Assembly (NCBI GenBank): GCA_030537135.1
Contig: JAUNOP010000013.1
Coordinates: 1-53,825, forward strand
Length of the DNA: 53,825 nucleotides
Reading direction: 5' to 3'
DNA from: Eubacteriales bacterium
GTDB taxonomy: Bacteria > Bacillota > Clostridia > Lachnospirales > Lachnospiraceae
Positions 1 through 53,825 of this stretch are shown piece after piece. The position numbers were made by a program, and so were the translations under genes. The notes under the pieces are model-generated. The model saw nothing but the letters and a program-made list of their open reading frames with translations. It was not told the origin of the DNA and did not search any database. Numbering within the stretch: position 1 is the stretch's first letter; each line of letters opens with the position of its first letter.

Positions 1-362
1 ATCTTGGAACAGGAAAAACGTAGTCAAGAAAAACGAAAGGGGATGCTATAATTATGAAACAGCATTCAGATGATAAGAAACCAGTTATTGAATACATCGT
101 AAAGATTACACTCTCCAATGGAGAAACCATCGAAAAATCTGTACCCACTATCAGCGATTTTCCATCCCTTGAGGACTTTGACCTTTCCATAAGGGATGGC
201 TTCCTTGAGGATTTTGACCGCCTGGAGAAGACGATCCTTGAAACAAGCAGAAAACTTAACTGCGAAATCTCTAAGGAATTTCTCGGGGCATCGTCTAAAA
301 AAACAGAAAACCCCAGGAAAAATAGTCTCTCTGGAAGCAGAAGCCGGAAGGCTCCAGAATAA
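1..362 (+). pseudogene. Insertion-sequence remnant, copy A (cut by window start)
   Basis: The first ~337 bases match positions 16587-16924 almost base for base, in the same orientation. In the second copy the matching stretch follows an N-terminal IS1634-like transposase segment. A 102-residue frame (54-362, motifs ITLSNGETIEKS and DFDRLEKTILETSRK) runs through this copy. After ~337 the two copies diverge, and this one ends in the short unrelated tail SRSRKAPE. No catalytic domain remains here. I read it as a decayed transposase piece. The family is inferred from the neighbouring segment of copy B only. Confidence 0.6.
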
Positions 363-367
363 ATAAT

Positions 368-396
368 TGCCATTTAAAGAAACGTATGCTATACTT
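368..396 (+). promoter_or_regulatory. SigmaA-type promoter of the holin-like toxin mRNA
   Basis: TTGCCA (368-373) and TATACT (391-396) are separated by exactly 17 bp. The expected start of transcription is near 403, about 84 bases upstream of the toxin ORF, so the hairpin at 445-468 lies in the leader. Confidence 0.65.
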
Positions 397-444
397 TGGA
401 GCATGGGAAACCACAAAGCCGAGGCGGCTCACCCTCTGATTTTT

Positions 445-487
445 TGGAGGGAATACAAAATCCCTCCAGACGAAAAGAAAGGAGGGA
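445..487 (+). promoter_or_regulatory. Leader hairpin competing for the toxin Shine-Dalgarno
   Basis: TGGAGGGA (445-452) and TCCCTCCA (461-468) form a perfect 8-bp stem with an 8-base loop. The Shine-Dalgarno itself, GGAGGGA at 481-487, is a second copy of the left arm, so TCCCTCC (461-467) can pair either with the decoy arm upstream or with the ribosome binding site downstream. The two folds exclude each other. Both arms are directly visible; the switching role is inferred. Confidence 0.55.
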
Positions 488-585
488 TGTCAATGTATGT
501 TACATATTCTGATTTAATTCAGACTGGAATATTCATTGTAGCCCTTGTAGGTCTGTGCTATCAGATCTTTAAGGACAGAAAATAG
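487..585 (+). CDS. Small holin-like toxin of a type I toxin-antitoxin module
   Basis: A 32-residue peptide starting MSMYVTYSDLIQ, with one hydrophobic helix (TGIFIVALVGLCYQIF, residues 13-28) and a short basic tail KDRK. This layout (short polar N-terminus, single membrane helix, charged C-terminus) is that of the Firmicutes 'putative holin-like toxin' / TxpA-type peptides, which act at the membrane and are controlled by an antisense RNA. The start codon overlaps the ribosome binding site GGAGGGATG; an alternative ATG lies 6 bases downstream at 493 and has more usual spacing. A promoter precedes it and an antisense transcription unit converges on its 3' end. Function is inferred from architecture. 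Confidence 0.72.
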   Translation: MSMYVTYSDLIQTGIFIVALVGLCYQIFKDRK

Positions 586-683
586 CCGCCACTACTGCAA
601 TAGTGACGGCTGACCTCAGAAGAGGTTAAGTTAAACATTACATTATTGAGGGGTAGGCCGCTTCTGTGGTTTTCCCTTTTTCT
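573..683 (-). ncRNA. Predicted antisense antitoxin RNA
   Basis: A minus-strand promoter at 718-690 would start an RNA near 683. It runs leftward into a hairpin (611-601 with 594-584) followed by a U-rich stretch (complement of 583-573). The ~110-base RNA would cover the 3' untranslated part and the last bases of the toxin mRNA. This convergent overlap is the TxpA/RatA type I arrangement. No RNA data are available to confirm it. Confidence 0.55.
584..611 (-). terminator. Terminator hairpin of the antisense RNA
   Basis: An 11-bp stem (AGCCGCCACTA at 584-594 with TAGTGACGGCT at 601-611, one wobble pair) has a 6-base loop. Read on the minus strand it is followed by TATTTTCT, which suits termination of the antisense RNA. 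Its left edge touches the toxin stop codon. Confidence 0.5.
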
Positions 684-689
684 ATTATC

Positions 690-718
690 AATATAGCATA
701 TCTGCATGAGGATTTCAA
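690..718 (-). promoter_or_regulatory. Minus-strand promoter for the antisense RNA
   Basis: On the minus strand TTGAAA (718-713) and TATATT (695-690) are spaced by exactly 17 bp, close to the sigmaA consensus. No open reading frame follows before the toxin gene, so it fits a promoter for a small RNA. Confidence 0.55.
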
Positions 719-727
719 GCAGAAAAT

Positions 728-770
728 GAGCCGTCCTACCAATAGAAACAAAATAGGGCGGCTCTTTCTT
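728..770 (+). terminator. Terminator of the toxin mRNA
   Basis: GAGCCG...CGGCTC closes a hairpin (728-764) with a mostly paired inner stem (TCCTA opposite TAGGG). It is followed by TTTCTT. It would end the toxin transcript after the antisense promoter region. Confidence 0.6.
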
Positions 771-857
771 GCACAGGACAAAATATCCTTAAAATGCAAA
801 TTTCCTCATTGACTATGATAATTTATTATCGCACACATATAACAGATATGCAAGTTA

Positions 858-1010
858 TCATTCTTCTTTATCTGGCACATTCTTCTTAATATATTCCTTT
901 ATGGCTTGATTAACAATATAATTAATGCTTCTATCATCTTTTTTTGCTAATCGTTCAACGGTCTTTTTGTCGTTTTCATCAATGCGAATAGTTAAATTTA
1001 CACTAGCCAT
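858..1010 (-). CDS. Orphan ribbon-helix-helix (Arc/CopG-like) protein
   Basis: A 50-residue protein beginning MASVNLTIRIDENDKKTVER. The pattern of an N-terminal beta strand (SVNLTIRID) and two helices with a basic end is that of ribbon-helix-helix DNA-binding proteins. These serve as antitoxins, plasmid copy-control proteins or relaxosome accessories. GGTGAAACT precedes the ATG. No toxin-like partner is visible on the minus strand between it and position 600. It sits directly against the broken 5' end of the ABC ATPase, so it probably came in with the segment that truncated that gene. Confidence 0.72.
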   Translation of the reverse strand: MASVNLTIRIDENDKKTVERLAKKDDRSINYIVNQAIKEYIKKNVPDKEE

Positions 1011-1027
1011 AGTTTCACCGTCTTTCT

Positions 1028-2441
1028 CACTGCTTGCTGGGAGAAAACGGAACCGGAAAGAGTACGCTGATGAATATTCTTTTCGGGCTATATCACCCGG
1101 ACGAGGGGGAAATTTACATTCATGAGAAAAAGGCAGCCATTGTCAACCCAAATGATGCCTATGCGCTTGGCATCGGCATGGTCCATCAGCATTTCATGCT
1201 GGTAAACCAGCTTACAGTACTGGAGAACATCATCATCGGAAAGGAACAGGGCGGATTGTTCCTGGACAAAAAGAAAAGCGAAGAGCAGGTGGCGGAGCTG
1301 GTGGAACGGTTCGGATTCAAAGTCAATCTCCATGAGAAGGTCATAAACCTCTCCGCAGGTATGCGCCAAAGAGTGGAAATTCTGAAAACACTTTACAGAG
1401 GCGCGGACATTATCATCTTGGATGAGTCCACCGCAGTTTTGACGCCCCAGGAGGTGGAGGAGCTGTTTAAAATTCTCCGTCAGCTGAGAAAAGAAGGAAA
1501 GACCATCGTATTCATCACTCACAAGTTAAATGAAACCATGGCCTTATCAGATCGGATCACCGTCATCTGTAAGGGAAAGGTGGTGTTTGAATGCAATACT
1601 GCAGACACCAATGAAAAAGAACTGGCCACGCAGATGGCAGACAGATCTGTGGAAAACGTCGTCGCCCAAAGAGGCCAAAAAGTGGGCAAAGCCGTTCTGG
1701 AAGTGAGAAATATAAAACTCCAGGACAAAGCGCAGGAAACAGTAAGCCTGACGGTTCACGCAGGCGAAATTCTGGGGACCGCCGGGGTAGACGGCAATGG
1801 CCAGCAGGAGCTGGAAGCTATGCTTTCCGGCAACCAGAAAGTAAAAGAAGGTTCGATTCTGATCAACGGAACCCCGGTAGAAAAAATGTCCGTAAAGGAG
1901 CGCAAGAAGCTGGGCTTTGGATACATTCCTTCGGATCGTCACCGTAACGCCATGATTTCGGGATTTTCCATTACAGAAAATTTCCTCCTTGGTTACCAGG
2001 AAAATCCCCGATACTGCAAAAAAAGGATTTATTCAGTTTGACAATCTGAGAAAAGACGCACAGAAGCAGACCGAGCTTTTTGAGACAAAGCTTGCAGGAC
2101 TGGATCAGGAAATAGGACAGCTCTCCGGCGGAAACCAGCAGAAAGTCATTTTTGGAAGAGAAACGAGCCACGACCCGGGATTTATGCTGGTTGCACAGCC
2201 TGTCAGAGGTCTTGATATCGGCGCCATCGAAAAGGTACATAAAACACTTCTGGAATTAAAAGAACAGGGCAAAGCCATTCTCCTGATTTCCGCGGAGTTG
2301 TCTGAGGTGATGAACCTCAGCGACCGCATCGCTGTATTGTATGAGGGAGAAATCAGCGCGCAGTTTGAAAACGGCGCCTATACAAAAGAAGAAATCGGCC
2401 TGTTCATGACAGGAAAAAGAGCGGGAGGTAAAAAGACATGA
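1028..2441 (+). pseudogene. Broken nucleoside-type ABC transporter ATPase
   Basis: Two tandem ABC domains of the YufO / RbsA-like type used with BmpA-family binding proteins. Homology starts abruptly at 1028 just before Walker A (GENGTGKST), so about 30 N-terminal residues are gone and no start codon with ribosome site is present. The first domain has a signature-like LSAGMRQR and Walker B ILDES (usually ILDEP). The second has LSGGNQQK. The frame breaks around 2015-2021 in a run of seven A residues; one A fewer would restore LGYQENPRYCKKGFIQFDNL. The second half continues in the other frame to 2441 and overlaps the permease start by 4 bases. Truncation plus frameshift point to a dead gene. 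Confidence 0.85.
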
Positions 2442-3457
2442 AAAAATCAAAAGGTATCAGTGAACTGGGAAAATCCATTGCATCCATCGGGATTGCTCTT
2501 GTGATAGGCGCACTGTTTATTCTTGTGTCCGGCGAGTCTCCGATAGAAGCCTACGGCGCGCTCTTAAAGGGGGCGCTGGGAAGCCCGAAGTCCATTGCGA
2601 ATACCATCAGCAAAAGTATTCCCCTGGCATTTACAGGTCTTGCGGTGGCACTTGGCTCCCGCTGCGGGAGGCTGAACATCGGCGCGGAGGGGCAGCTTCA
2701 CGCAGGAGCTATGGCGGCGGTTCTGACCTCCCTTGCGTTTTCGTTCCTTCCGGGACCGATTCTGATGGCAGTAAGTATTCTGGCAGGCGTGCTTGCCGGT
2801 ATGGTTGTGGGAAGTATTACCGGTATTTTTAAAGCGAAGCTCAATACCAGCGAGGTCATCGTAGCCATCATGCTGAATTACATCTGCACTCTCTTTACCT
2901 CCTGGCTGGTAAATGGTCCGGTCAAGGCACCCGGATCCGCAGCACAAACTCAGGTAGTGCCGGAAAGCGTCTGGTTTGGCCGTCTGATTCCTCAGACGCA
3001 GCTGACCACTGCCGTGTTCCTTCTTCTCATCGTTGCCGCAGTGATGTATGTGTTTCTGTGGAAAACCTCCCTTGGCTATCAACTTCGGGCAGTCGGAGCC
3101 AATTCTTCCGCAGCAGGTACGGCAGGAATTCCTGTCCAGAAGTTTCTGGTGGTATCCATGATCTTAAGCGGCGGTCTGGCAGGACTGGCGGGCTCTTATT
3201 TTACTGGTTTTGCTTTTGCTGGTGTGCTGCTGTCGCTCATTGTAGGCGCTTTGACAGGGTGGGTGTACGCACTGTTCTGCCTGAAATGGAAAGCCCATCA
3301 GTCGGTGGTGGGCGTTGGTATAAATCTCTTTGGCAGCGGAATCACAGCCGTACTTTTGAAAGCCATCTGGCATACTGAGGGCATGTCAGGTTCCGTGAAT
3401 GCCATTTCCAGTTTTACGGTGCCAGGGTTTTCCTCTTCTAGAGAGGGAACAGCGTAA
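2438..3457 (+). pseudogene. Chimeric permease: first permease joined to part of the second
   Basis: Residues 1 to ~255 match the first permease of a nucleoside ABC transporter (YufP-like, many membrane helices, GRLNIGAEGQLHAGAM loop). From about position 3205 (residues 256-339) the sequence changes into the N-terminal third of the second permease (YufQ-like, motif LKWKAHQSVVGVGINLFGSGIT) and then stops in an unrelated tail, FSSSREGTA. Normally these are two separate genes of ~350 and ~310 residues. One in-frame deletion removing the end of the first and start of the second explains it. The binding protein and the rest of the second permease are absent, so uptake function is very unlikely. Confidence 0.75.
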
Positions 3458-3485
3458 GAACAAAAAAGAAGGAGTGTAACCTGTA

Positions 3486-3758
3486 ATGGACAACATCATA
3501 AAAGAGAAAAACGTAAAAATTCCATTATATGTAACTGTTTATGAAACCATTACTCAATGGCTGAGAGAGGGCAAATATAAGCCCGGAGACAAGCTGTCCG
3601 GAGAGAACATCCTGGAAGAGCAGTTTCAGGTCAGCAAAGGGAGGTTACGGCAGGCGATGCTTCTTCTTCAGGAAGATGGACTGATCAGCAATCAGCAGGG
3701 AAAGGGCTGGAATATGATCCGGATAATCCGGTTTATATTCAAACCGTTTGAGGCGTAG
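3486..3758 (+). pseudogene. Truncated GntR-family regulator (DNA-binding domain only)
   Basis: Ninety residues. Residues ~10-75 are a GntR/HutC winged helix (PLYVTVYETITQWLREGKY, KPGDKLSGENILEEQFQVSK, LRQAMLLLQEDGLISNQQGKGW). The protein then runs into an unrelated tail (NMIRIIRFIFKPFEA) where a ~150-residue effector domain would be expected. AAGAAGGAG precedes the start. It follows the broken ABC genes and was probably their regulator. A free GntR domain could still bind DNA, but I treat it as a remnant. Confidence 0.7.
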
Positions 3759-3808
3759 GCTATAGGTTTGCTTCAGCAAGACCCATAAAGAATCCTTTCG
3801 TCAGCAAA

Positions 3809-3833
3809 GAGCAACAGGCCCTGCCTGTTGCTC
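3809..3833. repeat. Perfect 10-bp inverted repeat
   Basis: GAGCAACAGG (3809-3818) and CCTGTTGCTC (3824-3833) flank a 5-base loop between the truncated GntR gene and the convergent RidA gene. The flanking T-tracts are short on both strands, so it is a possible weak bidirectional terminator. Confidence 0.5.
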
Positions 3834-3927
3834 TTAAAAAGGTGGCTATGATAGGAGAAAAAAGTATCTTGATAGAGAGTAGCAAAATTAGAGTAAAAAG
3901 GAAAAATAAAGTTAGCAGGTCAAAAAA

Positions 3928-4296
3928 TCAGGCTTCCGCAGCGGCTTCAATCTCGCACAGCGCGTTCTTGGGCAGGGTCTTGACGGCAACGCAGCTGCGA
4001 GCGGGATTGGAGATGAAATACTTTGCGTAAACTGCGTTAAAAGCGGCAAAGTCGCCCATATCGGACAGGAAGCAGGTAGTCTTGAAAACCTTCTCTGCGC
4101 TGCTGCCAGCAGCCTCCAAAATGGCGATCACATTCTTGCAGCTCTGCTCAGCTTGTGAAGTGATGTCGGCAGGCATCTCACCGGTAGCAGGGTTAACGGG
4201 CAGCTGACCGGAAGTGTAGACAGTACTGCCGACCACGAAAGCCTGAGAGTAAGGGCCGATAGCACCGGGAGCTTTTTTTGTGTTGATGACTTTCAT
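3928..4296 (-). CDS. ridA: RidA-family enamine/imine deaminase
   Basis: 122 residues from MKVINTKKAPGAIGPYSQA. The family signatures are APGAIGPYSQA, the strand TVYTSGQLPVNPATGEM, and the C-terminal substrate-binding region NPARSCVAVKTLPKNALCEIEAAA with its conserved Arg and Glu. RidA hydrolyses 2-aminoacrylate and related imines to 2-oxoacids and ammonia. It is the last gene of the minus-strand operon, directly after a C-S lyase whose reaction yields exactly this intermediate. A longer start at 4338 exists but would overlap the upstream gene's stop; the chosen start matches the usual family N-terminus. Confidence 0.92.
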   Translation of the reverse strand: MKVINTKKAPGAIGPYSQAFVVGSTVYTSGQLPVNPATGEMPADITSQAEQSCKNVIAILEAAGSSAEKVFKTTCFLSDMGDFAAFNAVYAKYFISNPARSCVAVKTLPKNALCEIEAAAEA

Positions 4297-4327
4297 AAGA
4301 TAATACTTCGTTTCAATGATAAATTTA

Positions 4328-5521
4328 TTACTTGACATACTTGGAATAAGTGGTCTTCATGCGCTGAAGAGCTTCTTCCACATAACGGGTGGGGCAGGCC
4401 AGATTCCAACGCTCGAAGCCTTCGCCCTGTGCGCCGAAGACATAGCCTTCATCGAAGAAGAGCTTGGCTTCCTCATGGTTAATACGCTCCAGCTCCTTGT
4501 AGTCGATGCCCAGACCACGCCAATCTATCCACAGCAGATAGGTGGCTTCCAGATCAATGACCTGAATCTGGGGGAACTCTTTGGCAAGGAAATCCACCAC
4601 CAGCTTGCGATTGGTATCGATCACAGCGTTGCATTCATCCAGCCAGTCGGCGCAGTGTTCATAAGCTGCCTGACAAGCTACATAGCCCAGAACGTTGCAC
4701 TTGGGGTTAGGGTTGGTCTGTTTCAGGCATTTCAGATAATGTTCGCGCAGCTCTGGGTTCGGAACAAAGATGTTGGAAGTCTGGAGGCCGGCCAGATTGA
4801 AGGTCTTGCTGGGAGCAGTGCAGACGATGCAGTTCTGCTCCACTTCCTTGCTCAGGGAAGCGTAGACAATGTGTTCGTGGCCGGGCATGATGAGGTCAAA
4901 ATGAATCTCATCCGAAACCACCAGAACATGATGCTTCAGGCAGATGTCTGCAATTTTCTGGAGTTCTTCACGGGTCCAGACACGACCACAGGGATTCTGC
5001 GGGCTGCACAGGATACACAGCTTGGTGCTTTCGTCTGCAGCCTTCTTCTCAAAATCCGTAAAGTCGATCTCATAGTGGTCACCGCAGCGCAAAAGCGGGC
5101 TGTCCACTAGCTTGCGAGCGTTGTCGAGAACCGCATGGTACATGGGATAGTAGATAGGGGTCATCAGCAGAACGCCCTCACCGGGTTGGGTAAAGAACTT
5201 AACGCAATGGAAGAAGGCATCTACAACACCATGCTCCGGCAGAATCCACTCCGGCTTTGCATCCCAGTTGTGGCGAGTCTTCATCCAGTTGCAGACGGCG
5301 TTCAGGTAGGAGGGAGTGGGATTCTCATAGCCCAGAACAGAATTGTCAATTTTCTCTTTGAGGGCTTCCTTGATCTCCGGGGCAGTCTCAAATTCCATGT
5401 CGGCCACGGAGAAAGGAATAATGTCCTCGTCCGGCTTGATACCGTTGGCAACCAGTTCGTTCCACTTCTTGGAACCTGTGCCAAAACGATTGTTAACAGT
5501 TTTAAAATTGTAGCTCATCAC
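4328..5521 (-). CDS. patB: PatB/MalY-type PLP C-S lyase (cystathionine beta-lyase)
   Basis: 397 residues, fold-type I aminotransferase of the MalY/PatB subfamily. The PLP-binding lysine is K239 in the SKTFNLAGLQ motif. D204 of SDEIHFDL and N176 in SPQNPCGR are the usual cofactor contacts. PFSVADMEF near the N-terminus is a MalY/PatB hallmark. Such enzymes cleave cystathionine or cysteine S-conjugates to a thiol, ammonia and pyruvate through 2-aminoacrylate. Full length for the family. AGGAGG lies upstream of the ATG. Its neighbours (permease, thioredoxin-fold protein, RidA) suggest uptake and cleavage of a sulfur amino acid or conjugate. The exact substrate cannot be read from sequence. Confidence 0.9.
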   Translation of the reverse strand: MMSYNFKTVNNRFGTGSKKWNELVANGIKPDEDIIPFSVADMEFETAPEIKEALKEKIDNSVLGYENPTPSYLNAVCNWMKTRHNWDAKPEWILPEHGVVDAFFHCVKFFTQPGEGVLLMTPIYYPMYHAVLDNARKLVDSPLLRCGDHYEIDFTDFEKKAADESTKLCILCSPQNPCGRVWTREELQKIADICLKHHVLVVSDEIHFDLIMPGHEHIVYASLSKEVEQNCIVCTAPSKTFNLAGLQTSNIFVPNPELREHYLKCLKQTNPNPKCNVLGYVACQAAYEHCADWLDECNAVIDTNRKLVVDFLAKEFPQIQVIDLEATYLLWIDWRGLGIDYKELERINHEEAKLFFDEGYVFGAQGEGFERWNLACPTRYVEEALQRMKTTYSKYVK

Positions 5522-5533
5522 AAAAACCTCCTG

Positions 5534-5824
5534 TTATTGTTTTGCTTTTACAAGTGCTTCATTCAAGTTAAGGGTCTTGGTGCCATCTTCAAAGACAAAG
5601 CATGGCAGACCAATCTTGCCATTCTCTACATAATCCGATTTACCGGAAACCATGCGCAGGTCGGCATAGACGGCATCGTGTTCATGCAGGGCGAGAAATT
5701 TTTTCAAATCGGTAAGGCTGGCAGAAAGGTCGGCAAAGGAAAATGCGACCCCAGCATCCTTGCACTTTATGATGGAATAAAGAGTGTTCGGGCAGAGATG
5801 ACTGCCTACAATGGTCATTTTCAT
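5534..5824 (-). CDS. Glutaredoxin-like thioredoxin-fold protein
   Basis: 96 residues. The fold pattern is a first strand MKMTIVGSHLCPNT with one N-terminal cysteine (C11, in CPNT instead of CxxC), a middle FADLSASLTDLKKFLALHE, and the cis-proline loop GLPCFVFEDGTKTLN that also carries a cysteine. This matches glutaredoxin-related proteins common in Clostridia. It lies between the permease and C-S lyase genes with short gaps (13 bp each side) in one operon. A role in reducing disulfides or handling the released thiol is inferred. Confidence 0.75.
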   Translation of the reverse strand: MKMTIVGSHLCPNTLYSIIKCKDAGVAFSFADLSASLTDLKKFLALHEHDAVYADLRMVSGKSDYVENGKIGLPCFVFEDGTKTLNLNEALVKAKQ

Positions 5825-5837
5825 AGGAAGCCTCCTG

Positions 5838-7205
5838 TTAGTTTTGTGTAGAGTAGTCCACTATCAGGTCGTTTTCAAGGGTGACGTTCTTGCGGAAAAC
5901 CTTGCTGTACAGGATGCTGATCACGACCAGCACGGTGAGGAAGCCGACCACCAGAATGGACAGGTTTGCGAACAGTGAGTAGGACAGTACGCAGAGGATA
6001 ACAATGCCCAAGATGGACAGAGCCTTTGCCTTGGCCGGAGAAACCTTCAGAGTGGAGTTCCTCAAAATATCGCCATACTTATTTGCCAGTGCCAGAAGAG
6101 CGAAGCAAACCAGAAGTTTGCACAGCAAGGAGTTGGCAGTGGTGAACTTTGTGATAACAGAAATGTCCAAATGGACGGCCAGCGGAATCATACCGATAAT
6201 GTAGAAGAAGGTCAGGAGCTTGTAAGGAACGCCCTTGCTGCTAACGGTTCCAAGACCGTGGGGCAGCATTCCATCGTCACAGGCCACCAGCAAGGGCTTA
6301 GTAATCCATGACAGAGTAGAATTCAAGGTGGTTGCGGTTGCACCCAGTGCAGCGCCGATAACAAACAGGTACATGATGGCTTTCGGCATGGTGGCCTGTG
6401 CCACCAGTGTCAGGGGCTGATCTGCAACATTTGCAATAGGGAGAACACCAGCTGCGACCAGTGCAATCAGAACGTAAACAACACCAACGGACAGAGTGGA
6501 AATGATCATGACCTTAGGGATGGTATGGCCTGCATCTTTGGCTTCGCCGCCCAGTTCTGCAATGAACTGCGCACCAGCAGTGGCAGAACTGAGCAGTGCC
6601 AGCGTGGAGATGAACATCATGGGACCATTAAAGAAAAGGTTCTGGGTATTGAAGATGTACTCAAGGTTGACCTTGGGCAGACCGAAGATCACGAACAGAG
6701 CCAGACCACCGAACAGCGCAATGCTCATGACCTTATTCAACACAGCGGCGGACTTTGTACTCACAAGGTTCATGGCATAGAACAGGGTCAAAATGACCAT
6801 AGCGGCAATATGCTGATTGATGCTGGGAACAATACTTTCCAGATAGGCGCCAAAGCTCAGTGCATACTGAGAAACCGCAACGCTGTAGGATGTTACGTGC
6901 AAAAGCAGGTAGACCATGCCAGTACTCTTGCCTATCAGGCGGCTGCAGTAACGGTAAGGGCCACCGGTGGTGGGAACCGCTGAGCTAAGAATGGCCACCG
7001 GAAAAATACAGGTGATTGTTAGAAATGGTGAGAGAAGAAAAGCTAACACAACGCCGGTGCCGGTCATACCAATGGCAACGCCTGTAGAGGACATGATACC
7101 AGCGCCGACGATCTGGCCGATGGCAATTGCCATCAGATCCCAGAAGCCCAAGTTGCGGATCAGCTTGCTCTCCTGCCGTTTTGTACTCATAGAAATCGTA
7201 CTCAT
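5838..7205 (-). CDS. APC-superfamily amino acid permease
   Basis: 455 residues with about twelve hydrophobic segments. The N-terminal signature LGFWDLMAIAIGQIVGAGIMSSTG is the helix-1 substrate site of APC transporters, and TTGGPYRYCSRLIG is the conserved segment after helix 2. AAAGGAGGAATTTCT directly precedes the chosen ATG; an internal ATG 15 bases later is possible. First gene of the operon with the glutaredoxin-like, C-S lyase and RidA genes, so it probably imports the lyase substrate. Two operator-like palindromes lie 46-80 bases upstream. Substrate not determinable. Confidence 0.85.
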   Translation of the reverse strand: MSTISMSTKRQESKLIRNLGFWDLMAIAIGQIVGAGIMSSTGVAIGMTGTGVVLAFLLSPFLTITCIFPVAILSSAVPTTGGPYRYCSRLIGKSTGMVYLLLHVTSYSVAVSQYALSFGAYLESIVPSINQHIAAMVILTLFYAMNLVSTKSAAVLNKVMSIALFGGLALFVIFGLPKVNLEYIFNTQNLFFNGPMMFISTLALLSSATAGAQFIAELGGEAKDAGHTIPKVMIISTLSVGVVYVLIALVAAGVLPIANVADQPLTLVAQATMPKAIMYLFVIGAALGATATTLNSTLSWITKPLLVACDDGMLPHGLGTVSSKGVPYKLLTFFYIIGMIPLAVHLDISVITKFTTANSLLCKLLVCFALLALANKYGDILRNSTLKVSPAKAKALSILGIVILCVLSYSLFANLSILVVGFLTVLVVISILYSKVFRKNVTLENDLIVDYSTQN

Positions 7206-7250
7206 AGAAATTCCTCCTTTGAGATAACAAAATGTGTAGCATGTAACTGT

Positions 7251-7285
7251 GTTAAGCTGCTTAACTTCTTGTTAAGAAGCTTAAC
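7251..7285. promoter_or_regulatory. Tandem operator palindromes, likely MarR binding sites
   Basis: GTTAAGCTGCTTAAC (7251-7265) and GTTAAGAAGCTTAAC (7271-7285) share the half sites GTTAAG-N3-CTTAAC and are spaced 20 bp centre to centre, about two helical turns. A TTGACA on the minus strand (7306-7301) lies just upstream of them, so they would cover the start of the permease operon promoter, although I see no convincing -10. The divergent MarR gene is the natural candidate regulator. Confidence 0.7.
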
Positions 7286-7411
7286 ATAATGTCGAATCGG
7301 TGTCAATGTCTTTTTGCGAAAAAATCTAAGTTTGTGCAGAACACACAAGAAAAAGAGCGGATTTTTGTCTAGATTTCCAGCCAACACTTTGATATACTGA
7401 AAAGGGATAAG

Positions 7412-7641
7412 TTAAGGCAACACCACATAATAATAGCGTGTGGGTTGCATCATAAAAATAGGCAGTGATTTGTCAAGGGAAGCTCTGATTAAATCTCCTG
7501 GATGGCTGGTCGAATAAATTTCGTGGCCAGATGCAGCAGCTATACGGTTATGAGCAAGTAGCGAAGCGGATTGCGAATTTCCGCTTGACTCAGAGCTTCC
7601 CAAGTCCGGTGTGCATCGCTTATTGTGTGATGCTGCCTTAA
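7412..7641. mobile_element. MITE-like element with TTAA-flanked inverted ends
   Basis: A ~230-bp non-coding element. The left end TTAAGGCAACACCACATAA (7412-) is the imperfect inverse of the right end (to 7641, read back as TTAAGGCAGCATCACACAA). An inner pair GGGAAGCTCTGA (7478-7489) and its complement (ending 7601) adds a second stem. Inside is a ~49-bp block at 7536-7584 that recurs at 14231-14280 and, diverged, near 10320. It encodes no transposase. It sits between the permease operon and marR in what looks like the marR leader. Confidence 0.65.
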
Positions 7642-7664
7642 GAAGCTTTATGAGGAGAATTTCT

Positions 7665-8132
7665 ATGAAACAATATTCTGTAGCAAAAAAAGCGGATATT
7701 CTGCATCAGGCAGCTATGCTTTATATGTCGTCCAATATTCCGATTGACTATGGGACGGGAGAGGAATATACTCCCGTAGAAGTGCATTTGCTGGAGTATA
7801 TCGTAGACCACCCAGGTAAAACGGTGACAGAGCTTTCGTTGGATTTCGATAAGACAAAAGCAGCTATTTCCCAGATGCTGCGGAAAATCAAAGACAAAGG
7901 GCTAATCGAACACCGGGAAGCTCCTGACAGCAAGAAAAAACAGCTCTACTATGCTACCCCGAAGGGACAGGAGCTGAACCAGACGCACATGTGTTACGAT
8001 GACCGCGTGTTTGGAAGGACGCTGGAGCTGATGCAAGAACGCTGTTCAGATGAGGAAATCGAAACCTGTTTCCATGTCCTGGAAGAGTTTGCGATTGCTC
8101 GCAGACAGAAACATTACCGTTCAAAGGTGTAA
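7665..8132 (+). CDS. MarR-family transcriptional regulator
   Basis: 155 residues from MKQYSVAKKADIL. The start is chosen for GAGGAGA seven bases upstream. Residues ~35-110 form a winged helix (YTPVEVHLLEYIVDHPG, KTVTELSLDFDKTKAAISQMLRKIKDKGLIEHREAPDSKKKQLYYATPKG). It is divergent from the permease/C-S lyase operon and probably represses it through the palindromes at 7251-7285. MarR proteins often respond to small thiol or aromatic ligands. A pre-insertion version of the same operator can be reconstructed just upstream of this gene. Confidence 0.88.
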   Translation: MKQYSVAKKADILHQAAMLYMSSNIPIDYGTGEEYTPVEVHLLEYIVDHPGKTVTELSLDFDKTKAAISQMLRKIKDKGLIEHREAPDSKKKQLYYATPKGQELNQTHMCYDDRVFGRTLELMQERCSDEEIETCFHVLEEFAIARRQKHYRSKV

Positions 8133-8142
8133 AATGCAGTAA

Positions 8143-8178
8143 ATCCCCGGCTGAGATAAAATATCGCCGGGGATGTCT
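8143..8178 (+). terminator. Terminator after marR
   Basis: ATCCCCGGC (8143-8151) and GCCGGGGAT (8166-8174) form a 9-bp stem with a 14-base loop, followed by GTCTTT. Its position 11 bases after the marR stop fits an intrinsic terminator with a short T-tract. Confidence 0.6.
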
Positions 8179-8180
8179 TT

Positions 8181-8525
8181 GTGGAGGGCGAAGATGGATG
8201 CGTCTTTCTGTGTCAGGATGCCGGATACTGGACTCCGACGTTCGATCTGAGTAATCCTGTCAAGGTATCTAAGCAGAATGAAGCTGCTGAGATTAAGATT
8301 ATGGATTTTAAGCGTAAAACGGAATTACTTGTTTCTGGGAATCTGGAGGTTGCATCGCATCTGATCATATCCTATGTTAATCAAGATACATCCTTTCTTT
8401 CTGGCACACTTCGAGATTTTTGTATGAAGAAAGGGCTTGAAACTGGGGTATATGTGGCTAATACCAAAGGACGCAGAAAAAACGATTGCCAGGAGAACGA
8501 AACAGGGAAAGGAGTGGTGCCATGA
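8181..8525 (+). CDS. Unrecognised short protein
   Basis: An open frame of 114 residues starting at GTG 8181; a start without a good ribosome site, so the true start may be an internal ATG such as 8302. The middle (TELLVSGNLEVASHLIISY, NQDTSFLSGTLRDFCMKKG) looks like ordinary coding sequence, while the last ~20 residues (RRKNDCQENETGKG) look like read-through into the leader of the next gene. It overlaps the response regulator start by 4 bases. I recognise no family and it may be a gene fragment. Confidence 0.3.
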   Translation: MEGEDGCVFLCQDAGYWTPTFDLSNPVKVSKQNEAAEIKIMDFKRKTELLVSGNLEVASHLIISYVNQDTSFLSGTLRDFCMKKGLETGVYVANTKGRRKNDCQENETGKGVVP

Positions 8526-8923
8526 ATAATGTTCTAATTATTGAGGATGATAAAGAAATATGCTTTATGATAAAAGACCATCTGGAAAAATACAATTATC
8601 AAGTATTCTTCACACTTACTGGTGTGAATGCGATTGAACGCGTAAAAGAATTAACCCCAGATTTAATTATTTTAGATTTAATGCTTCCCTTTATCAGTGG
8701 AGATGAGTTAATCAGAACTATTAGAAAATTTTCAAATGTACCCGTAATCGTTGTTTCTGCGAAAAGTTTAACATTTAACAAAGTCGAACTCTTACGCTTG
8801 GGCGCTGACGACTACTTAACAAAGCCATTTGATTTGGACGAATTACTAGTGTATTGTCAAGTTGATATTTATGGCAATTGTGCCCGGGGATTTTACTCCC
8901 CGGTTGATTCAAATTTGGGATAA
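8522..8923 (+). pseudogene. OmpR-type response regulator truncated by an insertion sequence
   Basis: The receiver domain is intact from residue 1 to ~109: acidic pocket EDD (8-10), phospho-acceptor D52 in LILDLMLP, conserved K101 in TKPFDLDELL. The frame then enters the IS630 end at 8849 and reads a foreign 24-residue tail (VYCQVDIYGNCARGF...). The DNA-binding domain is missing and no kinase gene follows. AAAGGAG precedes the ATG. A lone receiver could still be made, but the output domain is lost. Confidence 0.85.
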
Positions 8924-9886
8924 AGAGAAATCAATTTATTGCGGGCTTCCTGTGCTGGATACTTTTTATACAGAGAACCCAGCACAGGAGTATTTAGATT
9001 ATCCATAACCAAAATGATTTTTTCATGTTCCGGATAGCACTCCGTTAACAGATATTTGATTTCCTCTGCCCAGTCAAGTGCGGTTCTTGTTTCACGGACG
9101 CTGCTGTAACGCCATCCTCGTAAGGGTTCTACAAAAATACTGCAGGTCCCTTCCCGAACATATTCCGAATCAATCTTTTGGTTATCCCCTGGACGCATAG
9201 GAAGAGGGGTACGTTTTTCCTCCAGGCACTGGTAGGGCTTTTCGTCCATGCATACCACTGGGAGATCCGGGTTATAAGGCATTTCGTAAATATCAAGGAT
9301 ATCTTCCATGTTTGCGACAAACTCAGCATTCTCCTTTGGGGGGATACACCAGTAGTCGTTTATGTGAGGCCGAAGTTCATTTTTTTTAGAACAAGCCGGA
9401 TCGATTCGTGGCTGAGCGGTTCACCCAATTCAAGCCGGACCTGCTTTTCTAAAAGGCGCAGTGTCCAACGGACACGGCCATCCGGAGCAGGGCTGCAGGC
9501 AATGCGGATCAATTCCGCTTCCATCCGGCCATCTATTTTCCGCTTTGCATTTGAGCGTGGATTCCGGTTTATTTTGATAATTGCAGGAATACCGCCATTC
9601 ACATAAGCAGAAACAATATTAGAAACCGTTGCTTTACTGACGCCAAAAGCTTTGGCAATCTGCATTTGCGTAAGGTGCTTTGGGGCATTTTCATCAAGCT
9701 CTAATAATATTTGACAGCGCCGAATTGTCATTTTGCATGTTTTTTTATTATGAATCGTAGCATGGAGGATTTTTTTATCTTCATCTGATAAAAGAATTTT
9801 GTAGGTTCTTTTTCCAGCCATAGGCTCACCTTCCTTTTTCTTTTATCATAACATAAATCACCATAATTTACAATTTGACAATACAC
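8849..9886 (-). mobile_element. IS630-family insertion sequence, defective
   Basis: 1038 bp bounded by inverted ends GTGTATTGTCAAGTTG (from 8849) and, at the other side, the complement GTGTATTGTCAAATTG (ending 9886). Both are flanked by TA (8847-8848 and 9887-9888), the standard IS630/Tc1 target. The transposase is on the minus strand. The left flank is a response regulator gene while the right flank is a different transposase, so the element sits on a junction between two unrelated sequences. Confidence 0.85.
8893..9821 (-). pseudogene. IS630-family transposase, two frames, catalytic Glu missing
   Basis: The first frame (9821-9360, 153 residues) carries two helix-turn-helix regions (TQMQIAKAFGVSKATVSNIV). 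The second (to 8893) carries the DDE core with VVCMDEKPYQ and IILVMDNLNT, the first two aspartates. The frames meet at a run of eight A on the minus strand (9387-9380): reading one base twice joins them, as in -1 frameshifting, but a one-base deletion looks the same. The C-terminus goes from KKYPAQEARN straight to KLISLYPKFESTGE, skipping the HGSWLNMAE segment with the third catalytic residue. The copy is therefore probably inactive. Confidence 0.85.
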
Positions 9887-9888
9887 TA

Positions 9889-10144
9889 GTTGTCTGTCAG
9901 CGTGAAATGGAATCAAGACAGTTTTTGCCTCTTTTTCCTTTTTGTACTTTTCGGTTTCTGCTTTTGCTTCATTTTTTGCCCATGTGATGACATCATCTCT
10001 TGTCGGACCATGCTCGGCCAAAAGCTGTTCCAACGTTCCTAACTTACGGACGATAGCTGAAGTGGTGCTGCCATTTGCTTTTACATAAGATTTACAAATA
10101 TAAAATGATTCTGCGTTTTTAGATTTCGCTATGTGAAGACTCAT
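9889..10144 (-). pseudogene. N-terminal fragment of an IS1634-family transposase
   Basis: About 85 residues remain (MSLHIAKSKNAESFYICKSY ... TVLIPFHADRQL), the usual N-terminal part of IS1634-type transposases of ~550-600 residues. The frame is cut at the TA bordering the IS630 copy at 9887; everything after HADRQL is gone and is not found on the far side of the IS630. Confidence 0.75.
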
Positions 10145-10226
10145 ATGTTATTCCCTTTTTTCCTTATTATACCACACAATAACATAAAATACTATATATA
10201 AAATCCCAAAAGTTGACACAAAAAAA

Positions 10227-10246
10227 GCAGGTTTTATACGACCTGC
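10227..10246. terminator. Small hairpin with flanking T/A tracts
   Basis: GCAGGT (10227-10232) pairs with ACCTGC (10241-10246). On the minus strand it is followed at once by a run of seven T; on the plus strand a T-tract begins six bases later (10253). It lies in a 327-bp gap (10145-10471) that also holds one dispersed repeat block (10319-10349) and the kinase promoter. Confidence 0.4.
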
Positions 10247-10385
10247 AAGCACTTTTTTTAATTTTCAACTGTTAAACTCCCGCGGCCTGAATGGATGAGG
10301 GCTATCTGTAGAATTTATGAGCAAGTAGCGAAGCGGATTGCGAATATCTGCCTGACGCCTTAGCGCTGTTATTCATACACATTCG

Positions 10386-10413
10386 TTGACATTCCCACAT
10401 TTGTTGATATAAT
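10386..10413 (+). promoter_or_regulatory. SigmaA promoter of the hybrid kinase gene
   Basis: A perfect TTGACA (10386-10391), 16-bp spacer, and a perfect TATAAT (10408-10413). The hybrid kinase starts 58 bases downstream. It is among the strongest consensus promoters in the window. Confidence 0.8.
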
Positions 10414-10471
10414 ATTAATAAAAGGCTGTCATATTCAGTTAGAGCAATATAGATAAGCTGGAGAGAATTTT

Positions 10472-12250
10472 ATGGGAAAAGAAATTGATTATATTACGAA
10501 AAAGCTCCGAGAACTCAGCAAAAGGGAAACGGTTTCCTGCCGCCTGGAGCCAGAGGATTTTCCAGAGGAATATGGAGCGTTCGTGGAGGCGGTCAATCAG
10601 TGGATAGAGAAAGGCAGGCGTCATGCCGAGGATGAGCAGGAAAGCGTAGGACAGGGCTATCCTCTTGCAACGGTCTGGGATATTGAAAAGGTGCTTTCCA
10701 ATTCAGGGAGCGGAATCTGGAGCATTGAGATGGAAGAGGGCTGCGAGCCAAAAATGTATGGGAATAAGACCATGCAGATGCTTCTGGGGATCGAGGACGA
10801 GTGCTCGCCGGAGGAATGGTACCGCAGGTGGTTTCAGAATATAGAGCCAGATTACGTGGGGAATGTGCAGGAAACGGTGAAGGAGATTCTGGAAACGGGT
10901 TTTTCGGAAGTGACGTATCTATGGAATCATCCGACTCGGGGCAAGATATACGTTCGCTGCGGCGGCGTAACAGACAATGCGAATGATAAGCTGGGAAACT
11001 GCCTGAAGGGATATCATCAGGATATCACCGAGACGATGGTTATGAAACAAAAGCAGGATAGGGCGCTCATGGAGGCTCTGGCAGACGCAAAGCGTGCCAA
11101 TCAGGCAAAAAGCGAGTTCCTTTCCCATATGTCCCATGACATTCGTACTCCTATTAATGGAATCCTGGGAATGCTTGATATATGCGAGAAAAGCAGGGAC
11201 AGCTGGGAAAAACAGCAGGAATGCAGGAGAAAGATCCGTGTTTCCGCAGAACATCTACTGTCATTGATCAATGATGTACTGGACATCAGCAAGCTGGAAA
11301 GCAGCTCCTTCGCGTTTTCTTCAGAAGCTTTTGATATGGTAGATGTATTGGAAAGCTGTATGACAATCTTAAGTCCTCAGGCTGAGGAACATGGACTGGA
11401 TATGATGGAACGCCGCATCGATCTTAAGCACACCAGATTGGTGGGAAGTCCGCTGCATATTCGGCAGATTCTGATTAATATCATAGGCAATGCTATCAAA
11501 TACAATAAGCCGAACGGGACGATAAGCGTACTTACAAAGGAACTCTTTTCGCAGGATGAGGTGGTGCATTATCAATTTGTTATCGAGGATACCGGGCTGG
11601 GCATGGGAGAAGAATACCAGAAACATATTTTTGAACCCTTTACTCAGGAAAATGATAATGCGCGGACCAGCTATATGGGCGCCGGTTTAGGAATGTCCAT
11701 TACAAAGAAGCTGATCGATCGGATGGGCGGAACCATAACAATGGAAAGTAAGCTGGGAAAGGGAACGACATTCTGGGTGGATCTGCCGCTGCAGATTGAC
11801 ACACGGCCAGAACTTCCAAAAGAAGAGCCGGTGGAAGAGGAGCCGATGGACATATCCGGCATGCACGTTCTGTTGGTGGAGGATAACAGTATTAATTGCG
11901 AAATCGTAGAATACATACTGGAAGACGCGGGAGCGAGCGTGGAGATCGCCGCGAACGGAAAAAGAGCGGTGGAAGTTTTTTCAGCGTCTTCGGAGGGCGC
12001 CTTTGACTGTATTTTAATGGATGTTATGATGCCGGTTATGAACGGACTGGACGCTACTCGCGCGATCCGTGCACTGGACAGGGCGGATGCTTCCAAAGTG
12101 CCTATCATCGCGCTGTCGGCCAATGCTTTTGCAGAAGATATCAAAGAAGCGAAGAAAGCAGGAATGAACGAGCATTTGGCCAAACCCATAGAAAACAATA
12201 AAATGTTCCAAGTGATGTCGCGTTTAAGAAATAAGAGAGATGCCAGCTGA
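10472..12250 (+). CDS. Cytoplasmic hybrid sensor histidine kinase/response regulator
   Basis: 592 residues with no membrane segment. Residues ~70-190 are a PAS-like sensor region (SGIWSIEMEEG to GYHQDITETM). Residues ~205-275 are HisKA with phospho-acceptor H222 (FLSHMSHDIRTPINGILGM). Residues ~325-440 are the HATPase domain with N-box NIIGNAIKYN, G1 EDTGLGMG and GAGLGMSITKKL. A linker rich in Glu and Pro (~445-460) leads to a receiver domain (~463-585) with D517 in LMDVMMPVMNG and K571. The layout is of hybrid kinases that pass phosphate to a separate Hpt protein; none is encoded nearby. TGGAGAGAATTTT precedes the ATG. Signal unknown; a soluble PAS input suggests a cytoplasmic cue. Confidence 0.9.
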   Translation: MGKEIDYITKKLRELSKRETVSCRLEPEDFPEEYGAFVEAVNQWIEKGRRHAEDEQESVGQGYPLATVWDIEKVLSNSGSGIWSIEMEEGCEPKMYGNKTMQMLLGIEDECSPEEWYRRWFQNIEPDYVGNVQETVKEILETGFSEVTYLWNHPTRGKIYVRCGGVTDNANDKLGNCLKGYHQDITETMVMKQKQDRALMEALADAKRANQAKSEFLSHMSHDIRTPINGILGMLDICEKSRDSWEKQQECRRKIRVSAEHLLSLINDVLDISKLESSSFAFSSEAFDMVDVLESCMTILSPQAEEHGLDMMERRIDLKHTRLVGSPLHIRQILINIIGNAIKYNKPNGTISVLTKELFSQDEVVHYQFVIEDTGLGMGEEYQKHIFEPFTQENDNARTSYMGAGLGMSITKKLIDRMGGTITMESKLGKGTTFWVDLPLQIDTRPELPKEEPVEEEPMDISGMHVLLVEDNSINCEIVEYILEDAGASVEIAANGKRAVEVFSASSEGAFDCILMDVMMPVMNGLDATRAIRALDRADASKVPIIALSANAFAEDIKEAKKAGMNEHLAKPIENNKMFQVMSRLRNKRDAS

Positions 12251-12422
12251 AAAAAATAATGAAAGGGCAATATTGAATGGCGCTTTGATGGATGGTTTAT
12301 ACGTTAATTTGCAGAATCCTGCACACTGTGGCGTCAAATAAAATGTTTCTCAACAACCGAAGCTTTCCAAATAAGCCAGAACGGCGGATATTTACAGTAC
12401 GTATATAAGAGGAGGAACAAAA

Positions 12423-12509
12423 ATGCCAAGATACATTATACTGAATACCGGTTCTGGACAAAGAAGACAGAAAATGCCTGTCGCAGCTTCTCAGAAGGGG
12501 CTAGCTTGA
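12423..12509 (+). pseudogene. Short ORF with strong ribosome site, probable gene stub
   Basis: AGGAGGAACAAAA lies directly before an ATG opening a 28-residue frame (MPRYIILNTGSGQRRQK ...). Its last residues fall in a dispersed-repeat sequence (TCTCAGAAGGGG, also near 14193 and 16084). I read it as the 5' stub of a gene cut by that repeat. The remaining gap 12251-12738 otherwise holds a terminator and the MATE promoter; nothing else is recognisable. Confidence 0.35.
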
Positions 12510-12518
12510 TACGTTAAA

Positions 12519-12573
12519 GAAAAGAATCGATGCTTAATGTTGATGATAACTGAGCGCCGATTCTTTTTCTTTT
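12519..12573 (+). terminator. Terminator upstream of the MATE promoter
   Basis: AAAGAATCG (from 12521) pairs with CGATTCTTT (around 12558-12566) across a ~28-base, partly paired loop, followed by TTCTTTT. It would end transcription coming from the kinase side. Confidence 0.55.
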
Positions 12574-12606
12574 GTGAGGAAGAATACTTTTTACAGAAAA
12601 TAACGC

Positions 12607-12637
12607 TTGACTCTATAATAGTTATAAAGTTTATAAT
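12607..12637 (+). promoter_or_regulatory. MerR-type promoter with 19-bp spacer
   Basis: TTGACT (12607-12612) and TATAAT (12632-12637) are 19 bp apart, the over-long spacing typical of promoters activated by MerR proteins through DNA distortion. The spacer holds two dyads: TATAA-N3-TTATA (12614-12626) and TTATAAA-G-TTTATAA (12622-12636). The MATE gene follows, and a MerR regulator gene lies after it at 14318. Confidence 0.7.
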
Positions 12638-12738
12638 TAGCTCCAAAGAAATCCATAGAAGCATGGAGGCAATAAAAAAGAAGAGAAGCAGGAAAGGAGC
12701 ACTCTGTTCCCTGAACTTGGGAGCAGGCATAAAAAATT

Positions 12739-14091
12739 ATGAAAAAAGATTTAACGACTGGGAGCGTACTGAAAAATATTTTGTTTTTTTCATTGCCATA
12801 TTTATTGTCCTATTTTTTGCAGACACTATATGGTATGGCGGATTTGTTTATAATTGGCCAATTCAATGGTGTTGACAGCATTACAGCGGTTTCAGTGGGC
12901 AGTCAGGTCATGCACATGCTGACAGTTATGATTGTAGGACTGGCAATGGGTTCAACAGTAACCATAGGAAAAGCGGTTGGAGCAAAACAGTCCAGACAGG
13001 CGTCTCTTGCTGTCGGCAATACGATTACATTGTTTATGGGTGTGGCTATTGCAGTTATGGTACTTTTGCTGATATTAGTAAAGCCGATTGTGGCGGTAAT
13101 GTCCACTCCGGCAGAGGCTGTTTCTGAGACAAGCATTTATCTGACGATTTGCTTTATCGGCATTCCGTTTATCACAGCATACAATATTATCAGTTCCATT
13201 TTCAGGGGCTTGGGCGATTCAAAAAGTCCGATGTACTTTATTGCAGTTGCCTGTGCAGTGAATATTTTGCTAGATTATTTATTTATTGGAATGTTAAGCA
13301 TGGGGGCAGCAGGAGCAGCGCTTGGCACTACCTTGTCTCAGACGATCAGCGTGATTGCGGCATTAACTGTAATTATCAGGAAAAAGACAGGAATTACACT
13401 GAGAAAGGATGACTTTAAGCCCAAGGCAGGAACAATGGGAAAAATATTGAAAATAGGCATTCCAGTTGCCCTGCAGGACGGCTTTATCCAGATTGCTTTT
13501 ATTGTGATTACCATTATTGCAAACCGCAGGGGGCTTAATGACGCTGCTGCTGTGGGAATTGTAGAGAAAATCATAGGTGTGGTATTTCTGGTGCCGTCTA
13601 CTATGCTTTCCACAGTTTCCGCCCTTTCCGCACAAAACATTGGGGCAGGGAAGCATGACCGGGCAGCAGCTACTCTGCGCTATGCAGCCTTCATTGCGAT
13701 AGGATTTGGTCTGGTGGTGTCTATTGCCGTACAATTCGTGGGAAATGGCATTGTTGGAATGTTTACAGAGGATGAGCAGGTTATTTTACTGGGAGGTCAG
13801 TATCTGCGGTCATATATTTGGGACTGCATGTTTGCTGGCGTACATTTCAGCTTCAGCGGCTATTTTTGTGCTTATAGTTTGTCGGGAATTTCGTTTTTGC
13901 ATAATGTATTGTCTATTGTACTTGTGCGTGTTCCTGGCGCATTTCTGGCGTCGAAATATTTTGCAGATACACTTTATCCAATGGGGCTTGCTGCTCCGGG
14001 CGGCTCATTGCTGTCTGTGACTGTGTGCGCGGCAGCTTTTGCGCTGCTGCGTATCCAGGGGAAGCTTCCGACGGCGCGCGTGGAAGATTGA
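12739..14091 (+). CDS. MATE-family multidrug efflux transporter
   Basis: 450 residues with twelve predicted membrane helices in two similar halves. MATE features include the N-terminal MADLFIIGQFNG (helix 2) with GSVLKNILFFSLPYLLSYFLQ before it, and the central SPMYFIAVACAVNILLDYLFIG. These pumps export cationic drugs or metabolites using Na+ or H+ gradients. The ribosome site is weak (GGGAGCAGG about 12 bases upstream). It stands behind a MerR-type promoter and just before a MerR regulator with a ligand-binding-like C-terminal domain, so inducible drug efflux is the likely role. Confidence 0.88.
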   Translation: MKKDLTTGSVLKNILFFSLPYLLSYFLQTLYGMADLFIIGQFNGVDSITAVSVGSQVMHMLTVMIVGLAMGSTVTIGKAVGAKQSRQASLAVGNTITLFMGVAIAVMVLLLILVKPIVAVMSTPAEAVSETSIYLTICFIGIPFITAYNIISSIFRGLGDSKSPMYFIAVACAVNILLDYLFIGMLSMGAAGAALGTTLSQTISVIAALTVIIRKKTGITLRKDDFKPKAGTMGKILKIGIPVALQDGFIQIAFIVITIIANRRGLNDAAAVGIVEKIIGVVFLVPSTMLSTVSALSAQNIGAGKHDRAAATLRYAAFIAIGFGLVVSIAVQFVGNGIVGMFTEDEQVILLGGQYLRSYIWDCMFAGVHFSFSGYFCAYSLSGISFLHNVLSIVLVRVPGAFLASKYFADTLYPMGLAAPGGSLLSVTVCAAAFALLRIQGKLPTARVED

Positions 14092-14120
14092 TGTACATAT
14101 GACGGGAGATGCAGGTATAT

Positions 14121-14290
14121 TTTTTAACGTATCAAGCAAGTCTATCGCTTCCATTTCGCAGAGAAATAAGCGGTGAGTGGGAGACTTGCTTGTCTCAGAA
14201 GGGGTGAGGATCCCTCTGAGAAGCTGCGATAGCAGCTATACGGTTATGAGCAAGCAGCGAAGCGGATTGCGAATTTCCGCGTGACTGATA
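14121..14290. repeat. Dispersed hairpin repeats (two families joined)
   Basis: Bases 14126-14195 contain AAGCAAGTCT and, inverted, AGACTTGCTT around TTCGCAGAGAAATAAGCGG. A like unit occurs near 16030, 29930 and (inverted) 46270. Bases 14231-14280 are the block (GCAGCTATACGGTTATGAGC and onward) also found inside the MITE-like element at 7536. The composite separates the MATE gene from its MerR regulator. Confidence 0.7.
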
Positions 14291-14317
14291 AGAAAAAGGC
14301 GCAAAAGGAGGATATGA

Positions 14318-15160
14318 TTGGAGGACAAAAAATTATTTCGGATTGGCGATGTGGCGAAGATGTTTCATATTAGTGTGGGAAGTCTGCGCCACTATGAACA
14401 GATGGGACTTTTGAAACCGGAATATACGGATGAAGACACAGGCTATCGTTATTATAGTGTCCGTCAGTTTGAAGTTCTGAATACGATTCGCTATCTCAGG
14501 GTTCTGGACATGCCTTTGGACCAGATTGCAGATTTTTTGAAGAACAGGGATATTGATGTGATGGAGGATAAGCTGCTCAGGCAGAAGGAGCTGGTTGCAG
14601 AAAAGCTGCGGGAGCTTGCAGTGATTGAACGAAAGATAGAACACCGCTTACAGCAGCTTAGAGACGCCCGAAGCTCGAAATTGAATGTGATACAGCTCAA
14701 GGAAGTGCCAGCCTGTCGGGTGGTATGGATAAAAGATTCTTTAGCTCCAAAATCCTACCTTGATCTGGAATATGCAATTCGCCGTCTAGAAGAAAACCAG
14801 AGGGAATCGCTGGTGTTTCTTGGAAAGGTCGGTATTGGCATATCAAAGGAAAACCTGTTGGCAGGACAATTTGCACAGTATGACTTGGTGTTCCTTGTTC
14901 TTGATGAAGAAGATACTTATGAGGGAACTGTAGAAGAACATCTGGAAGAACTCTGCGTTTCTATACGCTTTTGCGGAAGCCATAAGGAGGCAGGAGCGTA
15001 CTATCAGCAGCTTATGGAGTATATAAAAGAGCATAAGATAGAGGCTGCAGGCTTTTCCAGAGAGATTACAATGATTGACTATGGAATGACAGACGATACG
15101 GGAAAATTTGTGACAGAAATTTGCATACCGATAATTGCCCGTAAATCAGACAGTACGTGA
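14318..15160 (+). CDS. MerR-family regulator with effector-binding-like domain
   Basis: 280 residues starting at TTG 14318; the choice is fixed by AGGAGG at 14306-14311, six bases upstream, with no in-frame ATG nearby. Residues 1-75 are the MerR DNA-binding domain (FRIGDVAKMFHISVGSLRHYEQMGLLKPEYTDE). A coiled-coil dimerisation helix (~80-120, KLLRQKELVAEKLRELAVIERKIEHRL) follows. The rest resembles the GyrI/AraC effector-binding fold of BmrR/BltR-type multidrug sensors. It very likely controls the MATE gene through the promoter at 12607. Confidence 0.88.
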   Translation: MEDKKLFRIGDVAKMFHISVGSLRHYEQMGLLKPEYTDEDTGYRYYSVRQFEVLNTIRYLRVLDMPLDQIADFLKNRDIDVMEDKLLRQKELVAEKLRELAVIERKIEHRLQQLRDARSSKLNVIQLKEVPACRVVWIKDSLAPKSYLDLEYAIRRLEENQRESLVFLGKVGIGISKENLLAGQFAQYDLVFLVLDEEDTYEGTVEEHLEELCVSIRFCGSHKEAGAYYQQLMEYIKEHKIEAAGFSREITMIDYGMTDDTGKFVTEICIPIIARKSDST

Positions 15161-15254
15161 ATACGGCTGGAGCATGGAAACGAGTACGATTTTTTACAAT
15201 TAAAGGTCCTGACGAAGGAAGGGAGGGAATTCAGTCGGTTCGCGTGATTATAGT

Positions 15255-15297
15255 AAAAAAATCAGCCACGGTATGGTGTATCGGGGCTGACTTTTTT
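15255..15297. terminator. Bidirectional terminator after merR
   Basis: TCAGCC (15262-) and GGCTGA (15285-15290) close a hairpin with A-tract AAAAAAA on the left and CTTTTTT on the right, so it can terminate transcripts from both sides. Confidence 0.7.
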
Positions 15298-15377
15298 AAG
15301 GCTTACTGTATTTATCCGATCAAATAGTGTATAATGAAGCCAATACAGAATAACACTTTTGGAGGAAAATAGAGACT

Positions 15378-15938
15378 ATGTTTACTATTCGCAATGCTGA
15401 AATGGAAGACGCCCAGCGCATTCTGGAAATTTACGATTATTATGTCAAGAATACGGCAATAACATTTGAGTGTGTCACGCCGTCTCTTGATGAATTCAAA
15501 GAACGAATGAAAAAAACAATGCAGCGTTATCCGTATCTGGTTGTTCTGAAAGAAGGGCGCATTGAGGGATATGCATATGCCGGCGCTTTTGTTGGCAGGG
15601 CTGCTTATGACTGGTCCTGTGAATTGACAGTTTACCTTGACTGCCATGCGCAAAAATGCGGAATGGGCAGAATGATTTATGAGTCATTAGAGAAGGCTCT
15701 GCGCAATATGGGTGTTCTCAACCTATATGCATGTATTGGCTATCCAGAGAAGGACGATGAATATCTTACGACTAACAGCGCGGATTTTCACGCACATCTC
15801 GGATTTAAAAAGGCCGGCGAGTTTCACAACTGCGGATATAAATTTGGACGCTGGTATCATATGATTTGGATGGAAAAAATCATTGGAGAGCATCATAGTA
15901 ACCAGCAGCCGATTATAGGCTATTCACAATTGAAATAG
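15378..15938 (+). CDS. GNAT N-acetyltransferase, phosphinothricin acetyltransferase-like
   Basis: 186 residues. GNAT fold with the N-terminal TIRNAEMEDAQRILEIYDYYVKNTAITFE typical of the PAT/Bar branch, the acetyl-CoA loop around QKCGMGRMIYESLEKAL (~95-112), and NSADFHAHLGFKKAGEFHNCGYKFGRWYHMIWME near the C-terminus, also PAT-like. Members acetylate the amino group of small molecules such as phosphinothricin or methionine derivatives; the true substrate is unknown. A TATAAT at 15330-15335 and TTTGGAGG before the ATG suggest its own transcription unit. Confidence 0.85.
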   Translation: MFTIRNAEMEDAQRILEIYDYYVKNTAITFECVTPSLDEFKERMKKTMQRYPYLVVLKEGRIEGYAYAGAFVGRAAYDWSCELTVYLDCHAQKCGMGRMIYESLEKALRNMGVLNLYACIGYPEKDDEYLTTNSADFHAHLGFKKAGEFHNCGYKFGRWYHMIWMEKIIGEHHSNQQPIIGYSQLK

Positions 15939-16027
15939 AATCCATTTTGCAGGTGAAATTTTGGAGTAATTGGATTGCAAAGATATTTTCTACAGCAGAG
16001 ATTTGGAGAAATATTCACATGATTAAG

Positions 16028-16110
16028 GACGTTCCCCACTTCCATTTTGCAGAGAAATAAGCGGTGAGTGGGGGACTTGCTTGTCTCAGAAGGGATGAGG
16101 ATCCCATAGG
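16028..16110. repeat. Dispersed hairpin repeat
   Basis: GTTCCCCACT (16031-16040) and AGTGGGGGAC (about 16067-16076) bracket TTTTGCAGAGAAATAAGCGG, the same core as at 14154-14173 and 29949-29968. The gap 15939-16406 also holds a terminator at 16273; I see no gene in it. Confidence 0.65.
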
Positions 16111-16272
16111 CGTGAACTTAAGCGAAATGCATCTGTTTCCCAAAAGAAAAAAATTCACCATAATTACTCTTTTTCGTGTAAAATAATTTTGCCAAACACA
16201 CTTCCACAGAAAAGAGGGTTATGATGAACTTTCAAAATGATTTCCACCTGTGCGGTTGGATTTTGACGCTTT

Positions 16273-16298
16273 AACCCTTGTCTTTTTAGACAAGGGTT
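16273..16298 (+). terminator. Perfect hairpin terminator
   Basis: AACCCTTGTC (16273-16282) pairs with GACAAGGGTT (16289-16298), followed by TTATT. A 17-codon frame (MMNFQNDFHLCGWILTL) ends just before it, which I do not consider a proven gene. Confidence 0.55.
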
Positions 16299-16406
16299 TT
16301 ATTACGCCTTTTATATAAGCCTTATGGTACTTAAGAAAACTTATTGAAAATATATTTAAAATGGCTTATAATGTAACTATTGTAGGTTAGTTGAGGAGGC
16401 GTTAAG

Positions 16407-17082
16407 ATGTTCATTCATGCAGTTCCAGATAATCGTGGCAAAAAAGACGGATATTACTGCTCCTTGGTAGAATCTCATAGAATAAATGGAGTCCCGAAGC
16501 ATAAAACGGTGCTTTCTTTCGGCTTTATTGCTGCCGAAAGGCTTCCTTATCTGAAAGCGGCATTTAATCGTGGTGATCCGGAAGCTATCTTGGAACAGGA
16601 AAAACGTAGTCAAGAAAAACGAAAGGGGATGCTATAATTATAAAACAGCATTCAGATGATAAGAAACCAGTTATTGAATACATTGCAAAGATTACACTCT
16701 CCAATGGAGAAACCATCGAAAAATCTGTATCCACTATCGGCGATTTTCCATCCCTTGAGGACTTTGACCTCTCCACAAGGGATGGCTTCCTTGTGGATTT
16801 TGACCGCCTGGAGAAGACGATCCTTGAAACAAGCAGAAAACTTAACCGCGAAATCTCTAAGGAATTTCTCCGGGCATCGTCTAAAAAAACAGAAAACCCA
16901 AGGAAAAATAGTCTCCCCGGGAAGTTACGCTTGAATCAGCCCCATCGGAGTGTGTCTACATATCGATTGACGATATCGGCGTCAAGCACCAGAAAGAGTC
17001 CCGCGAAGAAGGCTCCGTAAGAAACTACAAATACGTTGAGAATACAGTTGCCCATATCCAATTAAGAAGAGATGCCGCGTGA
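16407..17082 (+). pseudogene. Insertion-sequence transposase remnant, copy B
   Basis: GAGGAGGCG precedes an ATG opening a 76-residue segment like the N-terminus of IS1634-type transposases (YYCSLVESHRINGVPKHKTV, ERLPYLKAAFNRGDPE). A stop at 16635 follows, then the segment shared with positions 1-337, whose start codon here is ATA rather than ATG. After ~16925 a third frame carries VYISIDDIGVKHQKESREEG and NYKYVENTVAHIQ, a transposase core fragment with an aspartate pair, ending at a stop at 17080. The rest of the catalytic domain is absent. Family assignment is tentative. Confidence 0.65.
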
Positions 17083-17157
17083 TGTTTGCCGCTGATGCTG
17101 ATTAGTGATGAAAGTTGGAATGTAAGAAAGTAAATGCAAGAAAAAATCCTTCTGAAC

Positions 17158-17201
17158 AGCCTGATTTGGGCTGGACAGAGGGCGTTTTTTTTAGATAGTT
17201 A
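17158..17201 (+). terminator. Hairpin with long T-tract after the IS remnant
   Basis: CCTTCTG-AACAGCC (from 17158) pairs imperfectly with GGCTG-GACAGAGG (about 17179-17192), followed by GCG and eight T (to 17202). Confidence 0.55.
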
Positions 17202-17317
17202 GATATTCCTATTACGAATTTCAAAAAATGACAAATTTCTCATTAAAAAGTCACAAATATGTAAGCTGAAAGTTGTATGATATGGGTAAACTAGAAAAAA
17301 GGAGGCAAAGCTTACAT

Positions 17318-17467
17318 TTGGCAAAGAGATTTCTCAGAAGCGCAGTGTTTGTGCTTGGTTGTTTTTTATTGGGTATTTTGCTTGCAGTGCTTGGAGTATT
17401 GCATATGGCGGTCTGCGTGATTGGAAGACTGACAGACTGTCTGCTGCTTAAATTAGAAGGGAGCTGA
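17318..17467 (+). CDS. Small membrane protein upstream of the glycosyltransferase
   Basis: 49 residues if started at TTG 17318 (MAKRFLRSAVFVLGCFLLG...), 12 bases after AAAAGGAGG. Starts further up at ATG 17273 or 17282 lack a ribosome site. One long hydrophobic stretch (VFVLGCFLLGILLAVLGVLHMAVCVIG) spans the membrane, with a short C-terminal tail. It ends 7 bases before the peptidoglycan glycosyltransferase gene, so the two are likely co-transcribed. No family recognised; a partner of that membrane enzyme is a guess. Confidence 0.5.
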   Translation: MAKRFLRSAVFVLGCFLLGILLAVLGVLHMAVCVIGRLTDCLLLKLEGS

Positions 17468-17474
17468 GGCTATA

Positions 17475-18194
17475 GTGAAGAAAAAGCATTCTGTCAGAAG
17501 AACCGTATTTTTTATCATTGCCGTATGGCTGTGTATTGCAGTGGGAGTAGGTCTTTTTTGGGGAGCAAAGGGATATCAGATGTATCAGGACGCTGCATCG
17601 GAAACCACTATTGAAGAAAAGGTAGATGAGATACGCGGCAGAGAAGAATTTACGAGCTATACGGATTTGACGGATTTTTATATAGAAGCTGTCAAATCTG
17701 TGGAGGATCGCAGATTTGAAAAGCATCCTGGAATTGATCCGCTCGCCATCTGCCGCGCTCTGTGGAGCAATATAAAGGCGAGATCCTTTGAAGAGGGAGG
17801 AAGCACGATTACGCAGCAGCTTGCTAAAAATCTGCTTTTTACACAGGATAAAAAAATAGAGCGGAAATTTGCAGAAATTTTTGCTGCCTTTGATATAGAA
17901 GCAAAGTACAGCAAAAAAGAAATATTGGAACTATATGTGAACACGGCATATTTTGGAAGCGGTTATTATGGGATTTATGCAGCCTCCACAGGATACTTCG
18001 GCAAAACACCGTCAGAGCTGACAGAATATGAAGCGGCCATGCTGGCAGGAGTGGTCGCCGCTCCATCTGCTTATTCTCCAGATGTAAGCGCCAAGCTGTC
18101 TTCTGAGCGTACGAGGCAGGTACTTTACAGCATGGTGAGAAACAAAGTTCTCACACAAGAAGAGGCAGACAGGATAGCAGAGCCTTATTTGTGA
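17475..18194 (+). CDS. Monofunctional peptidoglycan glycosyltransferase (GT51)
   Basis: 239 residues from GTG. One N-terminal membrane anchor (residues ~9-32), then a GT51 domain. Catalytic E77 lies in VEDRRFEKHPGID, the second motif is GGSTITQQLAKNL (108-120), and KKEILELYVNTAYFGSGYYGI and AAMLAGVVAAPSAYSP are also family motifs. It polymerises lipid II into glycan strands on the outer face of the membrane. There is no transpeptidase domain, so it is a stand-alone MtgA-type enzyme rather than a class A PBP. Length is normal for the type. Confidence 0.92.
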   Translation: MKKKHSVRRTVFFIIAVWLCIAVGVGLFWGAKGYQMYQDAASETTIEEKVDEIRGREEFTSYTDLTDFYIEAVKSVEDRRFEKHPGIDPLAICRALWSNIKARSFEEGGSTITQQLAKNLLFTQDKKIERKFAEIFAAFDIEAKYSKKEILELYVNTAYFGSGYYGIYAASTGYFGKTPSELTEYEAAMLAGVVAAPSAYSPDVSAKLSSERTRQVLYSMVRNKVLTQEEADRIAEPYL

Positions 18195-18287
18195 TTGTAG
18201 AATGCAAAAACATATGCTACACTTTGATATGCGAAAAAAAGCCGATCGGTTGCTGGAAGCGGTTCATACCGCAGCGTCCCCAAAATC

Positions 18288-19469
18288 TTGTACAGGGCAG
18301 TTCTGGCAGTCTGGGCAGTTGATTCTCCCAGAGTACAAAGCAAAACCTATGAAGAACTGCTGCAAGAGCATCTGTGTGATTTTCAGCCCCTGATACGTGG
18401 GTCTGTTCTCTCTCTGGGACAGGAGCAGAACCTTCCCACGGATAAAAGACTGCAGCGCCTCAAGGATGGAGAAGAAGATCGGAACCTATATGCCTTGTAT
18501 TATCAGTACAGCCGATATCTGCTTATCTCTTCCTCAAGAAAGGGGACGCTTCCCGCCAATCTTCAGGGAATCTGGAGCTGGAAGCTAAGGCCAGCATGGA
18601 GCAGCAACTGGATCACAAATATTAATCTTCAGATGAATTACTGGCCAGTGCAGATTTGCAGCCTGGAGGAATGCATGGAGCCATACTTTCGATTTGTGAA
18701 AAAAATCTGCGAGCAAGGAAAAAATACAGCCAGGATTCACTATGGGTGCAGAGGCTTTGTACATCACCATAATGCGGATTTCTGGTGCAGCACAAATCCA
18801 ACAGGGATTCCTTATCAGGAAAAGCAGGGGCAAAGGGGAAGCGCGGTCTGGCCCTTCTGGGCAATGGGAGGCGCATGGCTGGCCAGCGAATTTTACAGGC
18901 AGTATCAATATAAGCCAGATAGACATTTTCTGGAAACAGAGGTGTACCCCATTCTCAGAGAGGCAGCCAGAAAATCCCTTGCCTATCGCCTGGAAAAGGG
19001 AAGCGGCCATACAGGCTGGAGCTGCGCGTGGATTATAAATCTGTATACGATTTTGGGAGAAGCAGATAAGGCGTGCGAGTATCTTAGAATGTTACTGACA
19101 AAGTCTACCTACCCAAATCTCTGGGACGCACATCCTCCTTTTCAGATTGACGGGAATTTCGGCGGCCTTGCAGGAATCGCGCATATGCTGCTGCAGACAG
19201 AGGAGCATCTGATAAAAATTCTTCCGGCTCTTCCCAACGAGTGGGAGGAAGGAAGTGTGACAGGGCTTCGCGGAAGGGGAGATTTGACTATTTCTATTTC
19301 CTGGGACAGGAGGGGCTGCCGGGCGGACGTCTGCGTGGGAAGGTATGCTTATAAGGGAGAGTTTGTATATTGCGAAAAGACAGAGAAGATAGAGCTGTGC
19401 GCTGGAGAGAGAAAAAAGTTTGACTTTCACAGAGGGCATAGAAAACCTGATTTTGTGAAAGAATACTAA
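18288..19469 (+). pseudogene. GH95-family (alpha-fucosidase/galactosidase) remnant with internal deletion
   Basis: True homology begins at about 18342 (SKTYEELLQEH, DFQPLIRG); the N-terminal ~300 residues of a ~750-residue enzyme are gone. Conserved parts remain: GTLPANLQGIWS, SSNWITNINLQMNYWP with the two catalytic-site Asn, and HPPFQIDGNFGG with the activating Asp. In the middle, YPILREAARKSLAYRLEKG jumps from the start of the central domain to its far end. The segment that should carry the general-acid Glu is missing, apparently by deletion between two EAA-like repeats. No ribosome site or valid start. Not expected to be active. Confidence 0.8.
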
Positions 19470-19502
19470 GGCATTGGAGTTCACAAAGTTTTCACAAAAA
19501 AA

Positions 19503-19544
19503 TTAGCACTCGCACTTGACGAGTGCTAAAATATGTGTTATATT
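19503..19544 (+). promoter_or_regulatory. CIRCE operator (HrcA) overlapping a sigmaA promoter
   Basis: TTAGCACTC (19503-19511), nine-base spacer, GAGTGCTAA (19521-19529): an exact CIRCE element. TTGACG (19516-19521) lies inside it, and TATATT (19539-19544) follows with a 17-bp spacer, so HrcA would block this promoter. The Hsp20 ATG is 110 bases downstream. Confidence 0.95.
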
Positions 19545-19654
19545 ACACATAGAACAAAGGAGATGGATAAGGAGTACAGAAATCCATAGAAATCCTGACA
19601 TCCCCGGTTCCAATGAATAATAGAAAAGATTTAGCGGAAAAGGAGCGATGACTT

Positions 19655-20098
19655 ATGATGATGATGCCTAGTATTTTTGGAGAAGATTTGATTGACGACT
19701 TTTTTGGATTTGATTATCCGACAAGAAGATATCAAAGAGTGAACACAGACACTTTGATGAAGACAGACGTGAGAGAGCATGAGAATGCATATGAGCTGGA
19801 GGTAAGCCTTCCGGGATATAAGAAGGAAGATATTCAGGCAGAGCTGAAGGACGGCTACCTTACTATAAAGGCCTCTGTTTCCCAGAACAAGGATGAGAAG
19901 GATGAAAGCACTGGAAAATACATCCGAAGAGAAAGATATGCAGGGTCCTGCAGCAGAAGCTTTTATGTGGGAGAGGACATTACACAGGAGGACATCAAGG
20001 CCAAATATGAGAATGGAGTACTTTCTCTGACAATTCCGAAAAAGGAGCCAAAGAAACCAGAAGTGGAAGAGAAAAAATATATTACAATTGAAGGGTAA
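19655..20098 (+). CDS. Small heat shock protein, Hsp20 family
   Basis: 147 residues. The alpha-crystallin domain spans ~35-130 (TDVREHENAYELEVSLPGYKKEDIQAELKDGYLTI to KYENGVLSLTIPKK). The GVLSLTIPK strand and SLPGYKKEDI are hallmarks. Start fixed by AAGGAG ~10 bases upstream. It is an ATP-independent holdase chaperone. Control by HrcA through CIRCE is direct and unusually clear, which puts it in the class I heat-shock regulon alongside groESL and dnaK. A terminator follows before the DnaJ-like gene. Confidence 0.95.
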   Translation: MMMMPSIFGEDLIDDFFGFDYPTRRYQRVNTDTLMKTDVREHENAYELEVSLPGYKKEDIQAELKDGYLTIKASVSQNKDEKDESTGKYIRRERYAGSCSRSFYVGEDITQEDIKAKYENGVLSLTIPKKEPKKPEVEEKKYITIEG

Positions 20099-20129
20099 AT
20101 GTTCACGAATCCCTTTTTTATATAAATTG

Positions 20130-20162
20130 GGCCAGCCGCATCAGGATGTCGGCTGGCCTTTT
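20130..20162 (+). terminator. Terminator after hsp20
   Basis: GGCCAGCCG (20130-20138) and CGGCTGGCC (20150-20158) form a perfect 9-bp GC-rich stem followed by TTTT. Confidence 0.85.
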
Positions 20163-20260
20163 GTGAACAGATATATCAGAGGGGACAAAAAGCCGTGCGG
20201 CTCTGTCAGTACATGGTTTTAAAATCCCTGTATCATAGCAAAGGCCTGGGAGGTGTCGGT

Positions 20261-21205
20261 ATGGCTGCAAAGAGAGATTATTATGAAATATTAGGAGTTG
20301 ACAGGAAGGCCGACGCGGCTGCAATTAAAAATGCGTATCGAAAGCTGGCAAAAAAGTATCATCCTGACATTAATGCCAATAATCCGTCGGCAGAGAGAAA
20401 ATTTAAGGAAGTAAATGAAGCCTATGAGATTCTGGGAAATAAAGAAAAGCGAAAGCTGTATGATGAATATGGCTTTCTTGCGTTTGAACCGGGCTTTTCT
20501 CCAGAAGAAGCCAAAAGGCATTATCAGTCTCAACATCAGCACAGAGAAAAGCCGGAATTTTCTTTTCATATGGATGGTGAAAATGATTTTTTTGGAGATA
20601 TTTTCGGAGACTTTTTTACATCAGGCGCGCAATATAAAAATATGTACGGCAGAGAAGCCTATGGAAGCTATGCTGCAAAGGGGCAGGACATTGAGGCGGA
20701 AATGACAGTCAGCTTTGAGGAGGCCATTTTGGGCTGTGATAAAATATTTTCTCTGAAAAATGCCGGAGGCAGCGCCAAGCCCATTCAGGTACACATTCCT
20801 GCCGGAGTAGATACGGGAAGCAGAATTCGATTAAAAGAAAAGGGAGAGCCGGGGAGATTGGGCGGTAAAAACGGCGATTTGTACCTGAAAATTGTGGTTT
20901 CTGATAAAGCCGGCTATGAACGGAAGGGACAGGATATTTACTCAACCATCTATATTCCCTATGCAACCGCAGTCCTTGGAGGCAGGGTACGGGTTCATAC
21001 GTTTTATGGAGACGTTGTGTGTGGCATAAAGGAAGGAACCCAGTCTGGAACAAAAATTAGACTAAAGGGAAAGGGCGTTGTTTCCATGAAAAATCCGTCA
21101 GTGTACGGCGACCAGTATGTGATTGTACAGATACAGGTTCCTAGGGGTCTTACCCCGCAGGCAAAGGAAAAGCTTCAGGAATTTCAGAAGGTAAGCGGAC
21201 AATGA
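20261..21205 (+). CDS. DnaJ-like co-chaperone without zinc finger (CbpA type)
   Basis: 314 residues starting at [13 protein letters not shown]; the start is set by GGGAGG ~10 bases upstream, and longer in-frame starts would add a non-homologous leader. The J domain covers ~4-70 with the Hsp70-stimulating HPD motif in KKYHPDIN. A short Phe/Gly-rich linker ([15 protein letters not shown], ~105-125) is followed by two beta-sandwich client-binding domains (~145-310). The CxxCxGxG zinc-finger repeats of DnaJ are absent, as in CbpA/DnaJ2 proteins. It partners with DnaK to load unfolded clients. It follows hsp20 but is separated by a terminator, so co-transcription would need read-through. Confidence 0.9.
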
Positions 21206-21212
21206 CAAAGAG

Positions 21213-21251
21213 GAGACTTTCCATTCAATAGAGTGGGAGTCTCTTTTTTTT
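21213..21251 (+). terminator. Terminator after the DnaJ-like gene
   Basis: GAGACT (21213-21218) pairs with AGTCTC (21238-21243), with further inner CCA/TGG pairs, and is followed by eight T. Confidence 0.8.
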
Positions 21252-21290
21252 GAATAAGCCGCTGCATGGCAGTTTTCTGCCCTGAAGGAT

Positions 21291-21319
21291 TTGACAGAAA
21301 GGGAAGCAGATTATAAAAT
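21291..21319 (+). promoter_or_regulatory. Promoter of the first two-component operon
   Basis: TTGACA (21291-21296) and TAAAAT (21314-21319) with a 17-bp spacer, 28 bases before the kinase ATG. Confidence 0.65.
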
Positions 21320-21346
21320 AGAAGAAGGTGGAGGGTTGGGGAAGAT

Positions 21347-23170
21347 ATGTGGAAAAAAATATTAAAACACTATAATAGCTGGAAATTGGGACATAAGCTG
21401 CTTTGTATGTTTGTGCTGTCTTCAATTATTCCGCTCTTGCTGATGCAGATTTTTGTGTTTCAGGTAAACCAAAAACAGATGACAGAGAAAATAGATGAGC
21501 TTATGGTTAATAACCTGAAACAGATCGCAGAACGTGTGAATTTGAATATGGAAGTGTACACAAATCTGCTTTATCAAATATATAAGGACGAATTGGTAAT
21601 TGACAATGTCAGCTCCTTGAACGATGGTCAGGAAAAACAGAAAGCGGTTGCCTATAATCAGATTGTTAAGCGCCTGAAGCAATACCGCAACAGTGATGCC
21701 GGGATTCGATGCCTGAGTATTGTGTGGCATGATGGTATGTCTGTTATATACGATTTTGAGACAGATTCTTCTCTGAATACAATTTGGAACAACTATTCAG
21801 ATATGCGCCAGATTCCACCCTATCGCCAATCCATTGATGCACCGGGGATGGTTCTTACAGATACCATGAATTTTAAGGACGGGGAAAATTCGGGACATTT
21901 CTTTCATATTTCCAAAAGGCTGTTTGATTTTAATGATTTGGAAAAGGGGAGCATCGCAACCATTATTATGTCCGTAGATCAAAAGATTTTAAGCTCTATT
22001 TGCGGAAACGGAAGTAAGGAAGATGTAAGCATTAATTTTATTCTGAATCAGGAACAGAGGGTGATGTCTTATCCAGATGAGGATTTTACTGGGAACGCTA
22101 TAAATCCCCAATTAAGTGTGGAGGATTTTGTAAAGGTTTCGGGATATCTTCGTGACAAAAACATGGCGATCAATCAATATGAGGATGCGAACACAGGATG
22201 GATATTCTGTAATGCCTATGACAGAGATTATATGCTCAAAGACTTGTCTAGGACGCAGGGAATGCAGATTGGCATTACTTTGCTGCTGCTTGGCTTTGCT
22301 CTTGTTTTGATTTTTTATACAGTACGGAATATGGATACATCTGTAAAATCTGTTGTTTCCGGTATGCAGGAGGTTCAAAAGGGAAATTTGGATGTGGTAG
22401 TGCCGGTACAGTTTTTTGATGAAATCGGAACGATTGCGGATAATTTTAATGAAATGACTGTAAAGGTCAAGGAATTGATACAAGAGGTTACGCAAGCAGA
22501 GGAGAATCGAAAAAATGCGGAAATAAGGGCTTTGGAGGCGCAGATTAATCCGCATTTTCTCTACAATACACTGGATTCCATTAATTGGATGGCTATTGAG
22601 AAGGAAGAGTATGAAATCAGCAAGATGATACGAAATCTGGGTGTAATACTCAGATATAGTGTCAATAAAAGTAATCAGATGGTAACGCTTCTGGAGCTTT
22701 CAGACTGGTTGGAGAAATATATGAGCTTGCAGCAGATGCGCTTTAATGATGCATTTTCTTATCGGCTGAATATAGACGAAAATATTTATAATCAAAAAGT
22801 TTATAAGCTTTTGCTGCAGCCATTTGTAGAAAATGCGATTTTGCATGGCTTTAAAGAAATGGAAAGCGGCGGCTTGCTTCAGATTGATATTATGCCGGCA
22901 GAATACGAAAAGGGTATTGTTATAATTATAGAAGATAACGGAAAGGGAATGCCAGCGGAAATGCTGAAAAACTTTAATAACAAGGATGAGGCGATTTGCG
23001 ATGAGGGAAAAAGCATCGGACTGCATAACGCTTTTTCAAGAATAAATATGTATTATGGGGAAGCAGCATCGTGGAATGTAAGTAGTATAGAAGGAATGGG
23101 AACGGTTATTACTTTGAGGCTGCCTATATTGGAGGAAGGCCATGTGTACCCGGAAAGGGAGATAAAATGA
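21347..23170 (+). CDS. YesM-type membrane sensor histidine kinase
   Basis: 607 residues. Two membrane helices (~20-38 and ~305-325) frame a ~265-residue extracellular sensor domain. A HAMP segment (~325-380) leads to the His_kinase domain with phospho-acceptor H403 in QINPHFLYNTLDSINW, then a HATPase domain with VENAILHGF and EDNGKGMP. This is the LytS/YesM class used for carbohydrate sensing in Firmicutes. Its gene overlaps the regulator gene by 4 bases (ATGA). The next genes encode two sugar-binding proteins and permeases, so the signal is probably a saccharide, possibly delivered by the adjacent lipoprotein. Confidence 0.93.
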   Translation: MWKKILKHYNSWKLGHKLLCMFVLSSIIPLLLMQIFVFQVNQKQMTEKIDELMVNNLKQIAERVNLNMEVYTNLLYQIYKDELVIDNVSSLNDGQEKQKAVAYNQIVKRLKQYRNSDAGIRCLSIVWHDGMSVIYDFETDSSLNTIWNNYSDMRQIPPYRQSIDAPGMVLTDTMNFKDGENSGHFFHISKRLFDFNDLEKGSIATIIMSVDQKILSSICGNGSKEDVSINFILNQEQRVMSYPDEDFTGNAINPQLSVEDFVKVSGYLRDKNMAINQYEDANTGWIFCNAYDRDYMLKDLSRTQGMQIGITLLLLGFALVLIFYTVRNMDTSVKSVVSGMQEVQKGNLDVVVPVQFFDEIGTIADNFNEMTVKVKELIQEVTQAEENRKNAEIRALEAQINPHFLYNTLDSINWMAIEKEEYEISKMIRNLGVILRYSVNKSNQMVTLLELSDWLEKYMSLQQMRFNDAFSYRLNIDENIYNQKVYKLLLQPFVENAILHGFKEMESGGLLQIDIMPAEYEKGIVIIIEDNGKGMPAEMLKNFNNKDEAICDEGKSIGLHNAFSRINMYYGEAASWNVSSIEGMGTVITLRLPILEEGHVYPEREIK

Positions 23171-24681
23171 GAATTTTAATTGTAGAGGATGAAGTGAAAA
23201 TCCGCATGGGAATCTCGAGGCTGATATCTTCCCATACAGAACATAGTGTAGTGGGAGAAGCCAAAAATGGGAGAGAGGGTCTGGAAATGATTAACCGCCT
23301 TCGCCCGGAGCTTGTTATTTCTGATATTCGTATGCCGGTGATGGACGGGCTGGAGATGCTGCAGGAGGCAGTAGAGGCTGGCTGCCATTGCCATTTTGTA
23401 ATCTTAAGCGGTTACTCTGAGTTTGAATATGCCCAAAAGGCGCTCAGACAGGGAGTGGATGATTATTTACTGAAACCACTGGCGCCAGAAGACGTCACAA
23501 AGCTTCTGGACAAAATTCAAAAGAGGCTTCGTCTGGAAGAAGAGGAAAGCGCGCAGACCACAGAGGGACTGCTGCGTGACCTTTTGACTGGAGGAAGAAG
23601 AGATGTGGCAGACATCTGCCGGAGATTGGAAAAAACAGGGGCGCTTGAACAGGGAGTACCGCTCTTTCTTGCAGCAGGATATGTAGGAAATACGAACGTC
23701 AGGTATTGTCAGGCATTGACCAGACAGTGGGAAAGGATGAAAGAGGATCATCCGGAATTGCATCTGTACTATGTTATGCTGGAAAATACCCAGGAAGTGT
23801 TTCTGCTGGCGCAGGGAGAAATTTCCCGGGAAGACATGGAAAAGAAACTGAGGCGGAGAATTTATCAAAATATAACAGAGGAAGATCAGCCAGTATGGAC
23901 GTTCCAGGAGCTGTATGCTCCTGAAAGCATTCAGGATACTGTTCAGAAATTGAGAGAGTATTATCTATATGGAATTCGTATTGGGTATCGTGAAATCCTT
24001 ACAGCGGAAAAAATTGAAAAAATTGCAGAAGAAGATTTTCAATATCCATTACATCTGGAGAGCAGGATGCAGTCTGCAATATGTAAGGAATCTGCAGAAA
24101 ATTTAAGAAAAGAAGCAGAAAATTTTGTAATCTATACAAAAGAAATGAAATGCAGCCCCCGGTATATCAGAAAGACTTATAAAAAAATGCTTGGGTTTCT
24201 GGAAAATGTGTGTCATGAGGTAAATCCAGAGGCATATAAGCTCTTACAAAAGCAGGATTTGGAAAGAACAGCTTCTGGCATGATTACTTTTGGAGAATTA
24301 GAGACATGCTTTCGAAAGGCAGTGGAGAGTATCCTGGAATCTAAGGACAAAAAAGAGGATATTCGCAATTATGCGATACGAAGGGCAATTAGTTTTATAA
24401 GAGAACATTACAGTGAGAATATTTCCCTGGATATGCTTGCTGACCGTCTGGAAATTACACCGGAATATCTGAGTACACTCTTTAATAAAGAAGTTGGAAT
24501 TAACTTTTCGACATTTTTGAAACGATTTCGTATCAGTCAGGCTAAAAGGCTGCTGAAAGGAACGGATGAGAAAATTTATTCTATAGCATTACAGGTGGGA
24601 TATAATGATCCAAAGTATTTTAACAGGGTATTTAAAGAAGAGGTGGGCGTTTCGCCTGGGGATTACAAACAAAAGAACTAG
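23167..24681 (+). CDS. YesN-type response regulator with AraC DNA-binding domain
   Basis: 504 residues. Receiver domain 1-120 with acidic pocket VEDE, phospho-acceptor D53 in ISDIRMPVMDG and K103. A long middle region (~130-395) of unknown fold is typical of YesN proteins. The C-terminal ~100 residues hold the double AraC helix-turn-helix (ISLDMLADRLEITPEYLSTLFNKE and YSIALQVGYNDPKYFNRVFKEEVGVSPGDYK). It should activate the binding protein and permease genes downstream. Its stop is only 9 bases before the first binding-protein gene, so sensor, regulator and that lipoprotein form one operon. Confidence 0.93.
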   Translation: MRILIVEDEVKIRMGISRLISSHTEHSVVGEAKNGREGLEMINRLRPELVISDIRMPVMDGLEMLQEAVEAGCHCHFVILSGYSEFEYAQKALRQGVDDYLLKPLAPEDVTKLLDKIQKRLRLEEEESAQTTEGLLRDLLTGGRRDVADICRRLEKTGALEQGVPLFLAAGYVGNTNVRYCQALTRQWERMKEDHPELHLYYVMLENTQEVFLLAQGEISREDMEKKLRRRIYQNITEEDQPVWTFQELYAPESIQDTVQKLREYYLYGIRIGYREILTAEKIEKIAEEDFQYPLHLESRMQSAICKESAENLRKEAENFVIYTKEMKCSPRYIRKTYKKMLGFLENVCHEVNPEAYKLLQKQDLERTASGMITFGELETCFRKAVESILESKDKKEDIRNYAIRRAISFIREHYSENISLDMLADRLEITPEYLSTLFNKEVGINFSTFLKRFRISQAKRLLKGTDEKIYSIALQVGYNDPKYFNRVFKEEVGVSPGDYKQKN

Positions 24682-24690
24682 GAGCCTGAT

Positions 24691-25860
24691 ATGTGGAAAA
24701 AGCTTAGAATCCTCCTTCTGACATTGCCTATAATGGGACTTTTGGGGTGCGGCAGTACTGCGCCGCAGAGTCTGGCAGAGGAGGAAGAAAATCAAAGAGA
24801 AAAACTTGTAATATGGTCTTATTATGAAACACAGGCACAGAGAGAGGGGTTGGACGAGCTGATTCAAAAATTTAATCAGTCTCAGAATCAATATTATGCA
24901 GCATGGGAATATGTTCCTATGACAGGCTTTGTAAAGGGGCTGTGTTCTGCTTATACAGAAAATAAGCTTCCAGATATGGCAATTTTGGACAATCCGGATA
25001 CGCCGTCTCTGATTCAGCTTGGAATGTTTGAAAATATTACAGAACAGGTAAAAGAGTGGAACCTGGAAGAGGAATGCTATGAATGTATTCTTGATACTGT
25101 AAGATATGAAGATAATTATTATGGTTTGCCGCTTAATTGTAATAGTACAGCGCTGTTTTATAATAAAGAAATGCTGGAACAAGCGGATGCAAAGCCTCCT
25201 TCTGACTGGCAGGAGCTGCATGAAACAGCAAAAAAGCTTACATCAGAACAAAGAAGCGGCTTCTTGATGTGCGGTATGGAAGGAGAACAGGGGGCTTTTC
25301 AGATTTTACCATGGATTTTGTCAGCGGGCGGAACAGTGGAAAATATAGAAGGCGCGGCATGGATGGAGACGTTTCAGTTTTTTGCAGAACTCCTGGAAGA
25401 CAGAAGTATGTCTGAAAACTGCATTAATCTGACACAGACAGACGTGGCAAGAGAGTTTATACAGGGAAAAACCGCGATGATGCAGAACGGTCCCTGGGTA
25501 TTGCCTATGCTGGAAGAGGCTGGAATAGATTATGGAATTGTCCCCCTTCCTAAGAAGAATTTTTCAGCAGCAGTTCTGGGAGGAGAGAATGTTACAATTA
25601 TCAAAGGAAAAAATGTAGAGGGTTCTCTGAAATTTCTGGATTTTTGTATGGAGGGACAGGTACTTCTGCAGTTCTGTAAATCTGCAAGTATTCTTCCGGC
25701 CAGAAAAAGCGAAGCAAAGGAAATGGCAGCAGAAAATGAAAAAATAAAGGTTTTTGAGGAGCAGATGGAGGATACAGTTTCCAGAACCTCTTTTCCAAAA
25801 TGGGAGGCTACGGCGCAGAAGCTTACAGATGCAATGTATCAGTTAATAGAAATAAAATAA
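24691..25860 (+). CDS. Sugar-binding lipoprotein in the two-component operon
   Basis: 389 residues. Signal peptide with lipobox LLGC (Cys20), so it is lipid-anchored outside the cell. Family 1 (MalE/UgpB-like) solute-binding fold: KLVIWSYYETQAQREGLDEL at the start, LPLNCNSTALFYNKEML in the first lobe, MMQNGPWVLP and GGENVTIIKG in the second. It is clearly paralogous to the next gene (VIWxYxETxAQ, CTALFYNK, QNGPWxxP and LGGEN are shared). GGAG lies seven bases before the ATG, and it is tied to the kinase/regulator pair rather than to the permeases. It may hand ligand to the sensor kinase; this is inference. Confidence 0.9.
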   Translation: MWKKLRILLLTLPIMGLLGCGSTAPQSLAEEEENQREKLVIWSYYETQAQREGLDELIQKFNQSQNQYYAAWEYVPMTGFVKGLCSAYTENKLPDMAILDNPDTPSLIQLGMFENITEQVKEWNLEEECYECILDTVRYEDNYYGLPLNCNSTALFYNKEMLEQADAKPPSDWQELHETAKKLTSEQRSGFLMCGMEGEQGAFQILPWILSAGGTVENIEGAAWMETFQFFAELLEDRSMSENCINLTQTDVAREFIQGKTAMMQNGPWVLPMLEEAGIDYGIVPLPKKNFSAAVLGGENVTIIKGKNVEGSLKFLDFCMEGQVLLQFCKSASILPARKSEAKEMAAENEKIKVFEEQMEDTVSRTSFPKWEATAQKLTDAMYQLIEIK

Positions 25861-25884
25861 TCCACCTTTCTTAAATTATTAGAA

Positions 25885-25913
25885 TTAACGAAAAAAGATA
25901 TCTCTCTTATAAT
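25885..25913 (+). promoter_or_regulatory. Promoter of the binding protein-permease operon
   Basis: TATAAT (25908-25913) with TTAACG (25885-25890) 17 bp upstream, 51 bases before the second binding-protein ATG. It separates the ABC genes from the sensor operon as their own unit, probably activated by the YesN-type regulator. Confidence 0.6.
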
Positions 25914-25963
25914 GGGTTCAACAGCAGAGGAGCTGAAAGAAATCATTATAAGGGAGGTTTTTT

Positions 25964-27187
25964 ATGAAGATGAAAAAGGTTTTAGCAGCTGTATTATTTA
26001 TGGCGTGCATGAGTACCTCACTAGAGGCGGCAGTGACTGTATCTGCAGCAGACAAAAAGGAGGTTGTCATTTGGGATTATTTTGAAACAGATGCACAGAA
26101 GCAAATGATGCAGTCTCTGGTTGACGGCTTTAATGAATCTCAGGAAGAATACGAAGCATCTCATGTATATGTTCCGTTTGCTGACTATGAAAAACAGCTG
26201 ACATTGGGAATTGCTTCCGGAGAGCTTCCGGATCTGGTTATCCTGGATGGATGCGGTATGGCTTCGTTTATTCAGCTGGGACTGTTTGGAGACATTTCAG
26301 ACGCAGATATTGACTGGGATCAGTACATGCAGGGACCTCTGGAATCTACAATGCTGAATGGAAAGCATTATGGAATTCCATTTGCTACAAACTGTACGGC
26401 TCTGTTCTACAACAAGGATATGTTTGATGAAGCAGGAATTGACTATCCTGATGAGAATACTACATGGGATGAGTTCCACGAAATGGCAAAAGCCCTGACA
26501 AAGGATGGAGTATCAGGATTCGGAAATGCTGCGACAAACACAGATGAGGGTACTTTCCAGTGTCTGCAGTGGATTTATACTGCAGGAGGCTCTTACACAG
26601 ATATTGAAGCCGGAGTAGATGCATACACACTGATGCAGGAGATGATAGAGGACGGCTCCTGGACAAAAGAATGTGTGAACTGGACCCAATCAGATGTAAA
26701 TAATAATTTTATGGCAGGAAACCTGGCTATGCAGCAAAACGGACCATGGCAGATTCCTGGAATTGAAGCAAATGCGCCTGACTTAAATTATGGAGTTACG
26801 GTTCTTCCTAAGAAGGACGCTGATTCTGAACAGGCTACTTCTATCCTTGGAGGTGAGAACATGGGTGTAGTGAACAAGGATGATACATCCGGTGCAGAAG
26901 CATTTTTGAAATATTATGATCAGACAGAAGTAATGGTGGATGCAATGAAGCAGTATGGCTCCTATCCTCCAAAAACAGAGGCAGCAAAGGATACTTATTG
27001 GACAGACGATCCGATTCAGAAAGCTTTCCTGACTCAGATTGAGACTTCTATTCCAAGAGGTCCCAGTGCTTCCTGGCCATCTTATTCAAGCGCAATTCAG
27101 ACTGGTTTTCAGGAGGTCATGACCTCAGCTAAGACTCCAGAACAGGCAGCGGCAGATACGCAGGCAGCTGTAGACGCCGTAAAATAG
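25964..27187 (+). CDS. Extracellular sugar-binding protein of the first ABC transporter
   Basis: 407 residues, family 1 solute-binding protein. The N-terminus MKMKKVLAAVLFMACMSTSLEAAVTVSAADKK contains only a poor lipobox (FMAC), so it may be a lipoprotein at Cys15 or be cleaved after SAA. Shared motifs with the upstream paralogue: EVVIWDYFETDAQ, NCTALFYNKDMFDEAG, MQQNGPWQIPG and ILGGENMG. GGGAGG precedes the ATG at 7 bases. It heads the transporter operon; an attenuator-like hairpin follows, which would let it be made in excess over the permeases. Confidence 0.9.
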   Translation: MKMKKVLAAVLFMACMSTSLEAAVTVSAADKKEVVIWDYFETDAQKQMMQSLVDGFNESQEEYEASHVYVPFADYEKQLTLGIASGELPDLVILDGCGMASFIQLGLFGDISDADIDWDQYMQGPLESTMLNGKHYGIPFATNCTALFYNKDMFDEAGIDYPDENTTWDEFHEMAKALTKDGVSGFGNAATNTDEGTFQCLQWIYTAGGSYTDIEAGVDAYTLMQEMIEDGSWTKECVNWTQSDVNNNFMAGNLAMQQNGPWQIPGIEANAPDLNYGVTVLPKKDADSEQATSILGGENMGVVNKDDTSGAEAFLKYYDQTEVMVDAMKQYGSYPPKTEAAKDTYWTDDPIQKAFLTQIETSIPRGPSASWPSYSSAIQTGFQEVMTSAKTPEQAAADTQAAVDAVK

Positions 27188-27199
27188 AACAAATGAGGA

Positions 27200-27240
27200 A
27201 GACGCCTCGCCCCATGTTCTGAGGCAGAGGCGTCTTTCTT
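27200..27240 (+). terminator. Intra-operon attenuator hairpin
   Basis: AGACGCCTC (27200-27208) and GAGGCGTCT (27227-27235) make a 9-bp stem followed by TTCTT. It lies between the binding-protein and first permease genes and probably ends most transcripts there. Confidence 0.75.
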
Positions 27241-27284
27241 CTACATAACGGTATATATTGTTTGTAATCATAAGGAGCAGAAAA

Positions 27285-28196
27285 ATGAAAAAGCAGAGAA
27301 AATTAAATAGCGGGGCAAAAATGGGATTTTTGTTCGCTCTTCCAGCAGCAATTTATATGATGGTTTTTATAGGCTATCCTATGATTCAGAACCTGATTTT
27401 AAGCTTTAAAAATGTAGACGTTTATTCCTTTGCACAGCCGGAAAATCAGATGTTTGTAGGATTGCAGAATTATATTGAGCTATTTACAAGCGGTAATTCT
27501 ATTTTGACAAAATCTATTGTCAATACGCTGATTTTTACAGTAGGCTCTATTTTCTTTCAGTTTATTATTGGGTTTGCACTGGCATTGTTATTTAATAAAA
27601 GATTTCCAGGATGTTCTTTTTTCAGAGGCATGACGATGATCTCCTGGCTGCTGCCAGTGACAGTTGCAGGACTTCTTTTTAAGTTTATGTTCGCAAGCTC
27701 AGGCGGTATTATTAATCAGTTTCTCACATCCTTACACATCATAGATCAGCCAATGGAATGGCTGTTGCACCCAAAGTCTGCAATGGTAGCCATTGTTGTG
27801 GCAAATATCTGGATAGGAATTCCTTTTAACATGATGCTTCTGATTACAGGACTTACCACAATTCCGGAAGAGGTTTATGAAAGCTGCAGTCTGGACGGGG
27901 CAAGTAAAATCCAGACATTGGTCATGGTAACCATTCCTATGATTAAACCAGCTATTATGTCTGTCCTTACATTAGGATTTGTATATACATTTAAGGTGTT
28001 TGACCTGGTATGGGTTATGACAAAGGGCGGTCCTATCAATTCCACAGAGCTGGTTTCCACCTATGCTTACAGGCTTTCCTTTGAGGAATTCCAATTCAGT
28101 AAGGGCGCAGCAGCGGCAAACATTTTATTCTTGATTTTGCTGTTTGTTGGTATTTTTTACATTAAATTAATTAATGAAGAGGAGGAAATAATGTGA
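27285..28196 (+). CDS. ABC sugar transporter permease (MalF/UgpA type)
   Basis: 303 residues from MKKQRKLNSGAKMGF; AAGGAG lies 8 bases upstream, while a longer start at 27258 has no ribosome site. Six membrane helices. The cytoplasmic EAA loop that docks the ATPase is EEVYESCSLDGASKIQTLVMVTIPMIKP (~205-232). It pairs with the following permease. No ATPase gene is present in the window, as is usual for carbohydrate transporters served by a shared MsmK-type ATPase. Confidence 0.92.
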   Translation: MKKQRKLNSGAKMGFLFALPAAIYMMVFIGYPMIQNLILSFKNVDVYSFAQPENQMFVGLQNYIELFTSGNSILTKSIVNTLIFTVGSIFFQFIIGFALALLFNKRFPGCSFFRGMTMISWLLPVTVAGLLFKFMFASSGGIINQFLTSLHIIDQPMEWLLHPKSAMVAIVVANIWIGIPFNMMLLITGLTTIPEEVYESCSLDGASKIQTLVMVTIPMIKPAIMSVLTLGFVYTFKVFDLVWVMTKGGPINSTELVSTYAYRLSFEEFQFSKGAAAANILFLILLFVGIFYIKLINEEEEIM

Positions 28197-29032
28197 TGGG
28201 GAAAAAACAGAAAAAGAGTCAGATGATTTCTTTATTGTGCGGCTTTATCATATTTGTTATTTTTATTTTTCCTTTATACTGGATGGTGGTTACTGCCTTG
28301 AAAACGCAGGTGGAAATTTTTGAAATACCTACGCCGCTGTGGCCAAGAGATTTATCTTTTGACGCCTTTAAGGCACAGCTTTCTGCTTCCAGTGACACTC
28401 TCCGAGGCTTCAAAAACAGTGCCATTATTGCTGTTGGAGCTACGATTATTTCTACATTGCTGGCAATACCGGCCTCATATGGACTGGCAAGATTCCGTTT
28501 TAAGGCCAAAAAAGCGTTTATCCTTTTTTTCCTGATTACACAGATGCTTCCTTCCACCCTGGTATTGACTTCCTTGTATATCATGTTTTCAAAAATCGGA
28601 CTCTTAAATACCTACTGGGCGCCTATATTGGCGGATGCTACGCTAGGAATTCCATTCAGCATCATTATTCTAAGAACATATTTTCTGTCTATTCCAAAGG
28701 AATTGGATGAAGCTGCCAATATTGACGGATGCGGACACTGGAAATCGTTCTTTTTGATTATGCTTCCAATTGCAAAGCCTGGTGTGGTTGTTGCAGCGGT
28801 ATTTTCTTTTGTATATGCATGGGGCGATTTGATCTATGGTATTACATTTATCACCAATCCAAATATGAGACCTATCACTTCCAGCATCTATAATTATGTG
28901 CAGCAGTATCAAACTCTGTGGAATTCTACTATGGCTTTTGGTATTATTGCTATTTCACCAGTAATTTTGATTTTTATTTTTATGCAGAAATACATTGTGA
29001 GCGGATTGACCAATGGAGCGGTAAAAGCATAA
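28196..29032 (+). CDS. ABC sugar transporter permease (MalG/UgpE type)
   Basis: 278 residues; ATG 28196 overlaps the previous stop as TGATG, with GAGGAGG 9-10 bases upstream. A GTG three bases earlier would also work. Six helices. The EAA loop is PKELDEAANIDGCGHWKSFFLIMLPIAKPG (~178-207). Second half of the heterodimeric channel with the preceding permease. Confidence 0.92.
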   Translation: MGKKQKKSQMISLLCGFIIFVIFIFPLYWMVVTALKTQVEIFEIPTPLWPRDLSFDAFKAQLSASSDTLRGFKNSAIIAVGATIISTLLAIPASYGLARFRFKAKKAFILFFLITQMLPSTLVLTSLYIMFSKIGLLNTYWAPILADATLGIPFSIIILRTYFLSIPKELDEAANIDGCGHWKSFFLIMLPIAKPGVVVAAVFSFVYAWGDLIYGITFITNPNMRPITSSIYNYVQQYQTLWNSTMAFGIIAISPVILIFIFMQKYIVSGLTNGAVKA

Positions 29033-29077
29033 ACAAAAGAAAAAGCAAAATTTTGAAAGTAAACTTCCAAATCTATC

Positions 29078-29104
29078 ATGATGGCGCGCTTTGCGCGCCA
29101 TCAT
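29078..29104. terminator. Perfect GC-rich hairpin at the operon end
   Basis: ATGATGGCGCGC (29078-29089) and GCGCGCCATCAT (29093-29104) form a perfect 12-bp stem with a TTT loop. No T-tract follows on either strand, so it may protect the mRNA 3' end or act as a convergent block facing kptA rather than as a classic terminator. Confidence 0.5.
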
Positions 29105-29141
29105 AGGAGAAAATAAGAGTGAATGCGACAGATTCTGTTTT

Positions 29142-29798
29142 TCACTGAAAGGTCATTAATGTAAGATATTTTTGAGCAATATAGTCTACCAGCCACACGT
29201 CATTGTCAGCCAGATAGAAGGTGATACCGTCTTTTACCATCTGGGCTGTGTCTACCTCAAGAATCATTGGACATGCGTCCTTGGAAAGATGCCTCTTTGC
29301 AACACTTATAGCTGTGGGTACATCCTTTGACAGATGTACCTTTTGTCTGCTCATGGGAAGAAGCCCTTTTGACATAATAGAAGCCAGGAAGGTGCTGGAG
29401 GTTCCGTGATATAGAAGATCCGGGGGAGTCATTTCACGATAATCCATTTCCAGCCATGGAATAGAATGCCCCTGTCTGCAGCGAATCATCAGATTGGAAT
29501 TGCTTCCTTTTAGTCCGTATCGCTGCTTGCTGTCTGTGCGAACAAGCTCCATGAGTACAGGCAGGCTCAGATAGAACCTCTGATTTGTGTTGTGGGCATT
29601 GAATTTGCTGATAAGCTCGGCGACATTTACCCATGCCTGCTTATCCATAGAGACGCCGATCCGATCGGGGTTGTGCCGAAGAACATAACAGAGGGCGGAG
29701 CCAAGCTTTCTTCCGCTCTTTTTCAGCATATCTAAGTCTTCTGGAGTAAGGTGCTTTAAGGCGCCGGTCTGTTCGATAATTTCTGTGTTGTCTATCAT
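29142..29798 (-). CDS. kptA: RNA 2'-phosphotransferase (Tpt1/KptA family)
   Basis: 218 residues. KptA signatures in order: LGSALCYVLRHNPDRIGVSMDKQAWVNVAELI (~32-63), IRCRQGHSI (~107-115), LYHGTSSTFLASIMSKGLLPMSRQKVHLSKD (~130-160) and SVAKRHLSKDACPMILEVD. These hold the catalytic Arg-His-Arg-Arg set of the family, which moves an RNA 2'-phosphate to NAD+. In fungi it ends tRNA splicing; bacteria lack that pathway, so the bacterial substrate is unclear and could be an end-modified RNA. Single gene on the minus strand, GAAAGGAGCG before the ATG, no functional neighbours. Confidence 0.93.
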   Translation of the reverse strand: MIDNTEIIEQTGALKHLTPEDLDMLKKSGRKLGSALCYVLRHNPDRIGVSMDKQAWVNVAELISKFNAHNTNQRFYLSLPVLMELVRTDSKQRYGLKGSNSNLMIRCRQGHSIPWLEMDYREMTPPDLLYHGTSSTFLASIMSKGLLPMSRQKVHLSKDVPTAISVAKRHLSKDACPMILEVDTAQMVKDGITFYLADNDVWLVDYIAQKYLTLMTFQ

Positions 29799-29923
29799 TG
29801 AAAACGCTCCTTTCTAATGTATAAAATGATAAGAGGAAGCTTTGAATTTATCATATTTTAGCCAGAAAACCCATGACCTTTAGTCGCTTAAGCAAGAAAG
29901 CTTGCACAAAATGGCAAAATTTT

Positions 29924-29997
29924 AACGTATCAAACACGTTTCCCACTTCAATTTCGCAGAGAAATAAGCGGTGAGTGAGGGGCTTGTTTGTCCAGGT
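29924..29997. repeat. Dispersed hairpin repeat
   Basis: AACGTATCAAACACG leads into TTTCGCAGAGAAATAAGCGG (29949-29968) and GTGAGTGAGGGGC, matching the units at 14126 and 16030. It runs into an inverted piece (TTTGTCCAGGTTAGG) of the second repeat family seen at 30828 and 33511. The 427-bp gap 29799-30225 shows nothing else recognisable. Confidence 0.6.
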
Positions 29998-30225
29998 TAG
30001 GTAATGGGCGTTTCACGAATGTCTTGTATTTTTTTAGGATTTTCAATATAATGATGATGGTAAGGACAAAAGGTCAGGAATCCGATGCAGGCTTGTCTGC
30101 AATAGGGTTTTTGATCTTGGGACTCTACTCTAATATCATCATAATATATTTATAAGTAAGATTCAAGGGATTGTTTGCGGTTACTACTCGCAAAATACAG
30201 AAAGAAACGAGAAGGATGATTGATT

Positions 30226-30771
30226 ATGAACGAGAAAGAAATGCAGGAGATGGCTCTGGAGGAGGGCTTTGCCAGAGCCTGCTGGATAGATGTGGATAAC
30301 CTGGTCTTTGACCATGATTTAAGGCAGTATTGTGTGGAAAACACCTGTGGAAATTATGGAAGGAATTATGCGTGTCCGCCGGACTGCGGAACTCCAGAGC
30401 ATATGGAGACAAGGGCGCGCCATTACAGGAGAGCCCTTGTCCTACAGACTGTACAGAAAGTGGACAGTGTTATGAATACGGAACAGACAAAAACTGCCAG
30501 ACAGTTTCACAACATGATTACCAGGGAGCTTGTGACAGCATATGAAAGCCAGGGAATCCAGGGACTCTGCGTGATGGCCGGCCCTTGCTCCTATTGCAGC
30601 AGGTGCGCAAGAATACAGGGAGAGGCATGCAGGTTCCCTGAAAAGGCAGCGTCCTGTCTGTCTGCCTACTGCATTGATGCAGGAGCCATGGCAGAGACAT
30701 GTGAGATGCCGTACTGGTGCGGAAATGAGGAGGTGCCTTTTTTTAGTATCTTTCTTACGGGAAAGCGGTAG
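30226..30771 (+). CDS. DUF2284 cysteine-rich metal-binding protein
   Basis: 181 residues from ATG 30226 (GAGAAGGA upstream). Many conserved Cys: CVENTCGNYGRNYACPPDCG (~35-54), CVMAGPCSYCSRCARIQGEAC (~116-136) and YCIDAGAMAETCEMPYWCG. This is the DUF2284 pattern of predicted metal-binding (probably Fe-S) proteins, sometimes next to electron transfer genes. No biochemical role is established to my knowledge. Stands alone between repeats, ahead of a MATE gene. Confidence 0.85.
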   Translation: MNEKEMQEMALEEGFARACWIDVDNLVFDHDLRQYCVENTCGNYGRNYACPPDCGTPEHMETRARHYRRALVLQTVQKVDSVMNTEQTKTARQFHNMITRELVTAYESQGIQGLCVMAGPCSYCSRCARIQGEACRFPEKAASCLSAYCIDAGAMAETCEMPYWCGNEEVPFFSIFLTGKR

Positions 30772-30827
30772 AAGCTTTCTCTGACAAGGAATATGTCCCG
30801 TGATACGTGAACTAACTGTTCATCGCC

Positions 30828-30866
30828 TGACCTGGACAAGCCAGAACCAAAATTTTGTAAAAAGGA
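30828..30866 (+). repeat. Copy of the GGACAAGCC dispersed repeat
   Basis: CCTGACCTGGACAAGCCAGA and ACCAAAATTTTG match the tandem units at 33511-33635. Its end lies just before the MATE start codon at 30879, so it forms part of that gene's leader. Confidence 0.6.
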
Positions 30867-30878
30867 ACAAAGATACTT

Positions 30879-32255
30879 ATGGAAAGAAATTTGACAAAGG
30901 GACCGGTTTTGACGACAATGCTGCTGTTTGCGATTCCTATGATAGCGGGAAATCTCCTGCAGCAGGTGTATAATATTGCAGATACCATGATAGTGGGGAA
31001 ATTTCTCGGAGCAGATGCTCTGGCAGCTGTAGGCTCTGCCTACACGCTGATGACTTTTCTGACTTCTGTGATTATTGGACTTTGCATGGGAAGCGGCTCT
31101 GTATTTTCTACCCTTTTTGGAGCCGGGAGACATGAGGAAATGAAGGAGAGCATGTGGGTCTCCTTTTGCATGATTGCGATTGTGACGGCCGCGATTTATG
31201 CGGGAGTTTCCATGAACATTGATAAAATTCTGAGGCTCCTTCAGGTCCAAGGAAATGTAGCTGTTCTCATGAAGGAATATATTCAGGTGATTTTTGTTGG
31301 AATTGTGTTTGTGTTCTTGTATAATTATTTTGCCTTTCTTCTGAGAGCGGTCGGAAATTCTGTGATACCTCTTTACTTTCTTGCAGGAGCCTCTGTACTG
31401 AATATTGTATTGGATTTATATTTTGTTGTTGTTCTTAAAAGAGGAGCAAAGGGAGCGGCAGAAGCCACGGTCATTGCACAGGCCTTTGCAGGAGTGGGAC
31501 TGGCTGCATATGCGCTGCTCAAGGAGCCGCAGCTTCTTCCGGAAGCAAGACACAGAAGAATGCGTATTTCCAGTATAAAGCATATTGCTCAGTATTCTCT
31601 TCTCACCTGTGTGCAGCAGTCGGTAATGAATTTTGGAATTTTGATGATTCAGGGACTCGTGAACAGCTTTGGAACCGTGATTATGGCGGCCTTTGCAGCG
31701 GCTGTTAAGATTGATACGCTGGCGTACATGCCAGCGCAGGAGTTTGGTAATGCTTTTTCTTTATTTATTGCTCAGAACCATGGGGCAGGAGAAAAGGAGC
31801 GGGTACGGAAGGGAATATGGACAGCGGTCAGGGTTTCGATTGCATTCTGCTTGCTTGTCTCGCTCTGTGTATGTCTGGGAGCAAGACATCTGATGGAGAT
31901 TTTCATTGACAGAACCGAGACAGAGATTGTGAAAGCCGGTATGCACTATCTTCGCATTGAGGGCGCGTTTTACTGGGGAATCGGCTGCCTTTTCCTTTTG
32001 TATGGATTATACAGAGGGATAGAGAAGCCTGGAATTTCTCTGATACTTACCATTATCTCCCTTGGAACCAGAGTGGTTCTGGCATATGCACTTGCTCCAA
32101 ACCCTGCCTTTGGAATTTCTGCAGTCTGGTGGGCGATTCCTATAGGCTGGATATTGGCGGATATCGCAGGAGGTCTTTATTACAAAAAAAATGAATTGAC
32201 CTTCAGGCAGCACGAATCCCCTGCCTTTGGGCATGGGGAGCGTCAAGAAAAGTGA
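30879..32255 (+). CDS. MATE-family efflux transporter
   Basis: 458 residues, twelve membrane helices. N-terminus MERNLTKGPVLTTMLLFAIPMIAGNLLQQVYNIADTMIVGKFLGADALAAVG is the classic NorM/DinF-like start, and SVIPLYFLAGASVLNIVLDLYFV is the central family motif. AAAGGAAC precedes the ATG. It differs clearly from the MATE at 12739. Its 3' end overlaps the convergent AraC-type regulator by 13 bases, suggesting a regulator/pump pair of the sort common in Lachnospiraceae. Confidence 0.9.
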   Translation: MERNLTKGPVLTTMLLFAIPMIAGNLLQQVYNIADTMIVGKFLGADALAAVGSAYTLMTFLTSVIIGLCMGSGSVFSTLFGAGRHEEMKESMWVSFCMIAIVTAAIYAGVSMNIDKILRLLQVQGNVAVLMKEYIQVIFVGIVFVFLYNYFAFLLRAVGNSVIPLYFLAGASVLNIVLDLYFVVVLKRGAKGAAEATVIAQAFAGVGLAAYALLKEPQLLPEARHRRMRISSIKHIAQYSLLTCVQQSVMNFGILMIQGLVNSFGTVIMAAFAAAVKIDTLAYMPAQEFGNAFSLFIAQNHGAGEKERVRKGIWTAVRVSIAFCLLVSLCVCLGARHLMEIFIDRTETEIVKAGMHYLRIEGAFYWGIGCLFLLYGLYRGIEKPGISLILTIISLGTRVVLAYALAPNPAFGISAVWWAIPIGWILADIAGGLYYKKNELTFRQHESPAFGHGERQEK

Positions 32256-33466
32256 ACGCCATACATTTCCCTGTATTGTCGGAGCGTCATACCAGTCATT
32301 TTCTTAAACTGCCGTCCAAGGTGGCTTTGGGAGGAAAAGCCGAAATAGGTGGCAATCTCGCTATAGGTATAATTAGAGTAAATCAACATATTTTGTATGA
32401 GGTGGATTTTCTGCTGGAGAATATATTCTCCAATGGTAATCCCCTCTTCTTTTTTAAAAAGATCACACAGGTAGTTCTTATTCAGATACAATTCCTCTGC
32501 AATGGATGCCAGGGATATTTTTTCATGGAGATGAGAAAATATATAATTCTTGCATCGGCTGATTCTTAAATCCCCTCTTGTACCTGGATTATTTTTCTGA
32601 TTTTTCACCTCATTTACCAGCAATGTATATTGATATTCGGCCTGTCTTCCAAGAAGTATGGCTGTTTCAGGGGTAGTCGCCTCTTCAATTTTCTGAATAT
32701 AAATGTCGCTAAGCGAAAACGAGATTTCAGGGAGAAGACCTCCCTCAATGGCAGCGCGAGAGCTGAGTGTGATAAGCACAATCGCGTGATTTTTGGAGTG
32801 GCGCAGAGGATTTTTGGCTAGGGTACCAATTTTCCCCAGGTAATCCTCAGCCAGACTTTTTTTCACCTGCTCAAGGTCTCCATTTCGGACGCCTGACATT
32901 TCCCGAACCTCCCGGTCATAGGGATTATGCTTTTTTGTATGCTCATGGTTGTTAAACAGGATGTCTGAGAATTCCTTTTGTATGGTATAGTGAACATTTT
33001 TCTTTACACAATTAAAGAGAATTGTTTCCTCAGAGGTGATGCTCTCGTCAAAGAAAAGATTTCGCATCAGGAGAAGCTTGTCTATGAGCTCCTCAGTGCT
33101 GCAAACATAGAGAGAGGCTAACCATTCCTTTTCATAGGAAAAGGCAGGGAGACGGTATAGATATTCCGAGCAATGTTCAAGAAGAACAGGCCCTATGAGA
33201 AAAATGCTGCACTTTGCAGGAACGCATGCATAGACAACAGAATCCTCAGACGGGAAAATCATGGGGATTTTGCTATTGGAATGCCCCAGAAGGAAGGATA
33301 TGATAGTCTTGCCTGTGTCTTTGTATTCTGGAGAAGTCTCCTGCAGAATATCAGTCAAATCCCTTCGCTCGCAAACTGCCTCAAGAGGCTCTCCGCAAAG
33401 ACTGTATTGACGGACAAAGGTGTGAAGAGTTCTGGAAATATAACTCATAAGATAGCGAATATTCAT
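32243..33466 (-). CDS. AraC-family transcriptional regulator
   Basis: 407 residues starting MNIRYLMSYISRTLH; the start is fixed by AAGGAGG six bases upstream, while in-frame codons further up fall in repeat sequence. The N-terminal ~290 residues form an unassigned sensor region with PMIFPSEDSVVYACVPAKCSIFLIGPVLL, like other Lachnospiraceae regulators. The C-terminal ~100 carry two helix-turn-helices (ISLASIAEELYLNKNYLCDLFKKEEG and YSEIATYFGFSSQSHLGRQFKKMTGMTLRQYREM). Convergent with the MATE gene and divergent from the GH30 operon, so either could be its target. Confidence 0.88.
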   Translation of the reverse strand: MNIRYLMSYISRTLHTFVRQYSLCGEPLEAVCERRDLTDILQETSPEYKDTGKTIISFLLGHSNSKIPMIFPSEDSVVYACVPAKCSIFLIGPVLLEHCSEYLYRLPAFSYEKEWLASLYVCSTEELIDKLLLMRNLFFDESITSEETILFNCVKKNVHYTIQKEFSDILFNNHEHTKKHNPYDREVREMSGVRNGDLEQVKKSLAEDYLGKIGTLAKNPLRHSKNHAIVLITLSSRAAIEGGLLPEISFSLSDIYIQKIEEATTPETAILLGRQAEYQYTLLVNEVKNQKNNPGTRGDLRISRCKNYIFSHLHEKISLASIAEELYLNKNYLCDLFKKEEGITIGEYILQQKIHLIQNMLIYSNYTYSEIATYFGFSSQSHLGRQFKKMTGMTLRQYREMYGVHFS

Positions 33467-33510
33467 AAAAATCCTCCTTGTATGCTGTGGGATAGCTGTC
33501 CATGAATAGT

Positions 33511-33635
33511 ACCCTAACCCAGACAAGCCGGAACGAAAATCTTTCCATTTTGTGTAGAATTTCATTGATAAACGCCTAATCTGGACAAGCCGAAACCAAA
33601 ATCTTGCCATTTTGCGCAAGATTTCATTATTAAGG
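33511..33635. repeat. Tandem pair of ~62-bp repeats
   Basis: Two units, 33511-33574 and 33575-33635, share ACAAGCCG, AAAATCTT, CCATTTTG and ATTTCATT. The second can fold (AAATCTTGC opposite GCGCAAGATTT). Further copies occur at 30828 and, inverted and partial, at 29985. They lie in the AraC/GH30 intergenic region (33467-33774). Confidence 0.7.
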
Positions 33636-33774
33636 TTCAAAAGGAAGGGCTATAGACCAGTATAGCATATTTCCTGAGGATTATACTATAAAACTTAATA
33701 TTTTGATATATATGAGCTGCGTTATGGGGTAGAATAAGAAACAAATGGAGAAACTGTTCAAACAGGAGGAAAAA

Positions 33775-35124
33775 ATGGAGATAAGGATAACAGAAAGCTG
33801 GGGAAAGGAAAGGCTCCAGACACAGGATAATACCATCCTTTTTACAGAGGATGACGGAACAGAGAATGCAGTGGTAAACCTCTATCCAGAAATGACCTAC
33901 CGAACAACAGAGGGCTTTGGAGGAGCACTTACAGATGCAGCTGGCTATGTGTTCTCAAGAATGAATGAAAAGCAGAAGGAGCAGGTTCTGGACATGTATT
34001 TCTCAGAGAAAAACATGAACTATAATCTTGTCCGCATTCATATGGACAGCTGTGACTTTTCCACACATTTATATTCAGCGGTTACAGATGAGAAGGACGC
34101 AGAGCTTTCCAGCTTCTCTTTTGAGGACACAGAGAAATATATTATTCCGCTTTTAGACGCAGCTCAGAGCAAGGCAGGAAAAAAGCTTAAAATTATGCTC
34201 TCTCCCTGGTCTCCGCCTGCATTTATGAAAACCAACCATAACAGAAAAAATGGAGGCTCTTTAAAACCAGAATACAGGGCTCTATGGGCAGAATATCTGT
34301 GCAAATATATTGAAATATTCAGAAACAGGGGCTATGAGGTGGTGCGCATGTCCATCCAAAATGAGCCAAAAGCAGTACAGACCTGGGATTCCTGTGTATA
34401 TTCCGGGCAGGAGGAAAAGGAGTTTTTAAGAGATTATTTGTATCCGGCTCTTAAGCGCCATAACCTGGAAGACATAGAGGTTTTCGTGTGGGATCACAAC
34501 AAAGAGAGACTTTTTGAGCGCGCGCAGGCTGTTATTGATAAGGACACAGATTCCATGATATCTGGTCTTGCCTTCCACTGGTACAGCGGCGACCATTTTG
34601 AAGCGCTGGACCTTGTGAGGGAGCAGTATCCTGATAAAAAGCTGATATTATCCGAGAGCTGCCTGGAGTTCTGCAAATATGACAAATCTATGGAGGATGA
34701 AAATGCAAGGCGTCTGGCTCATGATATGATTGGAAACCTGAATCATGGTATGCAGGCATTTTATGACTGGAATATTCTCCTGAATGAAAAGGGAGGACCT
34801 AATCATGTGAATAACTTCTGTGATGCGCCCTATTTGTTTGACGAGCAGAAGAAGGAGCTGATAGAGCGGAGAATTCTGAGATATTACTGGCATTTTTCAC
34901 ACTTTATAAAGCCCGGTGCAGTGCGTCTTGCAGCTACCAGATACACCTCGGCTTTAGAAGTGACAGCATGGAGAAACCCTGATGGAAACATCGTTGTTAT
35001 ATTCCTGAATATGTCTGAGAAGGATCTGCCGTGTGTGCTCAGATTGAATGGGAAAATGGCCGCATTCTCTATAAAACAGGGAGCAATTATGAGTGGAATT
35101 ATTGAAAAGGAGAGAGATATATGA
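33775..35124 (+). CDS. GH30-family glycoside hydrolase (beta-glucosidase/xylosidase type)
   Basis: 449 residues from the ATG after ACAGGAGGAAAAA. GH30 (beta/alpha)8 enzyme: FGGALTDAAGYVFSRM (~40-55), LSPWSPPAFMKTN, acid/base E197 in SIQNEPKAVQTWDSC, AFHWYSGDHF, nucleophile E294 in ILSESCLEFC, and a short C-terminal beta domain. No signal peptide, so it acts inside the cell on imported oligosaccharides. The gene overlaps the GH43 start by 4 bases (ATGA). With the GH43 beta-xylosidase and a sugar transporter next to it, a role in beta-xyloside or beta-glucoside hydrolysis is likely. Confidence 0.9.
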   Translation: MEIRITESWGKERLQTQDNTILFTEDDGTENAVVNLYPEMTYRTTEGFGGALTDAAGYVFSRMNEKQKEQVLDMYFSEKNMNYNLVRIHMDSCDFSTHLYSAVTDEKDAELSSFSFEDTEKYIIPLLDAAQSKAGKKLKIMLSPWSPPAFMKTNHNRKNGGSLKPEYRALWAEYLCKYIEIFRNRGYEVVRMSIQNEPKAVQTWDSCVYSGQEEKEFLRDYLYPALKRHNLEDIEVFVWDHNKERLFERAQAVIDKDTDSMISGLAFHWYSGDHFEALDLVREQYPDKKLILSESCLEFCKYDKSMEDENARRLAHDMIGNLNHGMQAFYDWNILLNEKGGPNHVNNFCDAPYLFDEQKKELIERRILRYYWHFSHFIKPGAVRLAATRYTSALEVTAWRNPDGNIVVIFLNMSEKDLPCVLRLNGKMAAFSIKQGAIMSGIIEKERDI

Positions 35125-36767
35125 TTACAAATCCAATTTTACCTGGCTTTAATCCAGACCCTTGTATCTGCAGAAAAGGGGAGGATTTTTATCTGGCAGT
35201 GTCAACCTTTGAGTGGTTTCCGGGGATTCCGATTTACCATTCCAGAGATTTGAAAAACTGGGAGCTGTATACCCATGTTTTGACAGATGACAAGAAGGTA
35301 GATCTTAGAAAGCTCCCAAGCGCCAAGGGAATCTGGGCGCCGTGTCTTACATACTGCGAGGAAGAGGACTTATTCTATGTAGTGTATGGAGTCATGAATT
35401 CCATGAATGCCAGATATTTTGACATTGATAATTTTGTGATTACAGCAAAGGACATCACAGGACCCTGGAGTGAACCGGTTTATCTGCACTCTTCTGGCTT
35501 TGATGCGTCTATTTTTCATGATGACAATGGAAAGAAATATGTGGTATCCCTGGATTGGGAGACAAGAGCAGGTTATGAGAAACCGGGCAGTATCTGTATG
35601 GTGGAGTATGATTCAAAGAAAAAGGAAATCATAGGCTATCCCAAAAGGGTGTGGAAAGGCGGAACAGACAGAGGCTGCATTGAGGCTCCGCATCTGACAA
35701 AGCGGGGAAACTATTATTATATGATGTGTGCAGAGGGAGGAACTGGCTATAATCATTGTGTGACTATGGGACGAGCTGAAAATGTGTGGGGGCCTTATGA
35801 AAAAGACCCTATGAACCCTATTGTGACCTCTGTGCCAGGCGAGTCCAATGAAAGGCATGACCCTGATCATCTGAAGCCAAAATATTTTAATCCAGAATCT
35901 GTTCTGCAAAAGTCCGGACATGGAAGCTATGTGAATCTGCCGAATGGAGAGGTTTATCTGGTACATCTGACAGCCCGTCCCTTTGTGCCGGAGCTTCGCT
36001 GTACGCTTGGAAGAGAGACTGCTATTCAGAAAATGACATGGACAGAGGATGGCTGGCTTCGCATGGCAGATGGAAGCAATCTGGCGAAAATAGAGGTGCC
36101 TGAGAGTGGTCTTTTGGAATGCCCGATGCCCAGGATTCCTGATTTTGATGATTTCGATGAGCCTGAACTTGGAAATTTTTATTATGCGCCGCGTATTATG
36201 CCGCAGAGCTTTGCAGATGTGAAGGCAAGACCTGGCTTTGTGAGAATACGGGGACAGGAGGCCAGAACCTCGCTGAACAGGGTAAGTATTTTGGCGAGAA
36301 AGCTCACCAGTGTGTATGCGCGCATTACCACAAAAATGGAATTCACCCCTGAGGTTCATCAGCACAGCGCAGGTCTGATTCTCTACTATGACAATATGAA
36401 TTATATTAATCTGCGCAAATACTACAGCGAGACCCTGGGACAGAGCGCGCTTTCCATCATTCATTTGGAAAATGGGGAAAAAACGGAGTTTCTGAACACG
36501 AGAATTCCTGTAAAGGACTGTCCGATTTATTTGAGGCTCTATATTCAGGGAAGAAAATCCTGGTTTGAGTGGAGCTATGATGGAAAGGAATATCACAAAA
36601 TCGGACGCGTATTTGATACCACCAGATTTTCAGATGAATATTGTAAATACGGAGAATTTACAGGAACCATGGTGGGACTTACCTGCGCGGATCGAGTAAA
36701 GCATCAGCACTATGCGGATTTTGATTTCTTTGAATATGTGGCAGACGAATCCAGAAATGTGGAATAG
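35121..36767 (+). CDS. GH43-family beta-xylosidase/arabinofuranosidase
   Basis: 548 residues, the size of two-domain xylosidases of the XynB type. Five-bladed propeller with D13 in NPILPGFNPDPC (base), D128 in SSGFDASIFHDD (pKa modulator) and E188 in GCIEAPHLTKRG (acid). A C-terminal beta-sandwich (~350-540, SFADVKARPGFVRIRGQEARTS and AGLILYYDNMNYINLRKYYS) completes the active site as in GH43_11 enzymes. Cytoplasmic. Translationally coupled to the GH30 gene. Confidence 0.93.
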   Translation: MITNPILPGFNPDPCICRKGEDFYLAVSTFEWFPGIPIYHSRDLKNWELYTHVLTDDKKVDLRKLPSAKGIWAPCLTYCEEEDLFYVVYGVMNSMNARYFDIDNFVITAKDITGPWSEPVYLHSSGFDASIFHDDNGKKYVVSLDWETRAGYEKPGSICMVEYDSKKKEIIGYPKRVWKGGTDRGCIEAPHLTKRGNYYYMMCAEGGTGYNHCVTMGRAENVWGPYEKDPMNPIVTSVPGESNERHDPDHLKPKYFNPESVLQKSGHGSYVNLPNGEVYLVHLTARPFVPELRCTLGRETAIQKMTWTEDGWLRMADGSNLAKIEVPESGLLECPMPRIPDFDDFDEPELGNFYYAPRIMPQSFADVKARPGFVRIRGQEARTSLNRVSILARKLTSVYARITTKMEFTPEVHQHSAGLILYYDNMNYINLRKYYSETLGQSALSIIHLENGEKTEFLNTRIPVKDCPIYLRLYIQGRKSWFEWSYDGKEYHKIGRVFDTTRFSDEYCKYGEFTGTMVGLTCADRVKHQHYADFDFFEYVADESRNVE

Positions 36768-36795
36768 AGCCTTGAGTACCTGTTCATATAAGGAG

Positions 36796-36831
36796 TCAGG
36801 GAAGCGTTCTGTGGAAACGGGACTTCCCTGA
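36796..36831 (+). other. Stem-loop between GH43 and the regulator gene
   Basis: TCAGGGAAG (36796-36804) pairs with CTTCCCTGA (36823-36831). There is no T-tract, so an mRNA processing or stability element is more likely than a terminator. Confidence 0.45.
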
Positions 36832-36954
36832 AATAGAAAAATTCATCTGTGCAGCCTGGCAAAAGACTTCCTCCTTTTGGAAAGCCGGTTATGGTATTCC
36901 TGTACTAGATTTCAGGGGGGAGTTTTTTCATTTATGTTAAAGAGGGAGAAAAGT

Positions 36955-37806
36955 ATGTATAAGATTGTGATTGCAGATGATGAGAAAATGATAAGAGAAG
37001 GACTGCTCAGTCTTGATTGGGAAGCTAATGGAATGGAAGTAATCGGTATTGCCAAGAATGGCGTAGAGGCACAGGAGATTATTGACAGTCAGGTCTTTGA
37101 TGTGCTTCTGACAGATATAAAAATGCCTGGAATGGGAGGATTAGAGCTGGCACAGAACCTGAAGGAGACGAATCCTTCTGCAAAGGCAATTCTGCTGAGC
37201 GGATACGGTGAATTTGCCTATGCACAGCGCGCGATTTCTCTGGGAGTTTATGGATATATCCTTAAGCCCTCCACTCCGCAGGAGATTATTTCCTATGTGA
37301 AAAGGGCGTGTGAAATTATTGAAGAAGAGAAGCAGAGAGATGAGTCTATTCAGGAAATGAAGACAAAACTGGACGGCTATGAAGAGGTAATCGGAGCAAA
37401 GCAGGTACTGCAGACAGAAGATGAATCCAGGTCTGCGGATATTCAGGATATCCTCAGATATATTTATGCGCATTATGAGGAAAATCTTACTCTGTCTGCT
37501 CTGGCTTCGCACTTTTACTTTAGCTCTGTGTACATGAGTTATTATATTAAGCGATATACAGGACATACCTTTCTGGAGGTTCTGACTTCTGTCCGAATGT
37601 ATCATGCAGCAAAGCTTCTGAAGGATACAAAGCTGAAAAACAGGGAAATTGGTATGAGAGTGGGGATTCCAGATGAAAGGTATTTTGGTCAGGTGTTCAA
37701 GAAAACCTATGGAATAACTCCATATGAATACCGAAAATCTACTGCTGAACCTAAGATAACATTGGAGGAATTCATTTACAGGATTGACAGGGAAAATCAA
37801 AAATGA
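36955..37806 (+). CDS. YesN-type response regulator (short form)
   Basis: 283 residues from MYKIVIADDEKM; AGAGGGAG sits 8 bases upstream. Receiver with D54 in LLTDIKMPGMGG and K104 in GYILKPS. A short linker (~120-160) replaces the long middle region of the other YesN-like protein at 23167. The AraC domain occupies ~165-265 (LTLSALASHFYFSSVYMSYYIKRYTG, REIGMRVGIPDERYFGQVFKKTYGITPYEYRKS). Overlaps the kinase start by 4 bases. Likely regulator of the GH30/GH43 and binding protein-permease genes. Confidence 0.92.
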   Translation: MYKIVIADDEKMIREGLLSLDWEANGMEVIGIAKNGVEAQEIIDSQVFDVLLTDIKMPGMGGLELAQNLKETNPSAKAILLSGYGEFAYAQRAISLGVYGYILKPSTPQEIISYVKRACEIIEEEKQRDESIQEMKTKLDGYEEVIGAKQVLQTEDESRSADIQDILRYIYAHYEENLTLSALASHFYFSSVYMSYYIKRYTGHTFLEVLTSVRMYHAAKLLKDTKLKNREIGMRVGIPDERYFGQVFKKTYGITPYEYRKSTAEPKITLEEFIYRIDRENQK

Positions 37807-39539
37807 GACGTTTTTACAGAAAAATCAGCTTTGAAAATAAACTGATTATTATCTTTGCCATCACGATATTATTGCCTCTATGTGTAAACACTGTATTGTC
37901 TTATTTTCATGCAAGAACAATTATTGAAGAAAAAACATCTGATTATCTTCAAAGTCTGGCATCTGTTACCATGTCAAAGGTAGAGACGTCTGTGGAAAAT
38001 GTGGAAGATACTGCCTTTTTCATTGCAGGAAATGAAAAAATGCAGAGTATGCTGAGCAAAACCTTTTCTGATAATGAAAGAACAGCAAGATATCAGCAAT
38101 ATAAAGAGGCAAATGCCCTTCTTTCCTATTATGTGCTTTTGTCAACGGAGATTTCTTCTATCTATATTCAGGCTTTGGATGGGAGAACCTTCCGGTATAC
38201 AAAGAAAAACCAGGCGCCTCCTATTGAGGAGCTTAAGAAAGTAGAGGAAGAGTGGAAATGTCTGAATGGTCATATTTATCTAAAAAGGAATCTGTATCAG
38301 TTTTCCAATCAGGCTCTTCTGGGAACAATGGTGACAGAAGCGGAGGTTCCTGTTTTTTACAATATTATAAAAGATATTTTTGATATGGCAGACAGCAGAG
38401 TCTATATTGTTGACAGGGATTATAACATTATAGCAGGCAAGAAACGTTCTCTTACAGGACAGGTTCTTGATGAAGAATATTTTAATTCTGAAAATGCACT
38501 GGAGTCTGGATTTTACAGAACCTATATAGGGGAAAGCCCCTATAGTGTGTACACAGGAGAGGAAATACATAATGGCTGGAGACTGGTGCTGGCTTTGCCG
38601 GAAGCATACTATATGAAGGATATCAGGACTTTACAGTATTTTACCATCTTTCTGGGGCTGGCAACCGGCGCTGTTGCTATTATTCTGATTGTTTTTGCAG
38701 GAAGGAGTGTTACGCATCCTCTGAAACAGCTCAGCACAGCTATGGAGGATGTTGGTCAGGGAGATTTTGAAGTCAGCCTGCCTGTGGAGAGTGAGGATGA
38801 AATCGGAGTTTTGAGCAGAACCTTTAATCAGATGGTAAAGGATATGGCGACTTTGATTGATAATGTTTATAAGCAGGAAATGATGAAGCAGGAGGTGGAG
38901 ATGAAATCTCTGCAAATGCAGATTAATCCTCATTTTTTATATAATACTCTGGACACGATTAATTGGATAGCGCGAATGAAGGGAGTGAATGAGGTTGGAG
39001 ATATGACCTCTGCTCTGGGAAATCTGATGCGCTATTCTCTTTCCAAAAAGGATTTTGTCACCATACAGGAGGAGCTTCGGAATCTTAGGGATTATATCGA
39101 AATCCAAAATGTGCGTTACGGAGATAAGATGAGAATTGAATTTGAGGTGCAGCAGGAAGTAGAGGGCTACTTCATTCCAAAGCTTCTGGTTCAGCCGATT
39201 CTGGAAAATGCGATTGTGCATGGAGTTGAGGATAAATTAGAGCCAAGCCTGATACAAATACGGATTTTCCGAGAGGATGAGGAGCTTTATCTGGTGGTGG
39301 AGGATGACGGAGTGGGCATGACTCAGGAGGCTATCGAGTCCCTGGTGAGTATGGACTATGAGTCCCACAAAGGAGGTCATACTTCCATAGGAGTTTATAA
39401 TGTAAACAGGAGAATCCAGGCTGTATTTGGAAAAGGGTGCGGTCTGCAGGTGCAGAGCCAGCTTGGCGCAGGAACAAAGATTACTCTGCATCTTAAAATT
39501 TTACAGGAAATCCCTGATATTCGACTGAAATATGATTGA
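37803..39539 (+). CDS. YesM-type membrane sensor histidine kinase
   Basis: 578 residues. Helix 1 (~13-33), an extracellular sensor domain (~34-275), helix 2 (~280-300), HAMP (VTHPLKQLSTAMEDVGQGDFEV), then phospho-acceptor H377 in QINPHFLYNTLDTINW and an HATPase domain with LENAIVHG and EDDGVGMT. Order here is regulator then kinase, the reverse of the first system at 21347. It should sense the sugar imported by the downstream transporter. Confidence 0.93.
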   Translation: MRRFYRKISFENKLIIIFAITILLPLCVNTVLSYFHARTIIEEKTSDYLQSLASVTMSKVETSVENVEDTAFFIAGNEKMQSMLSKTFSDNERTARYQQYKEANALLSYYVLLSTEISSIYIQALDGRTFRYTKKNQAPPIEELKKVEEEWKCLNGHIYLKRNLYQFSNQALLGTMVTEAEVPVFYNIIKDIFDMADSRVYIVDRDYNIIAGKKRSLTGQVLDEEYFNSENALESGFYRTYIGESPYSVYTGEEIHNGWRLVLALPEAYYMKDIRTLQYFTIFLGLATGAVAIILIVFAGRSVTHPLKQLSTAMEDVGQGDFEVSLPVESEDEIGVLSRTFNQMVKDMATLIDNVYKQEMMKQEVEMKSLQMQINPHFLYNTLDTINWIARMKGVNEVGDMTSALGNLMRYSLSKKDFVTIQEELRNLRDYIEIQNVRYGDKMRIEFEVQQEVEGYFIPKLLVQPILENAIVHGVEDKLEPSLIQIRIFREDEELYLVVEDDGVGMTQEAIESLVSMDYESHKGGHTSIGVYNVNRRIQAVFGKGCGLQVQSQLGAGTKITLHLKILQEIPDIRLKYD

Positions 39540-39550
39540 AAATGACGGAG

Positions 39551-39604
39551 GGCTCTCTCCTCCTGCCGGACAGATGCAGTACCGGCAGGAGGAGAGAGCC
39601 TTTT
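39551..39604 (+). terminator. Strong 19-bp terminator after the kinase gene
   Basis: Bases 39551-39569 and 39582-39600 form a perfect 19-bp GC-rich stem with a 12-base loop, followed by TTTT. It closes the glycosidase-regulator-kinase operon. Confidence 0.92.
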
Positions 39605-39832
39605 ATCCTATGACCCAAAAAACTCTCTGGGGATGCGCATCCGGGCGAAGCTTAAAATACTGTGTACACACCCGCGCTCAGCGCGAAAAGGCGCTGACAA
39701 AATCTTCCTTGTCCTTAAAAATTTCAACATTTTGGTTAAAAATGTATGTACGAAAAAGTATAAAAAAACGATAAACTGTATCTATCAGAACAACCGGAGA
39801 GCGTAAAGCCGGTGGACAAGGAGGATATATTA

Positions 39833-41116
39833 ATGAAAAAAAGAGGTTTGGCTACAGTCATGGCTGTAATGATGGCAGTGGGAATGACTACAGGCGCAAC
39901 AGCGCCGGTATTGGCAGATGAGGAAGTAACGATTCAGGTATTTTCCAATCTGCCAGACAGAACAAGCGGACAGGGGCTTATTGAGCAGATGCTTTTCGAT
40001 AAGTACATGGAGGAAAACCCGAATGTAAAAATCGAGATTGAAGCGCTTGACGATGCCAGCTATAAGACAAAATTCAAGGCTTATGCTTCAGGAAGCGATA
40101 TGCCGGATCTGGTAAATATCTGGGGACAGCCTTCTTTTTTGAGCGAGGTTATTGAGGCTGGTCTTCTGGCTGAGCTGAACATGGACGACTATGCAGACTA
40201 TCATTTTATTGAGGGATCCCTGGACGGCTTTTCACGTGACGGAAAGCTGTATGGCCTTGCAAGAAACACAGACGTTATGGGCTTCTACTACAATAAAGCT
40301 ATTTTCGAGGAGTGCGGTGTTGAGGTTCCCACAACTTATGATGAGCTGGTGGAAGCTGTAAATACGATTAAGGAAAAAGGATATATTCCGATTTCCATGG
40401 ATGGAACAGACAAGTATCCTCTTACTATTTACATTCAGGATATTTACCAGAAGCTGGTTGGCGCAGACAATTATGCGAATTCAACAGCAGCAGTAGAATC
40501 CGGAGAATATGGAGAGGAATGGCTGAAGGCAGCACAGATGCTGGTTGATATGGCATCAGCAGGAGGCTTCCAGGCAGGCTTTGAGACAACAGACTATGGC
40601 ACAGCCAAGAATCTGTTTACAAATTCTCAGTGCGCAATGTACTATATGGGAAGCTGGGAAATGTCTATGGCAACCAATGAGGAAATTCCTGAGGATGTGA
40701 GAAACAACATCAGTGTATTTACCATGCCTGTAGTGGATGGAGGAGCCGGTGCAGCTACTGATATCTGTGCATGGAATGGCGGCGGTTATGCTATAACAGA
40801 GAAATCTGACGTCAAGGAAGAAGCAATAAAGCTGTTAAACTATATGTTTGAGCCAGAGAACTGGTCCAAGCTCTGCTGGGAGAATGGTGTGTGCATGTCT
40901 GCACAGAACTTTGGAGACTATTTGACTGGCGAGGAGACAGAGCTTCAGAACAAGTGGGTAGAAATCGTAAATAATGCTACCAGCCTTAGTGGTGTAACTA
41001 TCAATGACCTGGGAAGCAGTGAATTTAAGACAGTCAGCGAGGATACTTCTGTTGAGCTGGCAATCGGAAGCATTACTCCAGAAGATTACTTTAACACTCT
41101 GTCAGGATTAAGATAA
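39833..41116 (+). CDS. Extracellular sugar-binding protein of the second ABC transporter
   Basis: 427 residues from the ATG after AAGGAGGATATATTA. The signal peptide MKKRGLATVMAVMMAVGMTTGATAPVLA lacks a lipobox Cys, so it is not an obvious lipoprotein; cleavage after VLA is expected. Family 1 solute-binding fold: YASGSDMPDLVNIWGQPSFLSE, GLARNTDVMGFYYNKAIFEECG, MYYMGSWEMSM and AWNGGGYAIT. A terminator-like hairpin separates it from the permeases, as in the first ABC locus. Confidence 0.9.
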   Translation: MKKRGLATVMAVMMAVGMTTGATAPVLADEEVTIQVFSNLPDRTSGQGLIEQMLFDKYMEENPNVKIEIEALDDASYKTKFKAYASGSDMPDLVNIWGQPSFLSEVIEAGLLAELNMDDYADYHFIEGSLDGFSRDGKLYGLARNTDVMGFYYNKAIFEECGVEVPTTYDELVEAVNTIKEKGYIPISMDGTDKYPLTIYIQDIYQKLVGADNYANSTAAVESGEYGEEWLKAAQMLVDMASAGGFQAGFETTDYGTAKNLFTNSQCAMYYMGSWEMSMATNEEIPEDVRNNISVFTMPVVDGGAGAATDICAWNGGGYAITEKSDVKEEAIKLLNYMFEPENWSKLCWENGVCMSAQNFGDYLTGEETELQNKWVEIVNNATSLSGVTINDLGSSEFKTVSEDTSVELAIGSITPEDYFNTLSGLR

Positions 41117-41175
41117 GGACACAGGAGAAAAAGAAGGTTGCTGTTTGGAATATAGGACTGTGAACAGCAATCATG

Positions 41176-41206
41176 CGGAGGCTGCCTGAGGGAGCCTCCG
41201 TTTTTT
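41176..41206 (+). terminator. Intra-operon attenuator hairpin
   Basis: CGGAGGCT (41176-41183) and AGCCTCCG (41193-41200) form an 8-bp stem followed by six T. A second small hairpin (TTGCTGTT / AACAGCAA) lies just before it. It would lower permease expression relative to the binding protein. Confidence 0.85.
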
Positions 41207-41230
41207 CGGAAAGTCTGGAAAGGAGAGAAA

Positions 41231-42103
41231 ATGAAAAAGTTATATAGTAATAAGCTGGTAATTTTCAGCCTTGTAGCTCCCGGCCTTTTGGTCTTTATGG
41301 TAGCGATTCTGTCTCCGATTGTCCTGAGTGTATACTATGGATTTACAGAATACTCTGGAATGGGAGAGGCGACATTTATTGGAATAGAGAACTACAAAAC
41401 ACTTGTAAAGGACTCGGTATTCTGGACTGCACTCAAGAATTCTCTGCTTTTGGCAATTGGATTTATCTGTATTCAGCATCCCCTTGCCATGCTGGTGGCT
41501 GTGAAGCTTGATAAGCTTCAGGGAAAAGCAGAGGGTATTTTCCGCTGTATTTATTTTATTCCAAATGTTATTTCTGTGGCAGTTATTGCTTATCTGTGGA
41601 AGTTCATCTATAACCCGAACTTTGGACTTATTAAAAAAGTGCTTGATTTTGTTGGGTACAAAGGACAGGTAAATCTTTTAGGAACAGGAACAGCTATCTG
41701 GGCAGTATTGGTGGTTCTGGTATGGCATGGTTTTGGCTGGGGTATGCTGATTTATTATACTGGCGTTAAAAATATTGACCCTGTTATGTATGAGGCAGCT
41801 GCTATTGACGGGGCAACCGGAGCAACAACATTTCTCAAAATTACTCTGCCGCTTATGAAGCCGGTTATCCAGGTGAATGTAACTATGGCAGTTATCTCTG
41901 CATTAAAGCAGATGGAGACAGTATATCTGCTTACAAGCGGAGGACCTGGAAATGAGACGCAGTTCATGGCAAGCTATCTGTATAAGCAGGCGTTTAACTC
42001 CTATAAATATGGATATGGCAATGCTATCAGCGTGATTTTCATTAGCATCTGCCTTATTGCGACTGTTGTGCTTAATAAAGTATTTGAAGAGAAAAAAGCA
42101 TAG
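41231..42103 (+). CDS. ABC sugar transporter permease (UgpA/LacF type)
   Basis: 290 residues, GGAAAGGAGAGAAA upstream. Six membrane helices; the EAA loop is PVMYEAAAIDGATGATTFLKITLPLMKP (~188-215). First permease of the second system, 11 bases before the next. Confidence 0.92.
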   Translation: MKKLYSNKLVIFSLVAPGLLVFMVAILSPIVLSVYYGFTEYSGMGEATFIGIENYKTLVKDSVFWTALKNSLLLAIGFICIQHPLAMLVAVKLDKLQGKAEGIFRCIYFIPNVISVAVIAYLWKFIYNPNFGLIKKVLDFVGYKGQVNLLGTGTAIWAVLVVLVWHGFGWGMLIYYTGVKNIDPVMYEAAAIDGATGATTFLKITLPLMKPVIQVNVTMAVISALKQMETVYLLTSGGPGNETQFMASYLYKQAFNSYKYGYGNAISVIFISICLIATVVLNKVFEEKKA

Positions 42104-42114
42104 GAGGTGGGAAA

Positions 42115-42960
42115 ATGAACAGTGTATTATCTGAAAGCTCAAAGATAAAAAGACGAATTCTGATTTTTGTGTTTATTCTTATTGCAGGTATTCAGCTATT
42201 CCCATTAATCTGGCTGCTGGACTTTTCTCTGTGCAATAGTAATGAGATGTTCACAAGCGGCATTCTGGTGTGGCCGGAAAAGATTCAATGGAATAACTAT
42301 TATTTGGCTTTTCGTGATGGAAATTTCCTTCATTATCTGAAGAACAGCTTGTTAATCAATACATTGGCAGTGATTCTGGTTCTTGCTATTTCCATTATGG
42401 CAGCCTTTGCATGTACCAGAATGTACTGGAAGCTCAAGGGGCTGGTGGCAATGCTTCTGGTTATGGGAATGATGATTCCGATTCATGCCACGCTGCTTCC
42501 AAACTATGTGATTTATGACCGCCTGGGAATTACAGATACTATCTGGGCTCTGCTCATTCCATATATAGCCTTTTCACTGCCTCAAGGATATTTCCTGACG
42601 TCAAGCTTTATGGATTCCATTCCCAGAGAGCTGGAGGAAGCAGCCCTGATTGATGGCTGCGGTATTTATCGGGTAGTTGCCATTATCATTACACCATTGA
42701 TGAAATCATCCATTTCCACAGTTTCTATTATGACCTATTTGAATAACTGGAATGAGTTTATGATGGCTACCACATACCTGAGCAGCCAGAAGTGGAAAAC
42801 ACTTCCGTTCTGTATTCTGGAGTTTACAGGACAGTATTCCTCTAACTATGCAGTTCAGTTTGCCGTTATGGCTCTTTCTGCTGCGCCTGCAATTATTGTG
42901 TATATTATTTTGAATAAGCACATTACAAAGGGCGTTGCAATGGGAGCAGTAAAGGGTTAA
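42115..42960 (+). CDS. ABC sugar transporter permease (UgpE/LacG type)
   Basis: 281 residues, AGGAGGTGGGAAA before the ATG. Six helices; EAA loop PRELEEAALIDGCGIYRVVAIIITPLMKSS (~170-200). Forms the channel with the preceding gene. No ATPase gene follows. Confidence 0.92.
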   Translation: MNSVLSESSKIKRRILIFVFILIAGIQLFPLIWLLDFSLCNSNEMFTSGILVWPEKIQWNNYYLAFRDGNFLHYLKNSLLINTLAVILVLAISIMAAFACTRMYWKLKGLVAMLLVMGMMIPIHATLLPNYVIYDRLGITDTIWALLIPYIAFSLPQGYFLTSSFMDSIPRELEEAALIDGCGIYRVVAIIITPLMKSSISTVSIMTYLNNWNEFMMATTYLSSQKWKTLPFCILEFTGQYSSNYAVQFAVMALSAAPAIIVYIILNKHITKGVAMGAVKG

Positions 42961-43015
42961 TACAGCAGAATGCTTTAACCAGGATTTGTTAAAACCTTAG
43001 GAAGGAGAAGCAGCT

Positions 43016-43639
43016 ATGAAAATTTTCGCCTTTGACGGACCCTTTGCGAGGACAATGGGAAGAGTATTTGATTTGGTTTTACTGCATATTCTGTGGGTTA
43101 TCTGCAGTCTTCCGCTTGTCACAATAGGAGCTTCCACAACAGCGTTGTTTACTGTTACTTTGAAGATGATCCGCAATGAAGAGTCCTATATTCTGAAGGG
43201 TTATATGAAAGCTTTTAAGAGCAATTTTCGACAGGCAACAAAGCTATGGCTGATTGTGGCAGCACTATTTCTGTGGCTGCTTTTTATCCTGAGAATATGT
43301 ATGAATGGAAGCATGGGACTTCTAAAGGCCGCAGGATTGGCGAATGCGGCCTTGATGGTTATCCTATTTCTGGGGGCTTTGTATGTGTTTCCGATACAGG
43401 CCGCTTTTGAAAATACTGTGGGCAATATTTTGAAAAATTCTGTTATCTGCAGCCTTCGATATCTTCCGTACAGTCTCGCTATGGCAGCGGTAATCGTCAT
43501 TCCGATTTTGATTACCGGATTTGTGGAGCAGGCATTTCCGTTTATGATTACGCTGTGGATATTTGGGGGAAGCTCTCTGATTGCCTATGCAGATTCTTAT
43601 TTTTTAAATAAAGTTTTTGAGGCTGCAATTGTGCCTTGA
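43016..43639 (+). CDS. yesL: YesL-family (DUF624) membrane protein
   Basis: 207 residues with about five to six membrane helices. The start FAFDGPFARTMGRVFDLVLLHILWVICSLPLVTIGASTTAL is the DUF624 signature. AAGGAGAAGCAGCT precedes the ATG. YesL proteins nearly always sit beside YesMN two-component systems and sugar ABC permeases; a helper role in transport or sensing is presumed but unproven. Last gene of the utilisation locus. Confidence 0.9.
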   Translation: MKIFAFDGPFARTMGRVFDLVLLHILWVICSLPLVTIGASTTALFTVTLKMIRNEESYILKGYMKAFKSNFRQATKLWLIVAALFLWLLFILRICMNGSMGLLKAAGLANAALMVILFLGALYVFPIQAAFENTVGNILKNSVICSLRYLPYSLAMAAVIVIPILITGFVEQAFPFMITLWIFGGSSLIAYADSYFLNKVFEAAIVP

Positions 43640-43664
43640 CAGGACGGAATACTTTTGCTAATAT

Positions 43665-43801
43665 CATCTTGATATGAGGGAGTAGTTCGCATCTGACGGG
43701 AGGATGCTATGTATCACGTCATCACGCCTCTGGCCGGGATACATACTGAGATAAGAACGAGACTTTTATCGCATTTTTAACATGCGATAAAGGTCTTTTT
43801 T
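43665..43801 (+). promoter_or_regulatory. yybP-ykoY-like (Mn2+) riboswitch with terminator platform
   Basis: Between yesL and an exchanger gene lies a structured leader. GAGGGAGTAG (43676-43685) resembles the conserved loop GGGGAGTA. A small stem GCATC/GATGC follows. A perfect 8-bp stem TATGTATC (43709-43716) / GATACATA (43737-43744) encloses TCATCACGCCTCTGGCC. ACTGAGATAA (43745-43754) matches the second conserved loop. An ideal terminator (stem 43761-43774 with 43782-43795, then six T) serves as expression platform. Known members of this class bind Mn2+ and control cation transporters, as here. Assigned by eye, without a covariance model. Confidence 0.75.
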
Positions 43802-43865
43802 GTGCTTTAAGAGGAATACTGCTTCACAGATAATAACAAAAATAAATGTATTGGAGGGACAAGGA

Positions 43866-44798
43866 ATGGAGATTTTGCTTCAGTTGTTGTTTTTGGCGGC
43901 GGGCTTTTTCCTGCTTGTAAAGGGAGCAGACTGGTTTGTGGACGGAGCTGCCGGAATTGCGGAGAAATTTGGAATTCCCCACTTGGTTGTAGGTCTGACG
44001 ATTGTTGCTATGGGAACAAGCGCTCCGGAGGCGGCGGTGAGCATCACGGCAGCATTAAAGGGAAATGCAGGTATTACCATTGGAAACATTGTGGGAAGCA
44101 ATATTTTAAATATTCTTATTATTTTGGGAATTGCTTCTGTGATTATACCGATTGCTGTGGCAAAATCCACGGTAAAGTTAGAAATTCCCTACATGCTTTT
44201 GATGACACTTCTGCTTCTTGGTATGGGATGTACAGGAAATAAAATCACCTTCTGGGAAGGAGTGATTTTGTGGATTGCATTTGTTATTTATCTGGCCTAT
44301 CTGTTTCGGATGGCAAAGAACAATAAAGCAGAGGAAGAGGACGAGCAGGAAGGAAAACCAGTTTGGAGACTCCTTTTTGACGTTGCAGCTGGTATTGCGC
44401 TCATTATGCTGGGAAGCAATGTTGCCGTAGACGCAGCGACAGAGATTGCCAGAGTGATGGGAATGAGCGAGCGTTTTATTGGGCTTACCATTGTAGCGCT
44501 TGGAACCTCTCTGCCAGAGCTGGTAACATCTGTGTCAGCAGCGCGGAAGGGAGAAGCTGACATTGCAATCGGAAATATTGTAGGAAGCAATATCTTCAAT
44601 ATTCTCTTTGTGGTGGGAACCACAGCTCTCATTACGCCGGTAATCTTTGAGACAAAGTTTATTATTGATACGCTGGTATCACTGGCAGCAGGAATTCTGT
44701 TGTGGGTCTGTGTATTTAAGGACAGGAGGCTTGGCAGAACAGGCGGAATGATTATGCTGGTGTGCTATGTGGCATATTTTATATATCTGATTTCATAA
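43866..44798 (+). CDS. CaCA-family Na+/Ca2+ exchanger-like cation transporter
   Basis: 310 residues from MEILLQLLFLAAGFFLLVKG, after GGAGGGACAAGGA. Two alpha repeats in inverted membrane halves: GLTIVAMGTSAPEAAVSITAALKG with GNIVGSNILNI, and GLTIVALGTSLPELVTSVSAARKG with GNIVGSNIFNI. These Glu-containing repeats form the ion site of YrbG-type exchangers. About ten helices; an acidic loop (AEEEDEQEGKP) sits between the halves. The upstream yybP-ykoY-like leader suggests it responds to, and may export, Mn2+ as well as or instead of Ca2+. Confidence 0.92.
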   Translation: MEILLQLLFLAAGFFLLVKGADWFVDGAAGIAEKFGIPHLVVGLTIVAMGTSAPEAAVSITAALKGNAGITIGNIVGSNILNILIILGIASVIIPIAVAKSTVKLEIPYMLLMTLLLLGMGCTGNKITFWEGVILWIAFVIYLAYLFRMAKNNKAEEEDEQEGKPVWRLLFDVAAGIALIMLGSNVAVDAATEIARVMGMSERFIGLTIVALGTSLPELVTSVSAARKGEADIAIGNIVGSNIFNILFVVGTTALITPVIFETKFIIDTLVSLAAGILLWVCVFKDRRLGRTGGMIMLVCYVAYFIYLIS

Positions 44799-44860
44799 AA
44801 GATTTCCTGGAAAGGGAAAAAGAACAGGCTGCTTTAGGCAGTCAGAAAGGCGTGAGAACT

Positions 44861-46093
44861 ATGGAAAGAAAATATCAGATTGATACAGCAGAAAACAAAG
44901 CGTTCTTGGAGCAAATCCGCGATGATTTACTGAGGTTTGGACATCGCTTTCCTTCACCACAGGGAAGCTCCTGGTATCTGGGAGACGATGGAACTCCATG
45001 GAAAGACAGAAACCGTGAAACCTGGATTACATGCCGCATGGCGCATGTATACAGTATAGGAAGCCTGCTGGGACATGAAGGGAGCGATTCGCTGGTAGAT
45101 GCGGCATTAAAGGGATTAAACGGAGAGCTTAAGGCCAAAGAGAACGGAGGCTGGTATCCCGGCCGAACGCCGGATAACAAAATTCTTCCAGATAAGCAGT
45201 GCTATGCTCATGCATTTGTGATTCTGGCAGCCTCCTCTGTGCTTCTTGCAGGAAGACCTGGGGCAGAGGAGCTGCTGGACGAGGCTCTGGAATTGTATGA
45301 TAAGTATTTCTGGAATGAAGCAGAGGGTCTCTCCTGTGATACCTGGAACACAGAGTTTACTGTTCTGGATGAGTATCGGGGTATTAATGCAAACATGCAT
45401 ACAGTGGAGGCATTCCTTTCGGTTGCAGATGTGACTGGAATGGAAAAATACAGAGAAAGAGCAGGACGCATCATCCGGCATGTGATTGGCTGGGCAAAAA
45501 AAAATAACTGGAGAATTCCAGAGCATTATACCTGCGATTGGAAACCGGATTTGGAGAAAAACAGGGAAAGGCCGGATGATCCGTTTAAGCCCTATGGCGC
45601 GACGCCAGGACATGGAATCGAGTGGGCGCGTCTTATCACGCACTGGGCTTTGTCTTCCTGTGGGGAGAATGAACAGGCAGCGCAGCCATACATAGAGGCA
45701 GCGGAAAATCTGTTTAACAGAGCAGCTGAGGATGCATGGAATGCAGACGGAGCCAGAGGAATTGTTTATACAACGGATTGGAATGGAGTACCCTGTGTAC
45801 ATGATAGGATGCACTGGACGCTTGCCGAGGCAATCAACACTTCAGCAGTTCTTTTCCGGGTGACAGGAAAACAGCGCTATGCAGAAATATATGCAGAATT
45901 TATGAGATACCTGGACGAACAGGTACTGGACCATGTGAATGGCTCCTGGTTTCATCAGCTGGATCAGAACAATCGCCTGATGAACACGGTCTGGCCAGGA
46001 AAATCCGATATTTATCATGCGCTGCAGGCCATGCTCATTCCCTACTGCCGGGTGGACGTGTCCATTGCCTGTGCAGTAAAGGAAGGGATGTGA
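44861..46093 (+). CDS. AGE-family aldose-ketose isomerase (YihS-like)
   Basis: 410 residues from ATG 44861; the ribosome site is weak (AGGCGTGAGAACT). An (alpha/alpha)6-barrel enzyme of the N-acylglucosamine 2-epimerase superfamily. Motifs fit the YihS / mannose isomerase branch: WITCRMAHVYSIG (~53-65), DKQCYAHAFV, NANMHTVEAFL, PGHGIEWARL, MHWTLAEAIN and NGSWFHQLD with VWPGKSDIYHALQAML. YihS isomerises sulfoquinovose or mannose. No sulfoquinovosidase, aldolase or transaldolase is nearby, so mannose/fructose-type isomerisation is at least as likely. Confidence 0.85.
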   Translation: MERKYQIDTAENKAFLEQIRDDLLRFGHRFPSPQGSSWYLGDDGTPWKDRNRETWITCRMAHVYSIGSLLGHEGSDSLVDAALKGLNGELKAKENGGWYPGRTPDNKILPDKQCYAHAFVILAASSVLLAGRPGAEELLDEALELYDKYFWNEAEGLSCDTWNTEFTVLDEYRGINANMHTVEAFLSVADVTGMEKYRERAGRIIRHVIGWAKKNNWRIPEHYTCDWKPDLEKNRERPDDPFKPYGATPGHGIEWARLITHWALSSCGENEQAAQPYIEAAENLFNRAAEDAWNADGARGIVYTTDWNGVPCVHDRMHWTLAEAINTSAVLFRVTGKQRYAEIYAEFMRYLDEQVLDHVNGSWFHQLDQNNRLMNTVWPGKSDIYHALQAMLIPYCRVDVSIACAVKEGM

Positions 46094-46179
46094 TCAGTCA
46101 CTTCTCTTGTTACTTGTACAACTGGCGTATATCGAAATCAGATGGTATGCAAAAGGCTGGTGGGAAACCAGAGGATATT

Positions 46180-46350
46180 AGTCAAGCGGATATTCGCAAT
46201 ACCCATAGGGCAGATATCTGCTTTGCTGCTTGCTCATAATCAAATAACTGCTTCGCAGTTTATCAGGAGGGCTACAAGCAAGTCCCCACTCACTGCTTCA
46301 GTTGCGAAAAGCAATAAGCAGTGGGTGGGGACTTGCTTGATACGTTAAAT
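46180..46350. repeat. Dispersed hairpin repeats in inverse orientation
   Basis: GCAGATATCTGCTTTGCTGC and TTGCTCAT (around 46200-46230) are the reverse complement of the block at 10319 and 14245. AAGCAAGTCCCCACTCACTG (46277-46296) and its inverse ending at ~46339 (CAGTGGGTGGGGACTTGCTT) build a long hairpin of the first family, followed by GATACGTTAA. The gap 46094-46491 contains this and the promoter at 46428 but no gene. Confidence 0.65.
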
Positions 46351-46398
46351 TGACAGATAAGTGAAATGTAGTGAAATGATTGAAAAATAATAGTCTAA

Positions 46399-46456
46399 AA
46401 CTATTCATTTCAATTTGATATAAGTATTTGATATTTCATTAGGCTATAGGTACAAT
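46399..46456 (+). promoter_or_regulatory. Promoter and shared upstream block of the hydrolase operon
   Basis: TTGATA (46428-46433) and TACAAT (46451-46456) are 17 bp apart. The 35 bases 46399-46433 match 50006-50040 at 27 positions, including AACTAT, CATTT and TAAGTATTTG, which overlaps the -35. The shared block is a likely binding region of the LysR regulator encoded between the two operons. Confidence 0.65.
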
Positions 46457-46491
46457 GGCGCTAAGAAATCAAAGAAAAGGAGCAATCAGAA

Positions 46492-47430
46492 ATGAGTGGA
46501 CATATTTTAGAGTTATCTCCAAATATAGCAAGAAAAACGGTTGTATATAAGAATCGTTATGGATTGGATATTACGGGCGAGCTTTATTTTGAAAAGAATA
46601 CCAATCTTGCGCAGAAACATCCGGCGCTGATTGTCGGGGCGCCGTATGGCGGCGTGAAGGAGCAGGGGCCATGCGTATATGGAAATGAACTGGCAAAGGA
46701 GGGCTTCATTGTTTTGACCTTTGACCAGTCTTTTATGGGAGATTCGGCAGGATTTCCAAGACATCTGTCTTCACCGGATATTTTTACGGAAAATTTCAGC
46801 GCAGCGGTGGATTTCCTGGGATTGCAGCCGTTTGTGGACAGGGAAAAAATCGGCGTGATCGGTATTTGCGGCTCCGGCGGCTTCGCCCTGTCCGCAGCCC
46901 AGTGTGATACGAGGATAAAAGCGGTGGCAGCGGTAAGTATGTATGATATGAGCGCTGCTGTTCGGGGCGGAATGGATGCGGAATCCATACAGGAAACAAA
47001 GGAACGCCTGTCGAGACAGAGATGGATCGACGCAGAGAACGGTTATCCGGAATATGTTCCGGGGTTCCCGGAACATCCCATCGAGGCGGTGCCTGCGTAT
47101 ATCCCGGAGCCGGGAGCGGAGTGGTTTCGGTTTTATGCATTAAAAAGAGGGTATCATCCAAATGCCAGAGGCGGCTTTACCACAACCAGTGACCTGGCTA
47201 TGATGAATTCCAAGCTGTTGGATTATATCGATGAGATTTCGCCGCGCCCGATTTTGTTTGTAGTAGGCGACCGGGCGCATTCCAGATTTTTCAGTGACAA
47301 TGCCTATGCAGCTGCAAAAGAGCCAAAGGAAATGTATGTGGTGGAGGATGCGGAGCATATCGACCTTTACGACAGAAGGGACAGGATCCCATTTGGGAAA
47401 CTGGCGGATTTCTTCCAGAATAATATGTAA
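46492..47430 (+). CDS. Alpha/beta hydrolase
   Basis: 312 residues, AAAGGAG before the ATG. Alpha/beta-hydrolase fold: strand PALIVGAPYGGVKEQ, oxyanion region, FDQSFMGDSAGFPR, nucleophile elbow GVIGICGSGGFALSAAQ (~122-138), acid region ILFVVGDRAHSRFF, and catalytic His in EDAEHIDLYDR (~295). The elbow GICGSGG places Cys at the usual nucleophile position with a Ser two residues on, as in YcjY/dienelactone-hydrolase-like members. First gene of an operon with a flavodoxin-like pseudogene and an aldo/keto reductase. Substrate unknown. Confidence 0.85.
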   Translation: MSGHILELSPNIARKTVVYKNRYGLDITGELYFEKNTNLAQKHPALIVGAPYGGVKEQGPCVYGNELAKEGFIVLTFDQSFMGDSAGFPRHLSSPDIFTENFSAAVDFLGLQPFVDREKIGVIGICGSGGFALSAAQCDTRIKAVAAVSMYDMSAAVRGGMDAESIQETKERLSRQRWIDAENGYPEYVPGFPEHPIEAVPAYIPEPGAEWFRFYALKRGYHPNARGGFTTTSDLAMMNSKLLDYIDEISPRPILFVVGDRAHSRFFSDNAYAAAKEPKEMYVVEDAEHIDLYDRRDRIPFGKLADFFQNNM

Positions 47431-47445
47431 GAAAGGGGAAACAGG

Positions 47446-47821
47446 ATGAGTAAAAGGGTATTGGTAATTTCAAGCAGTCTTCGCAATAACAGTAATTCTG
47501 ACGCGCTTGCGGACGCTTTTGCAAAAGGCGCGCAGGAGGCGGGGCATCAGGTGCAGAAAATCAGCCTGAAGGGCAAAACCATTGGTTTTTGCAGGGGCTG
47601 CCTTGCCTGTCTGAAAGCCGGAAAATGTATCATAAGGGATGATGCGATGGAGATCGCACAGCAGATGAAGGAAGCGGATGTGATCGCATTTGCTACGCCG
47701 ATCTATTATTATGAGATGAGCGGGCAGATGAAGACCATGCTGGATCGGGCAAATTCCCTGTATGGTTCGGATTATGCATTCGGCGCTTGAAAAAGCGTAT
47801 GAAACAGGAAAAACAGTGTAG
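47446..47821 (+). pseudogene. NAD(P)H-dependent FMN reductase-like gene with internal deletion
   Basis: Intact start MSKRVLVISSSLRNNSNSDALADAF (FMN phosphate loop), a CRGCLACLKAGKC cysteine motif (CX2CX2CX5C, as in iron-sulfur flavoproteins) and the flavin loop FATPIYYYEMSGQMKTMLDR. After SLYGSDYAF the frame hits a stop at 47788. From 47783 the +1 frame reads ALEKAYETGKTV and stops at 47821, which looks like the family's normal C-terminus. So ~70 residues plus a frame phase are deleted. The 114-residue product lacks the last strands of the fold and is probably non-functional. Confidence 0.75.
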
Positions 47822-47867
47822 TATGTTTACAGAGAAATCCTAAGAGTACAGGAAAGCGGGGAAACGT

Positions 47868-48974
47868 ATGAAATATAAGGAGTTTAAAGACGGGATTCGA
47901 TTGTCAAGACTGGGGATGGGAGCCATGCGGCTCCCCGTCCAAAATGGGAATGATGCTTGCATCAATTATGAGAAGGCAAAGCAGCTTATTGATCTGTGCA
48001 TGGAACAGGGGATCAATTACTATGATACTGCTTATATTTATCATGGCGGGAAATCGGAGGAATTTCTTGGGCGCGCCCTGGCGGACTATCCCAGGGACAA
48101 CTTTTATGTGACGGATAAATACAATTTTCAGGCGGAGCCGGATTTTAAAAAGCAGTTTGCCGAGCAGCTTGGACGGTTTGGGATGGAACGGATTGATTTT
48201 TACCTGCTTCACGGCATCCAGAACCACTTTGCCAAAGAAATGGTGGAGAATGGCTGTATCGAATATTTTGACAAAATGAAGAAGAAAGGGAAGATCCGCT
48301 ATCTGGGATTTTCGTTCCACGGAACCCCGGAGCTTTTGAGGGAACTGCTGAAGCGGTACCCATGGGATTTTGTGCAGATCCAGCTGAATTATTATGACTG
48401 GTATTTCCAGGACGCAAAAGCGCTGTATGAGATACTGGAGGAAGCCGGGATACCGGTGATGGTCATGGAGCCGGTACATGGCGGTTTGTTGGCAAATCTG
48501 ACAGAAGGTGCTGCAAAGGAACTGCAGGCAGCGGCTCCGGAAAGATCACTGGCTTCCTGGGCGATGCGGTGGGTGATGGGGCTTACTAATGTACAGGTGG
48601 TCTTAAGCGGAATGTCGGATGAGAGCCAGGTGCTGGACAATATCCGGACGTTTTCCGAAGAGGAGCCGCTGACGGCGGAAGGACAGGAGCGTATAGAAAA
48701 GGCTGCGCAGATCCAGCATTCTTCCGTTGCAGTAGCCTGCACCGGATGCCATTATTGTACCCCAAACTGTCCGCAGGGACTGGATATTCCCTATTTGCTG
48801 AAAAATTACAATGAAGCAAAGATCGGCGGCGTATGGCGGGTGCTTCATTTAAAGGAACTGCCAAAAGATGCGCAGCCCTCCGCCTGCATTGGCTGCAAAG
48901 CCTGTGCCGCGCATTGTCCGCAGGGATTTAAAATACCGGAGTATCTGAAAGAGTTAAGCGGTATGCTCGCATAA
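47868..48974 (+). CDS. Aldo/keto reductase with C-terminal 2[4Fe-4S] ferredoxin domain
   Basis: 368 residues. AKR barrel ~1-280 with the catalytic Tyr region INYYDTAYIYHGGKSEEFLG, Lys in VTDKYN, and His in FYLLHG. The C-terminal part has two cluster motifs, CTGCHYCTPNCPQG (~286-299) and CIGCKACAAHCPQG (~340-353). Such proteins are common in anaerobes and probably shuttle electrons between ferredoxin and NAD(P)H-linked carbonyl reduction. Ribosome site weak (GCGGGGAAACGT). Probably in the alpha/beta-hydrolase operon. Confidence 0.92.
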   Translation: MKYKEFKDGIRLSRLGMGAMRLPVQNGNDACINYEKAKQLIDLCMEQGINYYDTAYIYHGGKSEEFLGRALADYPRDNFYVTDKYNFQAEPDFKKQFAEQLGRFGMERIDFYLLHGIQNHFAKEMVENGCIEYFDKMKKKGKIRYLGFSFHGTPELLRELLKRYPWDFVQIQLNYYDWYFQDAKALYEILEEAGIPVMVMEPVHGGLLANLTEGAAKELQAAAPERSLASWAMRWVMGLTNVQVVLSGMSDESQVLDNIRTFSEEEPLTAEGQERIEKAAQIQHSSVAVACTGCHYCTPNCPQGLDIPYLLKNYNEAKIGGVWRVLHLKELPKDAQPSACIGCKACAAHCPQGFKIPEYLKELSGMLA

Positions 48975-48986
48975 AAAATGGCATAC

Positions 48987-49032
48987 AAAAAGCTCCCATT
49001 CTTCCATATATATGGAACAGTGGGAGCTTTTT
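48987..49032. terminator. Bidirectional terminator between convergent genes
   Basis: AAAAGCTCCCA (from 48987) pairs with TGGGAGCTTTTT (to 49032), with an inner TTCCATA/TATGGAA stem. A and T tracts on both sides serve both the reductase and the LysR gene. Confidence 0.9.
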
Positions 49033-49046
49033 GCAAAATAAAAATA

Positions 49047-49949
49047 TTATACATTTACTTTTTCATCCAGACTTTCGTGCAGTGTCTGCAAAAATTTGTC
49101 TGCCGCTTTGGAGAATACCTGATATTTTTTCCAGACCAGGTACATCTTCACCTCCAGAGGCGGATTTAAGGGGCGGATAACCAGTCCGCTGTCGCCGGAG
49201 ATATTAAGAAGTTTATCGAAAGAAATGGCGTATCCCAGCCCTTCTTCTACAAATAATGAAGCATTGAACAGCAGATTATAGGATACGGTAGTATTTAAAG
49301 TGGAAGGCTTTTTGCGCATCCAACGGATCAAAGGGGAGCTTTCGGTCAGTTCTTGGGAAAGGATCAGGGGCTTATCCCACAAATCCTCCGGTGAAATGCT
49401 TTCTTTTTCCGCTAGGGGATCGTCCTTTTGCATGATGACGACCCATACATTTTTCGTGGGGAGCTTCAATACGTCATACTTTTTTAAATCCGGAAGCATA
49501 AAAATAAGTCCGAAATCGATTAGCCCTTTGTCCAGGCGCTCCATCACAAAGTTTGCATTGCCACTGGAGATATGGTAGTGGATGCCTGGGTAATCCCGGC
49601 GGAGCTTTCCTGCCATCTTTGCCAGCAGGCGCATGCCGTCCGTTTCTCCTGCCCCAATGTACACATCCCCAATGATCACACTGTCAGATAAAAGGATCTC
49701 ATTTTCTGCCTTTTTTACCAAATCTAAGATTTCCTCTGCCCGTTTCCGGAGGATCATTCCCTCTTCGGTAAGCGTCACCTTCCGGGAACCCTTTGTCCCC
49801 CGTATGAAGAGCTGCTTCCCCAATTCTTCTTCCAGATTTTTGATCTGCGTGGAAAGGGTGGGCTGGGAGAGGTGCAGGGACTGGGCGGCGCGGACGATGC
49901 TCTGTTCCCTTGCGATAGCAAGAAAATACTGCAGTACACGGATTTCCAT
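49047..49949 (-). CDS. LysR-family transcriptional regulator
   Basis: 300 residues, GGAGGAACCTTGA before the ATG. Winged helix at the N-terminus (MEIRVLQYFLAIAREQSIVRAAQSLHLSQPTLSTQIKNLEEELGKQLF), followed by the two-lobed periplasmic-binding-like effector domain (~90-290). It is convergent with the hydrolase/reductase operon and divergent from the small-protein/fusion operon. The same 35-bp block stands in front of both operons, so it probably controls both. Confidence 0.92.
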   Translation of the reverse strand: MEIRVLQYFLAIAREQSIVRAAQSLHLSQPTLSTQIKNLEEELGKQLFIRGTKGSRKVTLTEEGMILRKRAEEILDLVKKAENEILLSDSVIIGDVYIGAGETDGMRLLAKMAGKLRRDYPGIHYHISSGNANFVMERLDKGLIDFGLIFMLPDLKKYDVLKLPTKNVWVVIMQKDDPLAEKESISPEDLWDKPLILSQELTESSPLIRWMRKKPSTLNTTVSYNLLFNASLFVEEGLGYAISFDKLLNISGDSGLVIRPLNPPLEVKMYLVWKKYQVFSKAADKFLQTLHESLDEKVNV

Positions 49950-50005
49950 TCAAGGTTCCTCCAATACGTTTTTCTATTAGGATACCATGAAAAAGCATAG
50001 GTTTC

Positions 50006-50063
50006 AACTATACATTTGGATTAAACTTAAGTATTTGCTATTTTATATAACGGCTTTTATACT
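50006..50063 (+). promoter_or_regulatory. Promoter and shared block of the fusion-protein operon
   Basis: TTGCTA (50035-50040) and TATACT (50058-50063), 17-bp spacer. The block 50006-50040 aligns with 46399-46433 (27 of 35 identical) and has the same position relative to its -35. It lies between the LysR start and the small ORF at 50101. Confidence 0.65.
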
Positions 50064-50100
50064 GAATTCAGGACGGAAAAGAAAGGGGTGACAGACCCGG

Positions 50101-50331
50101 ATGCTGGAAAATAAGCAAAGAGAATCCGTCATTCAGAACCTGAAGGATGCAGGGTGCAGTGAAAGCTTTGTGGAGAACTTTTTGATCTGCTATGACAGGC
50201 AGGAGAATGAAAAACAGATACAGCTTTTGGAAAGCTGGCGGCGTGATTTGCTGCACAGGGTGCATAAAGAGGAAAAGAAGATTTCCTGTCTGGACTATCT
50301 GATCTACCGGATTCAGAAGGCACAGGCGTAG
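50101..50331 (+). CDS. Small conserved clostridial protein of unknown function
   Basis: 76 residues, mostly helical and charged ([62 protein letters not shown]). I recognise the pattern of a short protein often found beside flavodoxin-like reductases in Clostridia, but it has no known role. GAAAGGGGTGACAGACCCGG precedes the ATG. Co-directional with the fusion gene 46 bases downstream. Three cysteines. Confidence 0.75.
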
Positions 50332-50377
50332 CAGGAAAGACACGCAGTATAGGATTAGAATGAAGGAGTTTACCTAC

Positions 50378-51487
50378 ATGAAGATTTTAGTATTAAACGG
50401 CAGTCCGCATACAAATGGGAACACAGCGGCAATGGTAAATGCTTTTGTGGAAGGAGCGCAGGAAAATAACCACGAAATTACGGTAATCCCGGTATGCAAA
50501 AGAAAGATTGCAGGATGCCTTGCCTGCGAATACTGCCACACAAAGGGCGATGGAAAATGTATACAGAAGGATGATATGCAGGAAGTGTATCCTCTGCTGC
50601 AGGAAGCGGAGATGATCGTGCTGGCATCCCCGGTTTATTACCACAGTTTTACCGGACAGCTCCAGTGTGCGATTAACCGGATTTATGCGCTGGATAAACC
50701 GGAAGAGCTGAAAAAGGCGGCGCTGATTTTAAGCTCCGGCAGTGACGACGTCTATGGCGGCGCTGTTTATGAATACCGCCATTCCTTTTTAGAGTATCTG
50801 AAATTAGAAGATATGGGTATCTTTACAGCTTATGATAAGCAGAACAAATCAGAAGGAAAGCTGGAGGAACTGCGCCGGTTCGGCAGAAGCCTGCGGGATG
50901 AAGATACGGAGGATATGGTAAGCACGGAAGAATTTCTTCGGAGTATGAATTCCGGCGAACAGATGGCGGCAGGTTCCGGGATCCACAGACGTATGATACA
51001 GCTTTCCAGGGAAGCGATGCAGATTATAGGCAGGTTGAACCAGGGTTACCATACGCCGGACGAGATCCGGGAATTGATGGGACAGCTTACAGGGAAGAAA
51101 ATAGATGCCACATTCGGCATGTTTCCGCCTTTTTATACGGACTGCGGAAAGAACCTCCATATCGGAAAGCATGTGTTCATCAATTCCGGCGGCCAGTTTC
51201 AGGACCAGGGAGGCATATACATTGGGGACGGAACGCTGATCGGGCATTCCGTAGTACTCGCTACCTTGAACCATGATCTGGATCCGGAGCATCGGGCGGA
51301 TATCTGTCCGAAACCGATCCGTATCGGAAAGAATGTATGGATCGGCGCCCATGCGACGGTGCTGCCGGGGGTAACGGTCGGGGACGGTGCGGTGATCGCG
51401 GCAGGCGCCGTAGTGGCAAGGGACGTCCCGGCAGGTACGGTAGTGGGCGGCGTCCCGGCAAAGGTGATAAAAGAAATTACAGTTTAG
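50378..51487 (+). CDS. Fusion of iron-sulfur flavoprotein-like reductase and hexapeptide O-acetyltransferase
   Basis: 369 residues from [16 protein letters not shown]; the start is set by AAGGAG nine bases upstream. Residues 1-~185 are a flavodoxin-fold NAD(P)H:FMN reductase with the FMN loop GSPHTNGNT and C47-C50-C53-C61 (CX2CX2CX7C), the compact cluster motif of iron-sulfur flavoproteins, plus [19 protein letters not shown]. After a linker, residues ~205-369 are a maltose/galactoside acetyltransferase-type left-handed beta helix: [31 protein letters not shown], probable catalytic H299 in [13 protein letters not shown], and the hexapeptides [28 protein letters not shown]. Both halves look complete. 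The coupling of the two activities is not understood. Confidence 0.88.
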
Positions 51488-51494
51488 AAATTGT

Positions 51495-52636
51495 TTAGTC
51501 ATCTCCCACGGCAAGGGCAAATCCGCTGTTGCCGCCGCCGCTTATCGGGCGGGAGAGAAAATCACAAACGAGTTTGACGGGGAAATCCACGACTACACCC
51601 GCAAGGGCGGCGTTGTCCACACCGAGATTTTGCTACCCGACCACGCCCCCGCCGCTTTCTCTGACAGGGCGGTTTTGTGGAACGCGGTTGAGAAAATCGA
51701 GAAAGCGAAAAACGCCCAGCTTGCAAGGGAGATTGAACTTGCCTTGCCCCGCGAACTGACAAGGGAGCAGAGCATTTCCCTTGTGCGGGAGTATGTGAAG
51801 CGGCATTTTGTGGCGGCGGCAATCTCCACGCCCACATCATGCTGACTATGCGCCCGTTTGACGAGCGCGTAGACCACCGTTCTTATGCGCGGCAAGGAAT
51901 AGACCAAATCCCCACCGTCCATTTAGGCGTTGCCGCGTCTGCTATGGAGAAGCGCGGCATACGCACCGAGCGCGGCGACCTCAACCGCGAAATCGAGGTA
52001 ACAAACGGACGTTTGCGGCAGTTAAAGGCGCGTATCGGGAAGCTGCGGGAATGGCTCAAAGAAGAAGCCGAGAACACCGCGCCGCCCACCCTTGCCGACT
52101 ACATTCAAGGCATACTGACGCGCAAGGCACAGGCGGGGAAATCGGGCTATTCCCAATCCCTCTATAACCTCAAGGACGCGGCGAATATGCTGAACTTTTT
52201 AACCGCCAACGGCATAGAGGATATGGCGGGGCTTGATGAAAAATTCAAGTCCATGATAGGGGAACAACTGGACATTCAAGGCAAACTGAAACCTGTTGAA
52301 CGGCGCATGAACACGCTGAAAAAGCATATCGAGCAATCCGATATTTATTTCAAGTACAAGGGGAAAAAGCCGCTGACGGAAAGCGAGCAAATCCTGTTTA
52401 CGGCGGCGAAAGACTACCTCAAAGGCGTGATGAACGGCAAGACCACAATCCCGACAAAGGCATGGAAAACGGAGTATGCCAAGCTGACCGCCGAGAGGAA
52501 AGCACTCAATCAACGGTATCTTGCACTCAAAGAGGAAGTGAAAGAAGCCGAGAAAATCCGAAAGAGCGTTTACAGTATTTTGCGGCAGGAACAGAGGGAA
52601 CACGCACACCGCAGGACACAGGATATGGAGCGATAA
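51495..52636 (+). pseudogene. MobA/MobL-type relaxase with deletions
   Basis: Reading starts without a start codon at LVISHGKGKSAVAAAAYRAGEKI, a typical MobA/TraA relaxase N-terminus lacking its first ~10 residues. After KRHFVAA at ~51813 the frame is lost: a small deletion removes the segment before the metal-binding GNLHAHIMLTMRPFDE, which continues one frame over. There a second in-frame deletion joins FDE to RVDHRSYARQGIDQIPTVHLGVAA, skipping ~60 residues. The C-terminal half to 52636 is long and charged. GC-rich and codon use differ from neighbours. Remnant of a mobilizable or conjugative element. Confidence 0.85.
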
Positions 52637-52718
52637 CAGACAGGGAGGCGAGGATAGTCAATATCTGCCCCGCCGCCCATTTTTTTGTGTTCCTGATAAA
52701 TGGAAATTAGCCTAAGTT

Positions 52719-53441
52719 TTATAAGCGCCTTGAAATAACTCCCCAAGTTTCTTTTGTTAAAAAACTTTCTTCGGCTACTAATTCCATTTCCTTGAATCGA
52801 GCCCATGGAATGCTAAATGAAAGGGTTTCGCCGCTTATGCACTTTCTTGCTGATGGATCTGTCAGCCCAATATAACATTTCTGATTTGTGTTTTCTGCCG
52901 AGAATGGAAACAATACAGATTGTGCACACCCAGAGCCAAAAGTTACAGCAGTATTGTCTAAACTTTTTCTATCAAAGTTTGATAGGGTTACAAGACCTGA
53001 GAGCTGGTCGGCATTTACCAAAAAAATAATACCGTCTAAGTTTTCTTTTAACTCTGAATCCACATTACAAAGTGGTGTAAATACAAGGTAATTGTCCGTT
53101 CGGTATTCCGGCATTGACTCAATATAATCTAATGCCAATTCCGGGCTTCTTCTGTAAAATTCCCCTGCTTTTGGCCCTTTTCCACCAACGGACAAGTGGT
53201 ATTCAATTATGCCCGTTTTAAACGGCTCAATTCCTATCCCTGCACGACCACCCTTGCACGTGACAGTTTTATCACAAAATGTTGCCGTTATGCCTTTATT
53301 AGCAGAGGCATTAAGCATGGCAACAATACAGCCCCATTTACCTTCTTTGAATTGAACCGCATTTTCCGGACACTTATTTGTACGGTAAACAGCAACAGGA
53401 TAGTTGTGAAGTTTAAGCAATGAAGCAATTTTACTCTCCAT
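52719..53441 (-). CDS. DUF169-family protein
   Basis: 240 residues, GGAGGAATCAAA before the ATG. DUF169 features: SLLKLHNYPVAVYRTNKCPENAV, WGCIVAMLNASANKG, CKGGRAGIGIEPFK, FGSGCAQSVLFPFSAENTNQKCYIGLTDPSARKC and FSIPWARFKEM. Found in archaea and anaerobic bacteria, no established function; conserved Cys suggest metal or redox chemistry. AT-richer than the relaxase fragments on both sides and on the opposite strand, so it looks like a cargo or inserted gene. Confidence 0.85.
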   Translation of the reverse strand: MESKIASLLKLHNYPVAVYRTNKCPENAVQFKEGKWGCIVAMLNASANKGITATFCDKTVTCKGGRAGIGIEPFKTGIIEYHLSVGGKGPKAGEFYRRSPELALDYIESMPEYRTDNYLVFTPLCNVDSELKENLDGIIFLVNADQLSGLVTLSNFDRKSLDNTAVTFGSGCAQSVLFPFSAENTNQKCYIGLTDPSARKCISGETLSFSIPWARFKEMELVAEESFLTKETWGVISRRL

Positions 53442-53566
53442 TTTGATTCCTCCTCATACAATCAGACTAACCATAGCAAGTATTATAATCAAACCTTTCA
53501 ATTCATTTTTGTCAATTATTTTGCTATCTAATAAATTATAGCAGATTTTTCTGCCGCAAGCAATCA

Positions 53567-53689
53567 ATGTTTTATGTCCGTTCCGACTATCCAGACCGTC
53601 AAGGGACGAGTAGTATTTTTTCGCAAAGGACGCGAAAAAATCTCCACGTCAAGAACTTCATGGGCGATACTTCCCCCTATGACTGGTAG
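53567..53689 (+). pseudogene. C-terminal fragment of a mobile-element gene
   Basis: A 40-codon frame (FYVRSDYPDRQGTSSIFSQRTR, then LHVKNFMGDTSPYDW and stop) that looks like the conserved end of a larger protein. No ribosome site precedes the ATG, and the sequence left of it is AT-rich and non-coding. I cannot name the family; its position beside relaxase debris suggests the same element. Confidence 0.4.
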
Positions 53690-53723
53690 GTGTGGGGAGG
53701 GAAGGGGTTGGGATAGGATAGGA

Positions 53724-53760
53724 GCAGGAAATCCAGAAACGGACTTCCTGCTTTTCTTTT
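53724..53760 (+). terminator. Terminator hairpin
   Basis: GCAGGAA (53724-53730) pairs with TTCCTGC (53745-53751), with an inner TCC/GGA, followed by TTTTCTTTT. Confidence 0.75.
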
Positions 53761-53784
53761 GTCAGAAATCAGGAGATTTTAACC

Positions 53785-53825
53785 ATGACAGACATTGAAG
53801 AAAAGATTGCGAAAGCCGAGGACGA
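53785..53825 (+). CDS. Start of a gene cut by the window end
   Basis: TCAGGAGATTTTAACC leads into ATG 53785 and 13 codons (MTDIEEKIAKAED) before the window ends. A highly charged helical start like this is seen in small proteins next to relaxase genes (MobC/DUF3847-like), but the fragment is too short to assign. Confidence 0.5.
   Translation, partial: MTDIEEKIAKAED

Follow-up and report, generated by a model that had tools for sequence, protein, structure and literature searches.

What does a 230-bp insertion between an amino acid permease operon and the divergent gene for a MarR-family regulator do to the control of either? The insertion lies in a contig of 53,825 nucleotides from a lachnospiraceal Eubacteriales bacterium (GCA_030537135.1, JAUNOP010000013.1; hereafter the window), and the original prediction was that it had split a MarR operator ahead of marR, so that autoregulation of marR would be unlinked from the intact operators of the permease operon. 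The reading that we prefer, at a probability of roughly 0.7, is that a composite miniature inverted-repeat transposable element (MITE) sits in the marR leader beside intact MarR operators, and that its effect on this leader is the primary one. The observations that carry it are the anatomy of the element, the family to which its terminal inverted repeats (TIRs) belong, the conserved twin palindromes, a -10 element shared with two orthologous loci, and a spacing from this -10 to marR that, once the insert is subtracted, equals that of one ortholog.

Twin palindromes over a probable permease promoter

The permease and marR genes are divergent, and the 230-bp element occupies their intergenic region (Table 1). 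Besides its MarR_2 match, the marR product exceeded the cut-off of the Pfam MarR profile (25.1 bits against 24.6), while a Pfam scan of the 96-residue frame beside the permease gene returned no match. We found the same gene order in G745 (loci L212 and L260), with identities of 69% for marR, 76% for the permease, 69% for the small frame and 75% for PatB, and identified orthologs of marR (64%) and the permease (75%) in G772 (L261); both genomes belong to another genus. An ortholog of the RidA-type gene at 3928-4338 was not found within the G745 stretch. Across these genome searches, only G745 and G772 carry marR orthologs at 60% identity or more: the best other match among 61 genomes, comprising the organism's own and its relatives, was 38% identical, 397 genomes drawn evenly from the family gave 21 matches with E up to 1e-12, and 395 relatives of G745 gave four with E up to 1e-25. 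Named genomes contributed two further marR loci (48-49% identity), each with a PatB-type gene nearby and no permease match in the DNA examined.

Each species is represented by a single genome in the set that we searched, which contains no element-free allele of the species concerned. At the orthologous loci (L212, L260 and L261) the outer TIR of the element is absent, the lowest count being 7-8 mismatches of 22. Alignment of the whole intergenic region to L212 was uninformative, scoring 143.9 with the element and 141.0 without it.

Table 1. Features of the PatB-permease-marR locus, in window coordinates.
Feature	Position	Strand	Basis
PatB-family C-S lyase	4328..5521	-	TIGR04350, 430.9 bits (cut-off 340)
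96-aa reading frame, family unassigned by Pfam	5534..5824	-	Frame of 69% identity in the equivalent position of G745
Amino acid permease (APC)	5838..7205	-	Pfam AA_permease_2, 118.5 bits
Palindrome 1, probable MarR operator GTTAAGCTGCTTAAC	7251..7265		Conserved twin in L212 and L261
Palindrome 2, probable MarR operator GTTAAGAAGCTTAAC	7271..7285		Conserved twin in L212 and L261
Probable permease promoter, TTGACA-17-TAAGCT	7278..7306	-	Second hexamer within palindrome 2
Probable marR extended -10, TGATATACT	7390..7398	+	Counterparts in L212 and L261
Left junction, half-site GTTAAG	7411..7416	+	Full-site PWM, -9.7 bits
Outer MITE-like element (230 bp, TTAA at each end included)	7412..7641		Direct sequence reading
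Left terminal inverted repeat, TTAAGGCAACACCACATAATAA	7412..7433	+	Sequence
Outward promoter-like site towards permease, TTGACA-16-TATGAT	7449..7476	-	11/12 consensus match
CAAG, direct repeat on the left of the inner element	7474..7477		Sequence
Probable nested element, bounded by GGAAGCTCTGA/TCAGAGCTTCC	7478..7600	+	Sub-threshold RF01699 match; inverted repeat
56-nt interspersed repeat core	7535..7590	+	Repeat matches in own genome
CAAG, direct repeat on the right of the inner element	7601..7604		Sequence
Right terminal inverted repeat, TTAAGGCAGCATCACACAATAA	7620..7641	-	Sequence
Right junction, CTTAAGAAGCTTTAT	7637..7651	+	12/15 to palindrome 2; PWM, 3.2 bits
MarR-family regulator (marR), 155 aa	7665..8132	+	Pfam MarR_2, 36.5 bits (cut-off 27)

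Two perfect copies of GTTAAGNNNCTTAAC, at 7251 and 7271, are the only ones in the 3.07-Mb genome; allowing one mismatch added two other places, while a reversed control sequence, at up to one mismatch, occurs at 16. Twin palindromes of the form GTTA-N7-TAAC, spaced by exactly 20 bp, are found in the window, in L212 (the same locus as L260) and in L261, and at these three loci only among the 850,853 bases compared (overlaps included). Counterparts of the probable permease promoter occupy the same place in both orthologous loci (TTGACA-17-TAATGT in L212 and TTGACA-17-TAAATT in L261). The second hexamers are poor, and that of the window was missed by our consensus scan. Conservation over a probable permease promoter makes the twins very likely MarR operators, and on these comparisons the site is a likely permease promoter, one that MarR could block. 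The part of the original prediction that concerned intact permease-side palindromes thus stands, the 20-bp spacing of the twins being kept at both orthologous loci. The layout resembles that of known MarR systems whose palindromic operators adjoin a divergent target, in that a winged-helix MarR protein adjoins permease and PatB genes and palindromes lie over the probable target promoter; it differs in that no NCBIfam model matched the window's MarR above its own cut-off.

A PatB-type C-S lyase gene is present at 16 of the 44 loci that we compared as carrying relatives of the marR product (L010, L035, L036, L213, L214, L216-L221, L224, L229, L232, L233 and L260), which suggests a pairing of MarR with PatB across loci. 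At two of them (L224 and L229), a single GTTAA-N5-TTAAC palindrome lies between the marR and PatB genes.

A probably composite element of a TTAA-flanked family

The outer element proved to be as first described, a MITE-like sequence of 230 bp just ahead of marR (7412-7641, with marR starting at 7665) that has TTAA at both ends (7412-7415 and 7638-7641), and its 22-bp TIRs are alike at 19 of 22 bases. Its flanks read ...GGGATAAG on the left and GAAGCTTTAT on the right, and its target duplication is deduced from the flanking TTAA. Folded as DNA, the element surpasses shuffled sequences (z -3.5).

Within the organism's own genome (3.07 Mb, 91% complete) the TIR pair is present once, and apart from the two element ends there are five single TIR matches with 2-3 mismatches of a 21-mer. 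Among 64 genomes of the genus, a 19-mer TIR pattern with at most one mismatch gave 11 matches outside the own genome, none of which has an inverted partner with fewer than 6/19 mismatches within about 600 bases. As neither a second pair in the own genome nor any pair in the genus was found, no source of the element is seen there. The picture at the level of the order was different. In 392 genomes drawn evenly from the order, the own genome included, the TIR pattern with up to two mismatches matched in 12 genomes and a reversed control pattern in none. TTAA-type TIR matches occur in five genomes from two other families of the order (G285, G305, G321, G334 and G357), ten of them in G305, and six genomes (G146, G249, G328, G383, G428 and G447) have one match each without a partner; the matches in L198 and L199 resemble, by eye, the start of a protein gene. 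Outside the window, 9 of the 21 fetched loci contain a TIR partner; these pairs measure 52 to 226 bp from one end to the other and are bounded by TTAA on either side, although this TTAA is not independent evidence because the search pattern includes it; the other 12 lack a partner, some of them at contig ends. Further TTAA-flanked pairs were thus seen in other genomes of the order and not in the own genome or genus, and it is at the level of the order that the outer family is multi-copy.

Independent support for a TTAA-element family comes from G305, in which the copy at one locus (L209) contains a second TTAA element and reads GAAAATTC-TTAA-[insert]-TTAA-AAATA, and another copy with the same element end (L211) lacks it and reads GAAAATTC-TTAA-AAATA, where the contig ends. 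The insert-free form has a single TTAA, in one case and over the 5 bases that follow TTAA in L211. At a further locus (L210), an IS5-family transposase adjoins one TIR copy (NF033581, 152.4 bits, cut-off 140); the far end of this copy is off the contig, and the transposase match extends no further than position 224 of the 285 in the profile. TTAA fits a YTAR target of IS5, and an IS5-family transposase may have mobilised the outer element. Like TTAA MITEs related to IS5 elements, the window element is short and has TIRs and TTAA at both ends; it differs from them in that it probably holds a second element and that a search by TIR found no autonomous copy in its own genome.

Searches of viral contigs with the outer TIR gave no match to the window form and two stretches matching a relaxed form, without pairs by an exact-type pattern. 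Plasmids yielded no match to the element, and nine phage records matched it, every one inside the core stretch described below. An IS630-like copy at about 8844-9884 was considered as a source of the element and rejected, as its ends read differently. This insertion lies in two frames (HTH part 9363-9821, DDE_3 part 8896-9309), ends at CTAG by our reading and seems to interrupt two reading frames, of which one, response-regulator-like by eye, lies on one side and the other, 9728-10144, on the opposite side. The window also contains a 300-nt direct repeat, 97% identical, at 1-300 (the contig edge) and 16587-16886.

The outer element is probably composite, with a second inverted-repeat element nested inside it. 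Using cmscan, we obtained a match to the Rfam family Clostridiales-1 (RF01699) at exactly the 123 bases 7478-7600, with 18.6 bits and thus below the gathering threshold of 48 (E 0.83 in 3.6 kb, 0.092 in 401 bases). The inner element aligns with the family end to end and has the common TGAGCA ... AGC ... GCGGA ... GCGAA core; it differs in that its core hairpin is short and the last hairpin largely missing. The CAAG copies that bracket it would represent its target duplication, a repeat of 4 bp in a single case. In the own genome the inner TIR occurs at up to one mismatch in this copy alone, with eight further single matches at two mismatches, and none of 19 matching stretches in viral contigs has an exact inverted partner within 500 bases.

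The 56-nt core of the inner element recurs, in full or in part, at no fewer than 40 other places in the own genome, a lower bound since 40 among 166 candidates were scored, and by itself folds no better than shuffled sequences (z -0.8). The element as a whole is matched in 28 of the 64 genus genomes, own included; besides its own full-length match, the genus matches listed cover element positions 118-186. RF01699 matches in 49 of these 64 genomes, above cut-off in 43, and in 0 of 14 control genomes. At E up to 1, a limit at which one control genome also matches, the own genome contains 30 places, five of them above cut-off and four overlapping copies of the 56-nt core (C25, C37, C46 and C98). 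The window's inner copy is absent from these 30, though its score would allow it, and was presumably lost in the first search pass. This absence and the shortness of the L211 sequence beyond TTAA (5 bases) slightly lower our confidence in the composite reading.

Clostridiales-1 is listed in PMC2864571 as a probable RNA. In one genome of the genus (G034; L139-L158), we took 20 of the 36 RF01699 copies, all of which start with TGATAC, and in 10 of the 20 an exact direct repeat of 5 bp is found 31-33 bases past the model end, compared with a mean of 0.57 and a maximum of 4 in 5,000 permutations of the pairs, at offsets that were picked after the rows had been inspected. The Clostridiales-1 'RNA' of this genome behaves as a mobile, MITE-like element.

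Modular BOX-like intergenic repeats are present elsewhere in the window (14131-14286, 16022-16105, 29929-30012 and 46180-46339) and at L089-L108, built from the 56-nt core together with a GAGTGGGGGACTTGCTTG module and a CAGAAGGGGTGAGGACCCCTTCTGAG hairpin; several of them, as judged by eye, are located just upstream of a gene start. BOX, Correia (NEMIS) and RUP elements are small mobile repeats that, like the window element, are short and modular and are found near gene starts. Their sequences and taxa are other than those of the window element.

The empty site and a possible third operator

Excision of the element together with one TTAA yields GTTAAGAAGCTTTAT, which is identical to palindrome 2 at 13 of 15 positions and, as originally predicted, at all of the first 12. 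A match of 13/15 was reached in 12 of 10,000 dinucleotide shuffles of the joined 151-bp upstream region; in the same region, 12/15 was reached in 21 of 2,000 shuffles and an exact 12-base run in none of 2,000. Window-wide, the 12-mer has 10 matches with up to two mismatches, against a shuffle mean of 6.5 (sd 2.3), and as 10 of 100 shuffles reach 10, an enrichment is not clear.

Was this empty site a genuine third MarR operator, which the element split just past the marR start such that marR autorepression was lost and control of the permease operon kept? The rarity of the 13/15 match in shuffles favours such a site, as does its position just past the probable start, where an autorepressor could sit. 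With a position weight matrix (PWM) built from the six twin operators, the window's own among them, the empty site scores 9.1 bits and ranks third of 53,811 positions, behind the two window operators (20-22 bits), and the score falls at both junctions (Table 1). Built from the orthologs alone, the matrix gives 3.8 bits and rank 18 of 53,811. The right half of the empty site, ATAAAG, lacks the GTTA core present in 12 of 12 twin half-sites, a pattern with which the twins were themselves gathered. Nor is a third operator at marR conserved: in the stretch from the twins to marR, no position scores above -3.0 bits by PWM in L212 (198 bases) or above -1.5 bits in L261 (163 bases), and the best match in L212, 10/15, was reached by 1,337 of 2,000 shuffles when compared with its own operators and by 734 of 2,000 with those of the window.

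The right junction still matches at 12/15 because the element end supplies TTAA again; it keeps TTAAGAAGCTT, the sole change being the leading G to C, and the term 'split' is too strong for a site of which this much survives. Given the weak PWM score and the lack of a third site in the orthologs, we hold a weak third site to be possible at most. What stands of the original operator claim is the resemblance of the empty site to an operator, and disruption of a real autoregulatory operator is an unlikely explanation, with one bad half-site and a non-conserved sequence on the debit side.

We give better odds, a little short of even, to the view that the resemblance is a by-product of target choice: the TTAA target has four bases in common with GTTAA, the core of the operator, chance would account for the remainder, and marR would have had no operator of its own. 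The absence of a third site from both orthologs agrees with this, and the window has 208 other TTAA sites, one of which also reaches 12/15. Against it are the 12 in 10,000 shuffles that attain 13/15 and the 12-base run, which is seen at 0 of those 208 sites. In the mechanism that we favour, insertion in the marR leader would at most have weakened a poor, non-conserved third operator-like match, with a loss of marR autoregulation as a possible, secondary consequence, and the two intact palindromes would be MarR operators over the permease promoter that the insertion left untouched.

The marR leader and a possible outward promoter

The probable extended -10 of marR has counterparts at -70 in L212 (TGGTATAGT) and at -49 in L261 (TGATATAGT). 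That of the window lies 275 bases before the marR ATG, and subtraction of the 226 inserted bases leaves 49, the value of L261 and not that of L212. Without the insert, the leader agrees with that of L261 at 24 of 52 bases, with little in common beyond the -10. No good -35 was found for marR (best 8/12), and the two strands of the window together hold 18 instances of the -10 pattern; the presence of one near marR in each of the three loci is suggestive. This shared -10 would place the insertion in the marR leader, where the element probably begins about 13 bases past it.

The preferred mechanism is then that a non-autonomous, TTAA-flanked MITE entered the 5' leader of marR, and that its main effect is most likely a structured mRNA leader about 226 nt longer. 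As RNA, the 226 additional nucleotides would form a long closing stem and several hairpins, and the leader folds better than shuffled sequences (z -2.8); no terminator was found in 7180-7700.

The element perhaps also adds a promoter towards the permease. Its TTGACA-16-TATGAT site reads leftwards through the operators into the permease operon, and an 11/12 consensus match of this kind is reached by 4 of 1,000 shuffles of the element. That the permease is the main target is nevertheless rather improbable in our judgement: the site is a consensus match alone, the region overall contains two promoter-like sites against 1.1 (sd 1.0) in shuffles, and MarR bound to the twin operators could act as a roadblock. 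More speculative, and very improbable as we see it, is a role of the composite element as a portable structured leader, in which a Clostridiales-1-type RNA would set the MarR level in place of autoregulation, and TTAA-targeting elements would be recurrently drawn into operators of the GTTAA type, since the core of these coincides with their target.

Among the papers listed on TTAA/IS5 MITEs, on a MITE at a MarR operator, on MarR with PatB and on MITEs in gut Clostridia, the last too broad a set to judge, we found no account of the present case. The kinds of element and regulator seen here are already known, and the instance is new. It offers a concrete and testable example of the entry of a small mobile element into the leader of a regulator gene, next to probable operators that are defined by comparison. 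It also ties Clostridiales-1, a little-studied Rfam family, to mobile elements that duplicate their target, and this would alter how that 'RNA' is read.
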